Assembly (NCBI RefSeq): GCF_000022605.2
Contig: NC_013454.1
Coordinates: 434,001-498,000, forward strand
From: Blattabacterium sp. (Blattella germanica) str. Bge
GTDB lineage: Bacteria; Bacteroidota; Bacteroidia; Flavobacteriales; Blattabacteriaceae
DNA length: 64,000 nucleotides
Direction: 5' to 3'
Every line of letters begins with the position of its first letter. Within the stretch, counting starts at the first letter, position 1. The translations under genes and the position numbers were made by a program. A model generated the notes under the pieces. That model made no database searches. It saw only the letters and a list, made by a program, of their open reading frames with translations, and was not told the DNA's origin. This document shows, piece by piece, positions 1-64,000 of this stretch.

Positions 1-1
1 T

Positions 2-340
2 TTAGGAAATAAGAAAGGAATAGAACGTTATGGATTCTATTTGATCCCTATGGATGATAGTTTATCTACAGTAGCATTAGATATTGGAGGAAGAAGTCAA
101 TTGGTATGGAAAACAAGATTTTTTAGAGAAAAAATAGGAAAAGTTCCTACAGAGATGTTTTATCATTTTTTTAAATCTTTTTCTTTATCTGCAAAATGCA
201 ATCTGTATATTCATGCTACAGGAAAAAATGAACATCATAAAATAGAATCTATTTTTAAATGCTTTGCAAAAGCCCTTAAAATGGCAATAAGAAAAAATTA
301 TTCGAATAATAAAATACCTAGTTCAAAAGGACTATTGTAA
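2..340 (+). CDS. hisB: Imidazoleglycerol-phosphate dehydratase, C-terminal part (cut by window start)
   Basis: Converts imidazole glycerol phosphate to imidazole acetol phosphate in histidine synthesis, in the cytosol. The frame is open from base 2 and reads [19 protein letters not shown], so the ATG at 41 is an internal methionine. Visible family marks are the IERYG...PMDD block, DIGGRSQL, and the metal-binding HHKIE near the C-terminus. It ends with the usual short tail. The start, and any fused N-terminal histidinol phosphatase domain, lies outside the window. hisH follows after 20 nt, in the order typical of his operons. Confidence 0.93.
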
Positions 341-360
341 AAATCTTTGAATGAAAAATT

Positions 361-951
361 ATGAAAACAATTATCATAAAATATCCTGCAGGAAATGTCC
401 AGTCGGTTCTTTTTTCTCTAGAAAGGATAGGAGTACAAGCCTTAGTAACAGATTCTAAGGAATCTATTCAAAATGCGGAAAAAGTTATTTTACCAGGAGT
501 AGGAGAAGCTAATTGTGCTATGAAATATTTAAAAGAAAAAAAATTGGATATCCTTTTATCTGAATTAGAACAACCTGTATTGGGAATATGTTTGGGAATG
601 CAATTACTTTGTAAATATTCAGAAGAAAGTAGTACTACATGTATAGGAATTTTTGATTTATTGGTTAAAAAATTTGAATCAAAAGATAAAAATGATAAAA
701 TTCCTCAAATAGGTTGGAATACGATTCATAACCTGAAAGGTCCTTTATTTGAAAAAATTCCAGATGGAAGTTATCAATATTTTGTTCATAGTTATTATGC
801 TCCTTTGGGAAAATACACAACAGCAAAAACAGAATATATAGTTTCTTATAGTGCCGCATTACAAAAAAATAATTTTTATGCTGTACAATTTCATCCAGAA
901 AAATCTTCTTATGTAGGACATAAAATACTAGAAAATTTTATCCGATTATAA
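361..951 (+). CDS. hisH: Imidazole glycerol phosphate synthase, glutamine amidotransferase subunit HisH
   Basis: Hydrolyses glutamine and channels ammonia to HisF, which closes the imidazole ring. It is a class I glutamine amidotransferase of 196 residues, the normal length. The nucleophile Cys77 sits in GICLGMQ, and the His178/Glu180 pair sits in QFHPEKS. An oxyanion-type LPGVGE loop is at about 44-49. It lies between hisB and hisA with spacings of 20 and 16 nt, consistent with one transcript. The enzyme is expected to work as a heterodimer with the hisF product encoded 750 bases downstream. Confidence 0.96.
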   Translation: MKTIIIKYPAGNVQSVLFSLERIGVQALVTDSKESIQNAEKVILPGVGEANCAMKYLKEKKLDILLSELEQPVLGICLGMQLLCKYSEESSTTCIGIFDLLVKKFESKDKNDKIPQIGWNTIHNLKGPLFEKIPDGSYQYFVHSYYAPLGKYTTAKTEYIVSYSAALQKNNFYAVQFHPEKSSYVGHKILENFIRL

Positions 952-967
952 AAAAAAATGGTTAACG

Positions 968-1702
968 ATGAATATTATAGTAGCTATAGATTTAATTGAT
1001 GGAAAATGCGTTCGTTTAGTACAAGGTGATTTTAAAAAGAAAAAAATTTATAATCATGATCCCCTAGAAGTTGCTTTTTTATTGGAAAATCATGGAATAT
1101 CCAGAATTCATCTAGTAGATTTAGATGGAGCAAAAAGAGGAAAAGTAGTACACTGGAAAATTTTAGAAAAAATAGCAAAACAAACACGTTTAATTATAGA
1201 TTTTGGAGGAGGAATTCATACAGAAGAGGATGTACGTGCTGTATTTGAAAATGGAGCTCATATAGTTACTGTAGGAAGTGTTGCTGTTAAAAAACCCACT
1301 CTTTTAAAAGAATGGGTTCATATTTATGGAAATGATAAAATTCTATTAGGAGTAGATGTTAAAAATAACAAAATCGCAACTCATGGATGGACAGAATTCT
1401 TTGATATTCCATTTTTTGATTTTTTAGAAGAAAAAAATAATGATGGAATACGAAAAATTTTTTGTACAGATATCTCTAAAGATGGAATTCTATCTGGCCC
1501 TTCTTTTTCTTTATACAAGAAAATTATTCAAAGATTTCCAAATATTGAATTTATAGCAAGTGGAGGGATTAGAAATTTAGAAGATATAGATAAATTATTC
1601 AATTTAGGTTGTAGAGGAGTCATTATTGGAAAAGCTATATATGAAAATAAAATATCATTATCAGAACTTAGAAATTGGCAAGAAAAGAATAATAACAATT
1701 AA
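968..1702 (+). CDS. hisA: ProFAR isomerase (phosphoribosylformimino-AICAR-phosphate isomerase)
   Basis: Amadori isomerase that converts ProFAR to PRFAR, the substrate of HisH-HisF. The 244-residue (beta/alpha)8 barrel has catalytic Asp8 in [12 protein letters not shown] and Asp130 in LGVDVKNNK. The two phosphate-binding loops read DFGGGI (about 78-83) and ASGGIRN near residue 198. Length is typical. It is followed by hisF after only 2 nt, so the two barrels are probably translated as a coupled pair. Confidence 0.96.
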
Positions 1703-1704
1703 AT

Positions 1705-2466
1705 ATGTTAGCTAAACGTATTATACCTTGTTTAGATATTAAAAATGGAAGAACAGTAAAAGGTGTTAATTTTCAACATTTAAAAGATGCTGGAGATCCT
1801 ATCCAATTAGTTTGTTGGTATACAAAACAAGGCGCAGATGAATTAATATTTTTGGATATTACAGCTACAAATGAAAAACGTCAGACTTTAACTAGCTTAG
1901 TAAGAGATATTTCTAGTCATATTAATATTCCTTTTACAGTTGGAGGAGGAATTCGAGAAGAAGAGGATGTGGAATTATTATTAAATGCGGGTGCAGATAA
2001 AATATCTATTAACACTGCAGCTTTTAAAAAGCCAAATCTTTTAGAGATTCTTTCTAAAAGATTTGGAAGTCAATGTATTGTATTGGCAATTGATACCAAG
2101 TATGATTCCAATGAATGGTGGGTTTATTTAAATGGAGGAAGAATTCCCACTCAAACAAAAACACTAGATTGGGCAAAAGAAGCAGCTAATAGAGGGGCAG
2201 GAGAAATATTATTAACTTCAATGAATCATGATGGAACTAAAAATGGATTTGCTTTAGATATTACTAAAAAAATATCCGAAAGCATTTCTATTCCTGTTAT
2301 TGCTTCAGGTGGAGCTGGTAAATTAGAAGATTTTTATGAAATTTTTAAAATTGGAAAAGCAGATGCCGCTTTAGCTGCTAGCATATTTCATTATAAAGAA
2401 ATAGAAATTCCAAAACTCAAATGTTATTTGAACCGTTTTCATATTCCTGTAAGAACTACAATGTGA
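1705..2466 (+). CDS. hisF: Imidazole glycerol phosphate synthase, cyclase subunit HisF
   Basis: Cyclase half of IGP synthase: uses ammonia from HisH to make imidazole glycerol phosphate and AICAR. Barrel residues expected for catalysis are present: Asp11 in [14 protein letters not shown] and Asp130 in VLAIDTKYD. Phosphate loops read [11 protein letters not shown] and [11 protein letters not shown]. The length, 253 residues, is normal. The AICAR released here can enter the PurH step encoded in this same window, linking histidine and purine synthesis. The stop is 2 nt before the hisIE start. Confidence 0.96.
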
Positions 2467-2468
2467 TT

Positions 2469-3086
2469 ATGAATAAAAAATATTTTAGAAAAACAACAAT
2501 CGATTTAAAAAGAGATTTGATTCCTGTGATTATTCAAGATGCAAAAACAGATAAGGTTTTAATGCTAGGTTATATGAATCAAGAAGCCTATCAAAAAAGT
2601 GTTCATGAAAAAAAAGTTACTTTTTACAGCAGATCTAAAAAAAGATTGTGGACTAAAGGAGAAATCAGCAAAAACTATCTATTTATTAAAGACATATTAA
2701 TGGATTGTGATGAAGATACTTTATTGATTAAAGCAGAACCTGCAGGTCCTATTTGTCATAAAGGAACAGATACTTGTTGGAAAGAAGTTAACAAAAAGAA
2801 TTTTTTATTTTATTTGGAAGATTTAATTTCCAGTAGAATTCATCAACAGAAAAAAAATTCTTATATATTTCAATTATCAAAAAAAGGAATTAACAAAATA
2901 TCTCAAAAATTAGGAGAAGAAGCTGTAGAACTTATTATTGAATCCAAAGACAATAATAAAAATTTATTTTTAAATGAATCTGCAGATTTACTTTTTCATT
3001 ATCTGATTCTTTTACATGAAAAAGGTTTTTCTATACAAGATGTTATCAATATTTTGGAAGAAAGACACTCAAAATACGAATCATGA
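2469..3086 (+). CDS. hisI: Bifunctional phosphoribosyl-AMP cyclohydrolase / phosphoribosyl-ATP pyrophosphatase
   Basis: Catalyses steps 2 and 3 of histidine synthesis. The N-terminal HisI half (about 1-105) carries the metal motifs DCDEDT and CHKGTDTCW. The C-terminal HisE half (about 115-205) carries LGEEAVELIIE and the helical DLLFHYLILL segment. The ATG at 2469 is chosen over one at 2421: it fits the family N-terminus and lies 2 nt after the hisF stop, whereas the earlier one would overlap hisF by 46 nt. The gene ends the histidine operon, directly abutting the stop codon of the convergent queE. Confidence 0.95.
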   Translation: MNKKYFRKTTIDLKRDLIPVIIQDAKTDKVLMLGYMNQEAYQKSVHEKKVTFYSRSKKRLWTKGEISKNYLFIKDILMDCDEDTLLIKAEPAGPICHKGTDTCWKEVNKKNFLFYLEDLISSRIHQQKKNSYIFQLSKKGINKISQKLGEEAVELIIESKDNNKNLFLNESADLLFHYLILLHEKGFSIQDVINILEERHSKYES

Positions 3087-3692
3087 TCAAGGAATATTTA
3101 GCATTTTATGAATTTGAAGAGATATTCTCCATTTTGGATTTTCTTTTATGTAAGAAATTATTTTTGGAAAAATTGTAACAAAGTTAGTCCATTCAGGTTG
3201 TAAAAATAAAAAACAATTAGTGGTTTTTACATGAATAGCTTGTTCTTCTGCAAAAAGAAAATCTTTTTCATTAGAAATAATAATTTTTAATTCGTTAGTT
3301 TTTTTATAATTTTCTTCTAAAGGAAGTTTTATTTTTTTAGGAGAAACTGTAATCCAGTCCATATATTTTTCTTCTATAGGGTAGGTTCCTGAAGTTTCAA
3401 CATGAATTCTGTATCCTTTTTTTTTAAGAATTTTGGTTAAATGATATAAGTTCCACATCATGGGTTCACCTCCAGTGATTACAATATTTTTTACTGTATA
3501 ATTACTAATATGATTAATAATCTCATGAATTGGAATAAAATCCTTTTTCTTAATTTTCCAGCTTTCTTTAGTATCGCACCAGTCACATTTGATATTACAT
3601 CCTTCAAAACGAATAAAAAATGCAGCCATTCCATAGTAAAAACCTTCTCCTTGAATAGAATAAAAAGATTCTTTAATGGGAAAACTTATCAT
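3087..3692 (-). CDS. queE: 7-carboxy-7-deazaguanine synthase (radical SAM)
   Basis: Radical SAM enzyme that contracts the ring of 6-carboxytetrahydropterin to 7-carboxy-7-deazaguanine on the way to queuosine in tRNA. The N-terminus has the QueE mark FYSIQGEG, followed by the cluster cysteines Cys32, Cys36 and Cys39 (CX3CX2C). ITGGEPMM (SAM binding) and a C-terminal ISLQIHKMLNIP also match. It is full length at 201 residues. Its ATG overlaps the folD stop by 4 nt, so it is the last gene of an rsmA-folD-queE unit. No other queuosine gene is in the window. Confidence 0.93.
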   Translation of the reverse strand: MISFPIKESFYSIQGEGFYYGMAAFFIRFEGCNIKCDWCDTKESWKIKKKDFIPIHEIINHISNYTVKNIVITGGEPMMWNLYHLTKILKKKGYRIHVETSGTYPIEEKYMDWITVSPKKIKLPLEENYKKTNELKIIISNEKDFLFAEEQAIHVKTTNCFLFLQPEWTNFVTIFPKIISYIKENPKWRISLQIHKMLNIP

Positions 3693-4561
3693 TTATTTTT
3701 TCTATTTAATGCAGCGATTAAAGTATTTTTTAATAACATAACACGGGTCATAGGACCTACTCCTCCTGGAACAGGTGTAAGATAAGAAGCTTTTCCATAT
3801 ACACTATGAAAATCAACATCTCCTAGTATTTTTTTTTCGTTTTTTATACTATTTATTCCTACATCTATAATGATAGCTCCTTTTTTAATCATGTTTCCTT
3901 TAAGAAACTCTGGGATACCCACTGCCACTATAATTATATCAGCCTGTTTTGTGTAATGTTCTATATTTGGAGTATGACTATGAGTTAGTGTTACTGTACT
4001 ATTTCCTAAATGACTTTTCCCACTCATTAAAATACTAATAGGGCTTCCAACTATCCTGCTTCTTCCAATTACTACAGTGTGTTTTCCAGATATATTAATT
4101 TGATTTCTTTCCAAAAGAGTTAATATCCCTAATGCAGTTGCAGGAAAGAAAGCTTTCATATTTAAAGCCATTTTTCCAAAATTTTCAGGATGAAATCCAT
4201 CTACATCTTTTTTTGGATTGATAGATAAAATTATTTTATCCTGATTGATATGTTTTTCAAGAGGTAATTGTACAATAAAACCATCTATTAATGGATTTTG
4301 ATTCATTTTATTAATTTCTTCCAATAATCTATTTTCTAAACATCCTACTGGTAAATGAACTAAAGAAGATTTGATCCCGATATTTTTACACTCTTTTATT
4401 TTGCTATTTACATATGTAATACTAGATTGATCGTTTCCTGTTAATATAATTCCAAGATGTGGAACACGTTTTTTTTGATTTAGTATATTTTTTTCTATTT
4501 CCTTGGAAATTTCTTTTCTAATTTCTATTGCTAATTGATTTCCATTTAATAATTTAGTCAT
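3689..4561 (-). CDS. folD: Methylenetetrahydrofolate dehydrogenase / methenyltetrahydrofolate cyclohydrolase
   Basis: Interconverts 5,10-methylene-, methenyl- and 10-formyl-tetrahydrofolate, supplying formyl groups for PurN and PurH. The 290-residue protein shows the FolD marks: a catalytic-domain Tyr-X3-Lys (YVNSKIKEC), the DGFIVQLPL segment, the Rossmann-region IGRSRIVGSP and the C-terminal PVPGGVGPMTRVML. It overlaps rsmA upstream and queE downstream by 4 nt each, which suggests translational coupling. Confidence 0.95.
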   Translation of the reverse strand: MTKLLNGNQLAIEIRKEISKEIEKNILNQKKRVPHLGIILTGNDQSSITYVNSKIKECKNIGIKSSLVHLPVGCLENRLLEEINKMNQNPLIDGFIVQLPLEKHINQDKIILSINPKKDVDGFHPENFGKMALNMKAFFPATALGILTLLERNQINISGKHTVVIGRSRIVGSPISILMSGKSHLGNSTVTLTHSHTPNIEHYTKQADIIIVAVGIPEFLKGNMIKKGAIIIDVGINSIKNEKKILGDVDFHSVYGKASYLTPVPGGVGPMTRVMLLKNTLIAALNRKNK

Positions 4562-5337
4562 CTCCTAATTTCTATTTCTTTTGTTAATTGAAGGAATTCT
4601 TGTACAGATAATTCTTCTGCTCTTTTATTTAAAAATGGTATTTTATAAAAATTTGGAATATGGTTAAATAATTGTAGAGAATTTTTTAATTTTTTTCTTC
4701 TTTGATTGAAAGCAGTTTTTACACATTTAAATAATAAATCCTTGTTACAAGAAAGAATTTCATTTTTTTTTCTTAAAGAAAGAACTGCCGATTTTACATT
4801 CGGAATAGGAAAAAAAACTTGCGGATTAACAGTAAAAAGATATTTAACCTCATAAAATGTTTGAACCAAAACTGATAAAATCCCATAATTTTTTTTACCT
4901 TCATGAGATGCAATCCGTTTTGCTACTTCTTTTTGAAACATTCCAATACATTCCGGAATGTATTGATTATATTTCAGTATATGAAATAAAATTTGAGAAG
5001 AAATGCTGTAAGGAAAATTCCCAATAATTGCAAAATTTTGCAAATGAATTTCTTCAGGACTCCATTTTAAGAAATCTTTATGAATAATTCTATTTTTAGA
5101 AATAGAAAATTTATTTCTTAAGAAAGAAATTAATTCTCTATCAATTTCTATTAAAAAAACTTGATTTTGATGATGTTTTAATAAATATTGAGTCAAAATT
5201 CCTAATCCAGGACCTATTTCTACTACCGTATCATAATTTAGGAAAGAAAGATTTTTTACAATTTTTTTTGCTATATTTTTATCTTTTAAAAAATATTGAT
5301 CAAATTTTTTTCTAAAAATAGACTTATGCATTTGCAT
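4558..5337 (-). CDS. rsmA: 16S rRNA dimethyladenosine transferase (KsgA)
   Basis: Dimethylates two adjacent adenines near the 3' end of 16S rRNA. SAM-binding motif I reads VEIGPGLGILTQ, and the catalytic motif reads NFPYSIS, a conservative form of the usual NLPY. The frame extends to an ATG at 5373, but a promoter -7 box lies at 5342-5349 on this strand, so translation must start below it. ATGs at 5337 and 5331 both fit; at 5337 the message would be almost leaderless. The family GQHFL signature appears as DQYFL. First gene of the rsmA-folD-queE unit. Confidence 0.92.
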   Translation of the reverse strand: MQMHKSIFRKKFDQYFLKDKNIAKKIVKNLSFLNYDTVVEIGPGLGILTQYLLKHHQNQVFLIEIDRELISFLRNKFSISKNRIIHKDFLKWSPEEIHLQNFAIIGNFPYSISSQILFHILKYNQYIPECIGMFQKEVAKRIASHEGKKNYGILSVLVQTFYEVKYLFTVNPQVFFPIPNVKSAVLSLRKKNEILSCNKDLLFKCVKTAFNQRRKKLKNSLQLFNHIPNFYKIPFLNKRAEELSVQEFLQLTKEIEIRR

Positions 5338-5341
5338 TGTG

Positions 5342-5349
5342 CAAATATA
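5342..5349 (-). promoter_or_regulatory. Candidate Bacteroidetes-type -7 box for rsmA
   Basis: On the minus strand this reads TATATTTG, matching the TAnnTTTG -7 consensus of Bacteroidetes sigma factors. It lies 4 nt before the ATG at 5337. No clear TTG -33 element is at the expected distance. Confidence 0.4.
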
Positions 5350-5407
5350 GAAAATATTATTTGTATCTTGCATAAGAATGTATGGTAAACAGGATTTTAG
5401 TTTTTCT

Positions 5408-6673
5408 ATGCTTAGAACCTCTTTTATACGAAAAAATAGAGAAAAAGTTTTATTAGGATTAAAAAAACGAAACTTTAAAGAAGAGTACCTGATAGATGAG
5501 ATATTAATTTTAGATGAAAAAAAAAAAATAGCTCAAAATGTACTTAATAAAATATTAGAAAAAGAAAATTCAATATCTAAAAAGATAGGTCAAATTATAA
5601 ATTTGGGTAAAAATTTTGAAATAGAATCTTTAAAAGAAAAATCTACTTTTTTAAAAAAAGAGAAAAAAAATGTTAATGTTAAATTTAATAAAATTGTTCA
5701 AGCTTTAGAAGAAAAATTAAATCAAATTCCTAATATTCCTGATGAAAAAGTGAAAAATCATTTCGAAAAAAACGATATTCTTTTTCAAGAAGGGGAAATT
5801 CATTGTCATATTGAAAATCCTATTCCACACTGGGAATTATCCAAAAAGTTTTGTTTATTGGATTCAAATTTAGGAACAAAAATATGTGGGCCTGGTTTTT
5901 CCGTTTATATGGAAAAAGGAGCCAAATTACAAAGAAGTTTAATTAGATATTTTTTAGATAAAAATATACAAGCTTTGTATAAAGAATATAGTTTACCTTA
6001 TCTGATAAATAAAGAATCTGGATATGCTACAGGACAAATTCCAGATAAAGAAAATCAAATGTATTTCATAGAAAAAGATAATCTTTATTTAATTCCTACT
6101 GGAGAAGTTCCTATTATGAATTGTTACAGAGATAAAATATTTACATATGCAGATCTTCCTGTTAAGGCAACTACTTATACTTCTTGTTTTAGAAGAGAAG
6201 CAGGGTCTTATGGATCTAAAGTTAGGGGGTTGAATAGATTGCATCAATTTGAAAAAGTGGAAATTATTCAAATTACTACACAAGATTCTTCCTATTTTTC
6301 TTTAGAAGAAATGATTCTACATGTCAAAAATATTTTAAAATCTTTAGATTTACCCTTTCGTCTTATTCGTTTGAATGGGCCAGATCTTGGATTTTCTTCT
6401 GCTATAACTTATGATTTTGAGGTTTATTCTATAGCACAAAAAAAATGGTTAGAAGTCAGTTCCATATCTAATTGTTTAGATTTTCAATCTAATAGATTAA
6501 ATTTAAGATACAAAACAATTACAGGTAATATAAAGTCCTGTCATACTCTTAATGGAAGTGCTTTAGCTTTACCACGGATTATGGCTACCTTATTAGAAAA
6601 TCATCAAACTGAAAATCAAATCAATATACCTAAGGTATTAGTTCCTTATACTGGATTTGATCGTATCAAGTAA
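5408..6673 (+). CDS. serS: Seryl-tRNA synthetase
   Basis: Charges tRNA-Ser (and tRNA-Sec where present) with serine. It has the N-terminal coiled-coil arm (about 25-100) that grips the long variable arm of tRNA-Ser, then a class II catalytic domain with TGEVPIMN, motif 2 SCFRREAGSYG near 255-270 and motif 3 NGSALALPRI. The ATG at 5408 is chosen over 5378 because MLRTSFIRKNREKV aligns with the usual SerRS start; this gives 421 residues. metF follows after 17 nt. Confidence 0.95.
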   Translation: MLRTSFIRKNREKVLLGLKKRNFKEEYLIDEILILDEKKKIAQNVLNKILEKENSISKKIGQIINLGKNFEIESLKEKSTFLKKEKKNVNVKFNKIVQALEEKLNQIPNIPDEKVKNHFEKNDILFQEGEIHCHIENPIPHWELSKKFCLLDSNLGTKICGPGFSVYMEKGAKLQRSLIRYFLDKNIQALYKEYSLPYLINKESGYATGQIPDKENQMYFIEKDNLYLIPTGEVPIMNCYRDKIFTYADLPVKATTYTSCFRREAGSYGSKVRGLNRLHQFEKVEIIQITTQDSSYFSLEEMILHVKNILKSLDLPFRLIRLNGPDLGFSSAITYDFEVYSIAQKKWLEVSSISNCLDFQSNRLNLRYKTITGNIKSCHTLNGSALALPRIMATLLENHQTENQINIPKVLVPYTGFDRIK

Positions 6674-6690
6674 AAATTTTTTAATGAATT

Positions 6691-7653
6691 ATGAAAGTGA
6701 TTGAGCATATATCTAAAGCAAAAAAAACTTTATTTTCCTTTGAAATTTTACCTCCTTTAAGAGGACATGATATTAAAGACATTTTTTCTACTTTGGATCC
6801 TTTAATGGAATTCAATCCTCCTTTTATTGATGTTACTTATCATAGAGAAGAATTTATTTATGTAGAAAAAGAAAATGGACTCTTGCAGAGAAGAAAGATT
6901 TCTAGACGTCCCGGTACTGTAGGGATTTGTGCAGCTATTATGAACAAATATGGAGTGGATGCCGTCCCTCATTTGATTTGTGGTGGATTTAATAAACAAA
7001 TGACCGAAAACGCTTTAATAGATCTAAATTTTTTGGGAATAGATAATGTTTTAGTTTTAAGAGGAGATCCTTTGAAATCTGAAAAGGATTTTATTGCAAA
7101 AAAAGATGGACACAAGTATGCAGTAGAACTTGTTGAACAGGTTAAAGATTTGAATAGAGGAAAATATCTTGACAAAACTTTTGTTGAGCGAAAAGAATCA
7201 CCATTATTTGACTTTTGTATTGGAGTAGCAGGATATCCAGAAAAACACTTAGAAGCTCCAAACATTGAGAGTGATTTATTTTTTTTGAAAAAAAAAGTAG
7301 AATCAGGAGCTGATTATATTGTGACTCAAATGTTTTTTGACAATAAAAAATATTTTTCTTTTGTTAAAAAATGTAGATCAGAAGGGATTTCTGTTCCCAT
7401 TATACCTGGAATTAAACCAATTTCTTCTAAAAAACAGTTGAATAGCCTTCCTTCTCATTTTTATTTAAATATTCCTAACGAATTAGTGAAGGAAGTAGAA
7501 AAAGCGAAAGATAAAAAAATTATATCTCATATTGGAATTGAGTGGGCGATTCATCAATCCAAAGAATTAAAAAATTTTGGGGTAGAAGTAATCCACTATT
7601 ACACTATGGATAGACCAGAAAATATTTACAAAATTATTCAAGCTATTTATTAA
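6691..7653 (+). CDS. metF: 5,10-methylenetetrahydrofolate reductase
   Basis: FAD-dependent reduction of methylenetetrahydrofolate to 5-methyltetrahydrofolate, the methyl donor for methionine synthase. The 320-residue barrel shows FEILPP near residue 18, the DVTYH segment, LRGDPLK near 125 and GVAGYPEKH near 178, then TQMFFDN and IPGIKPI, all typical of MetF. It lies behind serS with 17 nt between them and converges with pdhB, leaving only 5 nt between the stop codons. No methionine synthase gene is in the window. Confidence 0.94.
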   Translation: MKVIEHISKAKKTLFSFEILPPLRGHDIKDIFSTLDPLMEFNPPFIDVTYHREEFIYVEKENGLLQRRKISRRPGTVGICAAIMNKYGVDAVPHLICGGFNKQMTENALIDLNFLGIDNVLVLRGDPLKSEKDFIAKKDGHKYAVELVEQVKDLNRGKYLDKTFVERKESPLFDFCIGVAGYPEKHLEAPNIESDLFFLKKKVESGADYIVTQMFFDNKKYFSFVKKCRSEGISVPIIPGIKPISSKKQLNSLPSHFYLNIPNELVKEVEKAKDKKIISHIGIEWAIHQSKELKNFGVEVIHYYTMDRPENIYKIIQAIY

Positions 7654-7658
7654 ATACT

Positions 7659-8636
7659 TTATAAGTAAAGAGTTTCTTTTATGGCATTTATTATCTTTTC
7701 TTCATTCGGATACCAAGCTTTGATTAAATTAGGAGCATAAGGAGCTGGAGTGTCTAATAAAGTAATTCTATTAATAGGGGCGTCAAGATAATCGAATGCT
7801 TTTTTTTGTATAAAAAACGAAATTTCAGAAGAAACGGATGAAAAGGGCCATGATTCTTCCAAAATAACTAGTCTGTTGGTTTTTTTCACAGAAAAAAGTA
7901 TAGATTCATAATCTAAAGGTCGTATAGTACGAATGTCTATAACTTCTACACTAATATTTTCTTTATCTAATTGATTTGCTACATTTAAAGCCATTTTCAT
8001 AATTTTTCCAAAAGAAACTAAACTGATATCAGTTCCTTCTTTTTTTATATCTGCTTTTCCAATAGGAAGAATATATTCTTCTTCTGGAATCATCATTTTA
8101 TCTCCATACATTTGTTCAGATTCCATAAAAATAACTGGATTATCATCTCTTATTGCAGATTTTAAAAGTCCTTTTGCATCATAAGGATTGCATGGAATTA
8201 CTACTTTTAATCCAGGACAACTCGCATACCAACTTTCAAAAGATTGAGAATGTGTAGCTCCTAATTGTCCAGCAGAACCAGTAGGCCCTCTGAATACGAT
8301 AGGAAGATTCCATTGTCCTCCACTCATATAACGTATTTTTGCGGCATTGTTAATGATTTGATCCATAGCTACTAAGGAAAAATTAAAAGTCATAAACTCA
8401 ATAATGGGTCTACATCCATTCATGGCAGAACCTACACCTATTCCAGAAAAACCTAATTCGGATATCGGAGTATCAATAACTCTTTTTGGTCCAAATTCCT
8501 CTAACATTCCTTTAGAGGCTTTATAAGCTCCATTGTATTGAGCGACTTCTTCTCCCATGAGATAAACAGAATAATCTCTTCTCATTTCTTCACTCATAGC
8601 TTCTGCTATAACTTCACGAAAAGTCTTTTCTTTCAT
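7659..8636 (-). CDS. pdhB: Pyruvate dehydrogenase E1 component, beta subunit
   Basis: Beta chain of the thiamine-diphosphate E1 of pyruvate dehydrogenase. The 325 residues begin TFREVIAEAMSEEM and continue with YLMGEEV (the activating Glu of the beta chain), DTPISELGFSGIGVGSAM, FRGPTGSAGQLGATHSQSFE and C-terminal APYAP, the standard PdhB layout. The alpha chain is not next to it; the gene upstream is an unrelated lipoprotein. The downstream neighbour metF converges. Pyruvate is preferred over branched-chain substrates because the separate fused E1 gene at 15311 carries branched-chain features. Confidence 0.92.
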   Translation of the reverse strand: MKEKTFREVIAEAMSEEMRRDYSVYLMGEEVAQYNGAYKASKGMLEEFGPKRVIDTPISELGFSGIGVGSAMNGCRPIIEFMTFNFSLVAMDQIINNAAKIRYMSGGQWNLPIVFRGPTGSAGQLGATHSQSFESWYASCPGLKVVIPCNPYDAKGLLKSAIRDDNPVIFMESEQMYGDKMMIPEEEYILPIGKADIKKEGTDISLVSFGKIMKMALNVANQLDKENISVEVIDIRTIRPLDYESILFSVKKTNRLVILEESWPFSSVSSEISFFIQKKAFDYLDAPINRITLLDTPAPYAPNLIKAWYPNEEKIINAIKETLYL

Positions 8637-8663
8637 ATAGTATAGGTATCAGTTTTTCATTTG

Positions 8664-9380
8664 TCAGAATATAGAAAAAAAACAACGGAAAAGAAAGAAA
8701 AATCTTTCTTTTCCGTTAAGAATAAAATATCTAGTTTTTTTTAGATTTTTCTTTTTGTTTTTTTTAAAAAATCTTCTTGTTTTTTTTGTCAAAGCCATTT
8801 TTTCATTTTTGGCCTCTGTTATTGATTTTGTCAATTTGTTCAAAAGTATATTTTTATCCTTTAGTATTTTTAATCTTTCTTTTCCTAATTTTTTTTGATC
8901 TTCAAAATCTTTTTGAGCTTCAATTTGTTCTTTTGTTCCTACTTCCTTGGATCTCATTATCTTTTTTCTTCTTATCACTTCATTCAATATTTCCTTTTGA
9001 ATTTCTACCATTTGATAATATTCATCATAATGTTTTTCAGTTTCTTTTTCTAATTTTTGAATTTTATCTCCTATTTCTTTGATTTGTACAGATAAATCTT
9101 CAGGATCTATGTATGAAGGATCATTTACAGGAGATTCAGAATTTGAAGGGGATTTGGTAGTATCAGGATTTGTTGTAGATTCTATAGTAGAATTCGGATC
9201 AGAAGAAGAAGAAGTTAGGGTGGTAGGCGGGGGGTCAGGAATAGAAGGAGTTTCTACAGTAGGAGTCTTATTTACATCAGAATCTTCTTTTCCAACTGAA
9301 GTTGCCTCATCATTGCAGGAAAAAATAAATCCTAATGCGAGAAAAATTGTTGGAATTAGAAATTTCACAGAAGTATTCAT
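8664..9380 (-). CDS. Predicted outer-membrane lipoprotein, low-complexity linker plus coiled coil
   Basis: I do not recognise a family. Residues 1-21 form a lipoprotein signal peptide ending IFSC, with lipidated Cys22. The following Asn-Asp-Glu resembles the acidic export signal that sends Flavobacteria lipoproteins to the cell surface. Residues about 40-92 are Ser/Thr/Pro-rich and disordered. About 93-205 are charged, coiled-coil-like helices. The last 40 residues are Lys/Phe-rich, and their codons run through a hairpin terminator at 8684-8717. One extra A in the A8 run at 8780-8787 would end the protein at 8764, before the hairpin, so the tail may result from a frameshift. Confidence 0.6.
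   Translation of the reverse strand: MNTSVKFLIPTIFLALGFIFSCNDEATSVGKEDSDVNKTPTVETPSIPDPPPTTLTSSSSDPNSTIESTTNPDTTKSPSNSESPVNDPSYIDPEDLSVQIKEIGDKIQKLEKETEKHYDEYYQMVEIQKEILNEVIRRKKIMRSKEVGTKEQIEAQKDFEDQKKLGKERLKILKDKNILLNKLTKSITEAKNEKMALTKKTRRFFKKNKKKNLKKTRYFILNGKERFFFLFRCFFSIF
8684..8717 (-). terminator. Rho-independent terminator of the lipoprotein gene
   Basis: Perfect 15-bp inverted repeat, AACGGAAAAGAAAGA against TCTTTCTTTTCCGTT, with a 4-nt loop. On the minus strand it is followed by GTTTTTTTTC, a proper U-tract; the plus-strand side has none. It is the clearest hairpin terminator I found, and it lies inside the reading frame of the gene it should terminate. Confidence 0.8.
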
Positions 9381-9519
9381 AATAAAAAAATTTAAATATT
9401 GTTAATAAATATATAAAAAAATTATTACATATAATAAGAATTTTATATATATTATCGTTAATAACAAAAAATAGAAAAAAACAAAAAATATCCTTTTAAA
9501 TTTAGGATATTTGGTTGCA
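9381..9519. other. Divergent intergenic region, lipoprotein gene / nuclease-family gene
   Basis: About 140 almost pure A/T bases between divergent start codons. It must hold promoters for both directions, but no TAnnTTTG box is evident on either strand. No RNA gene is visible. Confidence 0.4.
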
Positions 9520-10197
9520 ATGGCAAGTTTATTATATAATTTAAATTTTCCTATGGATCAATTCATTAGATTAGCTATACGGGGAATATCCTTGAGTCAA
9601 ATACAATCTGGGATATATGTTTTATTACTTGAAGAAGAATCTGGAAGAATCAAACTTCCTATTATCATAGAAAGTTTACAAGCTCAATCTATTGCTTCTG
9701 CTTTAGGAAAAAGAGATCCATCTAGATCTTTTACGCATGATTTATTTCTTACTTTCGCAAAAGTATTTCATATTAGATTAAAAGCAGTTGTAATATATAA
9801 ACTAGTAAATGGAATATTTTTTTCTTATATTTTGTTCGAAGGAGAAGAAGAAGAAGGAGAAGGAGGTAAAATAGATAAAAAAGAACATAAAATCGATTCA
9901 AAAACATCAGATGCTGTAGCTTTGGCTGTTAGATTTCAAGCACCTATTTATACAACAAGAGAAATATTTGATAAAGCTGGTATTTATTTTGAAAATGGGT
10001 TTCCTATTGATAAAGAAAATGAAACCTCTGAAACAGGAATAGAAAATAGTGGTTTTCTTTTTTTTAAAGAAAAAAGTCAACAAGATTTGGAAAAAATGAC
10101 TGAAAGAGATCTCAATGCTCTTTTAAATCATGCAGTAATCAATGAATGTTATGAACTGGCAGCACGAATTAAGAAAGAATTAGATAGAAGAGAATAG
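9520..10197 (+). CDS. Bifunctional nuclease family protein (DUF151) with C-terminal UVR motif
   Basis: The DUF151 core (about residues 12-155) shows RLAIRGISLSQIQSGIY, LPIIIESLQAQSIASAL, THDLF and TSDAVALAVRFQAPIY. It is followed by a UvrB/UvrC-type helix hairpin (DLNALLNHAVINECYELAA) at the C-terminus. Homologues in this family have been reported to act as DNase/RNase; the role here is unknown. The frame is open from a TTG at 9511. ATGs at 9520 and 9553 are likelier, and 9553 best matches the family start. An acidic Glu/Gly-rich insert (about 108-118) interrupts the core. Confidence 0.85.
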   Translation: MASLLYNLNFPMDQFIRLAIRGISLSQIQSGIYVLLLEEESGRIKLPIIIESLQAQSIASALGKRDPSRSFTHDLFLTFAKVFHIRLKAVVIYKLVNGIFFSYILFEGEEEEGEGGKIDKKEHKIDSKTSDAVALAVRFQAPIYTTREIFDKAGIYFENGFPIDKENETSETGIENSGFLFFKEKSQQDLEKMTERDLNALLNHAVINECYELAARIKKELDRRE

Positions 10198-10202
10198 AGT
10201 GA

Positions 10203-10715
10203 TTATTTTTTTTTTTCGAATCTGATAAAGCTATAATTATATAAATGAGTTTTGTCTTTTTTATAAAAAAATTCGTATATCTTTTTCCATTTATTTGCTT
10301 CTATTTTTGGGAATTTTGCATCTCCATAAAATTTTCTGTGAACTAATGTCAATTCTATTGAATGTGCTTTTTCAATGAAAGAAGCATATATTTTTTCTCC
10401 TCCTATAACAAATATTCTTTCATATTTTAAATTATCTATTTGTTTTACAGATGATAAAATTTTTATTTTCTTTGTTATATGTTTTGAGTGAAATGATTTT
10501 ATGAAGTTTATTTTATTTCTAGTTAATATAATGTTTGTTCTTTTTGGAAGTATTTTTCCAATAGATTCGAAAGTTTTTCTTCCCATTAATATTGTTTCCC
10601 CCATAGTTAAATTTTTAAAACGTTTTAAATCATTAGGCAAGTGCCACATAAGTTGATTGTTTTTTCCTATAAATCCGTTTTTTGAAACAGCTACAATCAA
10701 AATAATTTTCATCAT
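10203..10715 (-). CDS. folA: Dihydrofolate reductase
   Basis: NADPH-dependent reduction of dihydrofolate to tetrahydrofolate. The 170-residue protein carries the DHFR landmarks: IVAVSKNGFIGKNNQLMWHLPNDLKRFK (cofactor loop and the WHLPND active site, catalytic Asp near 28), GRKTFESIG, and FVIGGEKIY. Length is normal. It is divergent from valS with about 30 nt between start codons and converges with the nuclease-family gene. With folD and metF it completes part of a folate cycle in this window. Confidence 0.95.
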   Translation of the reverse strand: MMKIILIVAVSKNGFIGKNNQLMWHLPNDLKRFKNLTMGETILMGRKTFESIGKILPKRTNIILTRNKINFIKSFHSKHITKKIKILSSVKQIDNLKYERIFVIGGEKIYASFIEKAHSIELTLVHRKFYGDAKFPKIEANKWKKIYEFFYKKDKTHLYNYSFIRFEKKK

Positions 10716-10745
10716 TATTTCAATTTTTTTTATATTTTTAAATTT

Positions 10746-13397
10746 ATGGATATTTCAATCAAATATGATCCAAAATCAGTAGAGAAAAAAAGATATCATT
10801 ATTGGATGAAAGGAAATTATTTTTCATCTTATCCAGATGATAGAATTCCTTATACCATAGTTATGCCTCCTCCAAATATCACAGGAGTTCTTCATATAGG
10901 ACATATGTTGAATAATACTATTCAGGATGTTTTGATTAGATATGCCAGAATGAAAGGATATAATGCTTGTTGGATTCCGGGGACAGATCATGCATCAATA
11001 GCAACAGAAGCTAAAGTGGTTGATCAATTAAAAAAACAAGGATTCTCCAAATCTTTTTTGGGAAGAGATAAATTTTTGAATTATGTTCTTGAATGGGCCA
11101 AAAAACATAAAAATATTATTTTTGATCAACTTAAAAAGTTGGGTTGTTCATGTGATTGGAAACGTACTCAATTTACTATGAATCAAAAGTTATCCAAATC
11201 TGTATCAAAAATTTTTATAGATTTGTATGAACATGGATATATCTATAGAGATTATCATGTTGTGAATTGGGATCCAGAAGCTAAAACGACTCTTTCTGAT
11301 GAAGAAGTTGTTTATAAAGAACGTATTGGTCAACTTTATTATTTGAAATACCAAATAAAAGGAGAAAAAAATTATGTGACAGTAGCAACAACTCGTCCTG
11401 AAACAATATTTGGAGATACAGCTCTTTGTTTTCATCCATCCGATTCACGTTATTTTCATTTAACAGGAAAATATGCCAAAGTCCCAATAATCAATAAATA
11501 TATTCCTATTATACAAGATTCGTATGTAGACAAAGATTTTGGAACAGGATGTTTAAAGATTACTCCAGCTCATGATATACATGATAAAAATATAGCTGAT
11601 AAATACAAATTAGACATAATTGATATTTTTAATGAAGATGCTACTTTAAATGAAAAAGGTCTTCATTATAAAGGAATGAATCGTTTTGAAGTAAGAAAAA
11701 AAATTATTGAAGAATTAAAACAATTGGGATTCTTAGTCAGAATAGAAAAATATAATCACAAAATAGGTTTTTCGGAAAGAACTTTATCAATAGTAGAACA
11801 AAGATTATCTCTTCAATGGTTTTTGAAAATGAAAGAGATATCTCTTCCTGCTATAGAAGCAGTAAAAAATGGAGATATTCAATTTTATCCAAAAAAGTTG
11901 AATAAAATTTATTTTCAATGGATGAATCAAATTCGTGATTGGAATATATCTAGACAATTATGGTGGGGTCATCGTCTTCCTGTCTATTATTATGGGAACA
12001 AAACTAATGATTTTGTGGTTGCAGAAAGTTTAGAACAAGCATTGAAAAAAGCAAGAAAAAAAAGTAATAATTCATATTTAAGTTATGATGAAATATGGCA
12101 AGATCCAGATGTTTTAGATACTTGGTTTTCTTCTTGGTTATTTCCATTATCTGTTTTTGATGGAATTTGTCATCCTCATAATCATGAAATCTGTTATTAC
12201 TATCCTACTGAAGATATAGTTACAGGGTCGGATATATTGTTTTTTTGGGTAGCACGTATGATTATAGCAGGTTTATTTTTTCAAAAAAAAAAACCCTTCA
12301 AAAGAGTTTTTTTTACCGGAATTATTAGAGATTCTAAAAATCAAAAAATATCAAAATCATTAAATAATTCTCCGGATCCTATGGATTTAATGAATCAATA
12401 TGGAGCAGATGCAGTCCGTATGGGTCTTATGTTGAAAACTAGTGCTGGACAAGATTTTCATTTTGATGAAAAAATATGTTTACAAGGAAGAAACTTTTCC
12501 AACAAAATATGGAATGCTTTTCGTCTAATTAAAAGTTGGAAAATGCAAGAAAATAAAGAGATCCCTGATTCTTCACTAATTGCTATTAAATGGTTAAAAA
12601 ATCGTTTTTATTATGTTTTGGAAATTTTTGAAAAACATTTTCAAGAATATAGATTGGATGAATCATTAATGGTTTTGTATAAGTTTATTTGGTATGATTT
12701 CTGTTCTTATTTTCTTGAAATTATTAAACCTATTCATGGAAATAGATGTATTTCAAAAATAGAATATTTAAGCAGTGTTAAGTTTTTTGAAAACATATTG
12801 AAATTATTACATCCATATATGCCTTTTCTATCAGAAGAAATTTGGAATCTTATTGAAAAAAGAAAACCAGAAGAAGCATTAATTATTTCTTCTTGGCCTG
12901 AAAAAAAATACTATGATTATGAAATGTTAGTTTCTTTCGAAAAAGTTACTCAAATAATATCTAAAATACGTAACATTAGAAATCAATGTCATATTTCTTA
13001 TCAAAAGAGTTTTGTATTGTTTGCTATGAGAAAGAAAGAAAAAGAAGAAAAAGAATATGATTCTATCATATTAAAATTGGCTAATTTATCAGAAATTGTT
13101 TCTATATTGGAAAAACCTAAAAATACACCGTTATTTTCTTTTTTTTTAAATACAGATCAATTTTTTTTATCCTTAACAGACGAAAGTCATAATTCTAGTC
13201 ATGTGGATATTATGAGTATTGAAAAAAAAATTCAATATTTTCAGAATTTATTATCTTCAATTCAAAAAAATTTATCTAATGATAAGTATGTAACTTCAGT
13301 TCCAGAAAATATCCTTTCAAAGGAAAGAAAAAAAGAAAGTGATACATTGAAAAAAATATACCAACTCGAAAAGTATTTGGAATCTTTAAAAAAATAA
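10746..13397 (+). CDS. valS: Valyl-tRNA synthetase
   Basis: Class Ia synthetase that charges tRNA-Val. HIGH is intact at residues 50-53 (PPPNITGVLHIGH), and the KMSKS loop reads KISKS at 534-538. The CP1 editing domain that removes misacylated threonine is present, marked by TVATTRPETIFGDTA. A C-terminal coiled coil of about 60 residues ends the protein. At 883 residues it is close to full length, so unlike ThrRS in this window this enzyme has kept proofreading. It is preceded divergently by folA and followed by the convergent TPM gene. Confidence 0.96.
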   Translation: MDISIKYDPKSVEKKRYHYWMKGNYFSSYPDDRIPYTIVMPPPNITGVLHIGHMLNNTIQDVLIRYARMKGYNACWIPGTDHASIATEAKVVDQLKKQGFSKSFLGRDKFLNYVLEWAKKHKNIIFDQLKKLGCSCDWKRTQFTMNQKLSKSVSKIFIDLYEHGYIYRDYHVVNWDPEAKTTLSDEEVVYKERIGQLYYLKYQIKGEKNYVTVATTRPETIFGDTALCFHPSDSRYFHLTGKYAKVPIINKYIPIIQDSYVDKDFGTGCLKITPAHDIHDKNIADKYKLDIIDIFNEDATLNEKGLHYKGMNRFEVRKKIIEELKQLGFLVRIEKYNHKIGFSERTLSIVEQRLSLQWFLKMKEISLPAIEAVKNGDIQFYPKKLNKIYFQWMNQIRDWNISRQLWWGHRLPVYYYGNKTNDFVVAESLEQALKKARKKSNNSYLSYDEIWQDPDVLDTWFSSWLFPLSVFDGICHPHNHEICYYYPTEDIVTGSDILFFWVARMIIAGLFFQKKKPFKRVFFTGIIRDSKNQKISKSLNNSPDPMDLMNQYGADAVRMGLMLKTSAGQDFHFDEKICLQGRNFSNKIWNAFRLIKSWKMQENKEIPDSSLIAIKWLKNRFYYVLEIFEKHFQEYRLDESLMVLYKFIWYDFCSYFLEIIKPIHGNRCISKIEYLSSVKFFENILKLLHPYMPFLSEEIWNLIEKRKPEEALIISSWPEKKYYDYEMLVSFEKVTQIISKIRNIRNQCHISYQKSFVLFAMRKKEKEEKEYDSIILKLANLSEIVSILEKPKNTPLFSFFLNTDQFFLSLTDESHNSSHVDIMSIEKKIQYFQNLLSSIQKNLSNDKYVTSVPENILSKERKKESDTLKKIYQLEKYLESLKK

Positions 13398-13413
13398 AAT
13401 AAAAACAATGGAA

Positions 13414-14160
13414 TTACCAATTTCCACTACCTCCTCCTCCTCCAAAATGTCCACCTCCTCCAAATCCATCAAAATTGTCTTCATTTTCATGATTTTTTTT
13501 ATTTATGAATAAAAAATCTGTCAAAAATAAAGTATTTAATAACGAAGAATCGATTCTTTTGTTTTTAGAAAGTAAAAAAAACATAATAAGAAAAGCGCTC
13601 ATACAAAGTAAAAGATTCCATACAGGAAAAACTTTCTTTTTTTGATCTTTATAATATTGATTTTTAAGAACTTGAAAAATTTCCTGAATACAAGAATCTA
13701 TAGCTTGATAATAGTGATGATCTTTCAATATAGGTTTAACTTTTTTTATAATTTTTGTAGTTAAAAAATCGGTCAAATAAGGTTCTATTCCATATCCATT
13801 TTGAATAGATATTTTTCTATCATTGATAGATAATAATATGACAATTCCATTGTTTTTATGCGAACTTCCAATTTTCCATTTTTCTCCCCACTTATAAGCT
13901 AAAAAATTTGGATCTTCTCCGCGAAGATCTTGAATGATAGAAACTAAAATTTCTGTTGATGTAATTTTAGAGTATGAAATAAGTTTTTGATTTAATTTTT
14001 CTATCTGTTTTTTAGATAAGACTCCTGCATAATCCTGTACAGGATATATTTTTTGGGTAGATTCAGGTATATTAAATTGTCCTTTTGCTAGGTTTATAGA
14101 AAAGAAAATTAAAATGATGAATTGAATAATTTTTATCATGATTTTTGAATTGTCTTTCAA
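13414..14160 (-). CDS. TPM-domain membrane protein (YgcG family)
   Basis: Signal peptide (about 8-27, ending LAKG), then a TPM domain (about 35-165) with YPVQDYAGVLSKKQIEKLN, ILVSIIQDLRGED and a GIVILLSINDRKISIQNGYGIE strand block. One membrane helix (VWNLLLCMSAFLIMFFLL, near 180-200) precedes a tail ending in a glycine-rich stretch, FGGGGHFGGGGGSGNW, usual in this family. TPM proteins commonly neighbour LemA, as here (lemA stop 8 nt upstream). Function is poorly defined; an envelope or photosystem-repair-like role is known only from distant homologues. The second ATG at 14139 is an alternative start. Confidence 0.85.
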   Translation of the reverse strand: MKDNSKIMIKIIQFIILIFFSINLAKGQFNIPESTQKIYPVQDYAGVLSKKQIEKLNQKLISYSKITSTEILVSIIQDLRGEDPNFLAYKWGEKWKIGSSHKNNGIVILLSINDRKISIQNGYGIEPYLTDFLTTKIIKKVKPILKDHHYYQAIDSCIQEIFQVLKNQYYKDQKKKVFPVWNLLLCMSAFLIMFFLLSKNKRIDSSLLNTLFLTDFLFINKKNHENEDNFDGFGGGGHFGGGGGSGNW

Positions 14161-14168
14161 TTCTTATC

Positions 14169-14771
14169 TTATTTAGAAAAATCTACAACAGGAGATTTTT
14201 CTGATCCTATTTGAGATTGAAAATATCCTTTTTCTTGAAATTGAGAAAAAAAGTTTGATATGATAATTTTTGGAAATTGATTTCTATAAGTATTAAAAGA
14301 ATTTACTTGATCATTAAATCGGTTTCTTTCTACATTGATACGATTTTCTGTTCCCTCTAATTGATTTTGTAACTCATAAAAGTTTTTTGTAGATTTTAGA
14401 TTTGGATAGTTTTCCACTACTAGAAGCAATCTACTAACAGTATCATTTAAATTTTCTTGTGCTTTTTGAAATTTATTGATTTGATTTTGATTTAGATCAT
14501 TTGGATTGATATAAATAGAAGTAGCTTTTGCTCTAGCTTCTATGACTTGTATTAATGTATTTTTTTCAAAATTGGAAGATCCTTTTACTGTATTCACTAA
14601 ATTTGGAATCAGATCGTATCGACGTTGATAAACATTTTCCACTTGACCCCATTGTGTTTTTATATTTTCGTTTAGTTTTACTAGATGATTGTATACATTG
14701 ACTACCCATAATCCAGTCATAGATATCAAAATCAAAATAGAGAAAATAGCTATTAGAAATTTTTTTTTCAT
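14169..14771 (-). CDS. lemA: LemA family protein
   Basis: Single N-terminal membrane helix (about 5-25), then an extended helical domain with the LemA marks VYNHLVKLNENIKTQWGQVENVYQRRYDLIPNLVNTVKG and the A-R-A-K-A segment followed by LLVVENYPNLKSTKNF. At 200 residues it is normal. The helical domain most likely faces the periplasm. It overlaps ndk upstream by 4 nt and precedes the TPM gene, a common LemA-TPM pairing. The molecular function is unknown. Confidence 0.9.
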   Translation of the reverse strand: MKKKFLIAIFSILILISMTGLWVVNVYNHLVKLNENIKTQWGQVENVYQRRYDLIPNLVNTVKGSSNFEKNTLIQVIEARAKATSIYINPNDLNQNQINKFQKAQENLNDTVSRLLLVVENYPNLKSTKNFYELQNQLEGTENRINVERNRFNDQVNSFNTYRNQFPKIIISNFFSQFQEKGYFQSQIGSEKSPVVDFSK

Positions 14772-15211
14772 AAAAAATTTTTATCTTTTTTTGAGAAAAT
14801 TTCTCTACTGGGGAAAAAAAACTGACATTCTTTAAAAGCATTTTGATTGCTATCCGATCCATGGATAGCGTTTTTTTCTAAGGAAGTAGCATATCTATGT
14901 CGTATAGTCCCTTTTTCAGCATTGATTGGATTTGTATCTCCTATTAAAATTCTAAAATCTTTGACGGCATTTTCTTTTTCCAAAAGAATAGATACTATTG
15001 GTCCAGAAGACATAAATTTCACTAAAGATTCGAAAAAATATTTTTCTTTATGTTCTTCATAAAATCTTATGGCTGAATTTTTAGAAAGTTCTGTCATTTT
15101 AAGTGCTATGATGTCAAATCCTGCACTAACTATTTGAGATAAAATAGATGAGCAATGTCCTTTTTTAACCGCATCCGGTTTGATAATAGAAAGAGTGATT
15201 TTTCCAAACAT
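14768..15211 (-). CDS. ndk: Nucleoside diphosphate kinase
   Basis: Transfers the gamma phosphate between nucleoside triphosphates and diphosphates through a phospho-histidine. The active-site motif reads NAIHGSDS, with the catalytic His just before GSDS, and the N-terminus reads TLSIIKPDAVKKG. An upstream frame extends to 15247, but the ATG at 15211 gives the usual distance to IKPDAV and a normal length of 147 residues. First gene of an ndk-lemA-TPM unit, divergent from the fused E1 gene. Confidence 0.94.
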   Translation of the reverse strand: MFGKITLSIIKPDAVKKGHCSSILSQIVSAGFDIIALKMTELSKNSAIRFYEEHKEKYFFESLVKFMSSGPIVSILLEKENAVKDFRILIGDTNPINAEKGTIRHRYATSLEKNAIHGSDSNQNAFKECQFFFPSREIFSKKDKNFL

Positions 15212-15270
15212 ATGATAAATCATAGTTTTTATTGAATAGATAAACACATAAAATTAAATAAAGAAATTCA

Positions 15271-15298
15271 TAAATGAAAATTCCTGTATTTTCATTTA
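15271..15298. promoter_or_regulatory. 11-bp inverted repeat upstream of the fused E1 gene
   Basis: Perfect dyad TAAATGAAAAT-N6-ATTTTCATTTA, ending 12 nt before the ATG of the E1 gene, in the ndk/E1 divergent region. It could be an operator or a weak mRNA hairpin; it is too AT-rich and lacks the position for a terminator of either gene. No function is assigned. Confidence 0.35.
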
Positions 15299-15310
15299 AA
15301 AAAAGAATTT

Positions 15311-17764
15311 ATGAATTACAACAATAATAAAAAACATAATAATGATGAGAAAATCTCTTTTGATTCATTTAGTAAAATGGTTTTGAATGATTATAAATTG
15401 GCTAGAATTAGTCGTGAGACCAGTATTTTAGGACGAAAAGAAGTTTTAAATGGAAGAGCTAAGTTTGGTATATTTGGTGATGGGAAAGAAATTCCTCAAT
15501 TAGCCATGGCAAAAGTTTTTAGAAATGGAGATTTTAGATCTGGATATTATCGGGATCAAACATTTATGATGGCTATTGGAGCTTTAACTGTAAGAAGTTT
15601 TTTTTCACAATTATATGCTCATTCAGATTTAGAAGCTGAACCGGTTTCGTCTGGAAGAATGATGACCGCACATTTTGGAACACGCTTTTTAAATCATGAT
15701 GGAACTTGGAAAAATCTTATTCATAAAAAAAATTCTAGTGCAGATATTTCTTCTACAGCAGCTCAAATGCCTAGATTATTAGGATTAGCTCAGGCATCTA
15801 AAATTTATAAAAAACTTAAAAATTTAAAAGAAACACATAAAATGTTTTCTCATAATGGAAATGAAGTAGCATTTGGAACTATTGGGAATGCTAGTATTTC
15901 GGAAGGATTATTTTGGGAAACTTTAAATGCTGCTTCAGTATTGCAAATACCTATGATTCTATCTATTTGGGATGATGAATATGGAATTTCTGTACCTAAT
16001 AAATACCAATTTTCCAAACAAAATATTAGTGATCTTTTATCTGGGTTTCATAGAAATAAAAAAGAAAAAGGGATAGAAATTCTTAGTGTTAATGGATCCG
16101 ATTATATGAATCTTACAAAAACATATGTTCGTGCAAATCAAATAGCTCGTTATGAACATGTTCCAGTTATTATTCATGTCACACATTTAACTCAACCGCA
16201 AGGGCATTCTACTTCTTCTTCACATGAAAGATATAAATCAAAAGAACGTTTGAAATGGGAATTAAATAACGATGGAATCAAAAAATTTAGAAATTGGATT
16301 TTGAATTTTAAGTTCAATACAACAAATCAATTCCAAAATTTAGCCAATGTTTGTTATTTAGATCAAATAGATATAGAAGCTAAAGAGTATGTGAAAAATG
16401 AACAAAAAAAAGCTTGGGAAGCGTTTCAAAAACCAATTCTTAAAATTAAAAATGAAGCTGTAAACATTTTGCAAAGAATGCAAAGTACTTATCCTAATTC
16501 TAATAAAAAATGGATTAATGAATATGTTAAAAAGTATATTCAAGAATTACATGATACAACTAAAAATTTTATCACAAAAAAATCAATCTTTCGTATTACA
16601 CGAAAAATTTTATATCTACTATCTGAAGTAAAATCAGATTCAAAATATTATCTGATAGAATGGATAAAAAAAAAATATGACCAAGAACAAGAAAATTATT
16701 CTTCTCATTTATATAGTATTTCTGATAAATCTTCTGTAAATATTACAGAAGTTTTTCCCGTATATAATAATAATAATTTTGAAGTAGATGGAAGAATTGT
16801 ATTGAGAGAAAATTTTGATAAATTATTAGAATTATATCCTGATCTTTTAATATTTGGAGAAGATGTAGGGAAAATAGGAGATGTGAATCAAGGATTAGAG
16901 GGCTTACAAAAAAAATATGGAAAAACTCGCATTTTTGATACGGGAATACGTGAATCTACTATTCTTGGTCAGGGAATAGGTCTTGCTATGCGAGGTCTTA
17001 GACCTATAGTTGAAATTCAATATTTAGATTATATTTTATATGCTTTACAAATCATGAGTGATGATCTTGCTTGTTTGCAATATAGAACAAAAGGAGGACA
17101 AAAAGCTCCTGTCATTATTAGAACTAGAGGACATCGTTTGGAAGGGATATGGCATTCAGGCTCTCCTATGGGAGGTATTATTAATTATTTAAGAGGAATT
17201 TTAGTTTTGGTTCCAAGAAACATGGTAAAAGCTGCTGGTTTTTATAATACTTTATTATCTGGAGATGATCCTGCTTTGGTTATTGAATGTCTAAATGGAT
17301 ATAGAATCAAAGAAAAACTACCGGAAAATTTAGGCTTTTTTAGAACTCCTATTGGAATAGTGGAAAGAACAAGAAAAGGAAAAGATATAACCATAGTGAC
17401 TTATGGTTCTACATGGAGAATTGTAAATGAAGCATCCGAAGAATTATCTAAAATTAATATAGACTCTGAAGTTATTGATATTCAATCTTTATTACCTTTT
17501 GATTTACAAAAAGACATTGTAAAAAGTTTACAAAAAACCAACAGACTATTAATCATAGATGAAGATGTTCCAGGTGGAGCTTCTGCTTATATTTTACAAA
17601 AAATATTAGAAGAACAAAATGGATATTATTATTTAGATAGTCCTCCTGTTACGATTACTGCTAAAGAACATCGTCCTCCTTATGGATCAGATGGGGATTA
17701 TTTTTCAAAACCTTCTGTTGAAAACATTGTAGAAGAAGTATTAAAAATAATGCATGATAGTTAA
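15311..17764 (+). CDS. Fused alpha/beta E1 of a 2-oxoacid dehydrogenase (branched-chain type)
   Basis: One 817-residue chain fuses both E1 subunits. The alpha half (about 20-400) has the RDQTFMMAIGA block, a thiamine-diphosphate region GTIGNASISEGLFWETLNAAS and ISIWDDEYGISVPN. The beta half (about 480-817) has LIFGEDVGKIGDVNQGLEG, DTGIRESTILGQGIGLAMRG and a C-terminal AKEHRPPYGSDGD. This fusion is common in Bacteroidetes and is usually annotated as 2-oxoisovalerate dehydrogenase. ilvE directly downstream, which makes branched-chain 2-oxoacids, supports that substrate and fatty-acid precursor supply. The substrate itself is inference. The E2 gene is not nearby. Confidence 0.88.
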   Translation: MNYNNNKKHNNDEKISFDSFSKMVLNDYKLARISRETSILGRKEVLNGRAKFGIFGDGKEIPQLAMAKVFRNGDFRSGYYRDQTFMMAIGALTVRSFFSQLYAHSDLEAEPVSSGRMMTAHFGTRFLNHDGTWKNLIHKKNSSADISSTAAQMPRLLGLAQASKIYKKLKNLKETHKMFSHNGNEVAFGTIGNASISEGLFWETLNAASVLQIPMILSIWDDEYGISVPNKYQFSKQNISDLLSGFHRNKKEKGIEILSVNGSDYMNLTKTYVRANQIARYEHVPVIIHVTHLTQPQGHSTSSSHERYKSKERLKWELNNDGIKKFRNWILNFKFNTTNQFQNLANVCYLDQIDIEAKEYVKNEQKKAWEAFQKPILKIKNEAVNILQRMQSTYPNSNKKWINEYVKKYIQELHDTTKNFITKKSIFRITRKILYLLSEVKSDSKYYLIEWIKKKYDQEQENYSSHLYSISDKSSVNITEVFPVYNNNNFEVDGRIVLRENFDKLLELYPDLLIFGEDVGKIGDVNQGLEGLQKKYGKTRIFDTGIRESTILGQGIGLAMRGLRPIVEIQYLDYILYALQIMSDDLACLQYRTKGGQKAPVIIRTRGHRLEGIWHSGSPMGGIINYLRGILVLVPRNMVKAAGFYNTLLSGDDPALVIECLNGYRIKEKLPENLGFFRTPIGIVERTRKGKDITIVTYGSTWRIVNEASEELSKINIDSEVIDIQSLLPFDLQKDIVKSLQKTNRLLIIDEDVPGGASAYILQKILEEQNGYYYLDSPPVTITAKEHRPPYGSDGDYFSKPSVENIVEEVLKIMHDS

Positions 17765-17804
17765 AAAATTAACTGTTTTATTAAAAATTTTTATTAAAAC
17801 ATGT

Positions 17805-17812
17805 TATATTTG
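17805..17812 (+). promoter_or_regulatory. Candidate -7 box for ilvE
   Basis: TATATTTG, matching TAnnTTTG, in the 77-nt gap between the E1 gene and ilvE, 29 nt before the ilvE ATG. No TTG -33 element is evident. It suggests ilvE can be transcribed separately from the E1 gene. Confidence 0.35.
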
Positions 17813-17841
17813 TTTTCATTAATTTTTTTTATACTTTATTT

Positions 17842-18903
17842 ATGAGAATAGAAAAAACCTTACATTCAAGGATTGGAGAAATGGATTTTAACAATATTTC
17901 CTTTGGAAATCAATATTCAGATCATATGTTTTGTTCTGAATACAAAAATGGAAAATGGAAAAATTCTATTATTAAACCTTTTGGAAATATTATGTTTTCT
18001 CCTATATCTCCTGTATTTCATTACGGACAAGCTGTTTTTGAAGGCATGAAAGCTTATAAAGATAAAAACGAAGAAGTTTTCTTATTTCGTCCAGAAGAAA
18101 ATTTCAAAAGAATAAATAGATCTGCTATTCGTTTGGAAATGCCACCTATTCCAGAATATATTTTTATGAATGGACTGAAAAAATTAATAGATATAGATAG
18201 GGATTGGATCCCTAAAAATTATGGACAATCTTTATATATTCGTCCTTTTTTAATTGCAACCAATGGTGTTTTATCGGCTAAACCTTCTATAGATTATATG
18301 TTTATGATCATATCTACTCCTGCTGATGCCTATTATAAACATCCCTTGAAAATTAAAATAGAAGAAAAATATAGCCGTTCTGCATCAGGAGGAGTTGGAT
18401 TTACTAAAGCCGCTGGAAATTATGCTTCTTCTTTTTATCCTACTAGATTGGCAAACGAAGAAGGATTTGATCAAATATTGTGGACAGATTCTTCGACTCA
18501 TACAATGATAGAAGAATCAGGGACTATGAATGTTTTTTTTTGGTTAAAAAATAAACTTGTAACTCCAAAAGCTAATGATAATATATTAAGTGGAATAACC
18601 TGTCAAAGTATTCTTTCTTTAGCTGAAAAAGAAGGGCTTCCCGTAGAAGAAAGAAATTTAAGTGTTTCAGAAATTATAAAAGGATTACAAACAGGAGAAT
18701 TGAAAGAAGCTTTTGGTTGTGGGACAGCTGCAGTGATAAATTATTTTAAGATAATTAGTTATCAAGGTCACAATTTTTGTTTGCCAAATCTTACAGAAAA
18801 AGAAAGAATATCTCTTCGTTTGAGAAAAAGTTTATTAGATATACAGCATAATTTATCAGAAGATCCTTTTGGATGGAGAGTTCAATTAAAAAGATATTTG
18901 TAA
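17842..18903 (+). CDS. ilvE: Branched-chain amino acid aminotransferase
   Basis: PLP-dependent fold-type IV transaminase that interconverts valine, leucine and isoleucine with their 2-oxoacids. Visible marks are FHYGQAVFEGMKAYK, IRPFLIATNG, the lysine region GFTKAAGNYASS (Schiff-base Lys), EESGTMNVFF and the C-terminal FGCGTAAVI. It is the longer BCAT form (353 residues) found in Bacteroidetes and eukaryotes. It lies between the branched-chain E1 gene and argS (13 nt downstream). Confidence 0.95.
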   Translation: MRIEKTLHSRIGEMDFNNISFGNQYSDHMFCSEYKNGKWKNSIIKPFGNIMFSPISPVFHYGQAVFEGMKAYKDKNEEVFLFRPEENFKRINRSAIRLEMPPIPEYIFMNGLKKLIDIDRDWIPKNYGQSLYIRPFLIATNGVLSAKPSIDYMFMIISTPADAYYKHPLKIKIEEKYSRSASGGVGFTKAAGNYASSFYPTRLANEEGFDQILWTDSSTHTMIEESGTMNVFFWLKNKLVTPKANDNILSGITCQSILSLAEKEGLPVEERNLSVSEIIKGLQTGELKEAFGCGTAAVINYFKIISYQGHNFCLPNLTEKERISLRLRKSLLDIQHNLSEDPFGWRVQLKRYL

Positions 18904-18916
18904 AAAAAATCATTCT

Positions 18917-20671
18917 ATGAATGATCATTTTCAATCTATAGAAGAAATAGCAAAAGAATCCATATCTGTTTTGTATAAACTGGAACCTTGTCCTGAATTG
19001 GATTTTCAATATACAAAAAAAGGATATCCAGGAGATCTTACTTTGATTTTATTTTCTTTATCTAAAAAATTAAAAGAACCTGCAGAACAAATAGGAAAAA
19101 ATATAGGAAATTATGTACAAAATCAATTAAAAGAATTGATTCAATTTTCTGTTATTGAAGGTTTTTTAAATTTTATTTTCAAAGAAAATTATTATATTCA
19201 TCTTCTTAAAAAAATGTTGAATACGAATTTTTATCATTTGAAATTGCCATCTAAAAGAATCATGATAGAATATTCTTCTCCGAATACCAATAAACCTCTT
19301 CATTTAGGACATGTTAGAAATAGTCTGATCGGATCTTCTATAGCTAAAATATTAAAAATGGTCGGCCATAAGATCATAAAAATTCAAATTATTAATGATA
19401 GAGGAATACATATTTGTAAATCTATGATAGCTTGGAAAAAATTTGGAAAAGGAGAAACACCTGATAGTATTAAAATGAAAGGAGATCATTTTGTAGGAAA
19501 ATATTATAGTTTATTTGATAAGATTTATCGTGAAGAAATTAGAAAAACATCCAAACAAGATAAAATTCCAATTTTGATAGAAGCTAGAGAATTATTGAAA
19601 AAATGGGAATGTGGGGATCCAACAACTAGAAGTATTTGGAAAAAAATGAACAAATGGGTTTATAACGGGTTTGAAGAAACTTATCGTAAGTTGGAAATCA
19701 GTTTTGATAAAATAGAATATGAAAGTAATGTATATAAAATTGGAAAAGAAATTATAAAAAAAGGTCTTGAAAAAGGAATTTTTTTTAAAAAAGAAGATGG
19801 ATCTATTTGGATTGATTTGATTCAAGAGGGTTTTGATCAAAAACTTTTGTTACGATCAGATCAAACTTCAGTATACATAACCCAGGATATTGGAACTTCT
19901 GTAGAACGTTTTAGAAAATATAATATAGACCAGTTAGTTTATATTGTGGGAAAAGAACAAGATTATCATTTTCAAATTCTTTTCAGCATATTAAAGCGTT
20001 TAGGATATATATGGGTAAATAAGTTGTTCCATTTATCTTATGAAATGGTATATTTACCAAGTGGTAGAATGAAATCTAGAGAAGGAAATGTGATAGATGC
20101 AGATAGTTTTATTTTAGAAATGTATTCTATTGCAAAAAAAAATTTTTTAAAGAAAACTTCAAAATCAAAAGAAAAAGTAGAACAAGAAAAATCTTATGAA
20201 ATCCTAGGATTAGGTGCTCTCAAATATTATTTTCTTAAAATAGATCCCAGAAAAAAGATTATTTTTTATCCTGAGAAATCTATAGATTTTAAAGGGAAAA
20301 CAGGAACATATATTCAATATACTTATTCCAGGATTCGTTCTTTGGAACGAAAGTTTTTTGAAGTATGTTCATTGTTAAATGATTATTGGTCAAATATCAA
20401 GTTTGATATGTATGAAAAAAACATGATTAAAATTCTTCAAAAATATCCATCTATCTTAAAAAAATCAGCTACGACTTTCAATCCTTCATTGATAGCGAAT
20501 TATATTTATGAAGTATCTAAAACTTTTAATCTTCTTTATGAAAAGAAAAAGTTAATAGATTCTTTAGACTTGATTCATAGTAATATTTGCATGAATATTA
20601 TTCATGTTACAGGAAATGTGTTAAAATCTGGTATGAATTTATTAGGCATAAAAATGCTTGATCGTATGTAA
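18917..20671 (+). CDS. argS: Arginyl-tRNA synthetase
   Basis: Class I synthetase of 584 residues. An N-terminal additional domain (about 1-110) precedes the catalytic domain with SSPNTNKPLHLGHVRNS (the HIGH equivalent, HLGH) and the tRNA-dependent ATP region. The KMSKS loop is PSGRMKSREGNV, the normal variant in ArgRS. The C-terminal helical anticodon domain (about 455-584) ends in the usual hydrophobic tail with MNLLGIKMLDRM. It is 13 nt from ilvE and 13 nt from ffh. Confidence 0.95.
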   Translation: MNDHFQSIEEIAKESISVLYKLEPCPELDFQYTKKGYPGDLTLILFSLSKKLKEPAEQIGKNIGNYVQNQLKELIQFSVIEGFLNFIFKENYYIHLLKKMLNTNFYHLKLPSKRIMIEYSSPNTNKPLHLGHVRNSLIGSSIAKILKMVGHKIIKIQIINDRGIHICKSMIAWKKFGKGETPDSIKMKGDHFVGKYYSLFDKIYREEIRKTSKQDKIPILIEARELLKKWECGDPTTRSIWKKMNKWVYNGFEETYRKLEISFDKIEYESNVYKIGKEIIKKGLEKGIFFKKEDGSIWIDLIQEGFDQKLLLRSDQTSVYITQDIGTSVERFRKYNIDQLVYIVGKEQDYHFQILFSILKRLGYIWVNKLFHLSYEMVYLPSGRMKSREGNVIDADSFILEMYSIAKKNFLKKTSKSKEKVEQEKSYEILGLGALKYYFLKIDPRKKIIFYPEKSIDFKGKTGTYIQYTYSRIRSLERKFFEVCSLLNDYWSNIKFDMYEKNMIKILQKYPSILKKSATTFNPSLIANYIYEVSKTFNLLYEKKKLIDSLDLIHSNICMNIIHVTGNVLKSGMNLLGIKMLDRM

Positions 20672-20684
20672 AAAATACACGCTT

Positions 20685-22043
20685 ATGTTTGAACATTTAC
20701 AAAATAAATTTCATAAAGCTCTTCATATTTTAAAAGGAGATGATAGCATCACAGAAATGAATATTGCATCTTCTATGAAAGAAATTGTAAGAGCTCTTAT
20801 TGATGCAGATGTAAATTATAAAATTGCTAAAGATTTTATTCGAAGAGTTAAAGAAAAATCTATTGGAAAAAAAGTATTGACTTCATTAAATCCAAAACAG
20901 CTTATTACAAAAATAGTATATGATGAGTTGGTTTTACTCATGGGAGGTAAAAGTATAGAAATGAATCTTTCTAAAGATCCTTCTATTATTTTAATTTGTG
21001 GACTACAGGGGAGTGGAAAAACTTCTTTTTCTTCTAAACTTGCTTTTTTTTTAAGAAAAAAAAATAAAAATCCTTTATTAGTGGCTGCAGATATTCATCG
21101 TCCTGCAGCTATAGATCAACTTAAATTTATTGCAGAAAAAGTAAATATTCCTATTTTTTATTTAAAAAATAGTAAAAATATTATAGAAATATTGGATAAA
21201 TCTGTTATTTATTCTTTTAAAAATAAAAATAATGTAATTATTATTGATACGGCTGGAAGATTAGCTATTGATCAAATCATGATGGAAGAAATAGTAAAAA
21301 TCCATCAGCATTCTAAACCAGACGAAATTTTATTTGTTGTAGATGCAATGACAGGGCAAGATGCTATCAATACAGCTCAATCCTTTTCAAAAATATTGAA
21401 TTTTGATGGAATTGTTATGACTAAATTAGATGGAGATAGTAGAGGTGGAGCTGCTATTACTATGTCTAGTGCAGTGGGAAAACCTATAAAATTTATTAGT
21501 AATGGGGAAAAAATAGAAGATCTGGAAATTTTTCATCCAGATAGAATAGCTAATCGAATTTTAGGAATGGGAGATATAGTTTCTTTGGTTGAAAAAGTGC
21601 AAGAGCAATTTGACGAAAAAAAAACTAAAAAAATTTATCATAAAATTTCAAAAAATCGTTTTAATTTTAATGATTTATTAGAACAAATTAGACATATCAA
21701 AAAAATAGGAAGTATAAAAAATATTATTTCTATGATTCCTGGAGTAGATAGGTTTTTTTCTTTTAATGGTGAAAATCAAAAAGATTCTTTCAAAAAAATA
21801 GAGGCTATGATTCATTCTATGACACCTGATGAAAGAGAAAATCCTAAATTACTTACCGATATTGAAAGAAAAAGAAGGATATCTAAAGGATCTGGAATTC
21901 CATTAAGTCATCTAGATCTTTTTTTTAGACAATTTTATGACATCAATAAAATAATGAAAAAAATTAATGCAAACTCAGGCTCAGGACAACAAATTATAAA
22001 AGATTTTATATCTAAAATAATGAATAAAGAAAATGATGTTTAG
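20685..22043 (+). CDS. ffh: Signal recognition particle GTPase
   Basis: SRP protein that binds signal sequences emerging from the ribosome and delivers them to FtsY. The helical N domain is followed by the G domain, with G1 GLQGSGKTS, the DIHRPAAIDQL block, DTAGRLAID and TKLDGDSRGGAA. The C-terminal M domain has the conserved SMIPGV and MTPDERENPKLL...RKRRISKGSG, which bind the 4.5S RNA. The ATG at 20685 is chosen over a TTG at 20658 that would overlap argS and add residues without family support. The M domain ends shortly after a Gly-Ser-Gly motif. Confidence 0.95.
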   Translation: MFEHLQNKFHKALHILKGDDSITEMNIASSMKEIVRALIDADVNYKIAKDFIRRVKEKSIGKKVLTSLNPKQLITKIVYDELVLLMGGKSIEMNLSKDPSIILICGLQGSGKTSFSSKLAFFLRKKNKNPLLVAADIHRPAAIDQLKFIAEKVNIPIFYLKNSKNIIEILDKSVIYSFKNKNNVIIIDTAGRLAIDQIMMEEIVKIHQHSKPDEILFVVDAMTGQDAINTAQSFSKILNFDGIVMTKLDGDSRGGAAITMSSAVGKPIKFISNGEKIEDLEIFHPDRIANRILGMGDIVSLVEKVQEQFDEKKTKKIYHKISKNRFNFNDLLEQIRHIKKIGSIKNIISMIPGVDRFFSFNGENQKDSFKKIEAMIHSMTPDERENPKLLTDIERKRRISKGSGIPLSHLDLFFRQFYDINKIMKKINANSGSGQQIIKDFISKIMNKENDV

Positions 22044-22162
22044 TTTGGATTAATTTTAATTAAAATTTTCTTTTATTGAAAATATTTTTAATTTTGTTCA
22101 TTAAATTTTTTCAAAATCCCAATAGGAGGAATATTCTGTTTGGAATTTGATATGAGTGAAAC
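22044..22162 (+). promoter_or_regulatory. glpD upstream region with -7 box, strong SD and mini-ORF
   Basis: A 119-nt gap. TAATTTTG at 22089-22096 fits the TAnnTTTG box. AGGAGG at 22124-22129 is a perfect Shine-Dalgarno, rare in this window. Ten nt later a TTG could start the peptide MEFDMSET, whose TGA at 22164 overlaps the glpD ATG at 22163 (ATGA). A 16-bp palindrome AATTTTAATTAAAATT lies at 22052-22067. Translation coupling or leader control is possible but unproven. No tRNA is visible. Confidence 0.35.
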
Positions 22163-23767
22163 ATGATGAAAGGTTTTTTAAATAGAGATAAGTTTTTGAA
22201 CATCTTAGAAAATGTAAATATTTGGGATATTATCATTATTGGAGGAGGAGCTACTGGATTGGGAATTGCTTTAGATTCGTCTTCTAGAGGATATAAAACT
22301 CTTCTTTTGGAACAGTCAGATTTTTCTAAAGGAACTTCCAGTCGTAGTACCAAACTCGTTCACGGAGGAATACGATATTTGGCTCAAGGAAATATAAAAT
22401 TAGTTTATGAAGCTTTACAAGAAAGAGGTTTTTTGTTAAAAAATGCTCCTCATTTAGTGAAAAAACAAAAATTTATTATTCCAATTTTTAGTTGGAAAAT
22501 GGGTTTTTTTTACTGGACTGGTTTAAAATTGTATGAATGGTTATCTGGGTCCTTGAGTTTTGGAAAATCCAAATTTTTATCCAAAAATGAAGTAATTAGA
22601 AATTTTCCTGAAATTCAAACTAATAAGTTAAAAGGAGGTATTTTATATTATGACGGTCAGTTTGATGATGCTCGTTTGGCTATTAATTTGGCTCAAACTT
22701 GTGTTCAGCAAGGTGGAGTTTTGTTAAACTATTTTCAAGTCAAAAGTCTTATCAAAAAAGTTGGAGATAGGATATCTGGAGTTGTAGCTTCTGACCTAGA
22801 AACAGAAAAAAAATATTCTATTTATTCAAAAATTGTTATAAATGCCACTGGAGTTTTTTCTGATTCCATTTCAAAAATGGATGAATCTGAATGCCCCATT
22901 TTAATAAAACCTAGCCAAGGAACACATATTGTGTTAAATAAATCCTTTTTTAGCAGTTCGAATGCTGTAGTTGTTCCAAAAACTTCGGATGGGAGAATCT
23001 TATTTTGTGTTCCATGGTATGATCATGTTTTGGTAGGAACTACAGATACTTTTCTAGAAAAAAGTGTTCTGGAACCAAAACCTTTAGAGGAAGAAATAGA
23101 GTTTATTTTACAAACTTTTAACAAGTATTTTGTTTTCAATCCAAAAAAAAGTGATATACTCAGTGCTTTTTCTGGATTGCGTCCTCTTTTTGTACCTAAT
23201 GATTCTTCTTCTACTATTAAAACAAAAGATATTTCTAGATCTCATAAACTTATTATTAGTTCTTCTGGATTAATAAGCATTATAGGCGGAAAATGGACAA
23301 CATATAGAAAAATGTCCGAAGAAGCTGTGAATAAAGCCGTTGAAATAGGAAAATTAAAGAAAAAGCCTTCTGTTACAAAAAACCTTAGAATTTATGGGTC
23401 GAATTCTTCATCCAAAAGCCAAAATGATCATTGGAAAAAATATGGAGAAGATGAATATCATATTAAAAAATTAATTGAGGAAAATCCATTATTAGGAACT
23501 CCCTTGATATCCCAAGATACTTATTCTTATTATTGTACTGAAGCAGAAGTTATATGGATGGTTCGTTATGAAATGGCTCGAACAATTGAAGATGTTTTGG
23601 CAAGAAGGTTTCGTTTATTGTTTTTGAATGCAAAAAAAGCAATAGATATAGCACCAAGAGTAGCAGCATTAATGGCTAAAGAGCTTTCTAGAGATGAGAA
23701 ATGGGAAAAATCACAAATAGCTGATTTTAAAAAGTTAGCTATGCGGTACTATTATCCGGTCGTTTGA
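22163..23767 (+). CDS. glpD: Aerobic glycerol-3-phosphate dehydrogenase (FAD)
   Basis: Membrane-associated flavoprotein that oxidises sn-glycerol-3-phosphate to dihydroxyacetone phosphate and passes electrons to quinone. The FAD-binding dinucleotide fold near residue 27 reads IIIGGGATGLGIALD. The GlpD-specific TSSRSTKLVHGGIRYL follows, with GGILYYDGQFDDARL, a VPWYDHVLVGTTDT block and IGGKWTTYRKM near 375. The C-terminal helical domain is present; length (534) is normal. First gene of glpD-glpK-glpF, with 24 nt to glpK. Confidence 0.94.
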   Translation: MMKGFLNRDKFLNILENVNIWDIIIIGGGATGLGIALDSSSRGYKTLLLEQSDFSKGTSSRSTKLVHGGIRYLAQGNIKLVYEALQERGFLLKNAPHLVKKQKFIIPIFSWKMGFFYWTGLKLYEWLSGSLSFGKSKFLSKNEVIRNFPEIQTNKLKGGILYYDGQFDDARLAINLAQTCVQQGGVLLNYFQVKSLIKKVGDRISGVVASDLETEKKYSIYSKIVINATGVFSDSISKMDESECPILIKPSQGTHIVLNKSFFSSSNAVVVPKTSDGRILFCVPWYDHVLVGTTDTFLEKSVLEPKPLEEEIEFILQTFNKYFVFNPKKSDILSAFSGLRPLFVPNDSSSTIKTKDISRSHKLIISSSGLISIIGGKWTTYRKMSEEAVNKAVEIGKLKKKPSVTKNLRIYGSNSSSKSQNDHWKKYGEDEYHIKKLIEENPLLGTPLISQDTYSYYCTEAEVIWMVRYEMARTIEDVLARRFRLLFLNAKKAIDIAPRVAALMAKELSRDEKWEKSQIADFKKLAMRYYYPVV

Positions 23768-23791
23768 TGGAGTTGTAATACCTTATCTTAT

Positions 23792-25288
23792 ATGTTTATG
23801 AAAAAATATGTGCTATCATTAGATCAGGGAACTACTAGTTCTAGAGCTATTATTTTTGATAGAATTGGAAATATTATTTCCGTAGCTCAAAGAGAATTTA
23901 CACAAATTTATCCTTATCCGGGATGGGTGGAACATAATGCAGAAGAGATATGGTCTACGCAGGCCTCAGTTGCTTTGGAAGCAATTTTAAAAGCAAATTT
24001 AGAAGGGGAAAATATTGTTTCAATAGGTATCACCAATCAAAGAGAAACTACTGTGATATGGGATAAAAAAACAGGAGAACCTATTTTTAATGCCATCGTT
24101 TGGCAAGATAGACGGACATCCAAATATTGTGATCAAATTAAAAAAGAAGGGTTAACTGAAATGATTAGAAAAAAAACAGGTCTAATTATAGATCCTTATT
24201 TTTCTGCCACAAAAATTAAATGGATATTAGAAAATGTACCGGAAGCTAGAAAAAAAGCTAATTCTGGATCCTTGGCGTTTGGAACTATAGATTCATGGTT
24301 AATATGGAATTTAACCGGAAAAGAAATTCATGTCACAGATGTGACCAATGCTTCTCGTACCATGCTTTTTAATATTCACACACTCAGTTGGGATCCAGAG
24401 TTGATTGATTTATTTGATATTCCAATAACAATGCTTCCAGAAGTTAAATCATCTAGTGAAATTTTTGGTTATACAACAGGACATATTCTCTCTCATAAAA
24501 TTCCCATATCAGGGATTGCTGGTGATCAACAAGCATCTCTTTTCGGTCAAATGTGTACTAAAATTGGAATGGTAAAAAATACTTATGGAACAGGTTGTTT
24601 TATGTTAATGAATGTAGGAGATACTCCTGTTTTTTCTCAAAATAATTTAATAACCACTGTTGCTTGGAAAATTAAAAATAAAGTTCAATATGCATTGGAG
24701 GGAAGTGTTTTCATTGCTGGAGCTGTAGTGCAGTGGCTGAGAGATGGATTGGGTCTTCTTTTATCTTCAAATGAAGCAGAAACTTTAGCTTCTTCAGTAG
24801 AAAATACAGAAGGTTTATATATGGTTCCAGCTTTTTCCGGATTAGGAGCTCCTTATTGGGATCAGAAAGCCAGAGGAACTATTGTAGGGATCACAAGAGG
24901 TACCTCTTCCGCACATTTTGTTAGGGCGGCGTTAGAAAGTATTGCTTTTCAAAATATGGATGTTCTGAAAGCTATGGAAGCAGATTCTGGAATTTCGATA
25001 AAAGAACTTCGTGTAGATGGAGGGGCTACGGTAAATAAATTGTTAATGCAATTTCAATCCGATATCTTAAATGTAAAAGTAGTGAAATCCAAAATTTCTG
25101 AGCTTACAGCAGCTGGAGCGGCTTATTTAGCTGGATTAGCTGTAAATTATTGGACAAGTCTTGAAGATATTCAAAAAAAATGGCAACTAGAACAAGTTTT
25201 TGAACCAAAAGGAATGTCTAGTCGTTTGGAAAGAATCCAAGGGTGGAAAAGAGCGATTGAGACAACTCGTTCATGGTCTGGTCAATAA
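23792..25288 (+). CDS. glpK: Glycerol kinase
   Basis: ATP-dependent phosphorylation of glycerol to glycerol-3-phosphate. FGGY-family marks: [15 protein letters not shown] (phosphate 1), [35 protein letters not shown] (substrate-binding Arg/Asp), [13 protein letters not shown] and the adenosine motif [19 protein letters not shown]. Length 498 is typical. ATGs at 23792 and 23798 are both possible; the second matches most homologues. It sits between glpD and glpF, so the three genes form a complete glycerol uptake and oxidation unit. Confidence 0.96.
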
Positions 25289-25303
25289 AAAAAAATAAAT
25301 GAA

Positions 25304-26050
25304 ATGACAAAAATATGTGCAGAAATCATAGGAACAATGATTTTGGTCTTTTTAGGAAATGGTGTGGTAGCAAATGTTATTTTGTCAAAAACTAAAGGAA
25401 ACAGTAGAAATGGAGAATGGCTGACTATTACTATAGGATGGGCTTTGGCTGTTTTTATGGGAGTCTTAGTTTCTGCTCCTTATAGTGGAGCTCATTTAAA
25501 CCCTTGTGTTACAATAAGTTTTGCGATAGTCGGAAAATTTAATTGGGATATGGTTCCGTTTTATATTTTTTCTCAATTAATTGGAGCGATGTTAGGGTCT
25601 TTATTCGTATGGTTTTTGTACAAAGATCATTTTGTTGAAACTAAAAAAGAACAAGATAAATTATCTGTTTTTGTTACGATCCCTTCTATAAAAAATTTCT
25701 TTTTTAATTTTTTAAGTGAAGTATTAGCTACTTTTATTTTTATATTTATTTCTTTGTATCTCACAGTTGAAGGGACCCTTTTTTTTCAAGAGAATCAGTA
25801 TCCTATAGGGTTGGGATCATTAGGAGCATTACTTCCCGCTTTAGTGGTATTAGGAATTGTGTTATCCTTAGGAGGAAACACGGGAGCAGCTATTAATCCT
25901 GCTAGAGATTTAGGACCAAGAATTATATATTCTATTCTTCCAATTCCTGGGAAAGGAAAAAGTAATTGGGATTATGCTCTTGTACCTGTATTAGGGCCTA
26001 TTTTGGGAAGTGTGATAGCTGCAACGTTATATTTATTTTTATCATCATAA
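25304..26050 (+). CDS. glpF: Glycerol uptake facilitator (aquaglyceroporin)
   Basis: MIP-family channel in the inner membrane that lets glycerol diffuse in. Six membrane segments and two half-helices are visible; the pore motifs are HLNPCVTIS (NPC in place of NPA) near residue 66 and AINPARDLGPR (NPA followed by RD) near 200. The Asp after NPAR is the mark of glycerol-type rather than water-type channels. 248 residues, normal length. It follows glpK by 15 nt; thrS follows after 22 nt, so ribosomal-operon transcription may read through from the glp genes. Confidence 0.94.
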   Translation: MTKICAEIIGTMILVFLGNGVVANVILSKTKGNSRNGEWLTITIGWALAVFMGVLVSAPYSGAHLNPCVTISFAIVGKFNWDMVPFYIFSQLIGAMLGSLFVWFLYKDHFVETKKEQDKLSVFVTIPSIKNFFFNFLSEVLATFIFIFISLYLTVEGTLFFQENQYPIGLGSLGALLPALVVLGIVLSLGGNTGAAINPARDLGPRIIYSILPIPGKGKSNWDYALVPVLGPILGSVIAATLYLFLSS

Positions 26051-26072
26051 AAAAAACTTGTAACTTTTTTTC

Positions 26073-27347
26073 ATGGATAAAGAGAAATCAGTCCCTTTAA
26101 AAGAAGATCCGAATACTATAGATCATAGAAAAATAGGGAAAAAACTAAAGTTTTTTATTTTTTCTGACAAGGTAGGAAGTGGATTACCTTTGTGGTTACC
26201 TAGAGGTACGATTTTGAGAAATAATTTAGAAGAATTTTTAACTGATATTCAAAAAAAGTCTGGCTATGAAATGGTGGTGACTCCACATATTGGACATAAA
26301 AAATTGTATATCCAGAGTGGACATTGGAGAAAATATGGAAAAGATAATTTTAAACCTATTCAGACTCCTCGTGAGGAAGAAGAATTTTTATTGAAGCCTA
26401 TGAATTGTCCTCATCATTGTGAAGTTTATCGTTCTCAAGAATGGTCTTATAGAGATCTTCCTAAACGTTTTGCAGAGTTTGGAACAGTCTATCGTTATGA
26501 ACAAAGTGGAGAACTTCATGGGTTGACTAGAGTTAGATCTTTTACTCAAGATGATGCACATATTTTTTGTACTTATGATCAAGTATTGGAAGAGTTTAAA
26601 AAAGTTATCAATTTAGTTTTTTATGTATTTCGTTGTTTAGGTTTTTCTGAATATACAGTTAGAATATCTCTAAGAGATACGAGTAAAATAGATAATTATA
26701 TTGGATCAGAAAAAAATTGGGAAAAAGCAGAAAAAGCTATATTGAATGCCGTCAAAGAAGAAAAAATAAAAGCATCTATAAATTATGGAGAAGCCGCTTT
26801 TTATGGACCCAAACTGGATTTTCTTATCAAAGATTCCTTAGGAAGAAGTTGGCAACTGGGAACAATTCAAGTAGATTATAATTTGCCTGAAAGGTTTGAT
26901 TTATATTATAAAGGAAAAAATAATGAAAAATGTCGTCCCGTCATGATACATAGAGCGCCTTTTGGTTCACTGGAACGAATGATAGCCATTGTGATAGAAC
27001 ACACAAAAGGGAATCTACCATTATGGTTGGCTCCAAATCAAGGAGTCATACTTCCTATAAGTGATAAATATATAGTTTATGCAAAAAAAATTTTAAATTT
27101 GATGCTGAATTATAACATCCGTGTGTTTGTTGATAGCAGAAATGAGAAAATTAATAAAAAAATTAGAGATTCTGAAGAAAAAAAAATTCCTTACATGATT
27201 ATTTTGGGAGAAAAAGAAGAGAAAAATGAAATGATTTCATTACGACGTCATGGTTTAGGACATATAGGAACGTTTTCTATTTCTAAGGGGATAGAAACTA
27301 TTTTTAATGAAACAAATTTAAATTTAAAAACTAAAAAGTTATTATAA
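26073..27347 (+). CDS. thrS: Threonyl-tRNA synthetase lacking TGS and editing domains
   Basis: Charges tRNA-Thr. Only 424 residues against about 640 in the standard bacterial enzyme. It begins [15 protein letters not shown], the segment that starts the catalytic domain, so the TGS domain and the N2 editing domain that removes serine from tRNA-Thr are absent. The catalytic zinc ligands are intact at Cys112 (MNCPHH), His163 (DDAHIF) and His293 ([12 protein letters not shown]), with motif 2 at about 140-157. The anticodon domain is complete (about 315-424). The upstream 22 nt hold no remnant. It heads the conserved thrS-infC-rpmI-rplT order. Confidence 0.95.
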
Positions 27348-27919
27348 AAAAGAAATTTTCAAGAGGAAATAAGAAAAATAGAGTTTTTCGACCATTGCCA
27401 CAAAAAAAAGAAGAACATCGTATGAATGAAAATATTGATTCGAAAAGAGTTCGTTTGGTCGGTGATTCTTCTGTAGTTGAAAATGGGATTTACTCTATAC
27501 AAGAAGCTCTACAATTTGCTAGAGAAAGAGAACTAGATTTGGTTGAAATTAATCCAAAATTGGATCCTCCTGTATGTAAAATACTGGATTATAAGAAATT
27601 TTTATATGAACAAAAAAAAAGAAAAAAACAATTTAAAGCAAAACAAATTAAAGTCAATACTAAAGAAATACGATTTGGTCCACAAATCGGTGATCATGAT
27701 GGAAAAGTTAAGATAAAAAGTGCAGAGAAATTTTTAATGCGTGGAGATAAAGTCAAAGTATTTGTTTTTTTTAAAGGTCGTTCCATAGTATACAAAGATC
27801 AGGGAAAAATTAAATTGTTAAAATTTGCAGAAGAAATTGAGGAATATGGAAAAGTAGAACAAATGCCGGTCATGGAAGGAAAAAGAATGTATATGATTTT
27901 AGCTCCAAAAAAATTTTAA
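27341..27919 (+). CDS. infC: Translation initiation factor IF-3, probable AUU start
   Basis: Binds the 30S subunit and checks initiator tRNA and start codon. The N-domain [21 protein letters not shown], linker [20 protein letters not shown] and C-domain [11 protein letters not shown] are all present. No ATG matches the family N-terminus: ATG 27422 would remove the basic leader, and TTG 27395 cuts it. The frame is open back to 27335 and encodes [17 protein letters not shown], typical of IF-3. The only candidate starts ahead of it are ATT at 27341 and ATA at 27344, inside the thrS end. AUU is the E. coli infC start and the basis of its autoregulation. Confidence 0.9.
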
Positions 27920-27939
27920 TTTTATATATCATATAAATT

Positions 27940-28128
27940 ATGACAAAACTAAAAACAAAATCAGGATCAAAAAAAAGATTTAAAAAAAACGGCGAATGGA
28001 TATATAAAAAAAAACATGCATTTAAAAATCATCTTTTAACGAAAAAATCGAAAAGAAGAAAACGGAATCTTTCTAGATTTACTCTATTGAATAGATCGGA
28101 TCAACAGAATATAAAAAAACAAATATAA
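27940..28128 (+). CDS. rpmI: Ribosomal protein L35
   Basis: Small basic large-subunit protein of 62 residues. It opens with LKTKSGSKKRFKK and has KKKHAFKNHLLTKKSKRRKRNL, the standard L35 core. It lies between infC (20 nt) and rplT (7 nt), the conserved operon order, which removes doubt despite its short, lysine-rich sequence. Confidence 0.95.
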   Translation: MTKLKTKSGSKKRFKKNGEWIYKKKHAFKNHLLTKKSKRRKRNLSRFTLLNRSDQQNIKKQI

Positions 28129-28135
28129 AAAAGTT

Positions 28136-28489
28136 ATGCCAAGATCTACAAATGCAGTTTCCTCTAGACGAAGACGAAAAAAAATACTCAGATCAGCAAA
28201 AGGTTTTTATGGATCAAGGAGTAAAGTTTATACAGTCGCTAAAAATGCCGTAGAAAAGTCTTTTGTTTATGCTTTTTCAGGAAGAAAAAAAAAGAAAAGA
28301 GATTTCAGATCTCTTTGGATTCAACGTATCAATGCAGGAGTTCGTCAATATGGAATGTCTTACTCTGAATTTATGAAAAAGTTATCTGATAATAAAATTC
28401 AAATAAATAGGAAAATACTTTCAGATTTATCTATGAATGAGATCAATAATTTAAAAAAATTAGTAGATTCTATTTCTTCTTCTTCATGA
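28136..28489 (+). CDS. rplT: Ribosomal protein L20
   Basis: Large-subunit assembly protein. The 117 residues show a basic N-terminal extension (SSRRRRKKILRSAKGFYGSR) that threads into 23S rRNA and a globular part with LWIQRINAGVRQYGMSYSEFM and a C-terminal helix. In E. coli L20 represses rpmI-rplT translation; no comparable RNA fold was looked for here. The last 6 nt overlap the end of the convergent def gene. Confidence 0.95.
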   Translation: MPRSTNAVSSRRRRKKILRSAKGFYGSRSKVYTVAKNAVEKSFVYAFSGRKKKKRDFRSLWIQRINAGVRQYGMSYSEFMKKLSDNKIQINRKILSDLSMNEINNLKKLVDSISSSS

Positions 28490-28999
28490 AGAACTTCTTT
28501 CTGATAAACTAATTAATTTTTTTTCGATTCTTTTTTTTCTAGTAGAAGAAAAGTAATCTATAAAAAGTTTTCCATCAAGATGATCATATTCATGCAGGAT
28601 AACTCTAGCACATATCCCCGTTAGGGTTTTCTTTTGTTTTTTCCAATTATGATCATAATATTCAATCAATACATTAGATTTTCTTTTTACGTATCCCATT
28701 ATTCCAGGAATGCTAAGACATCCTTCATTAAATTTGTACTCTTTTCCATGAATTTTTAATATTTTAGCATTAATAAAAACTTCTTTATATTTTCCATCCA
28801 AATAAGGAGTTTCTACTATAAATAGTCGGATGTTTTTTCCAATTTGGGGAGCTGCTAATCCAATTCCTTTTGCTTGATGTATAGTTTCAAACATATCTTT
28901 TATTAATTGATTGATTTCTTTTTTGCAGGAACACAAATCTATGTCTAAACATTTTTTTCTTAAAATAGGATTTCCATAAATAACTATAGGTAATACCAT
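28484..28999 (-). CDS. def: Peptide deformylase
   Basis: Removes the formyl group from nascent N-terminal methionine. All three metal-site motifs are present: GIGLAAPQIG near residue 45, EGCLSIPG near 95 (Cys ligand) and HEYDHLDG near 140 (two His ligands and catalytic Glu). 171 residues, normal. It follows ruvX with 3 nt between, and its 3' end overlaps the convergent rplT by 6 nt. Confidence 0.95.
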   Translation of the reverse strand: MVLPIVIYGNPILRKKCLDIDLCSCKKEINQLIKDMFETIHQAKGIGLAAPQIGKNIRLFIVETPYLDGKYKEVFINAKILKIHGKEYKFNEGCLSIPGIMGYVKRKSNVLIEYYDHNWKKQKKTLTGICARVILHEYDHLDGKLFIDYFSSTRKKRIEKKLISLSERSSS

Positions 29000-29002
29000 G
29001 AA

Positions 29003-29425
29003 TTAATTTTTGTTTTCTTTTCTTGCGAGATAAGACTGTAAAATGATAGTAGCGCTAATTTGATTTAAAATTACTTTTTTTCTTCTTTTTTTTTTTAAAC
29101 CTAATTCTATCATAGCATTAAAAGCCATTTTAGAAGTAAAACGTTCGTCTAATCTTTCTATAAGAATTTTAGGAAATCTTACACGGAAGTGATTTATAAA
29201 TCTTTGAATATCTGTTTCAATTAATGTTTCTTTTTGATTATTTAATTTTTTTGGTAAACCTATAACAATTTTATCTATTTTTTCATGATATAAAAACGAT
29301 TCTAAAAAACTCATTAATTTTTCAGTAGGAACAGAATCTAATCCAAATGCAAATATTTGTTCATCATCTGTTATAGATAAACCTGTTATTACTTTTCCAT
29401 AATCCATTCCCAATATTTTTGCCAT
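29003..29425 (-). CDS. ruvX: YqgF/RuvX-type RNase H-fold nuclease
   Basis: RNase H-fold protein tied to 16S rRNA 5'-end maturation and proposed as a Holliday-junction resolvase. It shows ILGMDYGKVITGLSITDD near the N-terminus (first acidic residue), KIVIGLPKKLN, and ERLDERFTSKMA. A final helix has SATIILQSYL. 140 residues, full length. With ruvB in the window and no ruvC or ruvA visible, either role is open. It pairs with def in one short minus-strand unit. Confidence 0.9.
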   Translation of the reverse strand: MAKILGMDYGKVITGLSITDDEQIFAFGLDSVPTEKLMSFLESFLYHEKIDKIVIGLPKKLNNQKETLIETDIQRFINHFRVRFPKILIERLDERFTSKMAFNAMIELGLKKKRRKKVILNQISATIILQSYLARKENKN

Positions 29426-29442
29426 TGTTATAACTGTTATAG

Positions 29443-29450
29443 CAAATATA
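29443..29450 (-). promoter_or_regulatory. Candidate -7 box for ruvX-def
   Basis: TATATTTG on the minus strand, 17 nt before the ruvX ATG. It matches TAnnTTTG. No -33 TTG is found at the normal distance. It lies back-to-back with the dapD promoter. Confidence 0.4.
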
Positions 29451-29453
29451 AAC

Positions 29454-29483
29454 TTGTTATCTTATTTTATTTTACTACTTTTG
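29454..29483 (+). promoter_or_regulatory. Promoter of dapD (TTG-N19-TACTTTTG)
   Basis: TTG at 29454-29456 and TACTTTTG at 29476-29483 with exactly 19 nt between them, the classic Bacteroidetes sigma-A spacing. It ends 20 nt before the dapD ATG. This is the best full promoter match in the window. Confidence 0.6.
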
Positions 29484-29503
29484 TTTTTAGTTAATCTTTA
29501 TAT

Positions 29504-30328
29504 ATGAAAGTGAACAAACTCAAATTAGAGATAGAAAAAGCTTGGGAACAAAAAAATTCGTGGGGCACTGACGAAAATATCAAGAATATAGTTATTCAAG
29601 TTATTGAGCATTTAGAAAATGGATTTATCAGAGTCTCTGATTTATTAAATGGAAAATGGGTAGTCAATGAATGGGTAAAAAGAGCAATCATAATGTATTT
29701 CTCTGTTAGAGAAATGAATGTTATAGAATTAGGACCATTAGAATTTTATGATAAAATTCCTATCAAGAATAAGTTTCAAGAAAAGAAGGTACGCGTCGTC
29801 CCTCATGCTATAGCACGTTATGGTTCATATATATCACCAGGAGTGATTCTTATGCCTTCTTACGTAAATATAGGCGCATATATAGGAGAAGGATCCATGA
29901 TAGATACATGGGCTACAGTGGGAAGTTGCGCTCAAATAGGGAGTCGTGTTCATATAAGCGGAGGAGTTGGAATAGGAGGGGTGTTAGAACCTTTACAAGC
30001 TCATCCTGTTATTATTGAGGACGATGTTTTTATTGGATCTAGATGTGTTTTGGTAGAAGGAGTTCTGATAGAAAAAGGGGCTGTTTTAGGAGCAAATGTT
30101 GTTTTAACGGCTTCTACTAGAATTTTAGATATAACTAATGAACAACCTATTGAAATTAAAGGAGTTGTACCTAGATATTCTGTGGTGATTCCTGGATCTT
30201 ATCCGAAAAAATTTCCTTCAGGAACATATTATGTTCCATGTGCTATGATTATAGGAAAAAGAAAAGAGAGTACGAATAAAAAAACATCTTTAAATGAAGC
30301 ATTAAGAACTCATAATTTAGTAATTTAG
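29504..30328 (+). CDS. dapD: 2,3,4,5-tetrahydropyridine-2,6-dicarboxylate N-succinyltransferase
   Basis: Succinyl-CoA-dependent step of the diaminopimelate/lysine pathway, which also supplies peptidoglycan. The N-terminal helical domain has WEQKNSW, followed by a left-handed beta-helix of hexapeptide repeats (about 100-215) with VIIEDDVFIGSRCVLVEGV. The C-terminal strand reads PCAMIIGKRKE. 274 residues, normal. Its own strong promoter lies just upstream; tsaC begins on the base after its stop. No other lysine gene is in the window. Confidence 0.95.
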   Translation: MKVNKLKLEIEKAWEQKNSWGTDENIKNIVIQVIEHLENGFIRVSDLLNGKWVVNEWVKRAIIMYFSVREMNVIELGPLEFYDKIPIKNKFQEKKVRVVPHAIARYGSYISPGVILMPSYVNIGAYIGEGSMIDTWATVGSCAQIGSRVHISGGVGIGGVLEPLQAHPVIIEDDVFIGSRCVLVEGVLIEKGAVLGANVVLTASTRILDITNEQPIEIKGVVPRYSVVIPGSYPKKFPSGTYYVPCAMIIGKRKESTNKKTSLNEALRTHNLVI

Positions 30329-30907
30329 ATGTCTTTTTACGAAGAAATAGAAAAAAGTGTAGATATATTAAAAAAAGGAAAAAGTTTATTATATCCTACG
30401 GATACTGTGTGGGGGTTAGGATGTGATGCATTCAATGTGGAGGCTATAAATAAAATATGTAAAATCAAGAATAGAAGTTTTTCTAAATCAATGATTCTTT
30501 TGGTAGAAAGTATGGACCGTTTGCATCAGTTAGTAGGAAAGATTACTGATTTTACTAGACAAATAATTGTTGATAATATTGCAAAAAAAAATAAACCTAT
30601 CACCATAGTGTACGATCATGTTAATCAAATAGCATCTAATTTGCTGAGTGAAGATAATACTTTAGCCATTCGTTTAACATATGATCCATTTTGCGTTTGT
30701 TTAATTCAAAATTTGGATAGGCCTATTATTTCTACTTCTGCTAATTTATCAGGATTTTCTTCTCCTAAATCTTTTTCTGAAATCAGTCCTTCTATTTTAA
30801 GTCAAATAGATTATGCCGTGAATTTTAGAAGAAAAGAAATAGCTAATCATAGGTGCTCTTCTATTATAAAAATTGTTTCGGATCAGGTAAAAATATTACG
30901 TATGTAG
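30329..30907 (+). CDS. tsaC: L-threonylcarbamoyladenylate synthase (YrdC/Sua5 domain)
   Basis: Makes threonylcarbamoyl-AMP for the t6A modification at position 37 of ANN-decoding tRNAs. YrdC marks: LLYPTDTVWGLGCDAF (near 20), a KIKNRSFSKSMILLVE basic stretch, and ISTSANLSGFSSP. Only the YrdC domain is present (192 residues), not the Sua5 C-terminal domain. It is immediately after dapD with no gap, so the two are probably translated from one message. Confidence 0.92.
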   Translation: MSFYEEIEKSVDILKKGKSLLYPTDTVWGLGCDAFNVEAINKICKIKNRSFSKSMILLVESMDRLHQLVGKITDFTRQIIVDNIAKKNKPITIVYDHVNQIASNLLSEDNTLAIRLTYDPFCVCLIQNLDRPIISTSANLSGFSSPKSFSEISPSILSQIDYAVNFRRKEIANHRCSSIIKIVSDQVKILRM

Positions 30908-30940
30908 GGAGTAATGAGTTCGGTTTAGGAATCAATTCAC

Positions 30941-32356
30941 ATGAATTTGTCATCTGCTATTCAGAAAAAAATATTTCATATTGTCAGTTTTTCTGCTCAA
31001 AAAATAAAACAAGATAGTTATGTAGTGGGAGGTTATGTTAGAGATTTTTTGCTAGGAAAAATAAAATCAAAAGATGTAGATATTTTGACTATAGGAGAGG
31101 GAATTAAATTAGCTCAAGAAGTTTCTAAAAATATGAAACCTCATCCTAAGATAAAAATATTTAGACGTTTTGGAACTGCTATGTTAAAATGTGAGAATCA
31201 GAAGATAGAATTTGTTGGATCAAGAAAAGAATCATATCATTTTTATAGTCGAAAACCCTTTATAAGGTTAGGATCATTACAAGATGATCAAAATAGAAGA
31301 GATTTTACAATCAACGCTTTAGCTATTAGTTTAAACCGTGATAATTATGGAGAATTGATAGATCCATTTGGAGGTTTGTCCGATTTGAAAAAAAAAATAT
31401 TAAGAACTCCATTAAATTCAGATATTACTTATTCTGACGATCCATTGCGTATGATGCGAGCCATTCGATTTGCTACTCAACTTCAATTTACGATTGAAGA
31501 ATATTCATTTAAATCAATTCAAAAAAATAAAAATAGAATAAATATTGTTTCCACAGAAAGGATTATAGAAGAATTCAATAAGATTTTATTATCTGAAAAA
31601 CCTTCTATAGGATTATTGTTATTATATAAATCTGGATTATTATCAATTATATTACCGGAATTAACTTTATTAAAAGGGATAGAAAAAAAAAACGGATGTA
31701 AACACAAAGATAATTTTTATCATACTTTGCAAGTAGTAGATAATATCAGTCAAGTAAAAACCAATTCACTTTGGTTAAGATGGGCCGCCTTACTTCACGA
31801 TATAGGAAAAGCCTATACCAAAAATTTTACCAAAATTGGTTGGTCTTTTCATGCTCACGAATTTGTAGGATCAAAAATGGTTCCAAATATATTTCAACGT
31901 TTAAAACTTCCAAAAGGAGGTCCTATGAAATATGTTAAAAAGATGATTCAATATAGTTATAAACCTATAGCATTGATAGGGAATCAAATCAGTGATTCTG
32001 CTATCCGTAGATTATTGTTTGATCTAGGTAAAGATCTAGAAGATTTAATGAAATTGTGTATCGCTGATATTACTACTAATAATATAGAAAAAAGGAAACA
32101 ATATCAAAAAAATATTTATATTCTAATGGAAAGAATTCAAAAATTAGAAGAAAAAGACAGAATCCAAAATTGGAAATCTCCTATATCAGGAAATGATATT
32201 ATGAAGACATTTCAAATTGATCCATGCAAAGAAATAGGAATCATAAAAAATTTTATTAAAGATTCTATTTTGGAAGGAAAAATATCTAATGATTTTCATT
32301 CTGCTTATCTTTTTATGTTAAAAAAAGGGGAAGAATTAGGATTGAAAAAAAAATAA
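30941..32356 (+). CDS. cca: CCA-adding tRNA nucleotidyltransferase with HD domain
   Basis: Class II nucleotidyltransferase that builds or repairs the 3' CCA end of tRNAs. The polymerase head shows YVVGGYVRDFLLGK and DVDILT (catalytic carboxylates), then RRDFTINALA, GLSDLKKKILRTP and DDPLRMMRAIRFA. An HD phosphohydrolase-type domain follows (about 255-360) with HHD-like LLHDIGK. 471 residues, full length. A poly(A) polymerase role cannot be excluded from sequence alone, but HD-containing forms of this kind in Bacteroidetes are generally CCA enzymes. Confidence 0.9.
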   Translation: MNLSSAIQKKIFHIVSFSAQKIKQDSYVVGGYVRDFLLGKIKSKDVDILTIGEGIKLAQEVSKNMKPHPKIKIFRRFGTAMLKCENQKIEFVGSRKESYHFYSRKPFIRLGSLQDDQNRRDFTINALAISLNRDNYGELIDPFGGLSDLKKKILRTPLNSDITYSDDPLRMMRAIRFATQLQFTIEEYSFKSIQKNKNRINIVSTERIIEEFNKILLSEKPSIGLLLLYKSGLLSIILPELTLLKGIEKKNGCKHKDNFYHTLQVVDNISQVKTNSLWLRWAALLHDIGKAYTKNFTKIGWSFHAHEFVGSKMVPNIFQRLKLPKGGPMKYVKKMIQYSYKPIALIGNQISDSAIRRLLFDLGKDLEDLMKLCIADITTNNIEKRKQYQKNIYILMERIQKLEEKDRIQNWKSPISGNDIMKTFQIDPCKEIGIIKNFIKDSILEGKISNDFHSAYLFMLKKGEELGLKKK

Positions 32357-32364
32357 TATGGAAT

Positions 32365-33372
32365 ATGTTGTTTCCTAGTATTGATGGAAAAAATCAAAAA
32401 AAAATCGTTTTATTACCACATGATAATCCAGATGGAGATGCTTTAGGATCTTCTTTAGCTCTTTTATTTTATTTAAGAAAACTGAAACATGATGTAGATT
32501 TAATATCTCCAACAGAATATTCCGAATCTTTTCAATGGCTTCCAGGTACAGAGAATATTCTTGTTTTCTCAGAAAAAACTCAATCTTTAGTGAAAAAAAA
32601 AATTGCAAATTCTGATTATGTTTTTTTTATAGATTTTAATAATTTATCAAGAATAAAAAACTTAAGAAATTTTTTTTTCTATTCAAAAGCAAAAAAGATA
32701 CTAATAGATCATCATCCTTTTCCATTTCCTTTCGACTTTATGTTTTCTGATCCAACAGTTGCAGCTACCAGTATTTTGGTTTTTAGATTTATATCTGAAA
32801 TGAATTCTTTAGATAAAATAGATAAAAAAATAGCTACCTGTTTATACGTTGGATTAATGACTGACACAGGTTTTTTTCGTTTTCCTTCCGTCACTTCAGA
32901 AACTCATTTTATTGCCGGAAAATTAATAGAAAAAGGAATTGACATAGACGACATCCATAATCATTTGCAAGAAAAATACAATGAAAATAAATTAAAATTA
33001 TTATCTCAAGCTTTGAGAAAACTAAAAATAATCAAAAAATATCGTACGGCTTATACAAGTATAAATGCTTCGGATATCAATTTGTATTCTTACAAACAAG
33101 GAGATACTGAAGGAATTATTACCTATGGATTAGGTATAAAAAATATTGTTTTTTCTGTTTTTTTCTTTGAAGAAAAAGAAAAATCTCCAATTAAGATTTC
33201 TTTTCGTTCTAAAGGAAATTTTGATGTTAACATGTTTGCCAGAAAGCATTTTAGAGGTGGAGGACATAAAAATGCAGCAGGAGGAATATTAGAAAAAAGT
33301 TTATCTGAATCCATTGAGTATTTTTTAAATATTATTCCTAATTATCATAAAAATCTTATGTTTTCCATTTGA
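32365..33372 (+). CDS. nrnA: DHH-family phosphoesterase, NrnA-like (oligoribonuclease / pAp phosphatase)
   Basis: The DHH domain has HDNPDGDALGSSLAL near residue 19, FIDFNN and IDHHPFPF near 115, the metal-binding aspartates and DHH motif; the DHHA1 domain ends with SFRSKGNFDVN and FRGGGHKNAAGG. This is the NrnA layout: degradation of short RNA oligomers and dephosphorylation of pAp. Start is the ATG at 32365, 8 nt after the CCA gene. The last 17 nt overlap the 3' end of the convergent thioredoxin-like gene, so the two C-termini share bases. Confidence 0.88.
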   Translation: MLFPSIDGKNQKKIVLLPHDNPDGDALGSSLALLFYLRKLKHDVDLISPTEYSESFQWLPGTENILVFSEKTQSLVKKKIANSDYVFFIDFNNLSRIKNLRNFFFYSKAKKILIDHHPFPFPFDFMFSDPTVAATSILVFRFISEMNSLDKIDKKIATCLYVGLMTDTGFFRFPSVTSETHFIAGKLIEKGIDIDDIHNHLQEKYNENKLKLLSQALRKLKIIKKYRTAYTSINASDINLYSYKQGDTEGIITYGLGIKNIVFSVFFFEEKEKSPIKISFRSKGNFDVNMFARKHFRGGGHKNAAGGILEKSLSESIEYFLNIIPNYHKNLMFSI

Positions 33373-33910
33373 TATTACACCCGTAACTTAATTTATAAGT
33401 TGGATTTATATTTATTCCTGTCAAAATATTTTGTAATACATTTCTCACATCACTACCTGTTACTGGTATTTTATGACCAGGTCTAGAATCATCTAGTTGA
33501 CCATGATAACATAAATTTCCTTTTCCAGAAAATATAAAAAATTCAGGAGTACATTTTGCTCCATAATATTTTGCTACATCTTGTGTTTCATCGAAAAAAT
33601 AAGGAAAAGGATAACCTAACTGATGATGTATTTTTTTCATATTTTCGGGAGAGTCTTCTGGATATTTGTTTGCATCATTAGAATTGATAGCTAAAAATGA
33701 AATTCCTTTCGGAATAAAATCGTTAGACAAACGCACCAATTCTGCATTAATATGTTTCACATACGGACAGTGATTACAAATAAACATAATTACAGTTGCT
33801 TTATCCGAAAAAAAATCTTTCAGGAATTTCTTTTTTCCTGAAGAAACTTCTAATAAGTTAAAATCTTTTATTTGAATTTTCATTTCACTAGAAGAGTAAG
33901 TTCGTACCAT
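33356..33910 (-). CDS. Thioredoxin-fold protein, AhpC/TSA-like family
   Basis: The 184 residues follow the pattern of a redoxin family common in Bacteroidetes: FICNHCPYVKHINAEL carries a CxxC motif at the usual active-site place, then FLAINSNDANKYPEDS, YFFDETQDVAKYYGAKCTPEFF (with the cis-Pro after Thr) and a C-terminal YGCNIKWK. There is no signal peptide, so it is cytosolic, probably a thiol-disulfide or peroxide-reducing protein. Substrate is unknown. Confidence 0.85.
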   Translation of the reverse strand: MVRTYSSSEMKIQIKDFNLLEVSSGKKKFLKDFFSDKATVIMFICNHCPYVKHINAELVRLSNDFIPKGISFLAINSNDANKYPEDSPENMKKIHHQLGYPFPYFFDETQDVAKYYGAKCTPEFFIFSGKGNLCYHGQLDDSRPGHKIPVTGSDVRNVLQNILTGININPTYKLSYGCNIKWKT

Positions 33911-33924
33911 ATTATTATTATTAA

Positions 33925-34719
33925 TTATTTTTTCTTTTTTTTAAAACAAAAAACAAAAGATTTTTTCTTTTCTTCTTCAGCTAATTCAGCATCTATTAAT
34001 ATTCTTCCACTGTGTTCATCTATTAAAAGTTTATTGCGTTGTATCAGTTCTGAATATTTTTGAGGTGTAATTGCCAGATAAGAACCCAATGGAGCGCCTC
34101 TTTGTACTGGAGCCACAGCCACTCCATTTTTCACTCCATTTCTTATTTTTTTATAAGTTTGTAATAAACTCCTATCAACTTTTTTAGAGAAACATAAAGA
34201 TTTTTCCAAAAGAATTTTTTCTTCTTTATCGTTTTCTAAGAGAATCTTATTCAATTCTTTTTTTTTGTGAAACAGATGCTCTTCTTTATTTTTCAAAATA
34301 TCTTCTTTTTTTTCTAGAATATCTTTTTTTTTATGAATTTTTACATTCAATTCTTTGATTCTTTTTTTAAATAACTGAATCTCCAATTTTTGATAATCAA
34401 TTTCTTTATCAAGAGAATATAATTCTTTGTGATTTTTTACATGATCTTTTTGTTTATCATATTTTTTAATCAATATTTCTGAAGATTTAATATTTTTATT
34501 TTGTTTATCTATATTTTCTTTTATAGAAAGAATATCCTCATGAACATTTTTGAAATTTTTTTTCATTTGGTCTAACTCTTCTTCCAAATTTTTTATTTCA
34601 ATAGGAATATTTCCACGAAATTTTCGTATTTCATCTATACGAGAATCTATTAATTGAAGATTATATAATGCCCTCAATTTATCAACCACAGTAATAGTTT
34701 CTTGGATTTTATGGACCAT
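33925..34719 (-). CDS. Coiled-coil hairpin protein (DUF164/CT398 family) with cysteine-free ribbon
   Basis: A long antiparallel coiled coil (about 15-190) is rich in Lys/Glu. It is followed by the small domain that binds zinc in most relatives, here reading AVAPVQRGAPLGSYLAI and IDEHSGRILID. The four expected Cys positions hold no cysteine, so zinc cannot bind in the usual way. The start at 34719 is preferred to 34767, because VVDKLRALYNLQLIDSRIDEIRKFRG then begins at the usual place and overlap with the upstream gene disappears (4-nt gap). Function unknown; genome pairing with the Nif3-like gene is common in this phylum. Confidence 0.85.
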   Translation of the reverse strand: MVHKIQETITVVDKLRALYNLQLIDSRIDEIRKFRGNIPIEIKNLEEELDQMKKNFKNVHEDILSIKENIDKQNKNIKSSEILIKKYDKQKDHVKNHKELYSLDKEIDYQKLEIQLFKKRIKELNVKIHKKKDILEKKEDILKNKEEHLFHKKKELNKILLENDKEEKILLEKSLCFSKKVDRSLLQTYKKIRNGVKNGVAVAPVQRGAPLGSYLAITPQKYSELIQRNKLLIDEHSGRILIDAELAEEEKKKSFVFCFKKKKK

Positions 34720-34723
34720 AATA

Positions 34724-35827
34724 TTAATAAAAATATTTAACTGGATTAGTATGAACTTCTGATTCATAAATAGAAATAGAAGTAAAATTTTTGTCTAAAA
34801 AAGATTTTAATAAATTTTTAGCAATTTTTTCGGATTCGTAATGACCGACATCCACAATCAATATTTTTTTTTCAGATTTAAAAAAATCATGATATTTTAA
34901 GTCAGAGGATATAAAAACGTCAGCTTTTTCTCTGATAGCGGGTTCTATTCCAAAACGTCCTGAACCTGTTATGATAGCTACTTTTTTTATTTTTTTTTCT
35001 GTAAAATGAGAATGACGAATACAAGGAAAATTCATTCTATTTTTTAGAAATAGAAGAAAATCAGATTCATTCATTTTTTTTTCTAAAGACCCTATAAAAC
35101 CTATTCCTATATAAGAATTAACATTTTCAATATTGTAAATTTCGTAAGCTATTTCTTCATAAGGATGATTTTGAAAAAGAGCGTTTTTTATAATGTTTAA
35201 TTTATGAGATGGGAAAATCACACCAATACAAGTCTCTTTTTCCATATGAAAAACTCCTTTTTTTCCAGAAAATGGTTCGGTTTTATCATTTCCCATATAA
35301 CTTCCCAATCCATCAAAATTATAACTGCAATGACTATAATTAGAAATATTTCCAGCTCCTGCTTCAAATAAAGAATTTCTTACTTTTTCTGCATAATGAA
35401 CTGGAACATAAGTGATCATCTTTTTCAGAGTTCCTTTTTTTGGAATAAGAACTTTTTCTTTTTTGATTTTCAATAATTTGGATATAAAATCCGAAGTTCC
35501 TTTCCATATGAAATCTAAATTTGTATGAATGACATAAATAGATACATCATTTTTTAATGCAGAAATTATAACTCTTTCTGAAAATGTTTTTCCAGTTATA
35601 TTTTTTATGGGTTTAAAAACAATAGGATGAAAGGATATTATCAGATTACACTTTTTATTAATAGATTCATAAAAAACCTCTTCTGTGAGATCTAAAGTAA
35701 TCAATACATTTCTTATTTTTTGATGAAACGATCCAACTATCAATCCAACGTTATCATAGGAATCTGCATATTCTATAGGGGCTAGACTTTCTAATTTATC
35801 AGCTATATCTCTTACGAAGACTTCCAT
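34724..35827 (-). CDS. Nif3-like dinuclear metal-centre protein
   Basis: NIF3/YqfO family with an inserted PII-like domain, giving about 367 residues. Metal-site marks are YADSYDNVGLIVG, IISFHPIVFKP, YVIHTNLD and near the C-terminus VDVGHYESE (His/Glu ligands). Members form hexameric toroids with two metal ions per chain; a GTP cyclohydrolase or hydrolase role has been proposed but is unsettled. The ATG at 35827 is chosen over 35848, since a promoter box lies at 35850-35857. Confidence 0.9.
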   Translation of the reverse strand: MEVFVRDIADKLESLAPIEYADSYDNVGLIVGSFHQKIRNVLITLDLTEEVFYESINKKCNLIISFHPIVFKPIKNITGKTFSERVIISALKNDVSIYVIHTNLDFIWKGTSDFISKLLKIKKEKVLIPKKGTLKKMITYVPVHYAEKVRNSLFEAGAGNISNYSHCSYNFDGLGSYMGNDKTEPFSGKKGVFHMEKETCIGVIFPSHKLNIIKNALFQNHPYEEIAYEIYNIENVNSYIGIGFIGSLEKKMNESDFLLFLKNRMNFPCIRHSHFTEKKIKKVAIITGSGRFGIEPAIREKADVFISSDLKYHDFFKSEKKILIVDVGHYESEKIAKNLLKSFLDKNFTSISIYESEVHTNPVKYFY

Positions 35828-35849
35828 GTTAAAAACATTCCTACACAAA

Positions 35850-35857
35850 CAAATTTA
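35850..35857 (-). promoter_or_regulatory. Candidate -7 box for the Nif3-like gene
   Basis: TAAATTTG on the minus strand, matching TAnnTTTG and lying 22 nt before the chosen ATG. It is in the divergent region with lipA. No -33 TTG is at normal distance. Confidence 0.35.
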
Positions 35858-35922
35858 TCAAAAAAAATTGATTTTTATAATATTATTGTATATAAATATA
35901 AAATAAAAACAAAAAAATAATT

Positions 35923-36777
35923 ATGAATCTCATTCGTAAAAAACCAAAGTGGATAAAAGTAAAATTGCCAATGAATAAAAATTATCATGAATTGCAAAAA
36001 CTAGTTTCTTTGCATAAATTAAATACGATTTGTCAAAGTGGAAGTTGTCCTAATATAGGAGAATGTTGGGGAAAAGGGGTAGCCACTTTTATGATATTGG
36101 GAAATATTTGTACAAGATCTTGTAGATTTTGTGGAGTCAAAACAGGACAACCTGAAAAAGTAGATTGGAAGGAACCAAATAAAGTAGCAGAATCTATAAA
36201 AATATTGAAAATCAAACATGCAGTATTAACTTCTGTCAATAGAGATGATTTAAAAGATATGGGATCTTCTATCTGGGTCAAAACTATACAAAAAGTACGA
36301 TTTTTAAATCCAAATATCACAATAGAAGCTTTAATCCCTGATTTTAAAGGAGAAAAAAAAATAATAGATAAAATCATTGATGTTCAACCAGAAGTCATTT
36401 CTCACAATCTGGAAACAGTTCCAAGATTAACAAAAAAAATCCGGATTCAAGCTAAATATGATCGTAGCCTTGGAGTTTTGCAATATATCAAAGAAAAAAA
36501 TCATAATATTCGCACAAAAACAGGAATCATGTTAGGATTAGGAGAAACAAAAGAAGAAATCATTGATACGATGAAAGATATGATAAAATCGAAGGTAGAT
36601 ATTCTAACAATGGGACAATATTTACAACCTTCTTTAAAACACTATCCTGTTCGTTTTTTTGTTTTTCCAGAACAATTCAAAGAATTAAAAGAAATTGGAT
36701 TAAAAATGGGATTTAAATATGTAGAAAGTGGTCCATTGGTACGGTCTTCTTATCATGCAGAAAAACATGTAAGGTGA
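35923..36777 (+). CDS. lipA: Lipoyl synthase (radical SAM)
   Basis: Inserts two sulfurs into protein-bound octanoyl groups to make lipoyl cofactors on E2 and GcvH proteins. Auxiliary cluster cysteines lie in CQSGSCPNIGECW (CX4CX5C), radical SAM cysteines in CTRSCRFCGV (CX3CX2C), and a terminal RSSYHAE supplies the serine ligand. 284 residues, full length. It is the cofactor supplier for the complexes that pdhB and the fused E1 belong to. lipB is not in the window. Confidence 0.96.
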   Translation: MNLIRKKPKWIKVKLPMNKNYHELQKLVSLHKLNTICQSGSCPNIGECWGKGVATFMILGNICTRSCRFCGVKTGQPEKVDWKEPNKVAESIKILKIKHAVLTSVNRDDLKDMGSSIWVKTIQKVRFLNPNITIEALIPDFKGEKKIIDKIIDVQPEVISHNLETVPRLTKKIRIQAKYDRSLGVLQYIKEKNHNIRTKTGIMLGLGETKEEIIDTMKDMIKSKVDILTMGQYLQPSLKHYPVRFFVFPEQFKELKEIGLKMGFKYVESGPLVRSSYHAEKHVR

Positions 36778-36778
36778 A

Positions 36779-39361
36779 TTAATAATTTTTTTCTTCCTTA
36801 CCAAAAGAATACTTATATTTTTTTTCATTCCATATTTTCTTTTCATGAAGAAAATTTTTAATGCAAAATGATACAGATTTTTCATTTTCTAGTTTTGAAA
36901 ATAAGATCAGTTGTTCTATAGAACGGGTGGTAGCTACGTATAATAGATTGATATTATCAAATACTGTATTTGATAGGTAATTTTCATAGAAATTCCGGAT
37001 GTTCCTATCATGTTTGATCCGTTTCAAATATGATTTGATTTCTAAATAAATAGTATTCAATCCATGATATAAATGAGGACTTACATTCATCCATCCTCCT
37101 TCTTGATTTTTAGAAAAAACATTCCAATCAGTAAAAGGAAGAAGGACTACAGGAAATTGCAATCCTTTAGATTTATGAATAGTCATAACACGAATAGCTT
37201 TTTTATGATCAGAAATAATAATACTTTCTTTTTCTTTTTTAGATTCCCAGTAATCTAGGAAATCTACAATAGAATTTCCTATATTTTTCATAAATCTATA
37301 AACAAAATCCAAAAAAGAATAGATAGATGCAGTATTCTTTTTGTTTAATAATCCAAAAGCTTCAATTATTTCTTCTGATATATTGTATATGGATTGATTG
37401 TATAATTTATTTAATGTTAATGAATTTTTTGATAGAATTTTTTTTAAAAATAGATCTAATGGAAAAAAAAGAATTTTCATAATAAAATCATGATCTTTTT
37501 TTTTAGTACGAATGAATTTATTTTTTAATAACATAAAAATTAAAGTCACTCTTTTTTGATAACAATGTGGATTGGCAAGAATATAAAAGAAATTTATGAT
37601 GATTTGTATTTCTAAATGATTTTTTATTAATAAAGAAACAGAAGTATTTACGTTAAAACCATCTCCAACAAGTTTTTCAGATAAAAAATGACCTTCTTCA
37701 TTATTTCTAACTAATATAGCAATGTCTGATAAAACATATTTCTGTTTCAATAATTTTTTTATTTTATTTTTTATTTTAGAATAAATATATTCTTTGTAGT
37801 TTTTATTTTCCAAACTACTGATAAAATTTATTTCTACATATCCTCCAGATTTTTTAAATATCTTTTGTTTAGAATTTTGATATATATTTTTATAAGTAGT
37901 TGAATGAAAAATTTTAGATATGGATTGATAAAGAAAATTATTAAACTTCACAATTTCTTCATAACTACGAAAATTTGTTTCTAAAGTTTTTAATTTTTTA
38001 TTATAATTTTTTGATTTAGAATAAATTAAATGAATAAATTGCTTTGCATCCCCCCCTCTCCATCTATAGATAGATTGTTTCGGATCTCCTACGATCATAG
38101 CGGACCCTCTTTCAGATAATGCATTTTCAACTAAAATTCTAATATTATTCCATTGTAAAAATGAAATATCTTGAAATTCATCTATGAAATAATGTTTGTA
38201 TTGCATTCCTATTTTTTCATAAATTTTAGGAAATGTTCCTTGAATAATTTTTTCATAAAGAATTTTGTTTAATTCTGCATTTAAAAGAATTTTTTTTTCA
38301 TTTTTTATAAAATGAAATTCTTTTTCTATTTCATGTATTATTGATAAAAGACTAATGTTTTTTAAAAAAAGTTTATCCAATAGATAATATGATATATTTT
38401 TTTTATACAGAAATTTTGTTTCTTCATATAATGAAAGTATCTTATTCTTATTTTTTTCTATCAATATTTTTTGATGAATTTGTATAGAAGATTTAGAATA
38501 AAATATTCCTTTTTGAATAAATTTTTCAAGACGTTCATTAAAAGGATTAAAAAATATGTTTTTCATTTGTAATTTTTGGAAAAGTCTTGGTAAATCTGAA
38601 TGAATAAATGAATCTTTTTGAATAGAAGTTCTTCTTAAAAAAAGAAAAAACTTTTCTCCTTGTTTTTCGCATTCTTTTTCAAATTTTTGAGTTCTTTTTA
38701 TCAAAGTATTTTTTAATTGGATTAAATCTTCTAAGGAATAATTTTGAATTTTTTTTATAGGAAAAAAATTATTTTCTTCCAACATGAGATGAGCTATTTT
38801 AAATAGTTCTTTTCTGATATCCCAGTTTTTTCCTTTTTTTAATTTTTCCAAAGAAAATTGAACCAAAACATTTGACCATTTTTCTGAATTTTTTAATCTA
38901 TACAATAAATTTTCTACAATTTTGAATAAAAACCTATTGGTATCCATTTCTAAGTTAACTTCTCGATTTGAAATAAAAGATCTAATAATATTATAAGTGA
39001 ATTTATCTATTGTACTTGTGTTTTTAGAAAAAGAAGAAAAATCATGTAAAATGGAAAATAATATTTTTTTAGAACGTTCATACAATTGATGTTTTGTTAA
39101 TTTCAAATCTTTTGCAAGATGATCAAATAAAGAAAAATATTCTTTTTTAACTATTTGATTTGAAAATTCTTTAAGACATTGTAAAATGCGTTTTTTCATT
39201 TCTTCAGAAGCTGTCTTAGTAAAAGTCAAAGCTAAAACTCTTTTAAATTCATCAGGATAGGGGCTATTTAATAGAACATAAAGATAGTTTCTTACCAAGA
39301 AAAAGGTTTTTCCAGAACCTGCTGAAGCGTTGTATATCTTTAATGTAGATGGAATAAGCAT
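36779..39361 (-). CDS. UvrD/RecB-type DNA helicase without nuclease domain
   Basis: Superfamily 1 helicase of 860 residues. Motifs in order: I NASAGSGKTF (Lys18), Ia ALTFTKTASEEMK, II YFIDEFQDIS, III VGDPKQSIYRWRGGDA, IV TNFRSYE, V MTIHKSKGLQFPVVLLPF, VI LLYVATTRS. It ends about 35 residues after motif VI. Flavobacterial AddA/RecB-like relatives usually carry a further PD-(D/E)XK nuclease domain, which is missing. Composition is extremely Lys/Ile/Phe-rich and the spacers are poorly conserved, suggesting drift. It could still unwind DNA in repair; a partner nuclease is not in the window. Confidence 0.85.
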   Translation of the reverse strand: MLIPSTLKIYNASAGSGKTFFLVRNYLYVLLNSPYPDEFKRVLALTFTKTASEEMKKRILQCLKEFSNQIVKKEYFSLFDHLAKDLKLTKHQLYERSKKILFSILHDFSSFSKNTSTIDKFTYNIIRSFISNREVNLEMDTNRFLFKIVENLLYRLKNSEKWSNVLVQFSLEKLKKGKNWDIRKELFKIAHLMLEENNFFPIKKIQNYSLEDLIQLKNTLIKRTQKFEKECEKQGEKFFLFLRRTSIQKDSFIHSDLPRLFQKLQMKNIFFNPFNERLEKFIQKGIFYSKSSIQIHQKILIEKNKNKILSLYEETKFLYKKNISYYLLDKLFLKNISLLSIIHEIEKEFHFIKNEKKILLNAELNKILYEKIIQGTFPKIYEKIGMQYKHYFIDEFQDISFLQWNNIRILVENALSERGSAMIVGDPKQSIYRWRGGDAKQFIHLIYSKSKNYNKKLKTLETNFRSYEEIVKFNNFLYQSISKIFHSTTYKNIYQNSKQKIFKKSGGYVEINFISSLENKNYKEYIYSKIKNKIKKLLKQKYVLSDIAILVRNNEEGHFLSEKLVGDGFNVNTSVSLLIKNHLEIQIIINFFYILANPHCYQKRVTLIFMLLKNKFIRTKKKDHDFIMKILFFPLDLFLKKILSKNSLTLNKLYNQSIYNISEEIIEAFGLLNKKNTASIYSFLDFVYRFMKNIGNSIVDFLDYWESKKEKESIIISDHKKAIRVMTIHKSKGLQFPVVLLPFTDWNVFSKNQEGGWMNVSPHLYHGLNTIYLEIKSYLKRIKHDRNIRNFYENYLSNTVFDNINLLYVATTRSIEQLILFSKLENEKSVSFCIKNFLHEKKIWNEKKYKYSFGKEEKNY

Positions 39362-39514
39362 GATTTACGAAAAAAATTTTGCATATTTAATAATAAAACG
39401 TAAGTAATGTAATAAAACGAAACTATAGAATGAAAACTCTTGTTAATTATAACCTAACCTATTAATACTTTTTTTTACATTTGTTTATCCTTAAATTAAA
39501 TAAATTTAAAACAC
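39362..39514. other. Divergent intergenic region, helicase / fbaA
   Basis: The longest non-coding gap, 153 nt, between divergent starts. It contains a -7 box for fbaA (39476-39483) and the short direct repeat CCTAACCTA around 39453-39461. No RNA gene or clear hairpin is visible. Confidence 0.4.
39476..39483 (+). promoter_or_regulatory. Candidate -7 box for fbaA
   Basis: TACATTTG, matching TAnnTTTG, 31 nt before the fbaA ATG. The nearest TTG upstream is too far away (33 nt) to be a standard -33 element. Confidence 0.4.
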
Positions 39515-40582
39515 ATGTCTAGAAAATTTCCTTTTGGAGTAGCCACTGGTAATCTTGTTGGAGAAATATTCGAATACGCTAAGGAAAACGTTTTTGCTCT
39601 ACCTGCTGTAAATGTTATTGGATCTAATACTATAAATGCAGTAATGGAAACCGCTGTAGAAGTTAATTCTCCTGTTATTATTCAATTGTCTAATGGAGGT
39701 GCTATTTTCAATGCGGGAAAGGGATTAAATAATAACAAACAAAAGGCGGCAATCAAAGGAGCTATAGCTTGTGCTATGCATATTCATGAATTAGCCTCAT
39801 CTTATAAAGCAACAGTTATTCTTCATACAGATCATTGCTCTAAACCCTTTCTTCCATGGATAGATGGATTGATAGAAGCTAATGAAGAATATTATAATCG
39901 TTTTGGAAAAACGTTGTTCAGTTCACACATGTTAGATCTTTCTCAGGAACCCTTAAACGAAAACATTAGTATTTGTGAAAAATATTTTGAAAGAATGAAT
40001 AAAAACAAGATGACCATTGAAATAGAATTGGGGGTAACGGGAGGGGAAGAAGACGGAATAGATAATTCAAACATAGAAAATAACAAACTATATACTCAGC
40101 CAAAAGAAGTTAGTTATGCTTATGATAAATTGATTAAAATCAGCCGTAATTTTATCATAGCAGCTTCTTTTGGAAATGTACACGGAGTTTATAGACCTGG
40201 AAATGTGATGCTTCGTCCTGAAATATTACAAAAAACACAAGAGTACATTAGAGAAAAATTTCATACAAAAAGAAAACCAGTTTCTTTAGTTTTTCATGGA
40301 GGATCAGGATCTTCTAAAGAAGAAATACAACAATCTATTAGTTATGGAGTTGTTAAAATGAATGTTGACACCGATTTGCAATATGCTTTTACTTGTGGAG
40401 TTCGGGATTATATGAAAAAAAATGAGGAATATTTAAAAAAGCAAATAGGAAATCCAGAAGGAGAACATCTTCCAAATAAAAAATATTATGATCCTAGAGT
40501 CTGGTTAAGAGAAGGAGAAAAATCTTTTAAAATTCTTCTAAAAAAATATTTCGAATTCATGAATAATGTTAATACTTTATAA
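39515..40582 (+). CDS. fbaA: Class II fructose-bisphosphate aldolase
   Basis: Zinc-dependent aldolase linking fructose-1,6-bisphosphate with dihydroxyacetone phosphate and glyceraldehyde-3-phosphate. Marks: FALPAVNVIG at the N-terminus, HTDHCSKPFLPW (catalytic Asp and zinc His), EIELGVTGGEEDG, FGNVHGVY and VFHGGSGSSKEEI (zinc His and phosphate loop), and VKMNVDTDLQYAF. 355 residues, the longer E. coli-type form. With the glp genes it offers a route from glycerol toward hexoses. accD follows after 9 nt. Confidence 0.96.
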   Translation: MSRKFPFGVATGNLVGEIFEYAKENVFALPAVNVIGSNTINAVMETAVEVNSPVIIQLSNGGAIFNAGKGLNNNKQKAAIKGAIACAMHIHELASSYKATVILHTDHCSKPFLPWIDGLIEANEEYYNRFGKTLFSSHMLDLSQEPLNENISICEKYFERMNKNKMTIEIELGVTGGEEDGIDNSNIENNKLYTQPKEVSYAYDKLIKISRNFIIAASFGNVHGVYRPGNVMLRPEILQKTQEYIREKFHTKRKPVSLVFHGGSGSSKEEIQQSISYGVVKMNVDTDLQYAFTCGVRDYMKKNEEYLKKQIGNPEGEHLPNKKYYDPRVWLREGEKSFKILLKKYFEFMNNVNTL

Positions 40583-40591
40583 AAAGCAACC

Positions 40592-41431
40592 ATGGCTTGG
40601 TTTTTGAGAAAAAAAAAGAATATTCTAACGTCTATCGACGATAGAAAAGATTTACCGAAAGGGTTATGGCACAGAACCCCTAGCGGAAAAATTATCGATA
40701 CAGAAGTTTTAAAAAAAAATGCTTATGTAAGTCCAGAAGATGGATATCATGTCAGAATTCATAGTAAAGAATATTTTGAAATTCTTTTTGATAATGGTCA
40801 TTTTTATGAAATGAATATCAAGATGATTAGTAAAGATCCTATAAAGTGGAAAGATTATAAAAAATATACAGATAGAATTCAAGAAGCTAGAAAAAAAACA
40901 AATTTATATGATGCTATTAGAACAGGAATAGGAAAAATAAAAGGAATTGATGTGGTGATATCTTGTATGGATTTTTCATTTATAGGAGGATCTATGGGGT
41001 CCGTGGTAGGAGAAAAAATCTCTAGAGCAATAAGATGTTGTATAGAAAAAAAATTTCCATATATCTTAATTTCTAAATCTGGTGGAGCAAGAATAATGGA
41101 ATCTTCTTTTTCATTAATGCAAATGGCTAAAACAATCGCAAGGTTAACTCAATTGCGTGATGCTAGAATCCCTTACATATCTGTTTTAACAGATCCAACT
41201 ACAGGTGGGGTTACCGCTTCTTACGCTTTACTTGGAGATATCAATATAGCTGAACCAGGCGCACTTATTGGATTTGCTGGGCCACGAGTAATTAGAGAGA
41301 CAATTGGAAAAGATCTTCCAGAAGGATTTCAAACAGCAGAATTTCTTATGGATCACGGTTTCATAGATTTAATCTCTTCTAGAACTGAACTAAAGAAAAA
41401 TATATTTAATTTAGTTTCTATGATGATGTGA
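40592..41431 (+). CDS. accD: Acetyl-CoA carboxylase carboxyltransferase subunit beta, cysteine-free N-terminus
   Basis: Beta half of the carboxyltransferase that makes malonyl-CoA for fatty-acid synthesis. The crotonase-like core shows [40 protein letters not shown] and [13 protein letters not shown]. The N-terminal segment that forms a four-Cys zinc ribbon in E. coli reads [12 protein letters not shown] and [13 protein letters not shown] here, with no cysteine, as I recall for flavobacterial AccD in general. 279 residues. It lies 9 nt behind fbaA; accA is not in the window. Confidence 0.94.
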
Positions 41432-41457
41432 TGATGTAAAGAAAAGAATTGAATTTC

Positions 41458-43005
41458 CTATTCCCATTCAATAGTAGATGGGGGTTTAGAAGTTATATCA
41501 TATACCATTCTATTAATTCCATCGACTTCATTAATTATTCTATTTGAAACTTTTTCTAAAAAATCGTAAGATAAATGTGAAAAAGTAGCAGTCATAAAAT
41601 CCTCTGTATTAGTTACACGCAATACGGCTGCATATTCATAGGTTCGTTTATCCCCCATGACTCCTACAGATTTAACAGGTAATAAAATTATAAACGCTTG
41701 ATTTACAGAATTGTAAATATTATAATTTTTTAATTCTTGCAGAAGAATATTTTCTGCTTTTTTTAATATGGAAATTTTCTTTTCATTTACTTCTCCAATA
41801 ATTCGAATGCTGAATCCAGGTCCAGGAAATGGATGACGATATAAAATATCTTTTGGAAGTCCTAGTTTTTTTCCTATTTTCCTGACTTCATCTTTAAATA
41901 ATTCTTTTAATGGTTCAATCAGTTTCAATTTCATGAATGTAGGGTGAGGTAATCCTCCTACATTATGATGAGATTTTATAGAATCACTTAATTGATTTTT
42001 ATTTGAAGAAGATTCAATAATATCCGAATAAATAGTCCCTTGTGCTAAAAATTCAACATCTTGAATTTTTTCTGATTCTTTTTGAAATACAGAAATAAAT
42101 TCTTCCCCTATAATTTTTCTTTTCATTTCAGGATCAATAACTCCAGTTAATCTAGATAAAAAACGATTTTTAGCATCTATTATTTGAATAGGTAAATTCA
42201 TTTTTTTACATAGAAGAGATATTCTTTCTCTTTCTTTTTTTAGAAGTAATCCTGTATCTACAAAAATACAATTCAAAGAACTTCCAATAGCTTTATGAAT
42301 GATATAAGCGGTAACAAAAGAATCTACTCCTCCAGAAAAACCTAGTACCACTTTTTTTTTGTCTACACGTTTTTTGATTTTATCAATTGTATTTTGTATA
42401 AAATTGTTTAATTTCCAATTAGGAATGCACTTGCAAATATGAAAAACAAAATTTTTCAATATAGATATTCCGAATTCTGTATTTTTGACTTCTGGATGAA
42501 ATTGAACGGCATAAATTTGTTTATCGAGATGACTGAAAGCTGCAATAGGACAAGATGAAGTATGTCCAATAATTTTAAATTTTTTTGGAATTTCTTTGAT
42601 TTCATCAAAATGACTCATCCAAACAATGGATTTTTTTGGAATTCCATCAAATAAATTGTTATTTGAATGATCTATCATAAAGTAGGACTTTCCATATTCT
42701 TTAGATTTAGATTTTTCTATTTTTCCTCCAAAAAGAAAAGAAATCAGCTGCATCCCATAACAAATTCCAAGTATAGGGATATCTAATTGAAAAATATTTT
42801 TAGATATTAATGGAGAACCATTATCATAAACAGAAAAAGGACCTCCAGACAAAATAATTCCCTTAGGTTTTTTTGATAAAATATGGGAAATAGAAGTTTC
42901 ATAATTACATAACAAAGTATATACTCCTATATCTCGAATTCTTCTTGCAATCATATGACTATATTGAGAACCAAAATCTAATATAAAAATCAAGTCTTTT
43001 TTCAT
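41458..43005 (-). CDS. guaA: GMP synthase (glutamine-hydrolysing)
   Basis: Amidates XMP to GMP. The N-terminal glutaminase has ILDFGSQYSHMIARRIR, nucleophile Cys in LGICYGMQL and QFHPEV. The PP-loop ATPase reads GFSGGVDSFV, and the C-terminal dimer domain has HPFPGPGFSIRIIGEV and a final KPPSTIEWE. 515 residues, full length. It is the last gene of the purine block (19 nt after purD). guaB, needed to make XMP, is not in the window. Confidence 0.96.
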   Translation of the reverse strand: MKKDLIFILDFGSQYSHMIARRIRDIGVYTLLCNYETSISHILSKKPKGIILSGGPFSVYDNGSPLISKNIFQLDIPILGICYGMQLISFLFGGKIEKSKSKEYGKSYFMIDHSNNNLFDGIPKKSIVWMSHFDEIKEIPKKFKIIGHTSSCPIAAFSHLDKQIYAVQFHPEVKNTEFGISILKNFVFHICKCIPNWKLNNFIQNTIDKIKKRVDKKKVVLGFSGGVDSFVTAYIIHKAIGSSLNCIFVDTGLLLKKERERISLLCKKMNLPIQIIDAKNRFLSRLTGVIDPEMKRKIIGEEFISVFQKESEKIQDVEFLAQGTIYSDIIESSSNKNQLSDSIKSHHNVGGLPHPTFMKLKLIEPLKELFKDEVRKIGKKLGLPKDILYRHPFPGPGFSIRIIGEVNEKKISILKKAENILLQELKNYNIYNSVNQAFIILLPVKSVGVMGDKRTYEYAAVLRVTNTEDFMTATFSHLSYDFLEKVSNRIINEVDGINRMVYDITSKPPSTIEWE

Positions 43006-43024
43006 TTTTTTGTATTTGATTTGG

Positions 43025-44266
43025 TTAATATAAACCTATGTCTTTTCGAAAATACAAATCTTCGAATTGTATTTTTTTTACTTTATCGTAAGCTTGTTTT
43101 TTGGCTACTTGAATTGTATTTCCTACTCCTACTATATTGAGAACGCGTCCACTTGATGTCATCCATTTTTCTTGTTTTTTTTTTGCTCCAGCAATATAAA
43201 AAGGTTCTTGCAATGAATCTAATCCTATTATCATTTGTCCACTTTTGTATTTTTCAGGATATCCTTTAGAAGATAAAACAACACAACAAGAACATAATTT
43301 TTCCCAATCAATAGATATTTTTTTATGAATAAAAAAAGATTGAATAATATCTAAAAAATTACTTTTCATTAATGGAAATAAAGTTTGAGCTTCAGGATCT
43401 CCTATACGAGTATTGTATTCTAATAAATAAACTTTATTAGAAGTGATCATTAATCCGAAATATAAAAATCCAAAAAAAGTTAATTTTTCTGAAATTAATC
43501 CTTCTAAAGTAGGCTCTAATATGTTTTTTTTAAAATCGATCCAAATAGAATTCGTCATATATGGATTCGGGACAATAGCGCCCATTCCTCCTGTGTTCAT
43601 TCCTGTTTCATTTTCTCCAATTTTTTTATAATCTAAAGCAGATAAAAAAGGAATGATATTTTTTCCATTGAAAATTGATATAATAGAAGCCTCTTTTCCT
43701 TTCAAGAATTTTTCTATGATAATTTGATTTCCAGATTTTCCAAATTTTTTTTCTATCATAATAGTTTTTAAAGCTTTTTTAGCTTCATTTTGATTGTGAG
43801 CCAAAATAACTCCTTTTCCTGCAGCTACTCCATTTGTTTTAATAACCACAGTCTCATGGCATTGTTCTAAAAAATTGATAGCTTTCTTATAACAATAAAA
43901 AATATCATATTTAGGAGTTCTAATTCCGTATTTTTTCATAAAAGATTTAGCGAAAATACGATTTCCTTCAAGTTGAGCAGCTGAATAATGTGGCCCTATT
44001 ATTTTTAATCCAAAATTATTAAAAATATCTACAATTCCTTCTATCAGGAAAATTTCGGATCCTACAATAGTTAGATCTACTGCATTTTTTTTAGCAAAAA
44101 AACCTAATTCTAATAGAGTGTGATGATTTTCAATATTTTTTCCTATTATTCCCGTTCCTCCATTTCCAGGATAAAAATAAAGATTGATAGAACTATTATC
44201 TTCCAATAATTTTTTTCCAATGGCATGTTCACGTCCACCTCCTCCAAGAATTAAAATTTTCATCAT
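43025..44266 (-). CDS. purD: Phosphoribosylamine-glycine ligase (GAR synthetase)
   Basis: Second step of purine synthesis: ATP-dependent joining of phosphoribosylamine and glycine. ATP-grasp enzyme with ILGGGGREHAIGKKLL at the start, VVIKTNGVAAGKGVILA (ATP-binding Lys), the substrate loop NTGGMGAIVPNPYM and EYNTRIGDPEAQTLFPLM near 290. 413 residues, normal. Two adjacent ATGs start it; it begins 2 nt after the purH stop. Confidence 0.95.
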   Translation of the reverse strand: MMKILILGGGGREHAIGKKLLEDNSSINLYFYPGNGGTGIIGKNIENHHTLLELGFFAKKNAVDLTIVGSEIFLIEGIVDIFNNFGLKIIGPHYSAAQLEGNRIFAKSFMKKYGIRTPKYDIFYCYKKAINFLEQCHETVVIKTNGVAAGKGVILAHNQNEAKKALKTIMIEKKFGKSGNQIIIEKFLKGKEASIISIFNGKNIIPFLSALDYKKIGENETGMNTGGMGAIVPNPYMTNSIWIDFKKNILEPTLEGLISEKLTFFGFLYFGLMITSNKVYLLEYNTRIGDPEAQTLFPLMKSNFLDIIQSFFIHKKISIDWEKLCSCCVVLSSKGYPEKYKSGQMIIGLDSLQEPFYIAGAKKKQEKWMTSSGRVLNIVGVGNTIQVAKKQAYDKVKKIQFEDLYFRKDIGLY

Positions 44267-44268
44267 TT

Positions 44269-45804
44269 TTAATGTTTAAAATGTCTTTTTCCAGTGAAAG
44301 CCATAGCTATTCCATAATCATTACAAGCTTTTACAGATTCTTCGTCTCGTATAGATCCTCCTGGTTGGAGAATAGCACATATTCCACCTGAACGAGCGGC
44401 TTCATCTACAACATCACGAAAAGGAAAAAAAGCATCAGATACAAGAACTAGTCCTTCTTTACTTTTTTCTAAAGCTCTTTCTATAGCTTGACGCGCAGCC
44501 CAAATTCTATTAGTTTGTCCTCCAGAAATTCCTAAAGTTTGCGTTTCTTTAGCTACAACAATAGCATTAGATTTAACGTATTTTACTACTTTTTGGGCAA
44601 AAAATAAAGATTTTAGTTCTTGATCCGTAAATTTTTTTTGAGTAACTATTTTATAATTCTCCTCATGAGAAAAAAAATAATCTGTTTCTTGCACTAAGAT
44701 TCCTCCATCTATTTGAACATATTCTAATTTATCAGAAATAGGTTCATTGATACTAATAATTCTAAGATTTTTTTTTATTTTTAAAATATTCAATACGTCT
44801 GTTTCGTAACTAGGGGAAAGAACAACTTCTAGAAAAATGTGATTAATTTCTTTTGCCAATTCTTTTGTTATTGGAACATTAACAGCCATTATTCCTCCAA
44901 AAGACGAAATAGTATCAGCATAATAAGTTTTTTGAAAAGCTTCAATAATGTTCTTTCCTAACGCAACTCCACAAGGAGTGGAATGTTTGACTGTACAACA
45001 AGCTGGTTCTGAAAATTGAGAAACAACTTTCCAAGCTATATCCATATCTCGTAAGTTATTAAACGACAATTTTTTTCCATGCAATTGATTAAAATTTCGC
45101 ATAGCACCATGGTGTATCGTATTAATGTAATAAGCAGCTTTCTGATGAGGATTTTCTCCATAACGTAGATTCATTTCCTTTTTGTAAGAAGAATGTAAAT
45201 AAATAGGAAACTTTTCATCCATATCATCCATCAAAAGATATTGAGAAATAGCAGAATCATAAGAAGAAGTAAAATTAAATACTTTTCCAGCTAATTTTTT
45301 TCTCAATTTTAATGAAGGAAATCCATAATGTACTATTTCATTTTGTACTAATTCATAGTCATTCTCATCTATAATAGCAGTGACATGTAAAAAATTTTTA
45401 GCAGCTGCGCGAAGCATAGAAGGTCCTCCTATATCAATAAGTTCAACCAAAGAATTGACATGAGATTCTTTATGCATTTTTTTTAAAAATGGATAAAAAT
45501 TAACCAACACAATATCAATCAAATGAATATTGTGAAAACGAATCGATTGAATGTGTTTCTCAATAGAACGATTTGCTAGAATTCCTCCATATATATTAGG
45601 ATGAATGGTTTTCACTCTTCCATCTAAAATTTCAGGAAAATCAGTCACATCCGATATTTCTATCACATTAGACAAACCGTTTTTTATTAAATATTGGTAA
45701 GTCCCACCAGTAGAAATTATTTGGTATCCTTTTTGATCTAAAAAACTAGCGAAATTAAATAGTTTTTCATTTTTTTCATAAACACTAATCAAAGCTCTTT
45801 TCAT
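44269..45804 (-). CDS. purH: AICAR transformylase / IMP cyclohydrolase
   Basis: Last two steps to IMP. The N-terminal cyclohydrolase has RALISVYEKNEKL, ISTGGTYQYL, DGRVKTIHPNIYGGIL and RAAAKNF. The C-terminal transformylase has LRYGENPHQKAAYY, CTVKHSTPCGVALG (the KHxNPCG-type formyl-transfer site, here KHSTPCG) and FFPFRDVVDEAARSG. Start at 45804 is chosen; an upstream ATG at 45852 would add residues without family support. It uses AICAR also released by HisF. 512 residues. Confidence 0.95.
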   Translation of the reverse strand: MKRALISVYEKNEKLFNFASFLDQKGYQIISTGGTYQYLIKNGLSNVIEISDVTDFPEILDGRVKTIHPNIYGGILANRSIEKHIQSIRFHNIHLIDIVLVNFYPFLKKMHKESHVNSLVELIDIGGPSMLRAAAKNFLHVTAIIDENDYELVQNEIVHYGFPSLKLRKKLAGKVFNFTSSYDSAISQYLLMDDMDEKFPIYLHSSYKKEMNLRYGENPHQKAAYYINTIHHGAMRNFNQLHGKKLSFNNLRDMDIAWKVVSQFSEPACCTVKHSTPCGVALGKNIIEAFQKTYYADTISSFGGIMAVNVPITKELAKEINHIFLEVVLSPSYETDVLNILKIKKNLRIISINEPISDKLEYVQIDGGILVQETDYFFSHEENYKIVTQKKFTDQELKSLFFAQKVVKYVKSNAIVVAKETQTLGISGGQTNRIWAARQAIERALEKSKEGLVLVSDAFFPFRDVVDEAARSGGICAILQPGGSIRDEESVKACNDYGIAMAFTGKRHFKH

Positions 45805-45862
45805 AATACATACTACTAATTTTATTTTTGTGGATTCTAAATCAAAAATCAATAAAATTTGA

Positions 45863-46426
45863 TTAAAGATTTTTGATAGATTGAATTAATATCTCTCTTT
45901 CTATAAGAGAAACTTTTTGTGATAAAGACATTGGAGTTTCCTTTGAAGAAATTTTACATGATTTTTTCAAAATAATATCTCCCGCATCCACGTCTTTTGT
46001 CACATAATGAACTGTGGCTCCCGATATTTTTTCCTTATTTTTAATAACTGCTTGATGGACATTCATTCCGTACATTCCTTTTCCTCCATATTTTGGCAAA
46101 AGAGAAGGATGAATATTAATAACTTTTCCGAACCATTTTTCACAAAATTCTGCATCAAGTATAGAAAGAAATCCAGCGAGAACTATAATATACGGAATAT
46201 CTTTTACAAGTATATTGTTTATTTTTCTAGAAATAAATTTTTTATCAGTCTTTTCTAAAGATATGGCTGTTATATTCTTTTTTAATGCATACTGAATCGC
46301 ACTACAACATCTATCAGAAATAACTAAATTGACTCTAAATCCAGAAAGTATCCTGTTTTGAATTGCTTGTAAAATATACTGCATATTGCTTCCTTTCCCA
46401 GAAACTAAAATAGCTATCTTTTTCAT
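45863..46426 (-). CDS. purN: Phosphoribosylglycinamide formyltransferase
   Basis: Transfers formyl from 10-formyl-tetrahydrofolate to GAR. It begins KKIAILVSGKGSNMQYIL. The catalytic triad sits in VINIHPSLLPKYGGKGMYG (Asn and His) and KDVDAGDIILKK (Asp). 187 residues, normal length. It is 18 nt after purM and 58 nt before purH, all in the same direction. No purT is in the window. Confidence 0.95.
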   Translation of the reverse strand: MKKIAILVSGKGSNMQYILQAIQNRILSGFRVNLVISDRCCSAIQYALKKNITAISLEKTDKKFISRKINNILVKDIPYIIVLAGFLSILDAEFCEKWFGKVINIHPSLLPKYGGKGMYGMNVHQAVIKNKEKISGATVHYVTKDVDAGDIILKKSCKISSKETPMSLSQKVSLIEREILIQSIKNL

Positions 46427-46444
46427 GGTATATCTATGAAAATG

Positions 46445-47428
46445 TTATTTCAAAAATACTCTTTTATTTCCTTTTACAATACAGCCAAAGACAAAAGGTT
46501 TTTCTCCTAAAAATCGGAGTTTATCTAAAATAGAATCTTCTTCTTTAAAAGAAGCTATGATAATCATCCCTACTCCCATATTAAAAGTATTCCACATTTC
46601 TTCATCTAATAAATTTCCTTTATTTTGAATATAATTGAAAACAGGTTGAATAGGAATTTTTTCTTTTTCGACTATAGCTGATAAGTTTTCTGGCAGAATT
46701 CTAGATAAATTATCTGATATTCCTCCTCCAGTAATATGAGCTAATCCGTGAATCATAAATTCTTTCAATAAAATATGAATAGGAAAATGATAAATTCTAG
46801 TTGGTATTAAAAGAGTTTCATAAAACGGCTTTTCTTGAAAAGATTTCACAAAATCTTCTGTAGAAAAAATATTTCTGATTAAAGAAAAACCGTTACTATG
46901 AACTCCAGATGAAGGGATCCCTATTAAAATATCACCCTCCTGAATAAATTTTTTACCATCTATAAGGTGATCTTTTTCTACAATTCCGACACAGAATCCT
47001 GCAATATCATAATCATTTTCCTGATAAATTCCAGGCATTTCTGCCGTTTCTCCTCCAATAAGACAGGTATTAGTTTTTTTACAAGAAATAGCTATTCCTT
47101 GTATTATTTTTTCTACAATAGTAGAATCCAGTTTTCCACAAGCTAAATAATCTAAAAAAAATAAAGGAATAGCACCATGACATAAAACGTCATTTGCACA
47201 CATTGCAAAACAATCTTCTCCAATTAAAGAATATTTTTTGTAATCAATAGCTAAACGTAATTTTGTGCCAACTCCATCTACTCCAGATACTAAAACAGGT
47301 TCCTTATATCCACATTCATATATTTTATAAAATCCAGAAAAATGATCTAATGTACTCATAACATTTCTGTTATAAGTTTTTTTTAAAATTTTATTAATTT
47401 TGCATATGGTGATGTCGCTTTCTTTCAT
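46445..47428 (-). CDS. purM: Phosphoribosylformylglycinamidine cyclo-ligase (AIR synthetase)
   Basis: ATP-dependent closure of FGAM to AIR. The 327-residue protein shows VSGVDGVGTKLRLA, DCFAMCANDVLCHGAIPLFFLDY, LIGGETAEMPGIY and GIPSSGVHSNGFSLIR, then HITGGGISDNL, the standard PurM order. Its ATG overlaps the purF stop by 4 nt. It is slightly shorter at the start than E. coli PurM, but all substrate-binding motifs are included. Confidence 0.95.
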   Translation of the reverse strand: MKESDITICKINKILKKTYNRNVMSTLDHFSGFYKIYECGYKEPVLVSGVDGVGTKLRLAIDYKKYSLIGEDCFAMCANDVLCHGAIPLFFLDYLACGKLDSTIVEKIIQGIAISCKKTNTCLIGGETAEMPGIYQENDYDIAGFCVGIVEKDHLIDGKKFIQEGDILIGIPSSGVHSNGFSLIRNIFSTEDFVKSFQEKPFYETLLIPTRIYHFPIHILLKEFMIHGLAHITGGGISDNLSRILPENLSAIVEKEKIPIQPVFNYIQNKGNLLDEEMWNTFNMGVGMIIIASFKEEDSILDKLRFLGEKPFVFGCIVKGNKRVFLK

Positions 47429-48870
47429 AATTTATTATTATATTTTTTAACCGGATAGTTTCCCGTAAAACAACCAAAACAATAATGACTTCCACCAAGA
47501 ATATTGACTAAATTAGCCATGCTTAAGAATTCTAAACTATCTACATCTAGAATTTTTGCTATATTTTTTTGATCAATATGATTGTATGAAATTAGATCTT
47601 TTTTACTTGGAGTATCCACTCCTAAATAACATGGAGCAATAATAGGAGGAGAAGCACTTCTAAAATGAATTTCTTTCGCTCCTGCTTTTCTTAATATATA
47701 AACTAATCGACGACTGGTGGTCCCACGAACTATAGAATCATCAATAATAACAATACGTTTTTCTTTTATTTCATCCAATATAGGATTTAATTTTAAATTC
47801 ACCATTTTTTCACGCATTTCCTGTTTAGGAAGAATAAAAGACCTACCAATATATTTATTTTTCACCAAAATAGGTTTAAAAGGAATTCCAGAAGCTTTAG
47901 AGTAACCAATAGCAGCTGGAACTCCGGAATCTGGGACCCCAATCACTACATCTGCTTCTACTGGGTGTTGTTCATAAAGTTTTTCTCCACTTTTTTCACG
48001 AATTTCATACACATTTATATTTTCAATTAAAGAATCAGGACGAGAAAAATAAATATATTCGAAAGAACATATTCTTTTTTTTGTATATTTTTTTTCTGTA
48101 AGCATAGAAAATCGAATTGATTTTTGATCTACGATAATAATTTCTCCTGGAAATAAATCTCTTATATAGAATCCATCTACAGAATCTATTCCACAAGTTT
48201 CAGAACTAAATATATAAGTTTTTTCATTCAGCATCCCATAACACAAAGGCCGTATTCCGTTGGGATCTCTAAATGCAGCCATTTGATTATTCATAAGAAC
48301 TATGACAGAATAAGCTCCCATAATATCTAGAGTCGTTTTTTGAATAGCTTTTTCTAAACTATTATTAGATTCCAATAAATATTTTTGAATCAAACGTAAA
48401 ATGACTTCAGAATCAGAGTATTCAGATATAAAATTGACTCCTTCAGATTCCAATTTTTTACGAATGGATTGAGCATTGACTAAATTTCCATTATGTACTA
48501 TGGATATGGTACTCCTTCCATCGGAATTTTCTCCAAAAAAAGGTTGAATATTTTTTTTGCTTTGTCCTCCTTCTGTAGAATAACGCGTATGCCCAATAAC
48601 GGCATTTCCATTATAACATTCAGAATTAGAAATTTTTCTAAAAAAATCTAAAACAAGACCTTCACTTTTATGAGATATAATAAATCCATCTCGCAAAACA
48701 GAAAAACCACAAGCTTCTTGTCCTCTGTGTTGCAATGCAAATAAACCAAATTGAATTAAAGAAAAGGTGTCTACTTTATGAGGAGAATAAATCCCAAAAA
48801 CACCACATTCATCATGAAACTTATCAGAATAACTATTTTTCAGAATTGAAGGGAATAATTGAGATATCAT
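47425..48870 (-). CDS. purF: Amidophosphoribosyltransferase
   Basis: First committed purine step, PRPP plus glutamine to phosphoribosylamine. A 21-residue propeptide precedes the nucleophile Cys22 (DECGVFGI), so maturation is expected. The phosphoribosyltransferase domain has VVIGVPDSGVPAAIGY and the PRPP loop IVIIDDSIVRGTTS. The terminal SHYCFGCFTGNYP (Cys464, Cys467) and other cysteines suggest the iron-sulfur cluster of the Bacillus-type enzyme. 481 residues. It overlaps purM by 4 nt. Confidence 0.95.
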   Translation of the reverse strand: MISQLFPSILKNSYSDKFHDECGVFGIYSPHKVDTFSLIQFGLFALQHRGQEACGFSVLRDGFIISHKSEGLVLDFFRKISNSECYNGNAVIGHTRYSTEGGQSKKNIQPFFGENSDGRSTISIVHNGNLVNAQSIRKKLESEGVNFISEYSDSEVILRLIQKYLLESNNSLEKAIQKTTLDIMGAYSVIVLMNNQMAAFRDPNGIRPLCYGMLNEKTYIFSSETCGIDSVDGFYIRDLFPGEIIIVDQKSIRFSMLTEKKYTKKRICSFEYIYFSRPDSLIENINVYEIREKSGEKLYEQHPVEADVVIGVPDSGVPAAIGYSKASGIPFKPILVKNKYIGRSFILPKQEMREKMVNLKLNPILDEIKEKRIVIIDDSIVRGTTSRRLVYILRKAGAKEIHFRSASPPIIAPCYLGVDTPSKKDLISYNHIDQKNIAKILDVDSLEFLSMANLVNILGGSHYCFGCFTGNYPVKKYNNKL

Positions 48871-48876
48871 GATATC
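48863..48876. promoter_or_regulatory. 14-bp palindrome over the purF start codon
   Basis: GATATCATGATATC is a perfect 14-bp palindrome centred on the purF initiation region (ATG at 48870-48868 on the minus strand). It could be an operator-like site in the 50-nt purC-purF gap, or chance in AT-rich DNA. No known regulator is assigned. Confidence 0.25.
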
Positions 48877-48920
48877 ATCTTTTTGAAAAAAGAATATCTT
48901 TGCTCCATTATTTTAATGGA

Positions 48921-49649
48921 TTATCTTACATTTAACCTTTTTAATATTTCCATATAAATATCAAGTACCTCTTCCTTTTCCTTTAATCCAATTCTAAATG
49001 GATCTTTATCTAGTTTTTTCATTGTTTTTTTGTCCCAAAAACGACAGGTATCAGGACTAATTTCATCAGAAAGTAAAATATCATTCTGATCATTTTTCCC
49101 AAATTCTATCTTAAAATCTACCAATATAATATTTTTATCTAAAAAATATTTTTTGAGAATATTATTCACATTTGATACAATACGATAAATTGCATTGATT
49201 TCTTCATAAGAGATGATTCCCAAGAATACAGCATGATGATCATTAATCAATGGATCTTTTAATTTATCGTTTTTATAAAAAATTTCGAAAATTGGATTTA
49301 ACAAACGAATTCCTTCTTGAATGTTTAAACGTTTAGACATGCTTCCAGCTACAATATTACGAACAACGAATTCTAAAGGAATTATATCTACTTTATAGCA
49401 TAATTGTTCCCGATTATTAATTTTTCGTATAAAATGAGTTTTAATTCCACAAGAATTGATAAATTTAAATATTAATGTACTTATTTCATTATTTAAAATT
49501 CCTTTATCCTGTAAAAATTGATTCTTTGATCCATCTAAAGCAGTTATACTATCTTTATAATGAATTAGGACTTCAAGTGAATTATTTGTAGTATATATTT
49601 TTTTTGTTTTTCCTTCTGATAAAAGATTTTTTTTAATTACGAAACTCAT
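48921..49649 (-). CDS. purC: SAICAR synthetase
   Basis: Joins CAIR with aspartate. It opens LLSEGKTKKIYTT and has DSITALDGSK, VPLEFVVRNIVAGSMSKR in the form IIPLEFVVRNIVAGSM, and LVDFKIEFGKN followed by LSDEISPDTCRFWD. 242 residues. The frame allows a GTG at 49655, but the ATG at 49649 is 2 nt beyond the purE stop and fits better. After it comes the only sizeable gap in the purF-side block, 50 nt. Confidence 0.95.
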   Translation of the reverse strand: MSFVIKKNLLSEGKTKKIYTTNNSLEVLIHYKDSITALDGSKNQFLQDKGILNNEISTLIFKFINSCGIKTHFIRKINNREQLCYKVDIIPLEFVVRNIVAGSMSKRLNIQEGIRLLNPIFEIFYKNDKLKDPLINDHHAVFLGIISYEEINAIYRIVSNVNNILKKYFLDKNIILVDFKIEFGKNDQNDILLSDEISPDTCRFWDKKTMKKLDKDPFRIGLKEKEEVLDIYMEILKRLNVR

Positions 49650-49651
49650 AA

Positions 49652-50143
49652 TCACAAATATTGCTCTATTTCATTTGCCAATTTTTTTCTTATTTTCATT
49701 CGAAATTCTAGCAATGATTTTTTGAGATTGATATTTTTTATAGACAAAATATGAATGGCTAATAAAGCTGCATTATAGGAATTATTTATTCCGACTGTAG
49801 CTACAGGTACATCTTTGGGCATTTGTACCATAGACAAAAGAGCATCCACCCCTCCTAATAATCCATTATTGCAATGATAAATAGGAACGCCTATAACAGG
49901 TAATATAGTTTTTGAAGATATAATTCCAGGTAAATGAGCGGATAGACCAGCACCAGCAATAATCAAATCTGTTCCTTCAGATTCTATTTTTTTTATGGTA
50001 TTTGATAAAATATCAGGCAATCTATGTGCAGAAATCACATAAGATGTATAATGAACATTAAATTTTTTGAGTATTTCAGTTGCTGCTTTCATAGTTGGTT
50101 TATCGGAAACACTTCCAATAAATATAGCCACTTTAACATTCAT
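49652..50143 (-). CDS. purE: AIR carboxylase / N5-CAIR mutase PurE
   Basis: Forms CAIR. The 163-residue protein has FIGSVSDKPTM, ISAHRLPD (catalytic His), AGAGLSAHLPGII and the terminal LLSMVQMPKDVPVATVGINN. Class I PurE works with PurK through N5-CAIR; class II uses AIR and CO2 directly. No purK is in this otherwise complete block, and GLSAHLPG plus VDALLSMVQMP differ from typical class I GGAAHLPG, which leans toward class II. That class assignment is inference. Confidence 0.94.
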   Translation of the reverse strand: MNVKVAIFIGSVSDKPTMKAATEILKKFNVHYTSYVISAHRLPDILSNTIKKIESEGTDLIIAGAGLSAHLPGIISSKTILPVIGVPIYHCNNGLLGGVDALLSMVQMPKDVPVATVGINNSYNAALLAIHILSIKNINLKKSLLEFRMKIRKKLANEIEQYL

Positions 50144-50160
50144 ATAATATGATTAAATTT

Positions 50161-53100
50161 TTACAAAAAATATTGTACAGCATTTTTAAAAATCGAATGT
50201 TCATGAACATTAGGTATATTTTTTAACAATCCATGATCATAACGTTCTGGATGAGTCATTCTTCCATAAATTTTTCCATTTTCACTTAACAATCCCTCTA
50301 CAGCGTCAATAGATCCATTGGGATTATATAATCTATCTAAACTAGGATTCCCCTCCAAATCTACATACTGTGTGGCAATTTGATTTTTTTGAAATAAAAT
50401 ATTTGTTATTTCTTTGCTGGCATAAAATCGGCCTTCACTATGAGATATAGGTAGAGTATATATTTTATTTTTCATACCATTTAACCATGGAGATTGGTCT
50501 GAGATCACTTTAATATGAACACATTGAGATATATGTTTTCTTATTTTATTATAAGTCAATGTAGGGGATTTATTATTTCTCAAACAAATTTTACCATAAG
50601 GTAATAATCCAGATTTTATCAGTCCTTGAAACCCGTTACAAATACCTAATATCAATCCATCTTTATCAAGAAAATGTTGAATAGCATCCTTTATGTATGG
50701 ATTGTGTAATATAGATACAATAAATTTAGCTGCGCCATCTGGTTCGTCTCCAGCACTAAATCCACCGCAAAGCATAAATATTTGTACAGATTCTATACGT
50801 TTTTTAATATGAAATATAGATTCAATAATATCTTGACTATTCAAATTTTTGAATACAAAAGTGTTTACTATTGATCCTTCTTTTTCAAACATTCGAACAG
50901 ATTCAAATTCATTATTTGTTCCAGGAAATATGGGAATAAATACACGTGGTTTTCCTTTTTTTTTAAACAGACATTTCCATACTATAGGATCACATTTTTT
51001 TTCTTGTTTAGTTAAGTAGATTCCTGTTGGAACACTTTTTTCTATTTCACTATAAGAAAAAACAGGACTCAAAGTTTTGAACCAATGATTGATGGCCTCA
51101 TTGATTTCAATATGTAAACCGTTGAAAACTAATAAATTGTTTGAGGTAACCTCTCCTATTGGAACAAAATTATCTGAAAGTGTAGACGAAGCTTCTATAA
51201 TTAAGGATCCTATACTCATTTCAAGCAAATGCTCTTTACAATTTATAACAACTCCTAAACGATTTCCAAATGCCATTTTTGCAATAGCAACAGAAATTCC
51301 TCCGTCTTTTACCGTTTTTACTGAAACTATTTTTCCTGAACAAATCCCTTCATAAACTTGATCATAGACCTTTTTAATGGAATCAAAATCTGGCATTTCA
51401 TTTTTTAATGAATGATGAGAATATAAATAAATTTTATTTCCTATTTTTTTTAATTCAGGAGAAATAACATTTAAACATGAACCAGTGGCAACTCCAAAAG
51501 CAATGAATGTTGGCGGAACATGTATATTATTATATGTTCCTGACATAGAATCTTTTCCTCCAATAGAAACCAATCCTAAGGACATCTGAGCATGATAAGC
51601 CCCCAATAAAGCAGAAAAAGGTTTTCCCCAATTTTTTGGATTATTTCCCAATTTTTGATAATATTCTTGAAAACTAAAATAGGTATTTTTGTAATCTCCT
51701 CCCATAGATACAATTTTAGAAATACATTCCAAAATTGCATAAGCTCCTCCATGAAGAGGACTCCAAGAAGAAATTTCAGGATGAAATCCCCAAGAAGCTA
51801 AGCTTACCGTATTTGTAGTTCCTTTCAAAATAGGAATTTTTTGCACACTTCCTTCTGATGGAGTGATTTGGTGTTTTCCACCAAAAGGCATTAAAACTGT
51901 AGTTCCACCTACAGTGCTATCAAACATTTCTACTAAATTTTTTTGAGAAGCTATATTCAATCTGGAAAGAGTGTCTAAAAATGTTTTTTTACTAAATAAA
52001 ATTTTTTTTGATTTTTTAAAAGGAGAAATTGAGGTAGGAGAACTTACACTAACAGATTGATTATTAGGAGCTCCTCTTGTATTCATAAAAGAACTTTTTA
52101 CGTTAAAAATTTCTTTCCCTTTATAATAAAAAATGATACGTTTATTATCAGTCACTTCAGCTATAGGTGTGGACATAATATTTTCTTCCCACGCTAAATG
52201 AATAAATTTTTTAACATTTTTAGGATCTAATACAACAGCCATACGTTCTTGAGATTCTGAAAGAGCTATTTCAATAGCCTCCATTTTCTCATTTTTCATG
52301 GGAATTTTATCTAAATAAAGAGCTAAACTATCGCTTAATTCTCCTATAGCAACTGCAGCTCCACCTGCTCCAAAATCATTACATTTTTTGATCAAAGATA
52401 TGACTTCTTTTTTTCTAAAAAATCTTTGAATTTTTCTTTCTATGATTGGATTCCCTTTTTGTCCTAGTTGTATATTTTTTTTGAAATTCGCATTATACTC
52501 CTTAGAAGAATCAGTTGCTCCTCCTATTCCTTCTTTTCCTGTAAATCCGCCTATTAATAAAATTACATCTCCTTTTTTTGGTTCTCTTTGTTTTAGAAAA
52601 TGAACGGGGACTGCCCCAATAACCATTCCAACTTCCATTCTTTTAGCTCTATATCCTTCATGATAAATTTCATTGACATGAGTTGTTGCCAATCCGACTT
52701 GGTTTCCATAAGAACTATAACCATGAGCCGATTCGAAACAGATTTTATGTTGTGGTAACTTTCCATTAATAGTTTTTGAATTGGTGGGATCCGCAGCCCC
52801 ACTTAATCTGAGTCCTTGATAAACAAAAGCTCTTCCAGACAATGGATCTCGAATTGCTCCTCCTATGCAAGTAGAAGCTCCACCGAAAGGATCAATTTCT
52901 GTAGGATGATTGTGTGTTTCGTTTTTAAATAATAAATACCATTTTTCTTTTTTTTTACCTATAATATCTACATGAATACGAATAATACACGCATTGTGTT
53001 CACGAGATTGGACATAATTTTTCAATTTTCCTTTTTTATAAAAAATTGTAGCTGGAAGATTAGATAAATCCATAAAATGAATAGGATCTTTTGATCTACC

Positions 53101-53832
53101 CATGGTCTCTCTATCTTTTAAATATTTTCTAAAAATACTTTGGTATGTATTTTTGAACACCCCATCAAAAGATATATTTACTAAGTTTGTATAAAATGTT
53201 TTGTGTCGACAATGATCTGACCAATAAGCATCCAATATACGAAATTCTGCTTCTGTTGGATTTCGTTTTTCTTTAATGAAATATTTCTGAATAAATAATA
53301 AATCATTTATATCTATGGATAAATTACAATCATTATGAAATTTTTTTATTTTTTCAATAGAAAAATCAATGAAATGATCTACAATTTTAATATCATTTTT
53401 ATTTCCATTGGTCTGATTCAAATTTTCATTTGAATTGATATAATATTTTTTTATTTTATGAAAATCTTGATTTTTATTTATTCCAATTAACTGAATCAAT
53501 TGGCCTGTTTTTACAATAGAATTTGATTTAGGATCTAAAATTTTTATGCATTGCATAGCAGCATCTGCACGATCATCACACTTTTCCGTAAATTTTTCTA
53601 TATAATATGAATTATCAAAATCTATTTTTTGATGTAAAATATCTGTTACAGGATCTACAAAAATCTTTGATAAACTTTCTAAAAAAAGTTCTTTGCTTAT
53701 GTGAAAGATATCATAAATATAATAAACAACTACTTTAGATAATGAAATATCCATACTTTTCAATTCCTGATAGAATTTAATAGAATCAATATCAAAAGGA
53801 ATTTTTTTTTGTATATAAATTCTGAAATTCAT
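50161..53832 (-). CDS. purL: Phosphoribosylformylglycinamidine synthase, single-chain
   Basis: ATP- and glutamine-dependent conversion of FGAR to FGAM. At 1223 residues it is the large one-chain form, so no separate PurS/PurQ is needed. Domains: N-terminal PurS-like part, linker with EAEFRILDAYWSDHCRHKTF, two AIR-synthetase-like halves (FKNETHNHPTEIDPFGGASTCIGG; FDSTVGGTTVLMPF), and a C-terminal glutaminase with LGICNGFQGLI and SHSEGRFYA. It is the longest gene in the window. 17 nt before purE, 21 nt after purB. Confidence 0.95.
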   Translation of the reverse strand: MNFRIYIQKKIPFDIDSIKFYQELKSMDISLSKVVVYYIYDIFHISKELFLESLSKIFVDPVTDILHQKIDFDNSYYIEKFTEKCDDRADAAMQCIKILDPKSNSIVKTGQLIQLIGINKNQDFHKIKKYYINSNENLNQTNGNKNDIKIVDHFIDFSIEKIKKFHNDCNLSIDINDLLFIQKYFIKEKRNPTEAEFRILDAYWSDHCRHKTFYTNLVNISFDGVFKNTYQSIFRKYLKDRETMGRSKDPIHFMDLSNLPATIFYKKGKLKNYVQSREHNACIIRIHVDIIGKKKEKWYLLFKNETHNHPTEIDPFGGASTCIGGAIRDPLSGRAFVYQGLRLSGAADPTNSKTINGKLPQHKICFESAHGYSSYGNQVGLATTHVNEIYHEGYRAKRMEVGMVIGAVPVHFLKQREPKKGDVILLIGGFTGKEGIGGATDSSKEYNANFKKNIQLGQKGNPIIERKIQRFFRKKEVISLIKKCNDFGAGGAAVAIGELSDSLALYLDKIPMKNEKMEAIEIALSESQERMAVVLDPKNVKKFIHLAWEENIMSTPIAEVTDNKRIIFYYKGKEIFNVKSSFMNTRGAPNNQSVSVSSPTSISPFKKSKKILFSKKTFLDTLSRLNIASQKNLVEMFDSTVGGTTVLMPFGGKHQITPSEGSVQKIPILKGTTNTVSLASWGFHPEISSWSPLHGGAYAILECISKIVSMGGDYKNTYFSFQEYYQKLGNNPKNWGKPFSALLGAYHAQMSLGLVSIGGKDSMSGTYNNIHVPPTFIAFGVATGSCLNVISPELKKIGNKIYLYSHHSLKNEMPDFDSIKKVYDQVYEGICSGKIVSVKTVKDGGISVAIAKMAFGNRLGVVINCKEHLLEMSIGSLIIEASSTLSDNFVPIGEVTSNNLLVFNGLHIEINEAINHWFKTLSPVFSYSEIEKSVPTGIYLTKQEKKCDPIVWKCLFKKKGKPRVFIPIFPGTNNEFESVRMFEKEGSIVNTFVFKNLNSQDIIESIFHIKKRIESVQIFMLCGGFSAGDEPDGAAKFIVSILHNPYIKDAIQHFLDKDGLILGICNGFQGLIKSGLLPYGKICLRNNKSPTLTYNKIRKHISQCVHIKVISDQSPWLNGMKNKIYTLPISHSEGRFYASKEITNILFQKNQIATQYVDLEGNPSLDRLYNPNGSIDAVEGLLSENGKIYGRMTHPERYDHGLLKNIPNVHEHSIFKNAVQYFL

Positions 53833-53853
53833 TATTTATGTATGTGATGTAAA

Positions 53854-55290
53854 TTAAACTTGTCTATCCATATTAGATACATCTAAATCAATTAAATGAT
53901 GAAATTTATTTAATATTGGATTCACTTCTTGATCGATAAATTCTAAAGTTTGATCTGAAGAAAAGCCTATAAAATTTTTCGGATTCAGCATTTGATTCAT
54001 TTTTTCTTCATGAATTGGTATTTTTTTGTCATGTAAAATACGTTGAATAAAATCATTTTCTTTTCCCTCTAATTTTATTTTAGAATTTGTTTCCATAGAA
54101 TGAATCCGTATTCTTTCATGAATTTCTTGTCTATCTGCTCCATTTTTTACACACTCGACAATAATGTATTCAGTCATTAAAAATGGAAGTTCTTCTTTGA
54201 TATGCTTTTCAATGATTTTAGGATATACAATAATGTTTTCTAATATATTATTCCAAATCATTAAAATAGCATCTACAGCTAAAAATGATTGTCCGATAAC
54301 TAATCTTCTGTTAGCAGAATCATCCAAAGTCCGTTCTAACCATTGAGTTGCTGCAACCATAGCTGAACTATTGGATAAAGAAATCACATATTTGGCTAAA
54401 GAAGCCATTCGTTCACTACGTATAGGATTCCGTTTGTAAGCCATCGCACTGGATCCAATTTGATCTTTTTCAAAAGGTTCTTCCATTTCTTTCAAATTTT
54501 GTAGTAAACGAAGATCATTACTAAATTTATGAGAAGATTGAGAAATATTAGATAATAAGTTTAACACTTGAGCATCTACTTTTCTGTCATAAGTTTGCGC
54601 TGTAATAGAAAATACATTTTTAAATCCAAATTTATTGGATAATTTACTTTCTAAAGATTTTACTTTTTGTAAATCTCCATGAAATAATTCTTTGAAGCTA
54701 TCAGCTGATCCTATAGTTCCTTTTACTCCTCTGAAATGAATATTTTTTAACCTAAATTCTAATTCTTCTAGATCTAGAAGTAAACTTTGTATCCACAAAG
54801 CAGAACGTTTCCCTACAGTAGTCAACTGAGCAGGTTGATAATGTGTGAAAGCTAAAGTAGGAACATTGTGATATTCTAAGGAAAAGTTTCTGATACGAAA
54901 AATTACATTCACCAATTTTTTAAGCAAAATCTCCAATCCATCACGGATCAAAATAATATCTGTGTTATCTCCTAAAAACGCACTGGTAGCTCCTAAATGA
55001 ATAATAGGTTTCGCTTTAGTAGCCTTTTCGCCAAAAGCATATAAATGAGCCATAACATCATGACGAAATTTTTTTTCATAAAAAGATACCCGCTCCCAAT
55101 CTATATCACATAAATTATTTTTCAAATCATAGATTTGTTCATCGCTGATATTTAATCCTAATTCTTTTTGTATTTCTGCTAAATACAACCACAATTTCCT
55201 CCAAGTAGTAAATTTTTTTTTTGGAGAAAAATTATATAACATTTCTTTGCTACTATATCGTTCGACTAAAGGATTTTTATATTCTTTCAC
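53854..55290 (-). CDS. purB: Adenylosuccinate lyase
   Basis: Cleaves SAICAR to AICAR and adenylosuccinate to AMP, releasing fumarate in both. Fumarase-superfamily marks: HLGATSAFLGDNTD, AFTHYQPAQLTTVGKR (catalytic His) and the mobile loop DQIGSSAMAYKRNPIRSE. 478 residues, the longer lyase form. It is the second gene of the block, 11 nt after purA. Confidence 0.95.
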   Translation of the reverse strand: MKEYKNPLVERYSSKEMLYNFSPKKKFTTWRKLWLYLAEIQKELGLNISDEQIYDLKNNLCDIDWERVSFYEKKFRHDVMAHLYAFGEKATKAKPIIHLGATSAFLGDNTDIILIRDGLEILLKKLVNVIFRIRNFSLEYHNVPTLAFTHYQPAQLTTVGKRSALWIQSLLLDLEELEFRLKNIHFRGVKGTIGSADSFKELFHGDLQKVKSLESKLSNKFGFKNVFSITAQTYDRKVDAQVLNLLSNISQSSHKFSNDLRLLQNLKEMEEPFEKDQIGSSAMAYKRNPIRSERMASLAKYVISLSNSSAMVAATQWLERTLDDSANRRLVIGQSFLAVDAILMIWNNILENIIVYPKIIEKHIKEELPFLMTEYIIVECVKNGADRQEIHERIRIHSMETNSKIKLEGKENDFIQRILHDKKIPIHEEKMNQMLNPKNFIGFSSDQTLEFIDQEVNPILNKFHHLIDLDVSNMDRQV

Positions 55291-55301
55291 AAAAAATATT
55301 T

Positions 55302-56597
55302 TTAGGCAAAAATTTTGAAAAATGAATATTTATTTTTAATAATATTTTGGTTTCTTTCTGAACCTACAGAAACCAATAATATTTCTAAATTTAAATAATC
55401 TTCAATAAATTTAATATATTTTTTACAATTTTCCGGTAAGTCTTCATATTCATGAATATGAGATATATCTTTTTCCCAACCAGGAAAATCCATATAGACA
55501 CCTTGTATTCCTTGTTCTATATTTGCCGGAAAACATTTAATTATTTGTCCATTATATTTGTATTCTACACATAGTTTAATAGTTTTTAATTCACTTAATA
55601 CATCTAATTTTGTAATAATTAAATAATTAATTCCATTTATCATACAAGAATATTTAAGAGCTATTAAATCCAACCATCCACATCGTCTTGGACGTTTTGT
55701 TGTTGCTCCATATTCATTTCCTTTTTGACGTATTACATCACCGATTTCGTTATTAATTTCTGTAGGAAAAGGACCAAATCCTACACGTGTACAATATGCT
55801 TTTGCTACTCCTATAAAATTTTCTAAAAAATTAGGAGGAATTCCAGTCCCTATGCAAACACCTCCTGTAGAAGGAGAAGAAGTGGTAACATATGGATATG
55901 TTCCATAATTAATATCCAATAACATAGCTTGAGCTCCTTCAAACAGAATTTTTTTCTTATTATGAAAAGCATCATGAATTTCATGAACCGCATCTATAAT
56001 GCGATTATAAATAATTTTTGCGTATTCTATATATTCTTCATAAATAGATTCAAAAACAAGTGGTTCTTTTTTATAAACTTTTGTAATAATTTCATTTTTG
56101 AAATCTATATTATATTTTAATTTCTGATAAAAATTTTTAAAATTTAAAAGGTCTAATACACGTATTCCCATACGTGCTGTTTTATCTTCATAAGTTGGAC
56201 CAATTCCACGATGTGTAGTTCCAATAGACTGATCTTCTAATATTTCTTCTTGATATTTATCTAGCAAACGATGATAAGGCATAGTTATATGTGCTCTTTT
56301 TGCCAAAAAAACTTTGGATGTATCAATATTCATGGATTCTAAATCTTGTATTTCTTTAATAAAAGATTGAGGATCAACAACTACCCCAGGGCCCACAATA
56401 CATTTCACATTAGAATAAATAACTCCAGAAGGAATTAAATGAAGAATAAAACGATGATTTTTAACATGGATAGAATGACCAGAATTATTTCCTCCCTGAT
56501 AACGGATTACATAATCTGAATTTTTAGAAAGTAAATCTGTGATTTTTCCTTTTCCCTCGTCACCCCATTGGAGACCAACAATAACATTTGAAGGCAT
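55302..56597 (-). CDS. purA: Adenylosuccinate synthetase
   Basis: GTP-dependent joining of IMP and aspartate on the way to AMP. It begins NVIVGLQWGDEGKGKITDLL (phosphate loop and catalytic Asp), then GGNNSGHSI, GTTHRGIGPTYEDKTAR, FEGAQAMLLDINYGTYPYVT, and TTKRPRRCGWLDL. 431 residues, normal. It is the first gene of the purine block, with a candidate promoter upstream. Confidence 0.95.
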   Translation of the reverse strand: MPSNVIVGLQWGDEGKGKITDLLSKNSDYVIRYQGGNNSGHSIHVKNHRFILHLIPSGVIYSNVKCIVGPGVVVDPQSFIKEIQDLESMNIDTSKVFLAKRAHITMPYHRLLDKYQEEILEDQSIGTTHRGIGPTYEDKTARMGIRVLDLLNFKNFYQKLKYNIDFKNEIITKVYKKEPLVFESIYEEYIEYAKIIYNRIIDAVHEIHDAFHNKKKILFEGAQAMLLDINYGTYPYVTTSSPSTGGVCIGTGIPPNFLENFIGVAKAYCTRVGFGPFPTEINNEIGDVIRQKGNEYGATTKRPRRCGWLDLIALKYSCMINGINYLIITKLDVLSELKTIKLCVEYKYNGQIIKCFPANIEQGIQGVYMDFPGWEKDISHIHEYEDLPENCKKYIKFIEDYLNLEILLVSVGSERNQNIIKNKYSFFKIFA

Positions 56598-56625
56598 GAC
56601 ATTTATACTTTTTGATACTTTTTAA

Positions 56626-56633
56626 CAAAGTTA
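56626..56633 (-). promoter_or_regulatory. Candidate -7 box for the purine block (purA)
   Basis: TAACTTTG on the minus strand, matching TAnnTTTG, 28 nt before the purA ATG and inside the 78-nt gap after ruvB. No clear -33 TTG is found. It could drive the long purA-to-guaA transcript. Confidence 0.35.
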
Positions 56634-56675
56634 ATTGTTATAAATAGATAATAAAAAATATTTCAGTCTATCAGT

Positions 56676-57644
56676 CTATTTTTTTTTTTTTAAATCTCGT
56701 TTGAGATGTTGATACGCTAATTTTGTAGCTTTTCTTCCTCTAGGTGTTCTAATTAAATATCCTTCTTTTATAAGAAAAGGTTCATAAACTTCTTCTATAG
56801 TATCTGAATTTTCGCTAACAGCTGTCGCTATAGTATTAATACCTACAGGCCCCCCTTTAAAGTGATCAATAATAGATAAAAGTATTCTGTTATCCATTTC
56901 GTCTAATCCATTTTTATCTACATTAAGAGCTTGCAATCCTAAATTGCATATATTTAGATCAATAGTCCCGTTTCCTTTTATTTGTGCAAAATCACGAATT
57001 CGACGAAGTAAAGCGTTAGCTATACGAGGAGTTCCACGGCTTCTATTAGCTATTTCATAAGAAGCTTTTTCTGTAATTGGAATATTGAGCAGTTTTGCAC
57101 TTCTATTTACAATATTTTTCAAAAATTTTTTTTCATAATAACTAAGACGAAAATTAATACCGAATCTAGAACGCATAGGAGCCGTAAGCAAGCCAGATCG
57201 AGTCGTTGCTCCTATTAAAGTAAAAGGAGACAAATCTATCTGTACTGATTTAGCATTCGATCCAGAATCTATAATAATATCTATTTTATAATTTTCCATA
57301 GCAGAATACAAATATTCTTCAACTATTGGAGAAAGACGATGAATTTCATCAATAAAAATTACATCGTTCAATTTTAAATGAATCAATAAACCAGCTAAAT
57401 CTCCTGGTTTATCTAAAACTGATCCTGAAGTGACCGTGATGTTAACATGTAATTCATTGGCTACAATATGAGCCAGTGTCGTTTTCCCTAATCCTGGAGG
57501 ACCATGAAATAAAATATGATCTAAAGCATCTTTTCTTTTTTTAGCGGCTTGAATAAAAATCTTCAAATTTTCCAATATATCATTTTGTCCAACAAAATCT
57601 TGAATCGTCTTTGGATTTAAAGATCCTTCTAAAAGAGATGACAC
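56676..57644 (-). CDS. ruvB: Holliday junction branch-migration helicase RuvB
   Basis: AAA+ ring motor that drives branch migration with RuvA. Walker A HGPPGLGKTTLA near residue 50, Walker B VIFIDEIHRLSP, sensor LIGATTRSGLLTAPMRSRFG, and the C-terminal winged helix with TPRGRKAT. Start is a GTG at 57644, directly downstream of an in-frame TAG, so no longer form is possible; the protein is about 15-20 residues shorter at the N-terminus than free-living relatives. It overlaps surE by 16 nt. Confidence 0.94.
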   Translation of the reverse strand: MSSLLEGSLNPKTIQDFVGQNDILENLKIFIQAAKKRKDALDHILFHGPPGLGKTTLAHIVANELHVNITVTSGSVLDKPGDLAGLLIHLKLNDVIFIDEIHRLSPIVEEYLYSAMENYKIDIIIDSGSNAKSVQIDLSPFTLIGATTRSGLLTAPMRSRFGINFRLSYYEKKFLKNIVNRSAKLLNIPITEKASYEIANRSRGTPRIANALLRRIRDFAQIKGNGTIDLNICNLGLQALNVDKNGLDEMDNRILLSIIDHFKGGPVGINTIATAVSENSDTIEEVYEPFLIKEGYLIRTPRGRKATKLAYQHLKRDLKKKK

Positions 57645-58480
57645 GGGCTATACATTTTAATATTAATATTAAAAAAAAAATCAATAATCCAAAGAAAAAT
57701 AAACAGTACAAAATTCCAGGATTTTAAAATATTTAATATAGGATAATTTGTTAAATCAAATTGAATAGGAACAATAGAGATATATCCGTTTTTTAATGCC
57801 CATTCATCTGTATCTATTTTTTCATCAAAATTTACAAAATCACCTCCCAACCAATAATAAGTTCTTCCTTTTGGATTGGATCGTTTATCGAAACTTTCTT
57901 TCCATTTAGATCCTGCCTGTCTACATATTTTAATTCCTTTAATTTGTTCTTTTTTCAATTTTGGAATATTCACATTAAGACTAATTATTTTTTCTGGAAT
58001 AGGATTATAAAGTATTTTTTTTACGATTTGATAAACATATTTTTTGGAGGGTTCAAAATCAGCATTCCAATCAAAGTCTAAAAGAGAAAATCCTACAGAT
58101 GGAATTCCCTCTATACTGGCTTCAATAACTGCAGAAATTGTACCAGAATACATGATGTTGATAGAAGAATTGGATCCATGGTTAATTCCTGATACACAAA
58201 TATCAGGTTTTTTTGGAAGAATTTTATCAATAGCTAATTTTACACAATCTACTGGTGTCCCTGAACATTCCCATTCTTTTTGATTTCCATTATCTATTTT
58301 TATAGAATCACAATACAACACTGTATCCATAGTAATGGCATGCCCAACACCAGATTGAGGTTTATTGGGAGCGACAACATACACGTCTCCTAAAGAATTC
58401 ATAGATTGAACAAGAGCTCTAATCCCTGGGGCTATAATTCCGTCATCATTTGTGACTAAAATAATTGGTTTTTTATTCAT
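57629..58480 (-). CDS. surE: 5'/3'-nucleotidase SurE with hydrophobic C-terminal tail
   Basis: Metal-dependent nucleoside monophosphatase. The N-terminus ILVTNDDGIIAPGIRAL, the Ser/Asn metal ligands SGVGHAIT and SGINHGSNSS, and GTPVDCVKLA are intact. The core ends near residue 256 (LTNYPILNILKSW). A further 27 residues, FVLFIFLWIIDFFF and a short polar end, are not part of the family and look like a membrane segment; they overlap the ruvB start. Probably a lost stop codon. 283 residues against about 255. Confidence 0.93.
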   Translation of the reverse strand: MNKKPIILVTNDDGIIAPGIRALVQSMNSLGDVYVVAPNKPQSGVGHAITMDTVLYCDSIKIDNGNQKEWECSGTPVDCVKLAIDKILPKKPDICVSGINHGSNSSINIMYSGTISAVIEASIEGIPSVGFSLLDFDWNADFEPSKKYVYQIVKKILYNPIPEKIISLNVNIPKLKKEQIKGIKICRQAGSKWKESFDKRSNPKGRTYYWLGGDFVNFDEKIDTDEWALKNGYISIVPIQFDLTNYPILNILKSWNFVLFIFLWIIDFFFNINIKMYSPCHLF

Positions 58481-58546
58481 TTTTTTTACATAAAAAAGCT
58501 ATTTATATAATAATTTTACTACTATTTTTCAAACAAAAACAAAATT

Positions 58547-60673
58547 GTGTCTCCTAAAATCAAAAGACTTCAAAAAATTAAGGCTATAATAATTGGCTTT
58601 ATTTTCATTTTTTTATTGAGTTCTTGTTCTCCATTAGGAGAACAAGAAAAACATCATTTAATACTCAAAACAATATATCAAACACTTCATTTTTTGCATC
58701 CCAATCCCATTTCTATTAATGATGATTTTTCACAAAAAGTATATAATAAATATTTTGAAAAATTAGATAATCAAAAACGTTTTTTCCTGCAAAAAGATAT
58801 AGAAGATTTGTCTTTGTATAAAAATAAAATAGATGATTTTTGGATTTGTGGAGATTCTACATATTTCAACATTATTATCAAACGTTTTTATCAAAGAATA
58901 AAAGAAGTGGAATCCATATGTTTTCAAATTTTAAAGAAACCTTTTGATTTTAATAAAGAAGAAATGTTTTTTATTGAAGGAGAAGTCAAAGATATTTTTT
59001 ATCCAAAAAATCATCAAGAATGTATAGAAAAATGGAGAAAATATTTAAAATATTTGACTTTATTAGAAATAATAACTTCTATCAACCAAAAAAATTTAAA
59101 TGTTTCAAAACAAAAAATTTGGAAAAATGCATTTATGAATGAGGAAAAGACATCTAGAAATAAAGTGAAAGAATCTATTCAGGAATATTTCAGAAAATTA
59201 AAAATAAAAAAAGAATTTGACTGGTTTTCTATGTATGTAAATACTATAACTACCCAATATGATCCTCATACTATTTATTTATCTCCTAAAGAAAAAGAAA
59301 TTTTCGATTTAAACATATCTGGACAAACAGAAGGAATAGGGGTTGAATTACAAGATGATAAAGGATATGCAACAGTCGTTAAACTTATTGTTGGAGGCCC
59401 GGCATGGAAAAGTAACAAAATAGAAATAGGAGATAAAATTATACGAGTAGCAAAAAATATAAATTCAGATTCTATGAATATTGTAGGAATGTTATTGGAA
59501 AATTCCATTCGTTTGATAAAAGGAAAAAAAGGAAGCAAAGTCAAACTAACTATTCAAAAAAAAAATGGATCTATAAAAGAAGTCATTCTAATGAGAGACA
59601 TCATCGAGAAAAAAGAACTCTTCGCAAAAAGTGTTATCATATTGGATAACAATCAAGATAAATACGGTTTGATCTGTTTGCCTGAATTTTATTTTAATCC
59701 TGAAAATAAAAATGGTCGAAATGCTGCTAAAGATATGAAAAAAATTATTCAAGAATTAAAAAAAGAAAATATAAAAGGTCTAATTCTAGACATTAGAAAC
59801 AATGGAGGAGGTTCTTTAGATACTGTAATAGAAATTACCGGTTTTTTCTTAGGAAAAGTTCCTATTGTACAAATAGGTAGATATAACAATAAGAAAAAAA
59901 TATTAAAAAATAATGATGAAAAAATACTATGGAAAGGACCAGTTGTAGTACTTGTTAATGAACTATCAGCATCCGCTTCTGAAATTCTTGCGGCAGCTAT
60001 AGCTGATTATAAAAGAGGAATTATTGTAGGGAGTGCTCAAACATATGGAAAGGGAACAGTGCAAACTATTTATCCATTAAATAGATTTTTATTTTCCAAT
60101 GAAGAATTGGGAGCTTTAAAATTTACCATTAATAAATTTTACCGTGTTAATGGAAGTTCAACTCAATTAAAAGGAGTTAATTCAGATATAGTTCTACCAA
60201 GTACGGGCAATGGAAGTAATGTATCATTAAAACTAATGGAAAAAAATCAACCAAATTCTATGAAATGGGATAATGTGAATCCCATTCCTTTTCACTCTTG
60301 GAACAATAAGAAATTAGAAAGTGTTAAAATTAAAAGCCTTAACCGTTTAAGTAAAAAAAAGGATTTAATGACTATTTATAAAACCATACAATTATTAGAA
60401 AATAAATTTTCAGATAAAAAAAAATTTTCTTTAAACTGGAAAAAATTCTATTCTGAAAATAGAAAAATAAAAACAAAAAACGAAAATTTAAAAAAACTAA
60501 AAAATGATTTGAATATATATGGATTACGAGCTTTTCCTCCTTCTTACAAAATTATTTTAAATGAAAAAAAATTAGAATTGAAAGAACAACAAGAATGGAA
60601 AAAAAATTTGATAAAGGATTTTTACGTATCAGAATGTGTTAACATTTTACGTGATTTTAATGAAATCCCATAA
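58547..60673 (+). CDS. prc: Tail-specific protease, lipoprotein form (S41 family)
   Basis: Periplasmic C-terminal-processing protease. The GTG at 58547 starts a lipoprotein signal peptide with lipobox LSSC (Cys27); no ATG lies ahead of it. A Tsp N-terminal helical domain (about 35-230) is followed by a PDZ domain (about 245-340, with [15 protein letters not shown]), then the catalytic core with [15 protein letters not shown] and [12 protein letters not shown], giving Ser476 and Lys502 as the dyad. 708 residues, full length. The last 17 nt overlap gyrA in opposite orientation. Confidence 0.93.
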
Positions 60674-63125
60674 TAGGTTTATAAACTTTTGCGACATCAG
60701 CTATAGCATCGTTTTCTTTTAAGTTAATCAGTCTAACCCCTTGAGTTGTCCTTCCCATAACTCTTATGCCTGATACAGATATACGTATAATAATTCCTGA
60801 TTTTTTAATAATCATTAAATCGTCTTGATCAGTAACATGTTTAATGGCAATTAAATATCCTGTTTTTTGAGTAATATTTATTGTTTTTATTCCCTTTCCT
60901 CCACGATTAGTTATACGATAATCTTTTAAATTGGACCTTTTTCCAAATCCTTTTTCAGATACGGCCAATAAATGTCCTTTCGCTTTTTTCCCATCCACAC
61001 ATATCATTCCAATCACCATATCATTCTTATTTGTAAAATGAATCCCTATCACTCCAGAAGAAGTTCTTCCAGTTGAACGTACTTTATTCTCTGAAAAACG
61101 AATAATTCTTCCACTTTTTACAGCAATAAAAACATGACTATCTCCCTTAGTTAAAATAGCTTCTAACAAAGAATCTCCTTTACGAATTACAATAGCATTA
61201 ATTCCATCTTTTCTGGGACGAGAGTAATTTTCCAAAGATGTTTTTTTAATAATCCCTTTTTGAGTAACCATCATAACATAGTAATCTTTAACGTACTCTT
61301 TGTTGGTCAGATCTCCCGTTAATATATAGGCATTCACTTTATCATCTTGTTGAAGATGAATAATATTTTGTATAGCTCTTCCTTTAGAAATCTTGGAGCC
61401 TTCTGGAATTTCATATACTCTTAACCAAAAACATTTTCCTTTTTCTGTAAAAAAAAGCAGAAATTGATGATTCGTTGCTATAAGTAAATGTTTAAAAAAA
61501 TCAGATTCTCTAGCTGTGGCACCTCTATTTCCTACTCCTCCTCTTCCTTGACGCTTGTATTCTGACAAAGATGTTCTCTTGATATAACCAGCATGAGAAA
61601 TCGTCAAAACAACCTGTTCGTTTTCAATTAAATCTTCTATATGGACTTTATTTCCTGAATAATCAATCTGTGTACGACGTGAATCTTGATATTTTTTTTT
61701 GATATCTAAAAGTTCTTCTTTGATAATTTTTGTTCTTACAGAATGTTGAACTAAAACATTTTGAAAAAATTCTATTTTTTTGACGAGTTCATCATATTCT
61801 TTTTTCAGTTTATCTACCTCTAAAGAGGTAAGACTTTGCAACCGCATATCTAAAATAGATTTAGATTGATCTTCTGATATTTTAAATTTTTTAATCAGTG
61901 TAGTGCAAGCATCACTATGATTATTAGATTTTTTAATTAGTTGGATCATAAGATCTAAATGATCTAATATTTTAAAAAAACCCATTAATATATGAACACG
62001 ATTTTTACATTTTTTTAATTCATATTTGGAACGACGAATAATAACATCATGTCTATGATCCACAAAATGTTGAATCATATCTTTTATATTTAATTGAAGC
62101 GGTTTCCCATTAACCAATGCTATGTTATTGACATTGAAAGAAGTTTGCAGAGGGGTATATTGAAACAATTTGTTCAATAGGATGTTCGGGTTTGTATTCT
62201 GTTTCAGAATATAAACAATACGTAATCCATTTCTATCCGATTCATCACGAATTTGATAAATACCTTCCATTTTTCCTTCTTTCATTAATCCTATAGTTCT
62301 AGTGATCATATCGGATTTATTCACTTGATAAGGAATTTCATCTACTATGATACATTGTCTTCCCTGAATTTCTTCAAAATGAACTTTTGCTCGTAAAACA
62401 ATACGTCCTTTTCCAGTGTGAAAAGCATTTTTGACTCCATCATATCCATAAATAATTCCGCCCGTTGGAAAATCTGGAGCTTTCATATATTTCATGATCT
62501 CTTCTACAGATAAATTGTTGTTATTGTCTATATAAGCGCAAATAGCATTTATAGTCTCTTTTAAATTATGAGGAGGAATATTAGTTGCCATTCCTACTGC
62601 AATTCCAGAAGATCCATTAATCAAAAGATTAGGAATACGTGTAGGCAAAACTGTTGGTTCTTCTAAAGAATCATCGAAGTTCAATTGCATATCTACTGTT
62701 TCTTTTTTGATATCCAATAACATTTCTTCAGATATTTGTCTCATTCTGACTTCTGTATAACGCATAGCGGCAGGGGGGTCTGCATCTAATGATCCAAAAT
62801 TACCCTGTCCATCTATTAATGGATAACGAAGAGTCCATTTTTGAGCCAAACGAACCATAGTCTCATAAACAGAAATATCTCCATGCGGATGATATTTTCC
62901 CAAAACTTCTCCAACAATACGAGCCGATTTTTTATAAGAACTATTAGAAAAAATTCCTAATTGATACATTCCATAAAGAACTCTTCTATGTACAGGTTTT
63001 AATCCATCTCTCACATCAGGAAGAGCTCTGGATACAATGACAGACATAGAATAATCTATGTAAGATGATTTCATTTCATCTTCTATATTGATGGGAATCA
63101 ATTTTTCTCCTTCACTCAAACTCAT
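60657..63125 (-). CDS. gyrA: DNA gyrase subunit A
   Basis: Breaks and rejoins DNA for negative supercoiling with GyrB. The catalytic Tyr123 lies in [10 protein letters not shown]. The N-terminal DNA-binding core has [21 protein letters not shown], and the C-terminal beta-pinwheel has the GyrA box in the form [10 protein letters not shown], needed to wrap DNA. In the region [12 protein letters not shown], positions equivalent to E. coli Ser83 and Asp87 are Ile84 and Glu88. 822 residues, near normal. aroB lies 57 nt upstream in the same direction. Confidence 0.96.
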
Positions 63126-63182
63126 TTTTTTATGAGATTTTTTTATAATATAAAGAATATTAATAAATTAAGAAAAAAATGT

Positions 63183-64000
63183 TTATTTCCAAAAACTTTC
63201 CTTGATCAAGGAAAGTGGAACTCCACAATTATAAGAACATTTTCCTATTTCTTTTAATAAAGAGAATTGAATTTTGTTCTTTTCATTTTTTTTATCATAT
63301 TCCATAATCATCAAGATTTTTTCGATTTCTGAATCAGATAAATCATAAATTTTTTTTTGCATTGGATACAATCCAGAAAGTGTAGATTTGATATTTTTAT
63401 AATCATAAATGGATAACCCATTAATTTTGTAAGAAATCCAAGATTCACAGATTATTCCCATAATGACAGCTATACCATGTAATACTTCTTTCTCTGTATT
63501 CATAAAATAACTTTCTAAAGCATGCCCAATGGTATGTCCAAAATTAAGGATTTTTCTTAATCCTTTTTCTTTAGGATCTTTATCCACAATTTTTTGTTTG
63601 ATTAATATAGAGTGACGAATTAAATGATCCCATTGATTGATGTTATTTATATTTTTGATTTGATTCATATGGATCCAAAAATCTTTATCTGCTATTAAAC
63701 CATGTTTAAACATTTCAGCCATTCCAGAAAGAATTTCTTTCTCAGGAAGGGTTTTCAAAAAACGAGTATCTACGATTAAAAATTCTGGAATATAAAAAGA
63801 TCCTATTTCATTTTTAATAGAATCTAAATTTACACCTGTTTTGTATCCTACAGAAGCATCAACCATTCCTAACAAAGTAGTAGGAATATTCACAAAACGA
63901 ATTCCTCGTTTAAATATAGAAGCTACAAATCCACCTATATCTGTTATAACTCCTCCTCCTAAATTTAGGATTAAACTTTTTCTAGTTGCTTTAAACTTCT
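63183..64000 (-). CDS. aroB: 3-dehydroquinate synthase, cut by window end
   Basis: Second step of the shikimate pathway, DAHP to 3-dehydroquinate, NAD and metal dependent. The frame stays open to base 64000 and reads LGGGVITDIGGFVAS and then FVNIPTTLLGMVDASVGYKTG, so the ATG at 63893 is internal. Metal-site marks further on are ILSGMAEMFKHGL and NFGHTIGHALES. The N-terminal NAD-binding part is outside the window. It lies just upstream of gyrA in the same direction. Confidence 0.95.
   Translation of the reverse strand, partial: KFKATRKSLILNLGGGVITDIGGFVASIFKRGIRFVNIPTTLLGMVDASVGYKTGVNLDSIKNEIGSFYIPEFLIVDTRFLKTLPEKEILSGMAEMFKHGLIADKDFWIHMNQIKNINNINQWDHLIRHSILIKQKIVDKDPKEKGLRKILNFGHTIGHALESYFMNTEKEVLHGIAVIMGIICESWISYKINGLSIYDYKNIKSTLSGLYPMQKKIYDLSDSEIEKILMIMEYDKKNEKNKIQFSLLKEIGKCSYNCGVPLSLIKESFWK

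Follow-up and report, generated by a model that had tools for sequence, protein, structure and literature searches.

A terminator hairpin inside the deposited reading frame of a lipoprotein-like gene

The window analysed here is a stretch of 64,000 nucleotides, positions 434001-498000 of the larger of the two contigs of the Blattabacterium Bge genome (640,935 bases, of which the chromosome accounts for 636,850). On its minus strand lie a lipoprotein-like ORF and, downstream, a pyruvate dehydrogenase E1 beta-like gene (pdhB homologue), with a terminator hairpin situated between the two genes (Table 1). The protein has an N-terminal signal in which the residues FIFSC form a lipobox-like motif, judged by eye; no Pfam or NCBIfam model scores above cut-off on the ORF, all matches being sub-threshold. 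As deposited, the ORF overlaps the hairpin and its U-tract entirely before reaching the TGA, and because the U-tract thus lies upstream of the stop codon, a transcript ending in it would carry no stop codon. The initial annotation had described this anatomy, and on rechecking, its positions for the ORF, the hairpin, the U-tract and the A8 run at 8780-8787 all proved correct, as did the finding that the stop lies beyond a perfect 15-bp hairpin with a U-tract, where a message ended by the terminator would miss it.

Table 1. Features of the lipoprotein-like gene and its 3' surroundings (window coordinates)
Feature	Position	Strand	Description
Pyruvate dehydrogenase E1 beta-like gene (pdhB homologue)	7659..8636	-	downstream gene; transketolase pyrimidine-binding and C-terminal domains
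Lipoprotein-like ORF	8664..9380	-	238 aa; TGA at 8666-8664; K/E-rich body
U8 tract	8675..8682	-	separated from the hairpin by one G (8683)
Intrinsic terminator hairpin	8684..8717	-	stem of 15 perfect pairs closed by a 4-nt loop; covariation among relatives
Frame-2 piece QKEKSKKN plus TAG (8733-8731)	8731..8757	-	C-terminus and stop of the relatives, 13 nt before the hairpin; score 43
Second A8 run	8758..8765	-	site of the second frame change; G029 and G005, both close relatives, have A7 here
Frame-1 piece QKKQEDFLKK	8759..8788	-	homologous to the tails of relatives; score 55 (shuffle maximum 53)
First A8 run (T8 on the + strand)	8780-8787	-	six relatives have an A8 here too, in frame
Extra A, best placement (TTTG-A-CAAAAAAAA)	8789	-	precedes the first A8 run by one base; frame clash starts

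The arms of the hairpin (8684-8698 and 8703-8717) form a perfect 15-bp inverted repeat, and the minus-strand RNA folds with -21.4 kcal/mol (z = -6.2), a value that 0 of 200 shuffles equalled. When both strands of the window were searched for perfect stems of 10 bp or longer with a T-rich tail behind them, this hairpin was the sole instance. We then aligned the stem with those of 22 of the 37 relatives that have a homologue of the gene, namely those with easily located stems; since picking clear-stem sequences favours pairing, the weight rests on paired changes and not on the pairing rate. Across the 23 aligned sequences, two-sided changes that keep the pair were seen at 9 of 14 stem pairs. These paired changes, along with the singularity of the hairpin in the window, argue that it is more than a chance structure, and we conclude that it is a real, conserved terminator: a stable hairpin, then a U-tract, with pairing kept by compensatory change. 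Its perfect stem, U8 tract and paired changes are those of an ordinary Rho-independent terminator, from which it differs in the low G+C content of the stem (5 of 15 pairs) and in being overlapped by an ORF, the latter in the window alone. The stem sequence AACGGAAAAGAAAG is also nearly identical in most of the 23 genus sequences, beyond what pairing alone would need.

Homologues in the genus stop before the terminator

The genus set comprised 49 genomes of 0.5-0.6 Mb, the window's genome included. A homologue of the lipoprotein gene is present in 37 of the 48 others (protein search and tblastn), and in 36 of these 37 the hairpin motif follows the gene on its 3' side, the exception being G038. 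In all 36 hairpin-bearing relatives the stop precedes the hairpin; the gene in the window alone stops beyond it. The C-termini of the relatives typically end in sequences such as QKKQEDFLKKQKGRAKKN (G029) or QKKQENFFNFLKKQKEGSKKN (G031), and the Phe/Lys-rich tail of the window's ORF, TRRFFKKNKKKNLKKTRYFILNGKERFFFLFRCFFSIF, was found in none of the 37 homologues compared by eye. The initial annotation had named the sharing of this tail by homologues as the observation that would speak against a frameshift, and its proposal thus withstood the comparison. Nor is run-through the default outcome of a shifted frame in the relatives, as shifted frames entered 90 nt before the hairpin pass through it in only 4 of 72 cases (36 relatives).

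This distribution bears on the idea that the gene is a regulated nonstop gene like E. coli arfA, in which a terminator inside the ORF yields a nonstop mRNA under tmRNA control (PMC10107115). The anatomy as deposited does match that precedent, and the genome has both tmRNA and SmpB, so that output could be set by trans-translation. However, the arrangement is not conserved, as every hairpin-bearing relative stops before the hairpin, and past 8790 the ORF's own frame resembles the relatives no better than the median of shuffled sequences (see below). The protein is, moreover, a lipoprotein and not a ribosome-rescue factor, and we regard regulation of this kind as scarcely credible.

The tails of the 37 homologues vary widely in length and composition, with two abrupt changes: G034 (L020) has its stop 84 nt ahead of the hairpin, and the tail of G013 (L037) is an unrelated one. 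The C-terminus of the lipoprotein thus shifts repeatedly across the genus. In the 11 of 48 relatives without a tblastn match, we inspected, at each locus, the two longest ORFs on the same strand in the slot upstream of pdhB. Three of these genomes have a diverged lipoprotein-like ORF, one has an ORF of 70 aa together with the hairpin motif, and in seven no lipoprotein-like ORF of at least 60 aa was found among the ORFs covered. At the loci L064, L065, L067, L069, L070, L072 and L073 the gene upstream of the pdhB homologue appears to be lost or unrecognisable, and a folA-like gene directly precedes pdhB in some genomes without a recognisable lipoprotein gene. The gene thus seems dispensable in the genus, and the variable tails, together with its absence or unrecognisable state in some relatives, indicate that its tail is weakly constrained.

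The tail of the relatives is split over two other frames

The tail that the relatives encode is legible in the unedited window, split over two frames other than that of the ORF. The piece in frame 1 is identical to G029 in 10 of 10 residues, and the piece in frame 2 agrees with G031 in seven of eight (by eye). We scored the region against the tails of G031, G029, G005 and G028 and compared the scores with those of 1000 approximately dinucleotide-preserving shuffles, taking the best of three frames each time (median 33, 95% point 43, 99% point 48). Frame 1 exceeded the highest shuffle score (Table 1), and its homology is clear. The score of frame 2 equals the 95% point of the shuffles and is by itself borderline; its register agrees with the DNA alignment, and its stop falls where the relatives stop. 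Frame 0, that of the ORF, scored 33 past 8790, exactly the shuffle median. The initial annotation was thus right to regard the 3' end as out of register, the tail being displaced into two other frames.

Alignment of the DNA gives two places at which the register is lost. Against G029 we obtained 95 matches in 111 columns without a gap in the window; the gaps in G029 fall at 8789, in the second A-run (A8 in the window, A7 in G029) and at the ragged edge of the stop codon, the last of which we take for an alignment edge effect. The alignments with G005 and G028 place both gaps as in G029, within one base. Both gaps also appear in G022 and G036, where additional gaps follow towards the end. In G031, an in-frame insertion separates the two places and the second gap is put at the edge, so that this relative backs the first place directly and the second solely via the reading frame. 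There are, therefore, two one-base length differences and not one, an extra A at 8789 and an A8 in place of A7 at 8758-8765, and the two extra A's lie within 32 bases.

The initial annotation had pointed to the A8 run at 8780-8787 as the abnormal site. Six of the 19 aligned relatives (G028, G012, G036, G035, G004 and G017), however, carry the identical CAAAAAAAAC in frame, and the run is therefore not itself abnormal. The alignments favour position 8789, outside this run, for the first extra base. The proposed remedy, one more A in the run, does give a stop at 8766-8764 as claimed, but in the wrong direction: the frame to which such a gain leads, read unedited, gives KKNKKIF-stop, an ending unlike that of any of the 37 homologues. 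The interpretation is thus upheld in part, with two differences in place of one, the first outside the named run and opposite in sense. A single slip as the explanation falls with the second shift at 8758-8765, which puts the whole tail beyond recovery by one slip.

Slippage on A-runs is unlikely to restore the tail

Slippage in Buchnera and Blochmannia is reportedly treated in work by Tamas et al. Frameshifts corrected by transcriptional slippage have been described in both endosymbionts (PMC3017870), and in Buchnera slippage increases with the length of the A/T run (PMC5574713). By analogy, polymerase slippage on the A8 run, as the initial annotation had suggested, would yield mixed messages, part of them encoding a properly ended protein. 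The likeness to those cases extends to an AT-rich obligate insect endosymbiont, one-base differences in A and an otherwise intact ORF. A frameshift of that kind would, however, be expected to consist of a single indel inside a homopolymer, whereas here there are two shifts and the first is best placed outside the run. The direction is also one that slippage on A-runs rarely corrects: to return to the frame of the relatives, a base would have to be dropped at the first run, and such slippage mostly inserts (in Buchnera, 151 of the 157 insertions lay in homopolymers, against 16 of the 57 deletions; PMC5574713). Even a slip in the required sense would leave the second shift in place. A slippage-corrected frameshift would be expected to be maintained in related strains or species, yet 0 of the 37 homologues shows the frame clash, hence no sign of a maintained frameshift. 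A genome-wide slippage study of Buchnera and E. coli reports no restored frame (PMC5574713). Slippage on A8 thus finds no positive support here, and we consider rescue by this route very improbable. Transcripts over the gene are unlikely to be covered by the RNA-seq of B. germanica fat body, which used poly(A) capture and recovered Blattabacterium transcripts from highly expressed genes only (PMC11050582).

Sequencing error or recent frameshift

In our judgement, the ORF most likely runs through the hairpin only because the reference sequence is flawed, and the extra bases are probably read errors. The true gene would encode the tail of the sister species, QKKQEDFLKK...QKEKSKKN, with its stop a short way upstream of the conserved terminator. 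The deposited sequence would have acquired one extra A ahead of a long A-run and another inside the next A-run, so that the reading frame would be off by one base after the first and by two after the second; the doubly shifted ORF would then pass its natural stop and read through the hairpin.

The Bge chromosome was made by 454 pyrosequencing with approximately 1.5-fold Sanger shotgun coverage (PMC2768785). Among the errors of this method, Huse et al. 2007 describe carry-forward insertions, in which the inserted base is that of a homopolymer still to come, with at most two bases in between, and, as a further main class, errors in the length of homopolymers; both classes show an enrichment for A/T (PMC2323236). 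The extra A at 8789 has the form of a carry-forward insertion as defined in that account, and the A8 at 8758-8765 that of a plain homopolymer extension or over-call. Like the errors described by Huse et al. 2007, the locus shows an A inserted one base before an A8 and an over-long A-run nearby, in a genome largely from 454 reads; unlike them, it is seen in a finished consensus and not in raw reads. The displaced pieces are, moreover, nearly identical to the relatives, which argues against long decay. This undecayed state, together with the match to the 454 error classes, favours an error in the reference, since two errors within a single A-rich stretch that is difficult to read make a more economical account than two independent real indels with no further decay. 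The initial annotation had likewise put forward a homopolymer-linked reference error, which stands as the leading cause; the site and the sense of the change were other than it supposed.

Several points count against an error. The weakly constrained tail would tolerate real indels, the assembly of the window is otherwise clean (see below), and the frame-2 piece taken singly reaches no more than the 95% point of the shuffles. If the ancestor had a Thr codon (ACA), the first extra A can sit inside the run, a placement that needs more changes but amounts to ordinary replication slippage. The genome paper rates its own pyrosequencing contigs as highly reliable (PMC2768785). The one pseudogene that it reports is that of the RNase P protein, not the lipoprotein gene. 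Among the titles listed from the Blattabacterium literature on frameshifts, pyrosequencing or homopolymers and the transcriptome, none concerned the lipoprotein gene.

The main rival is that both one-base insertions are real and recent, drift having fixed them in the Bge lineage within a weakly constrained C-terminal tail. A Phe/Lys-rich stretch without meaning would then stand in place of the last ~20 residues, transcripts ended by the terminator would lack a stop and be cleared by tmRNA and SmpB, which are at hand to handle nonstop messages, and the lipoprotein would be reduced or nearing loss. Indels in A-runs have been described as the way in which the erosion of genes begins in AT-rich endosymbionts (PMC3017870), and the variation of the homologous tails, the abrupt changes in G013 and G034, and the 11 unmatched relatives, with their seven slots devoid of a lipoprotein-like ORF, fit such a course. 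Drift, however, has to supply two insertions in such close succession while leaving the displaced frames nearly identical to the relatives, with the first best placed outside a run and the pattern coinciding with known 454 error types. We hold it to be a possible but distinctly less probable account. That the bases are real and the Bge lipoprotein is mostly nonstop, its messages ended by the terminator and tagged by tmRNA, while a few slipped transcripts give proteins that stop before the hairpin in an accidental and recent arfA-like arrangement, seems to us very improbable.

To place the locus in its surroundings, we compared the 57 ORFs of at least 100 aa in the window with G031 and G029. 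By tblastn all 57 match both genomes and none matches in split frames, in a control that is blind to short tails and missed the clash of the lipoprotein gene itself. A comparison of C-terminal ends flagged 3 of 55 pairs with G031 and 2 of 56 with G029. Two flagged ORFs were dismissed: the Gly-rich end of ORF 13414-14139 matches by eye, and ORF win-34575_140 differs from G031 only, its length agreeing with that in G029. The lipoprotein gene was thus the sole one of the 57 whose C-terminal end clashes in frame with both relatives, and a high load of errors or pseudogenes in the region was rejected, as there is no general excess. Overall the assembly is clean, a result that is as compatible with a single local error as with its absence. 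In G031, the serS homologue (L058) has a stop at residue 5 of the aligned stretch (compare window positions 5378-6673), probably just a later start codon.

Implications for the lipoprotein gene of Bge

The value of these results is mostly corrective: the C-terminus as deposited is no evidence for a Phe/Lys-rich tail, nonstop decay or polymerase slippage in this lipoprotein. The locus also serves as an example of how sister genomes can locate a probable 454 error and assign it to a type. If the bases are real, the gene would be a natural case of a terminator inside an ORF in a small genome.
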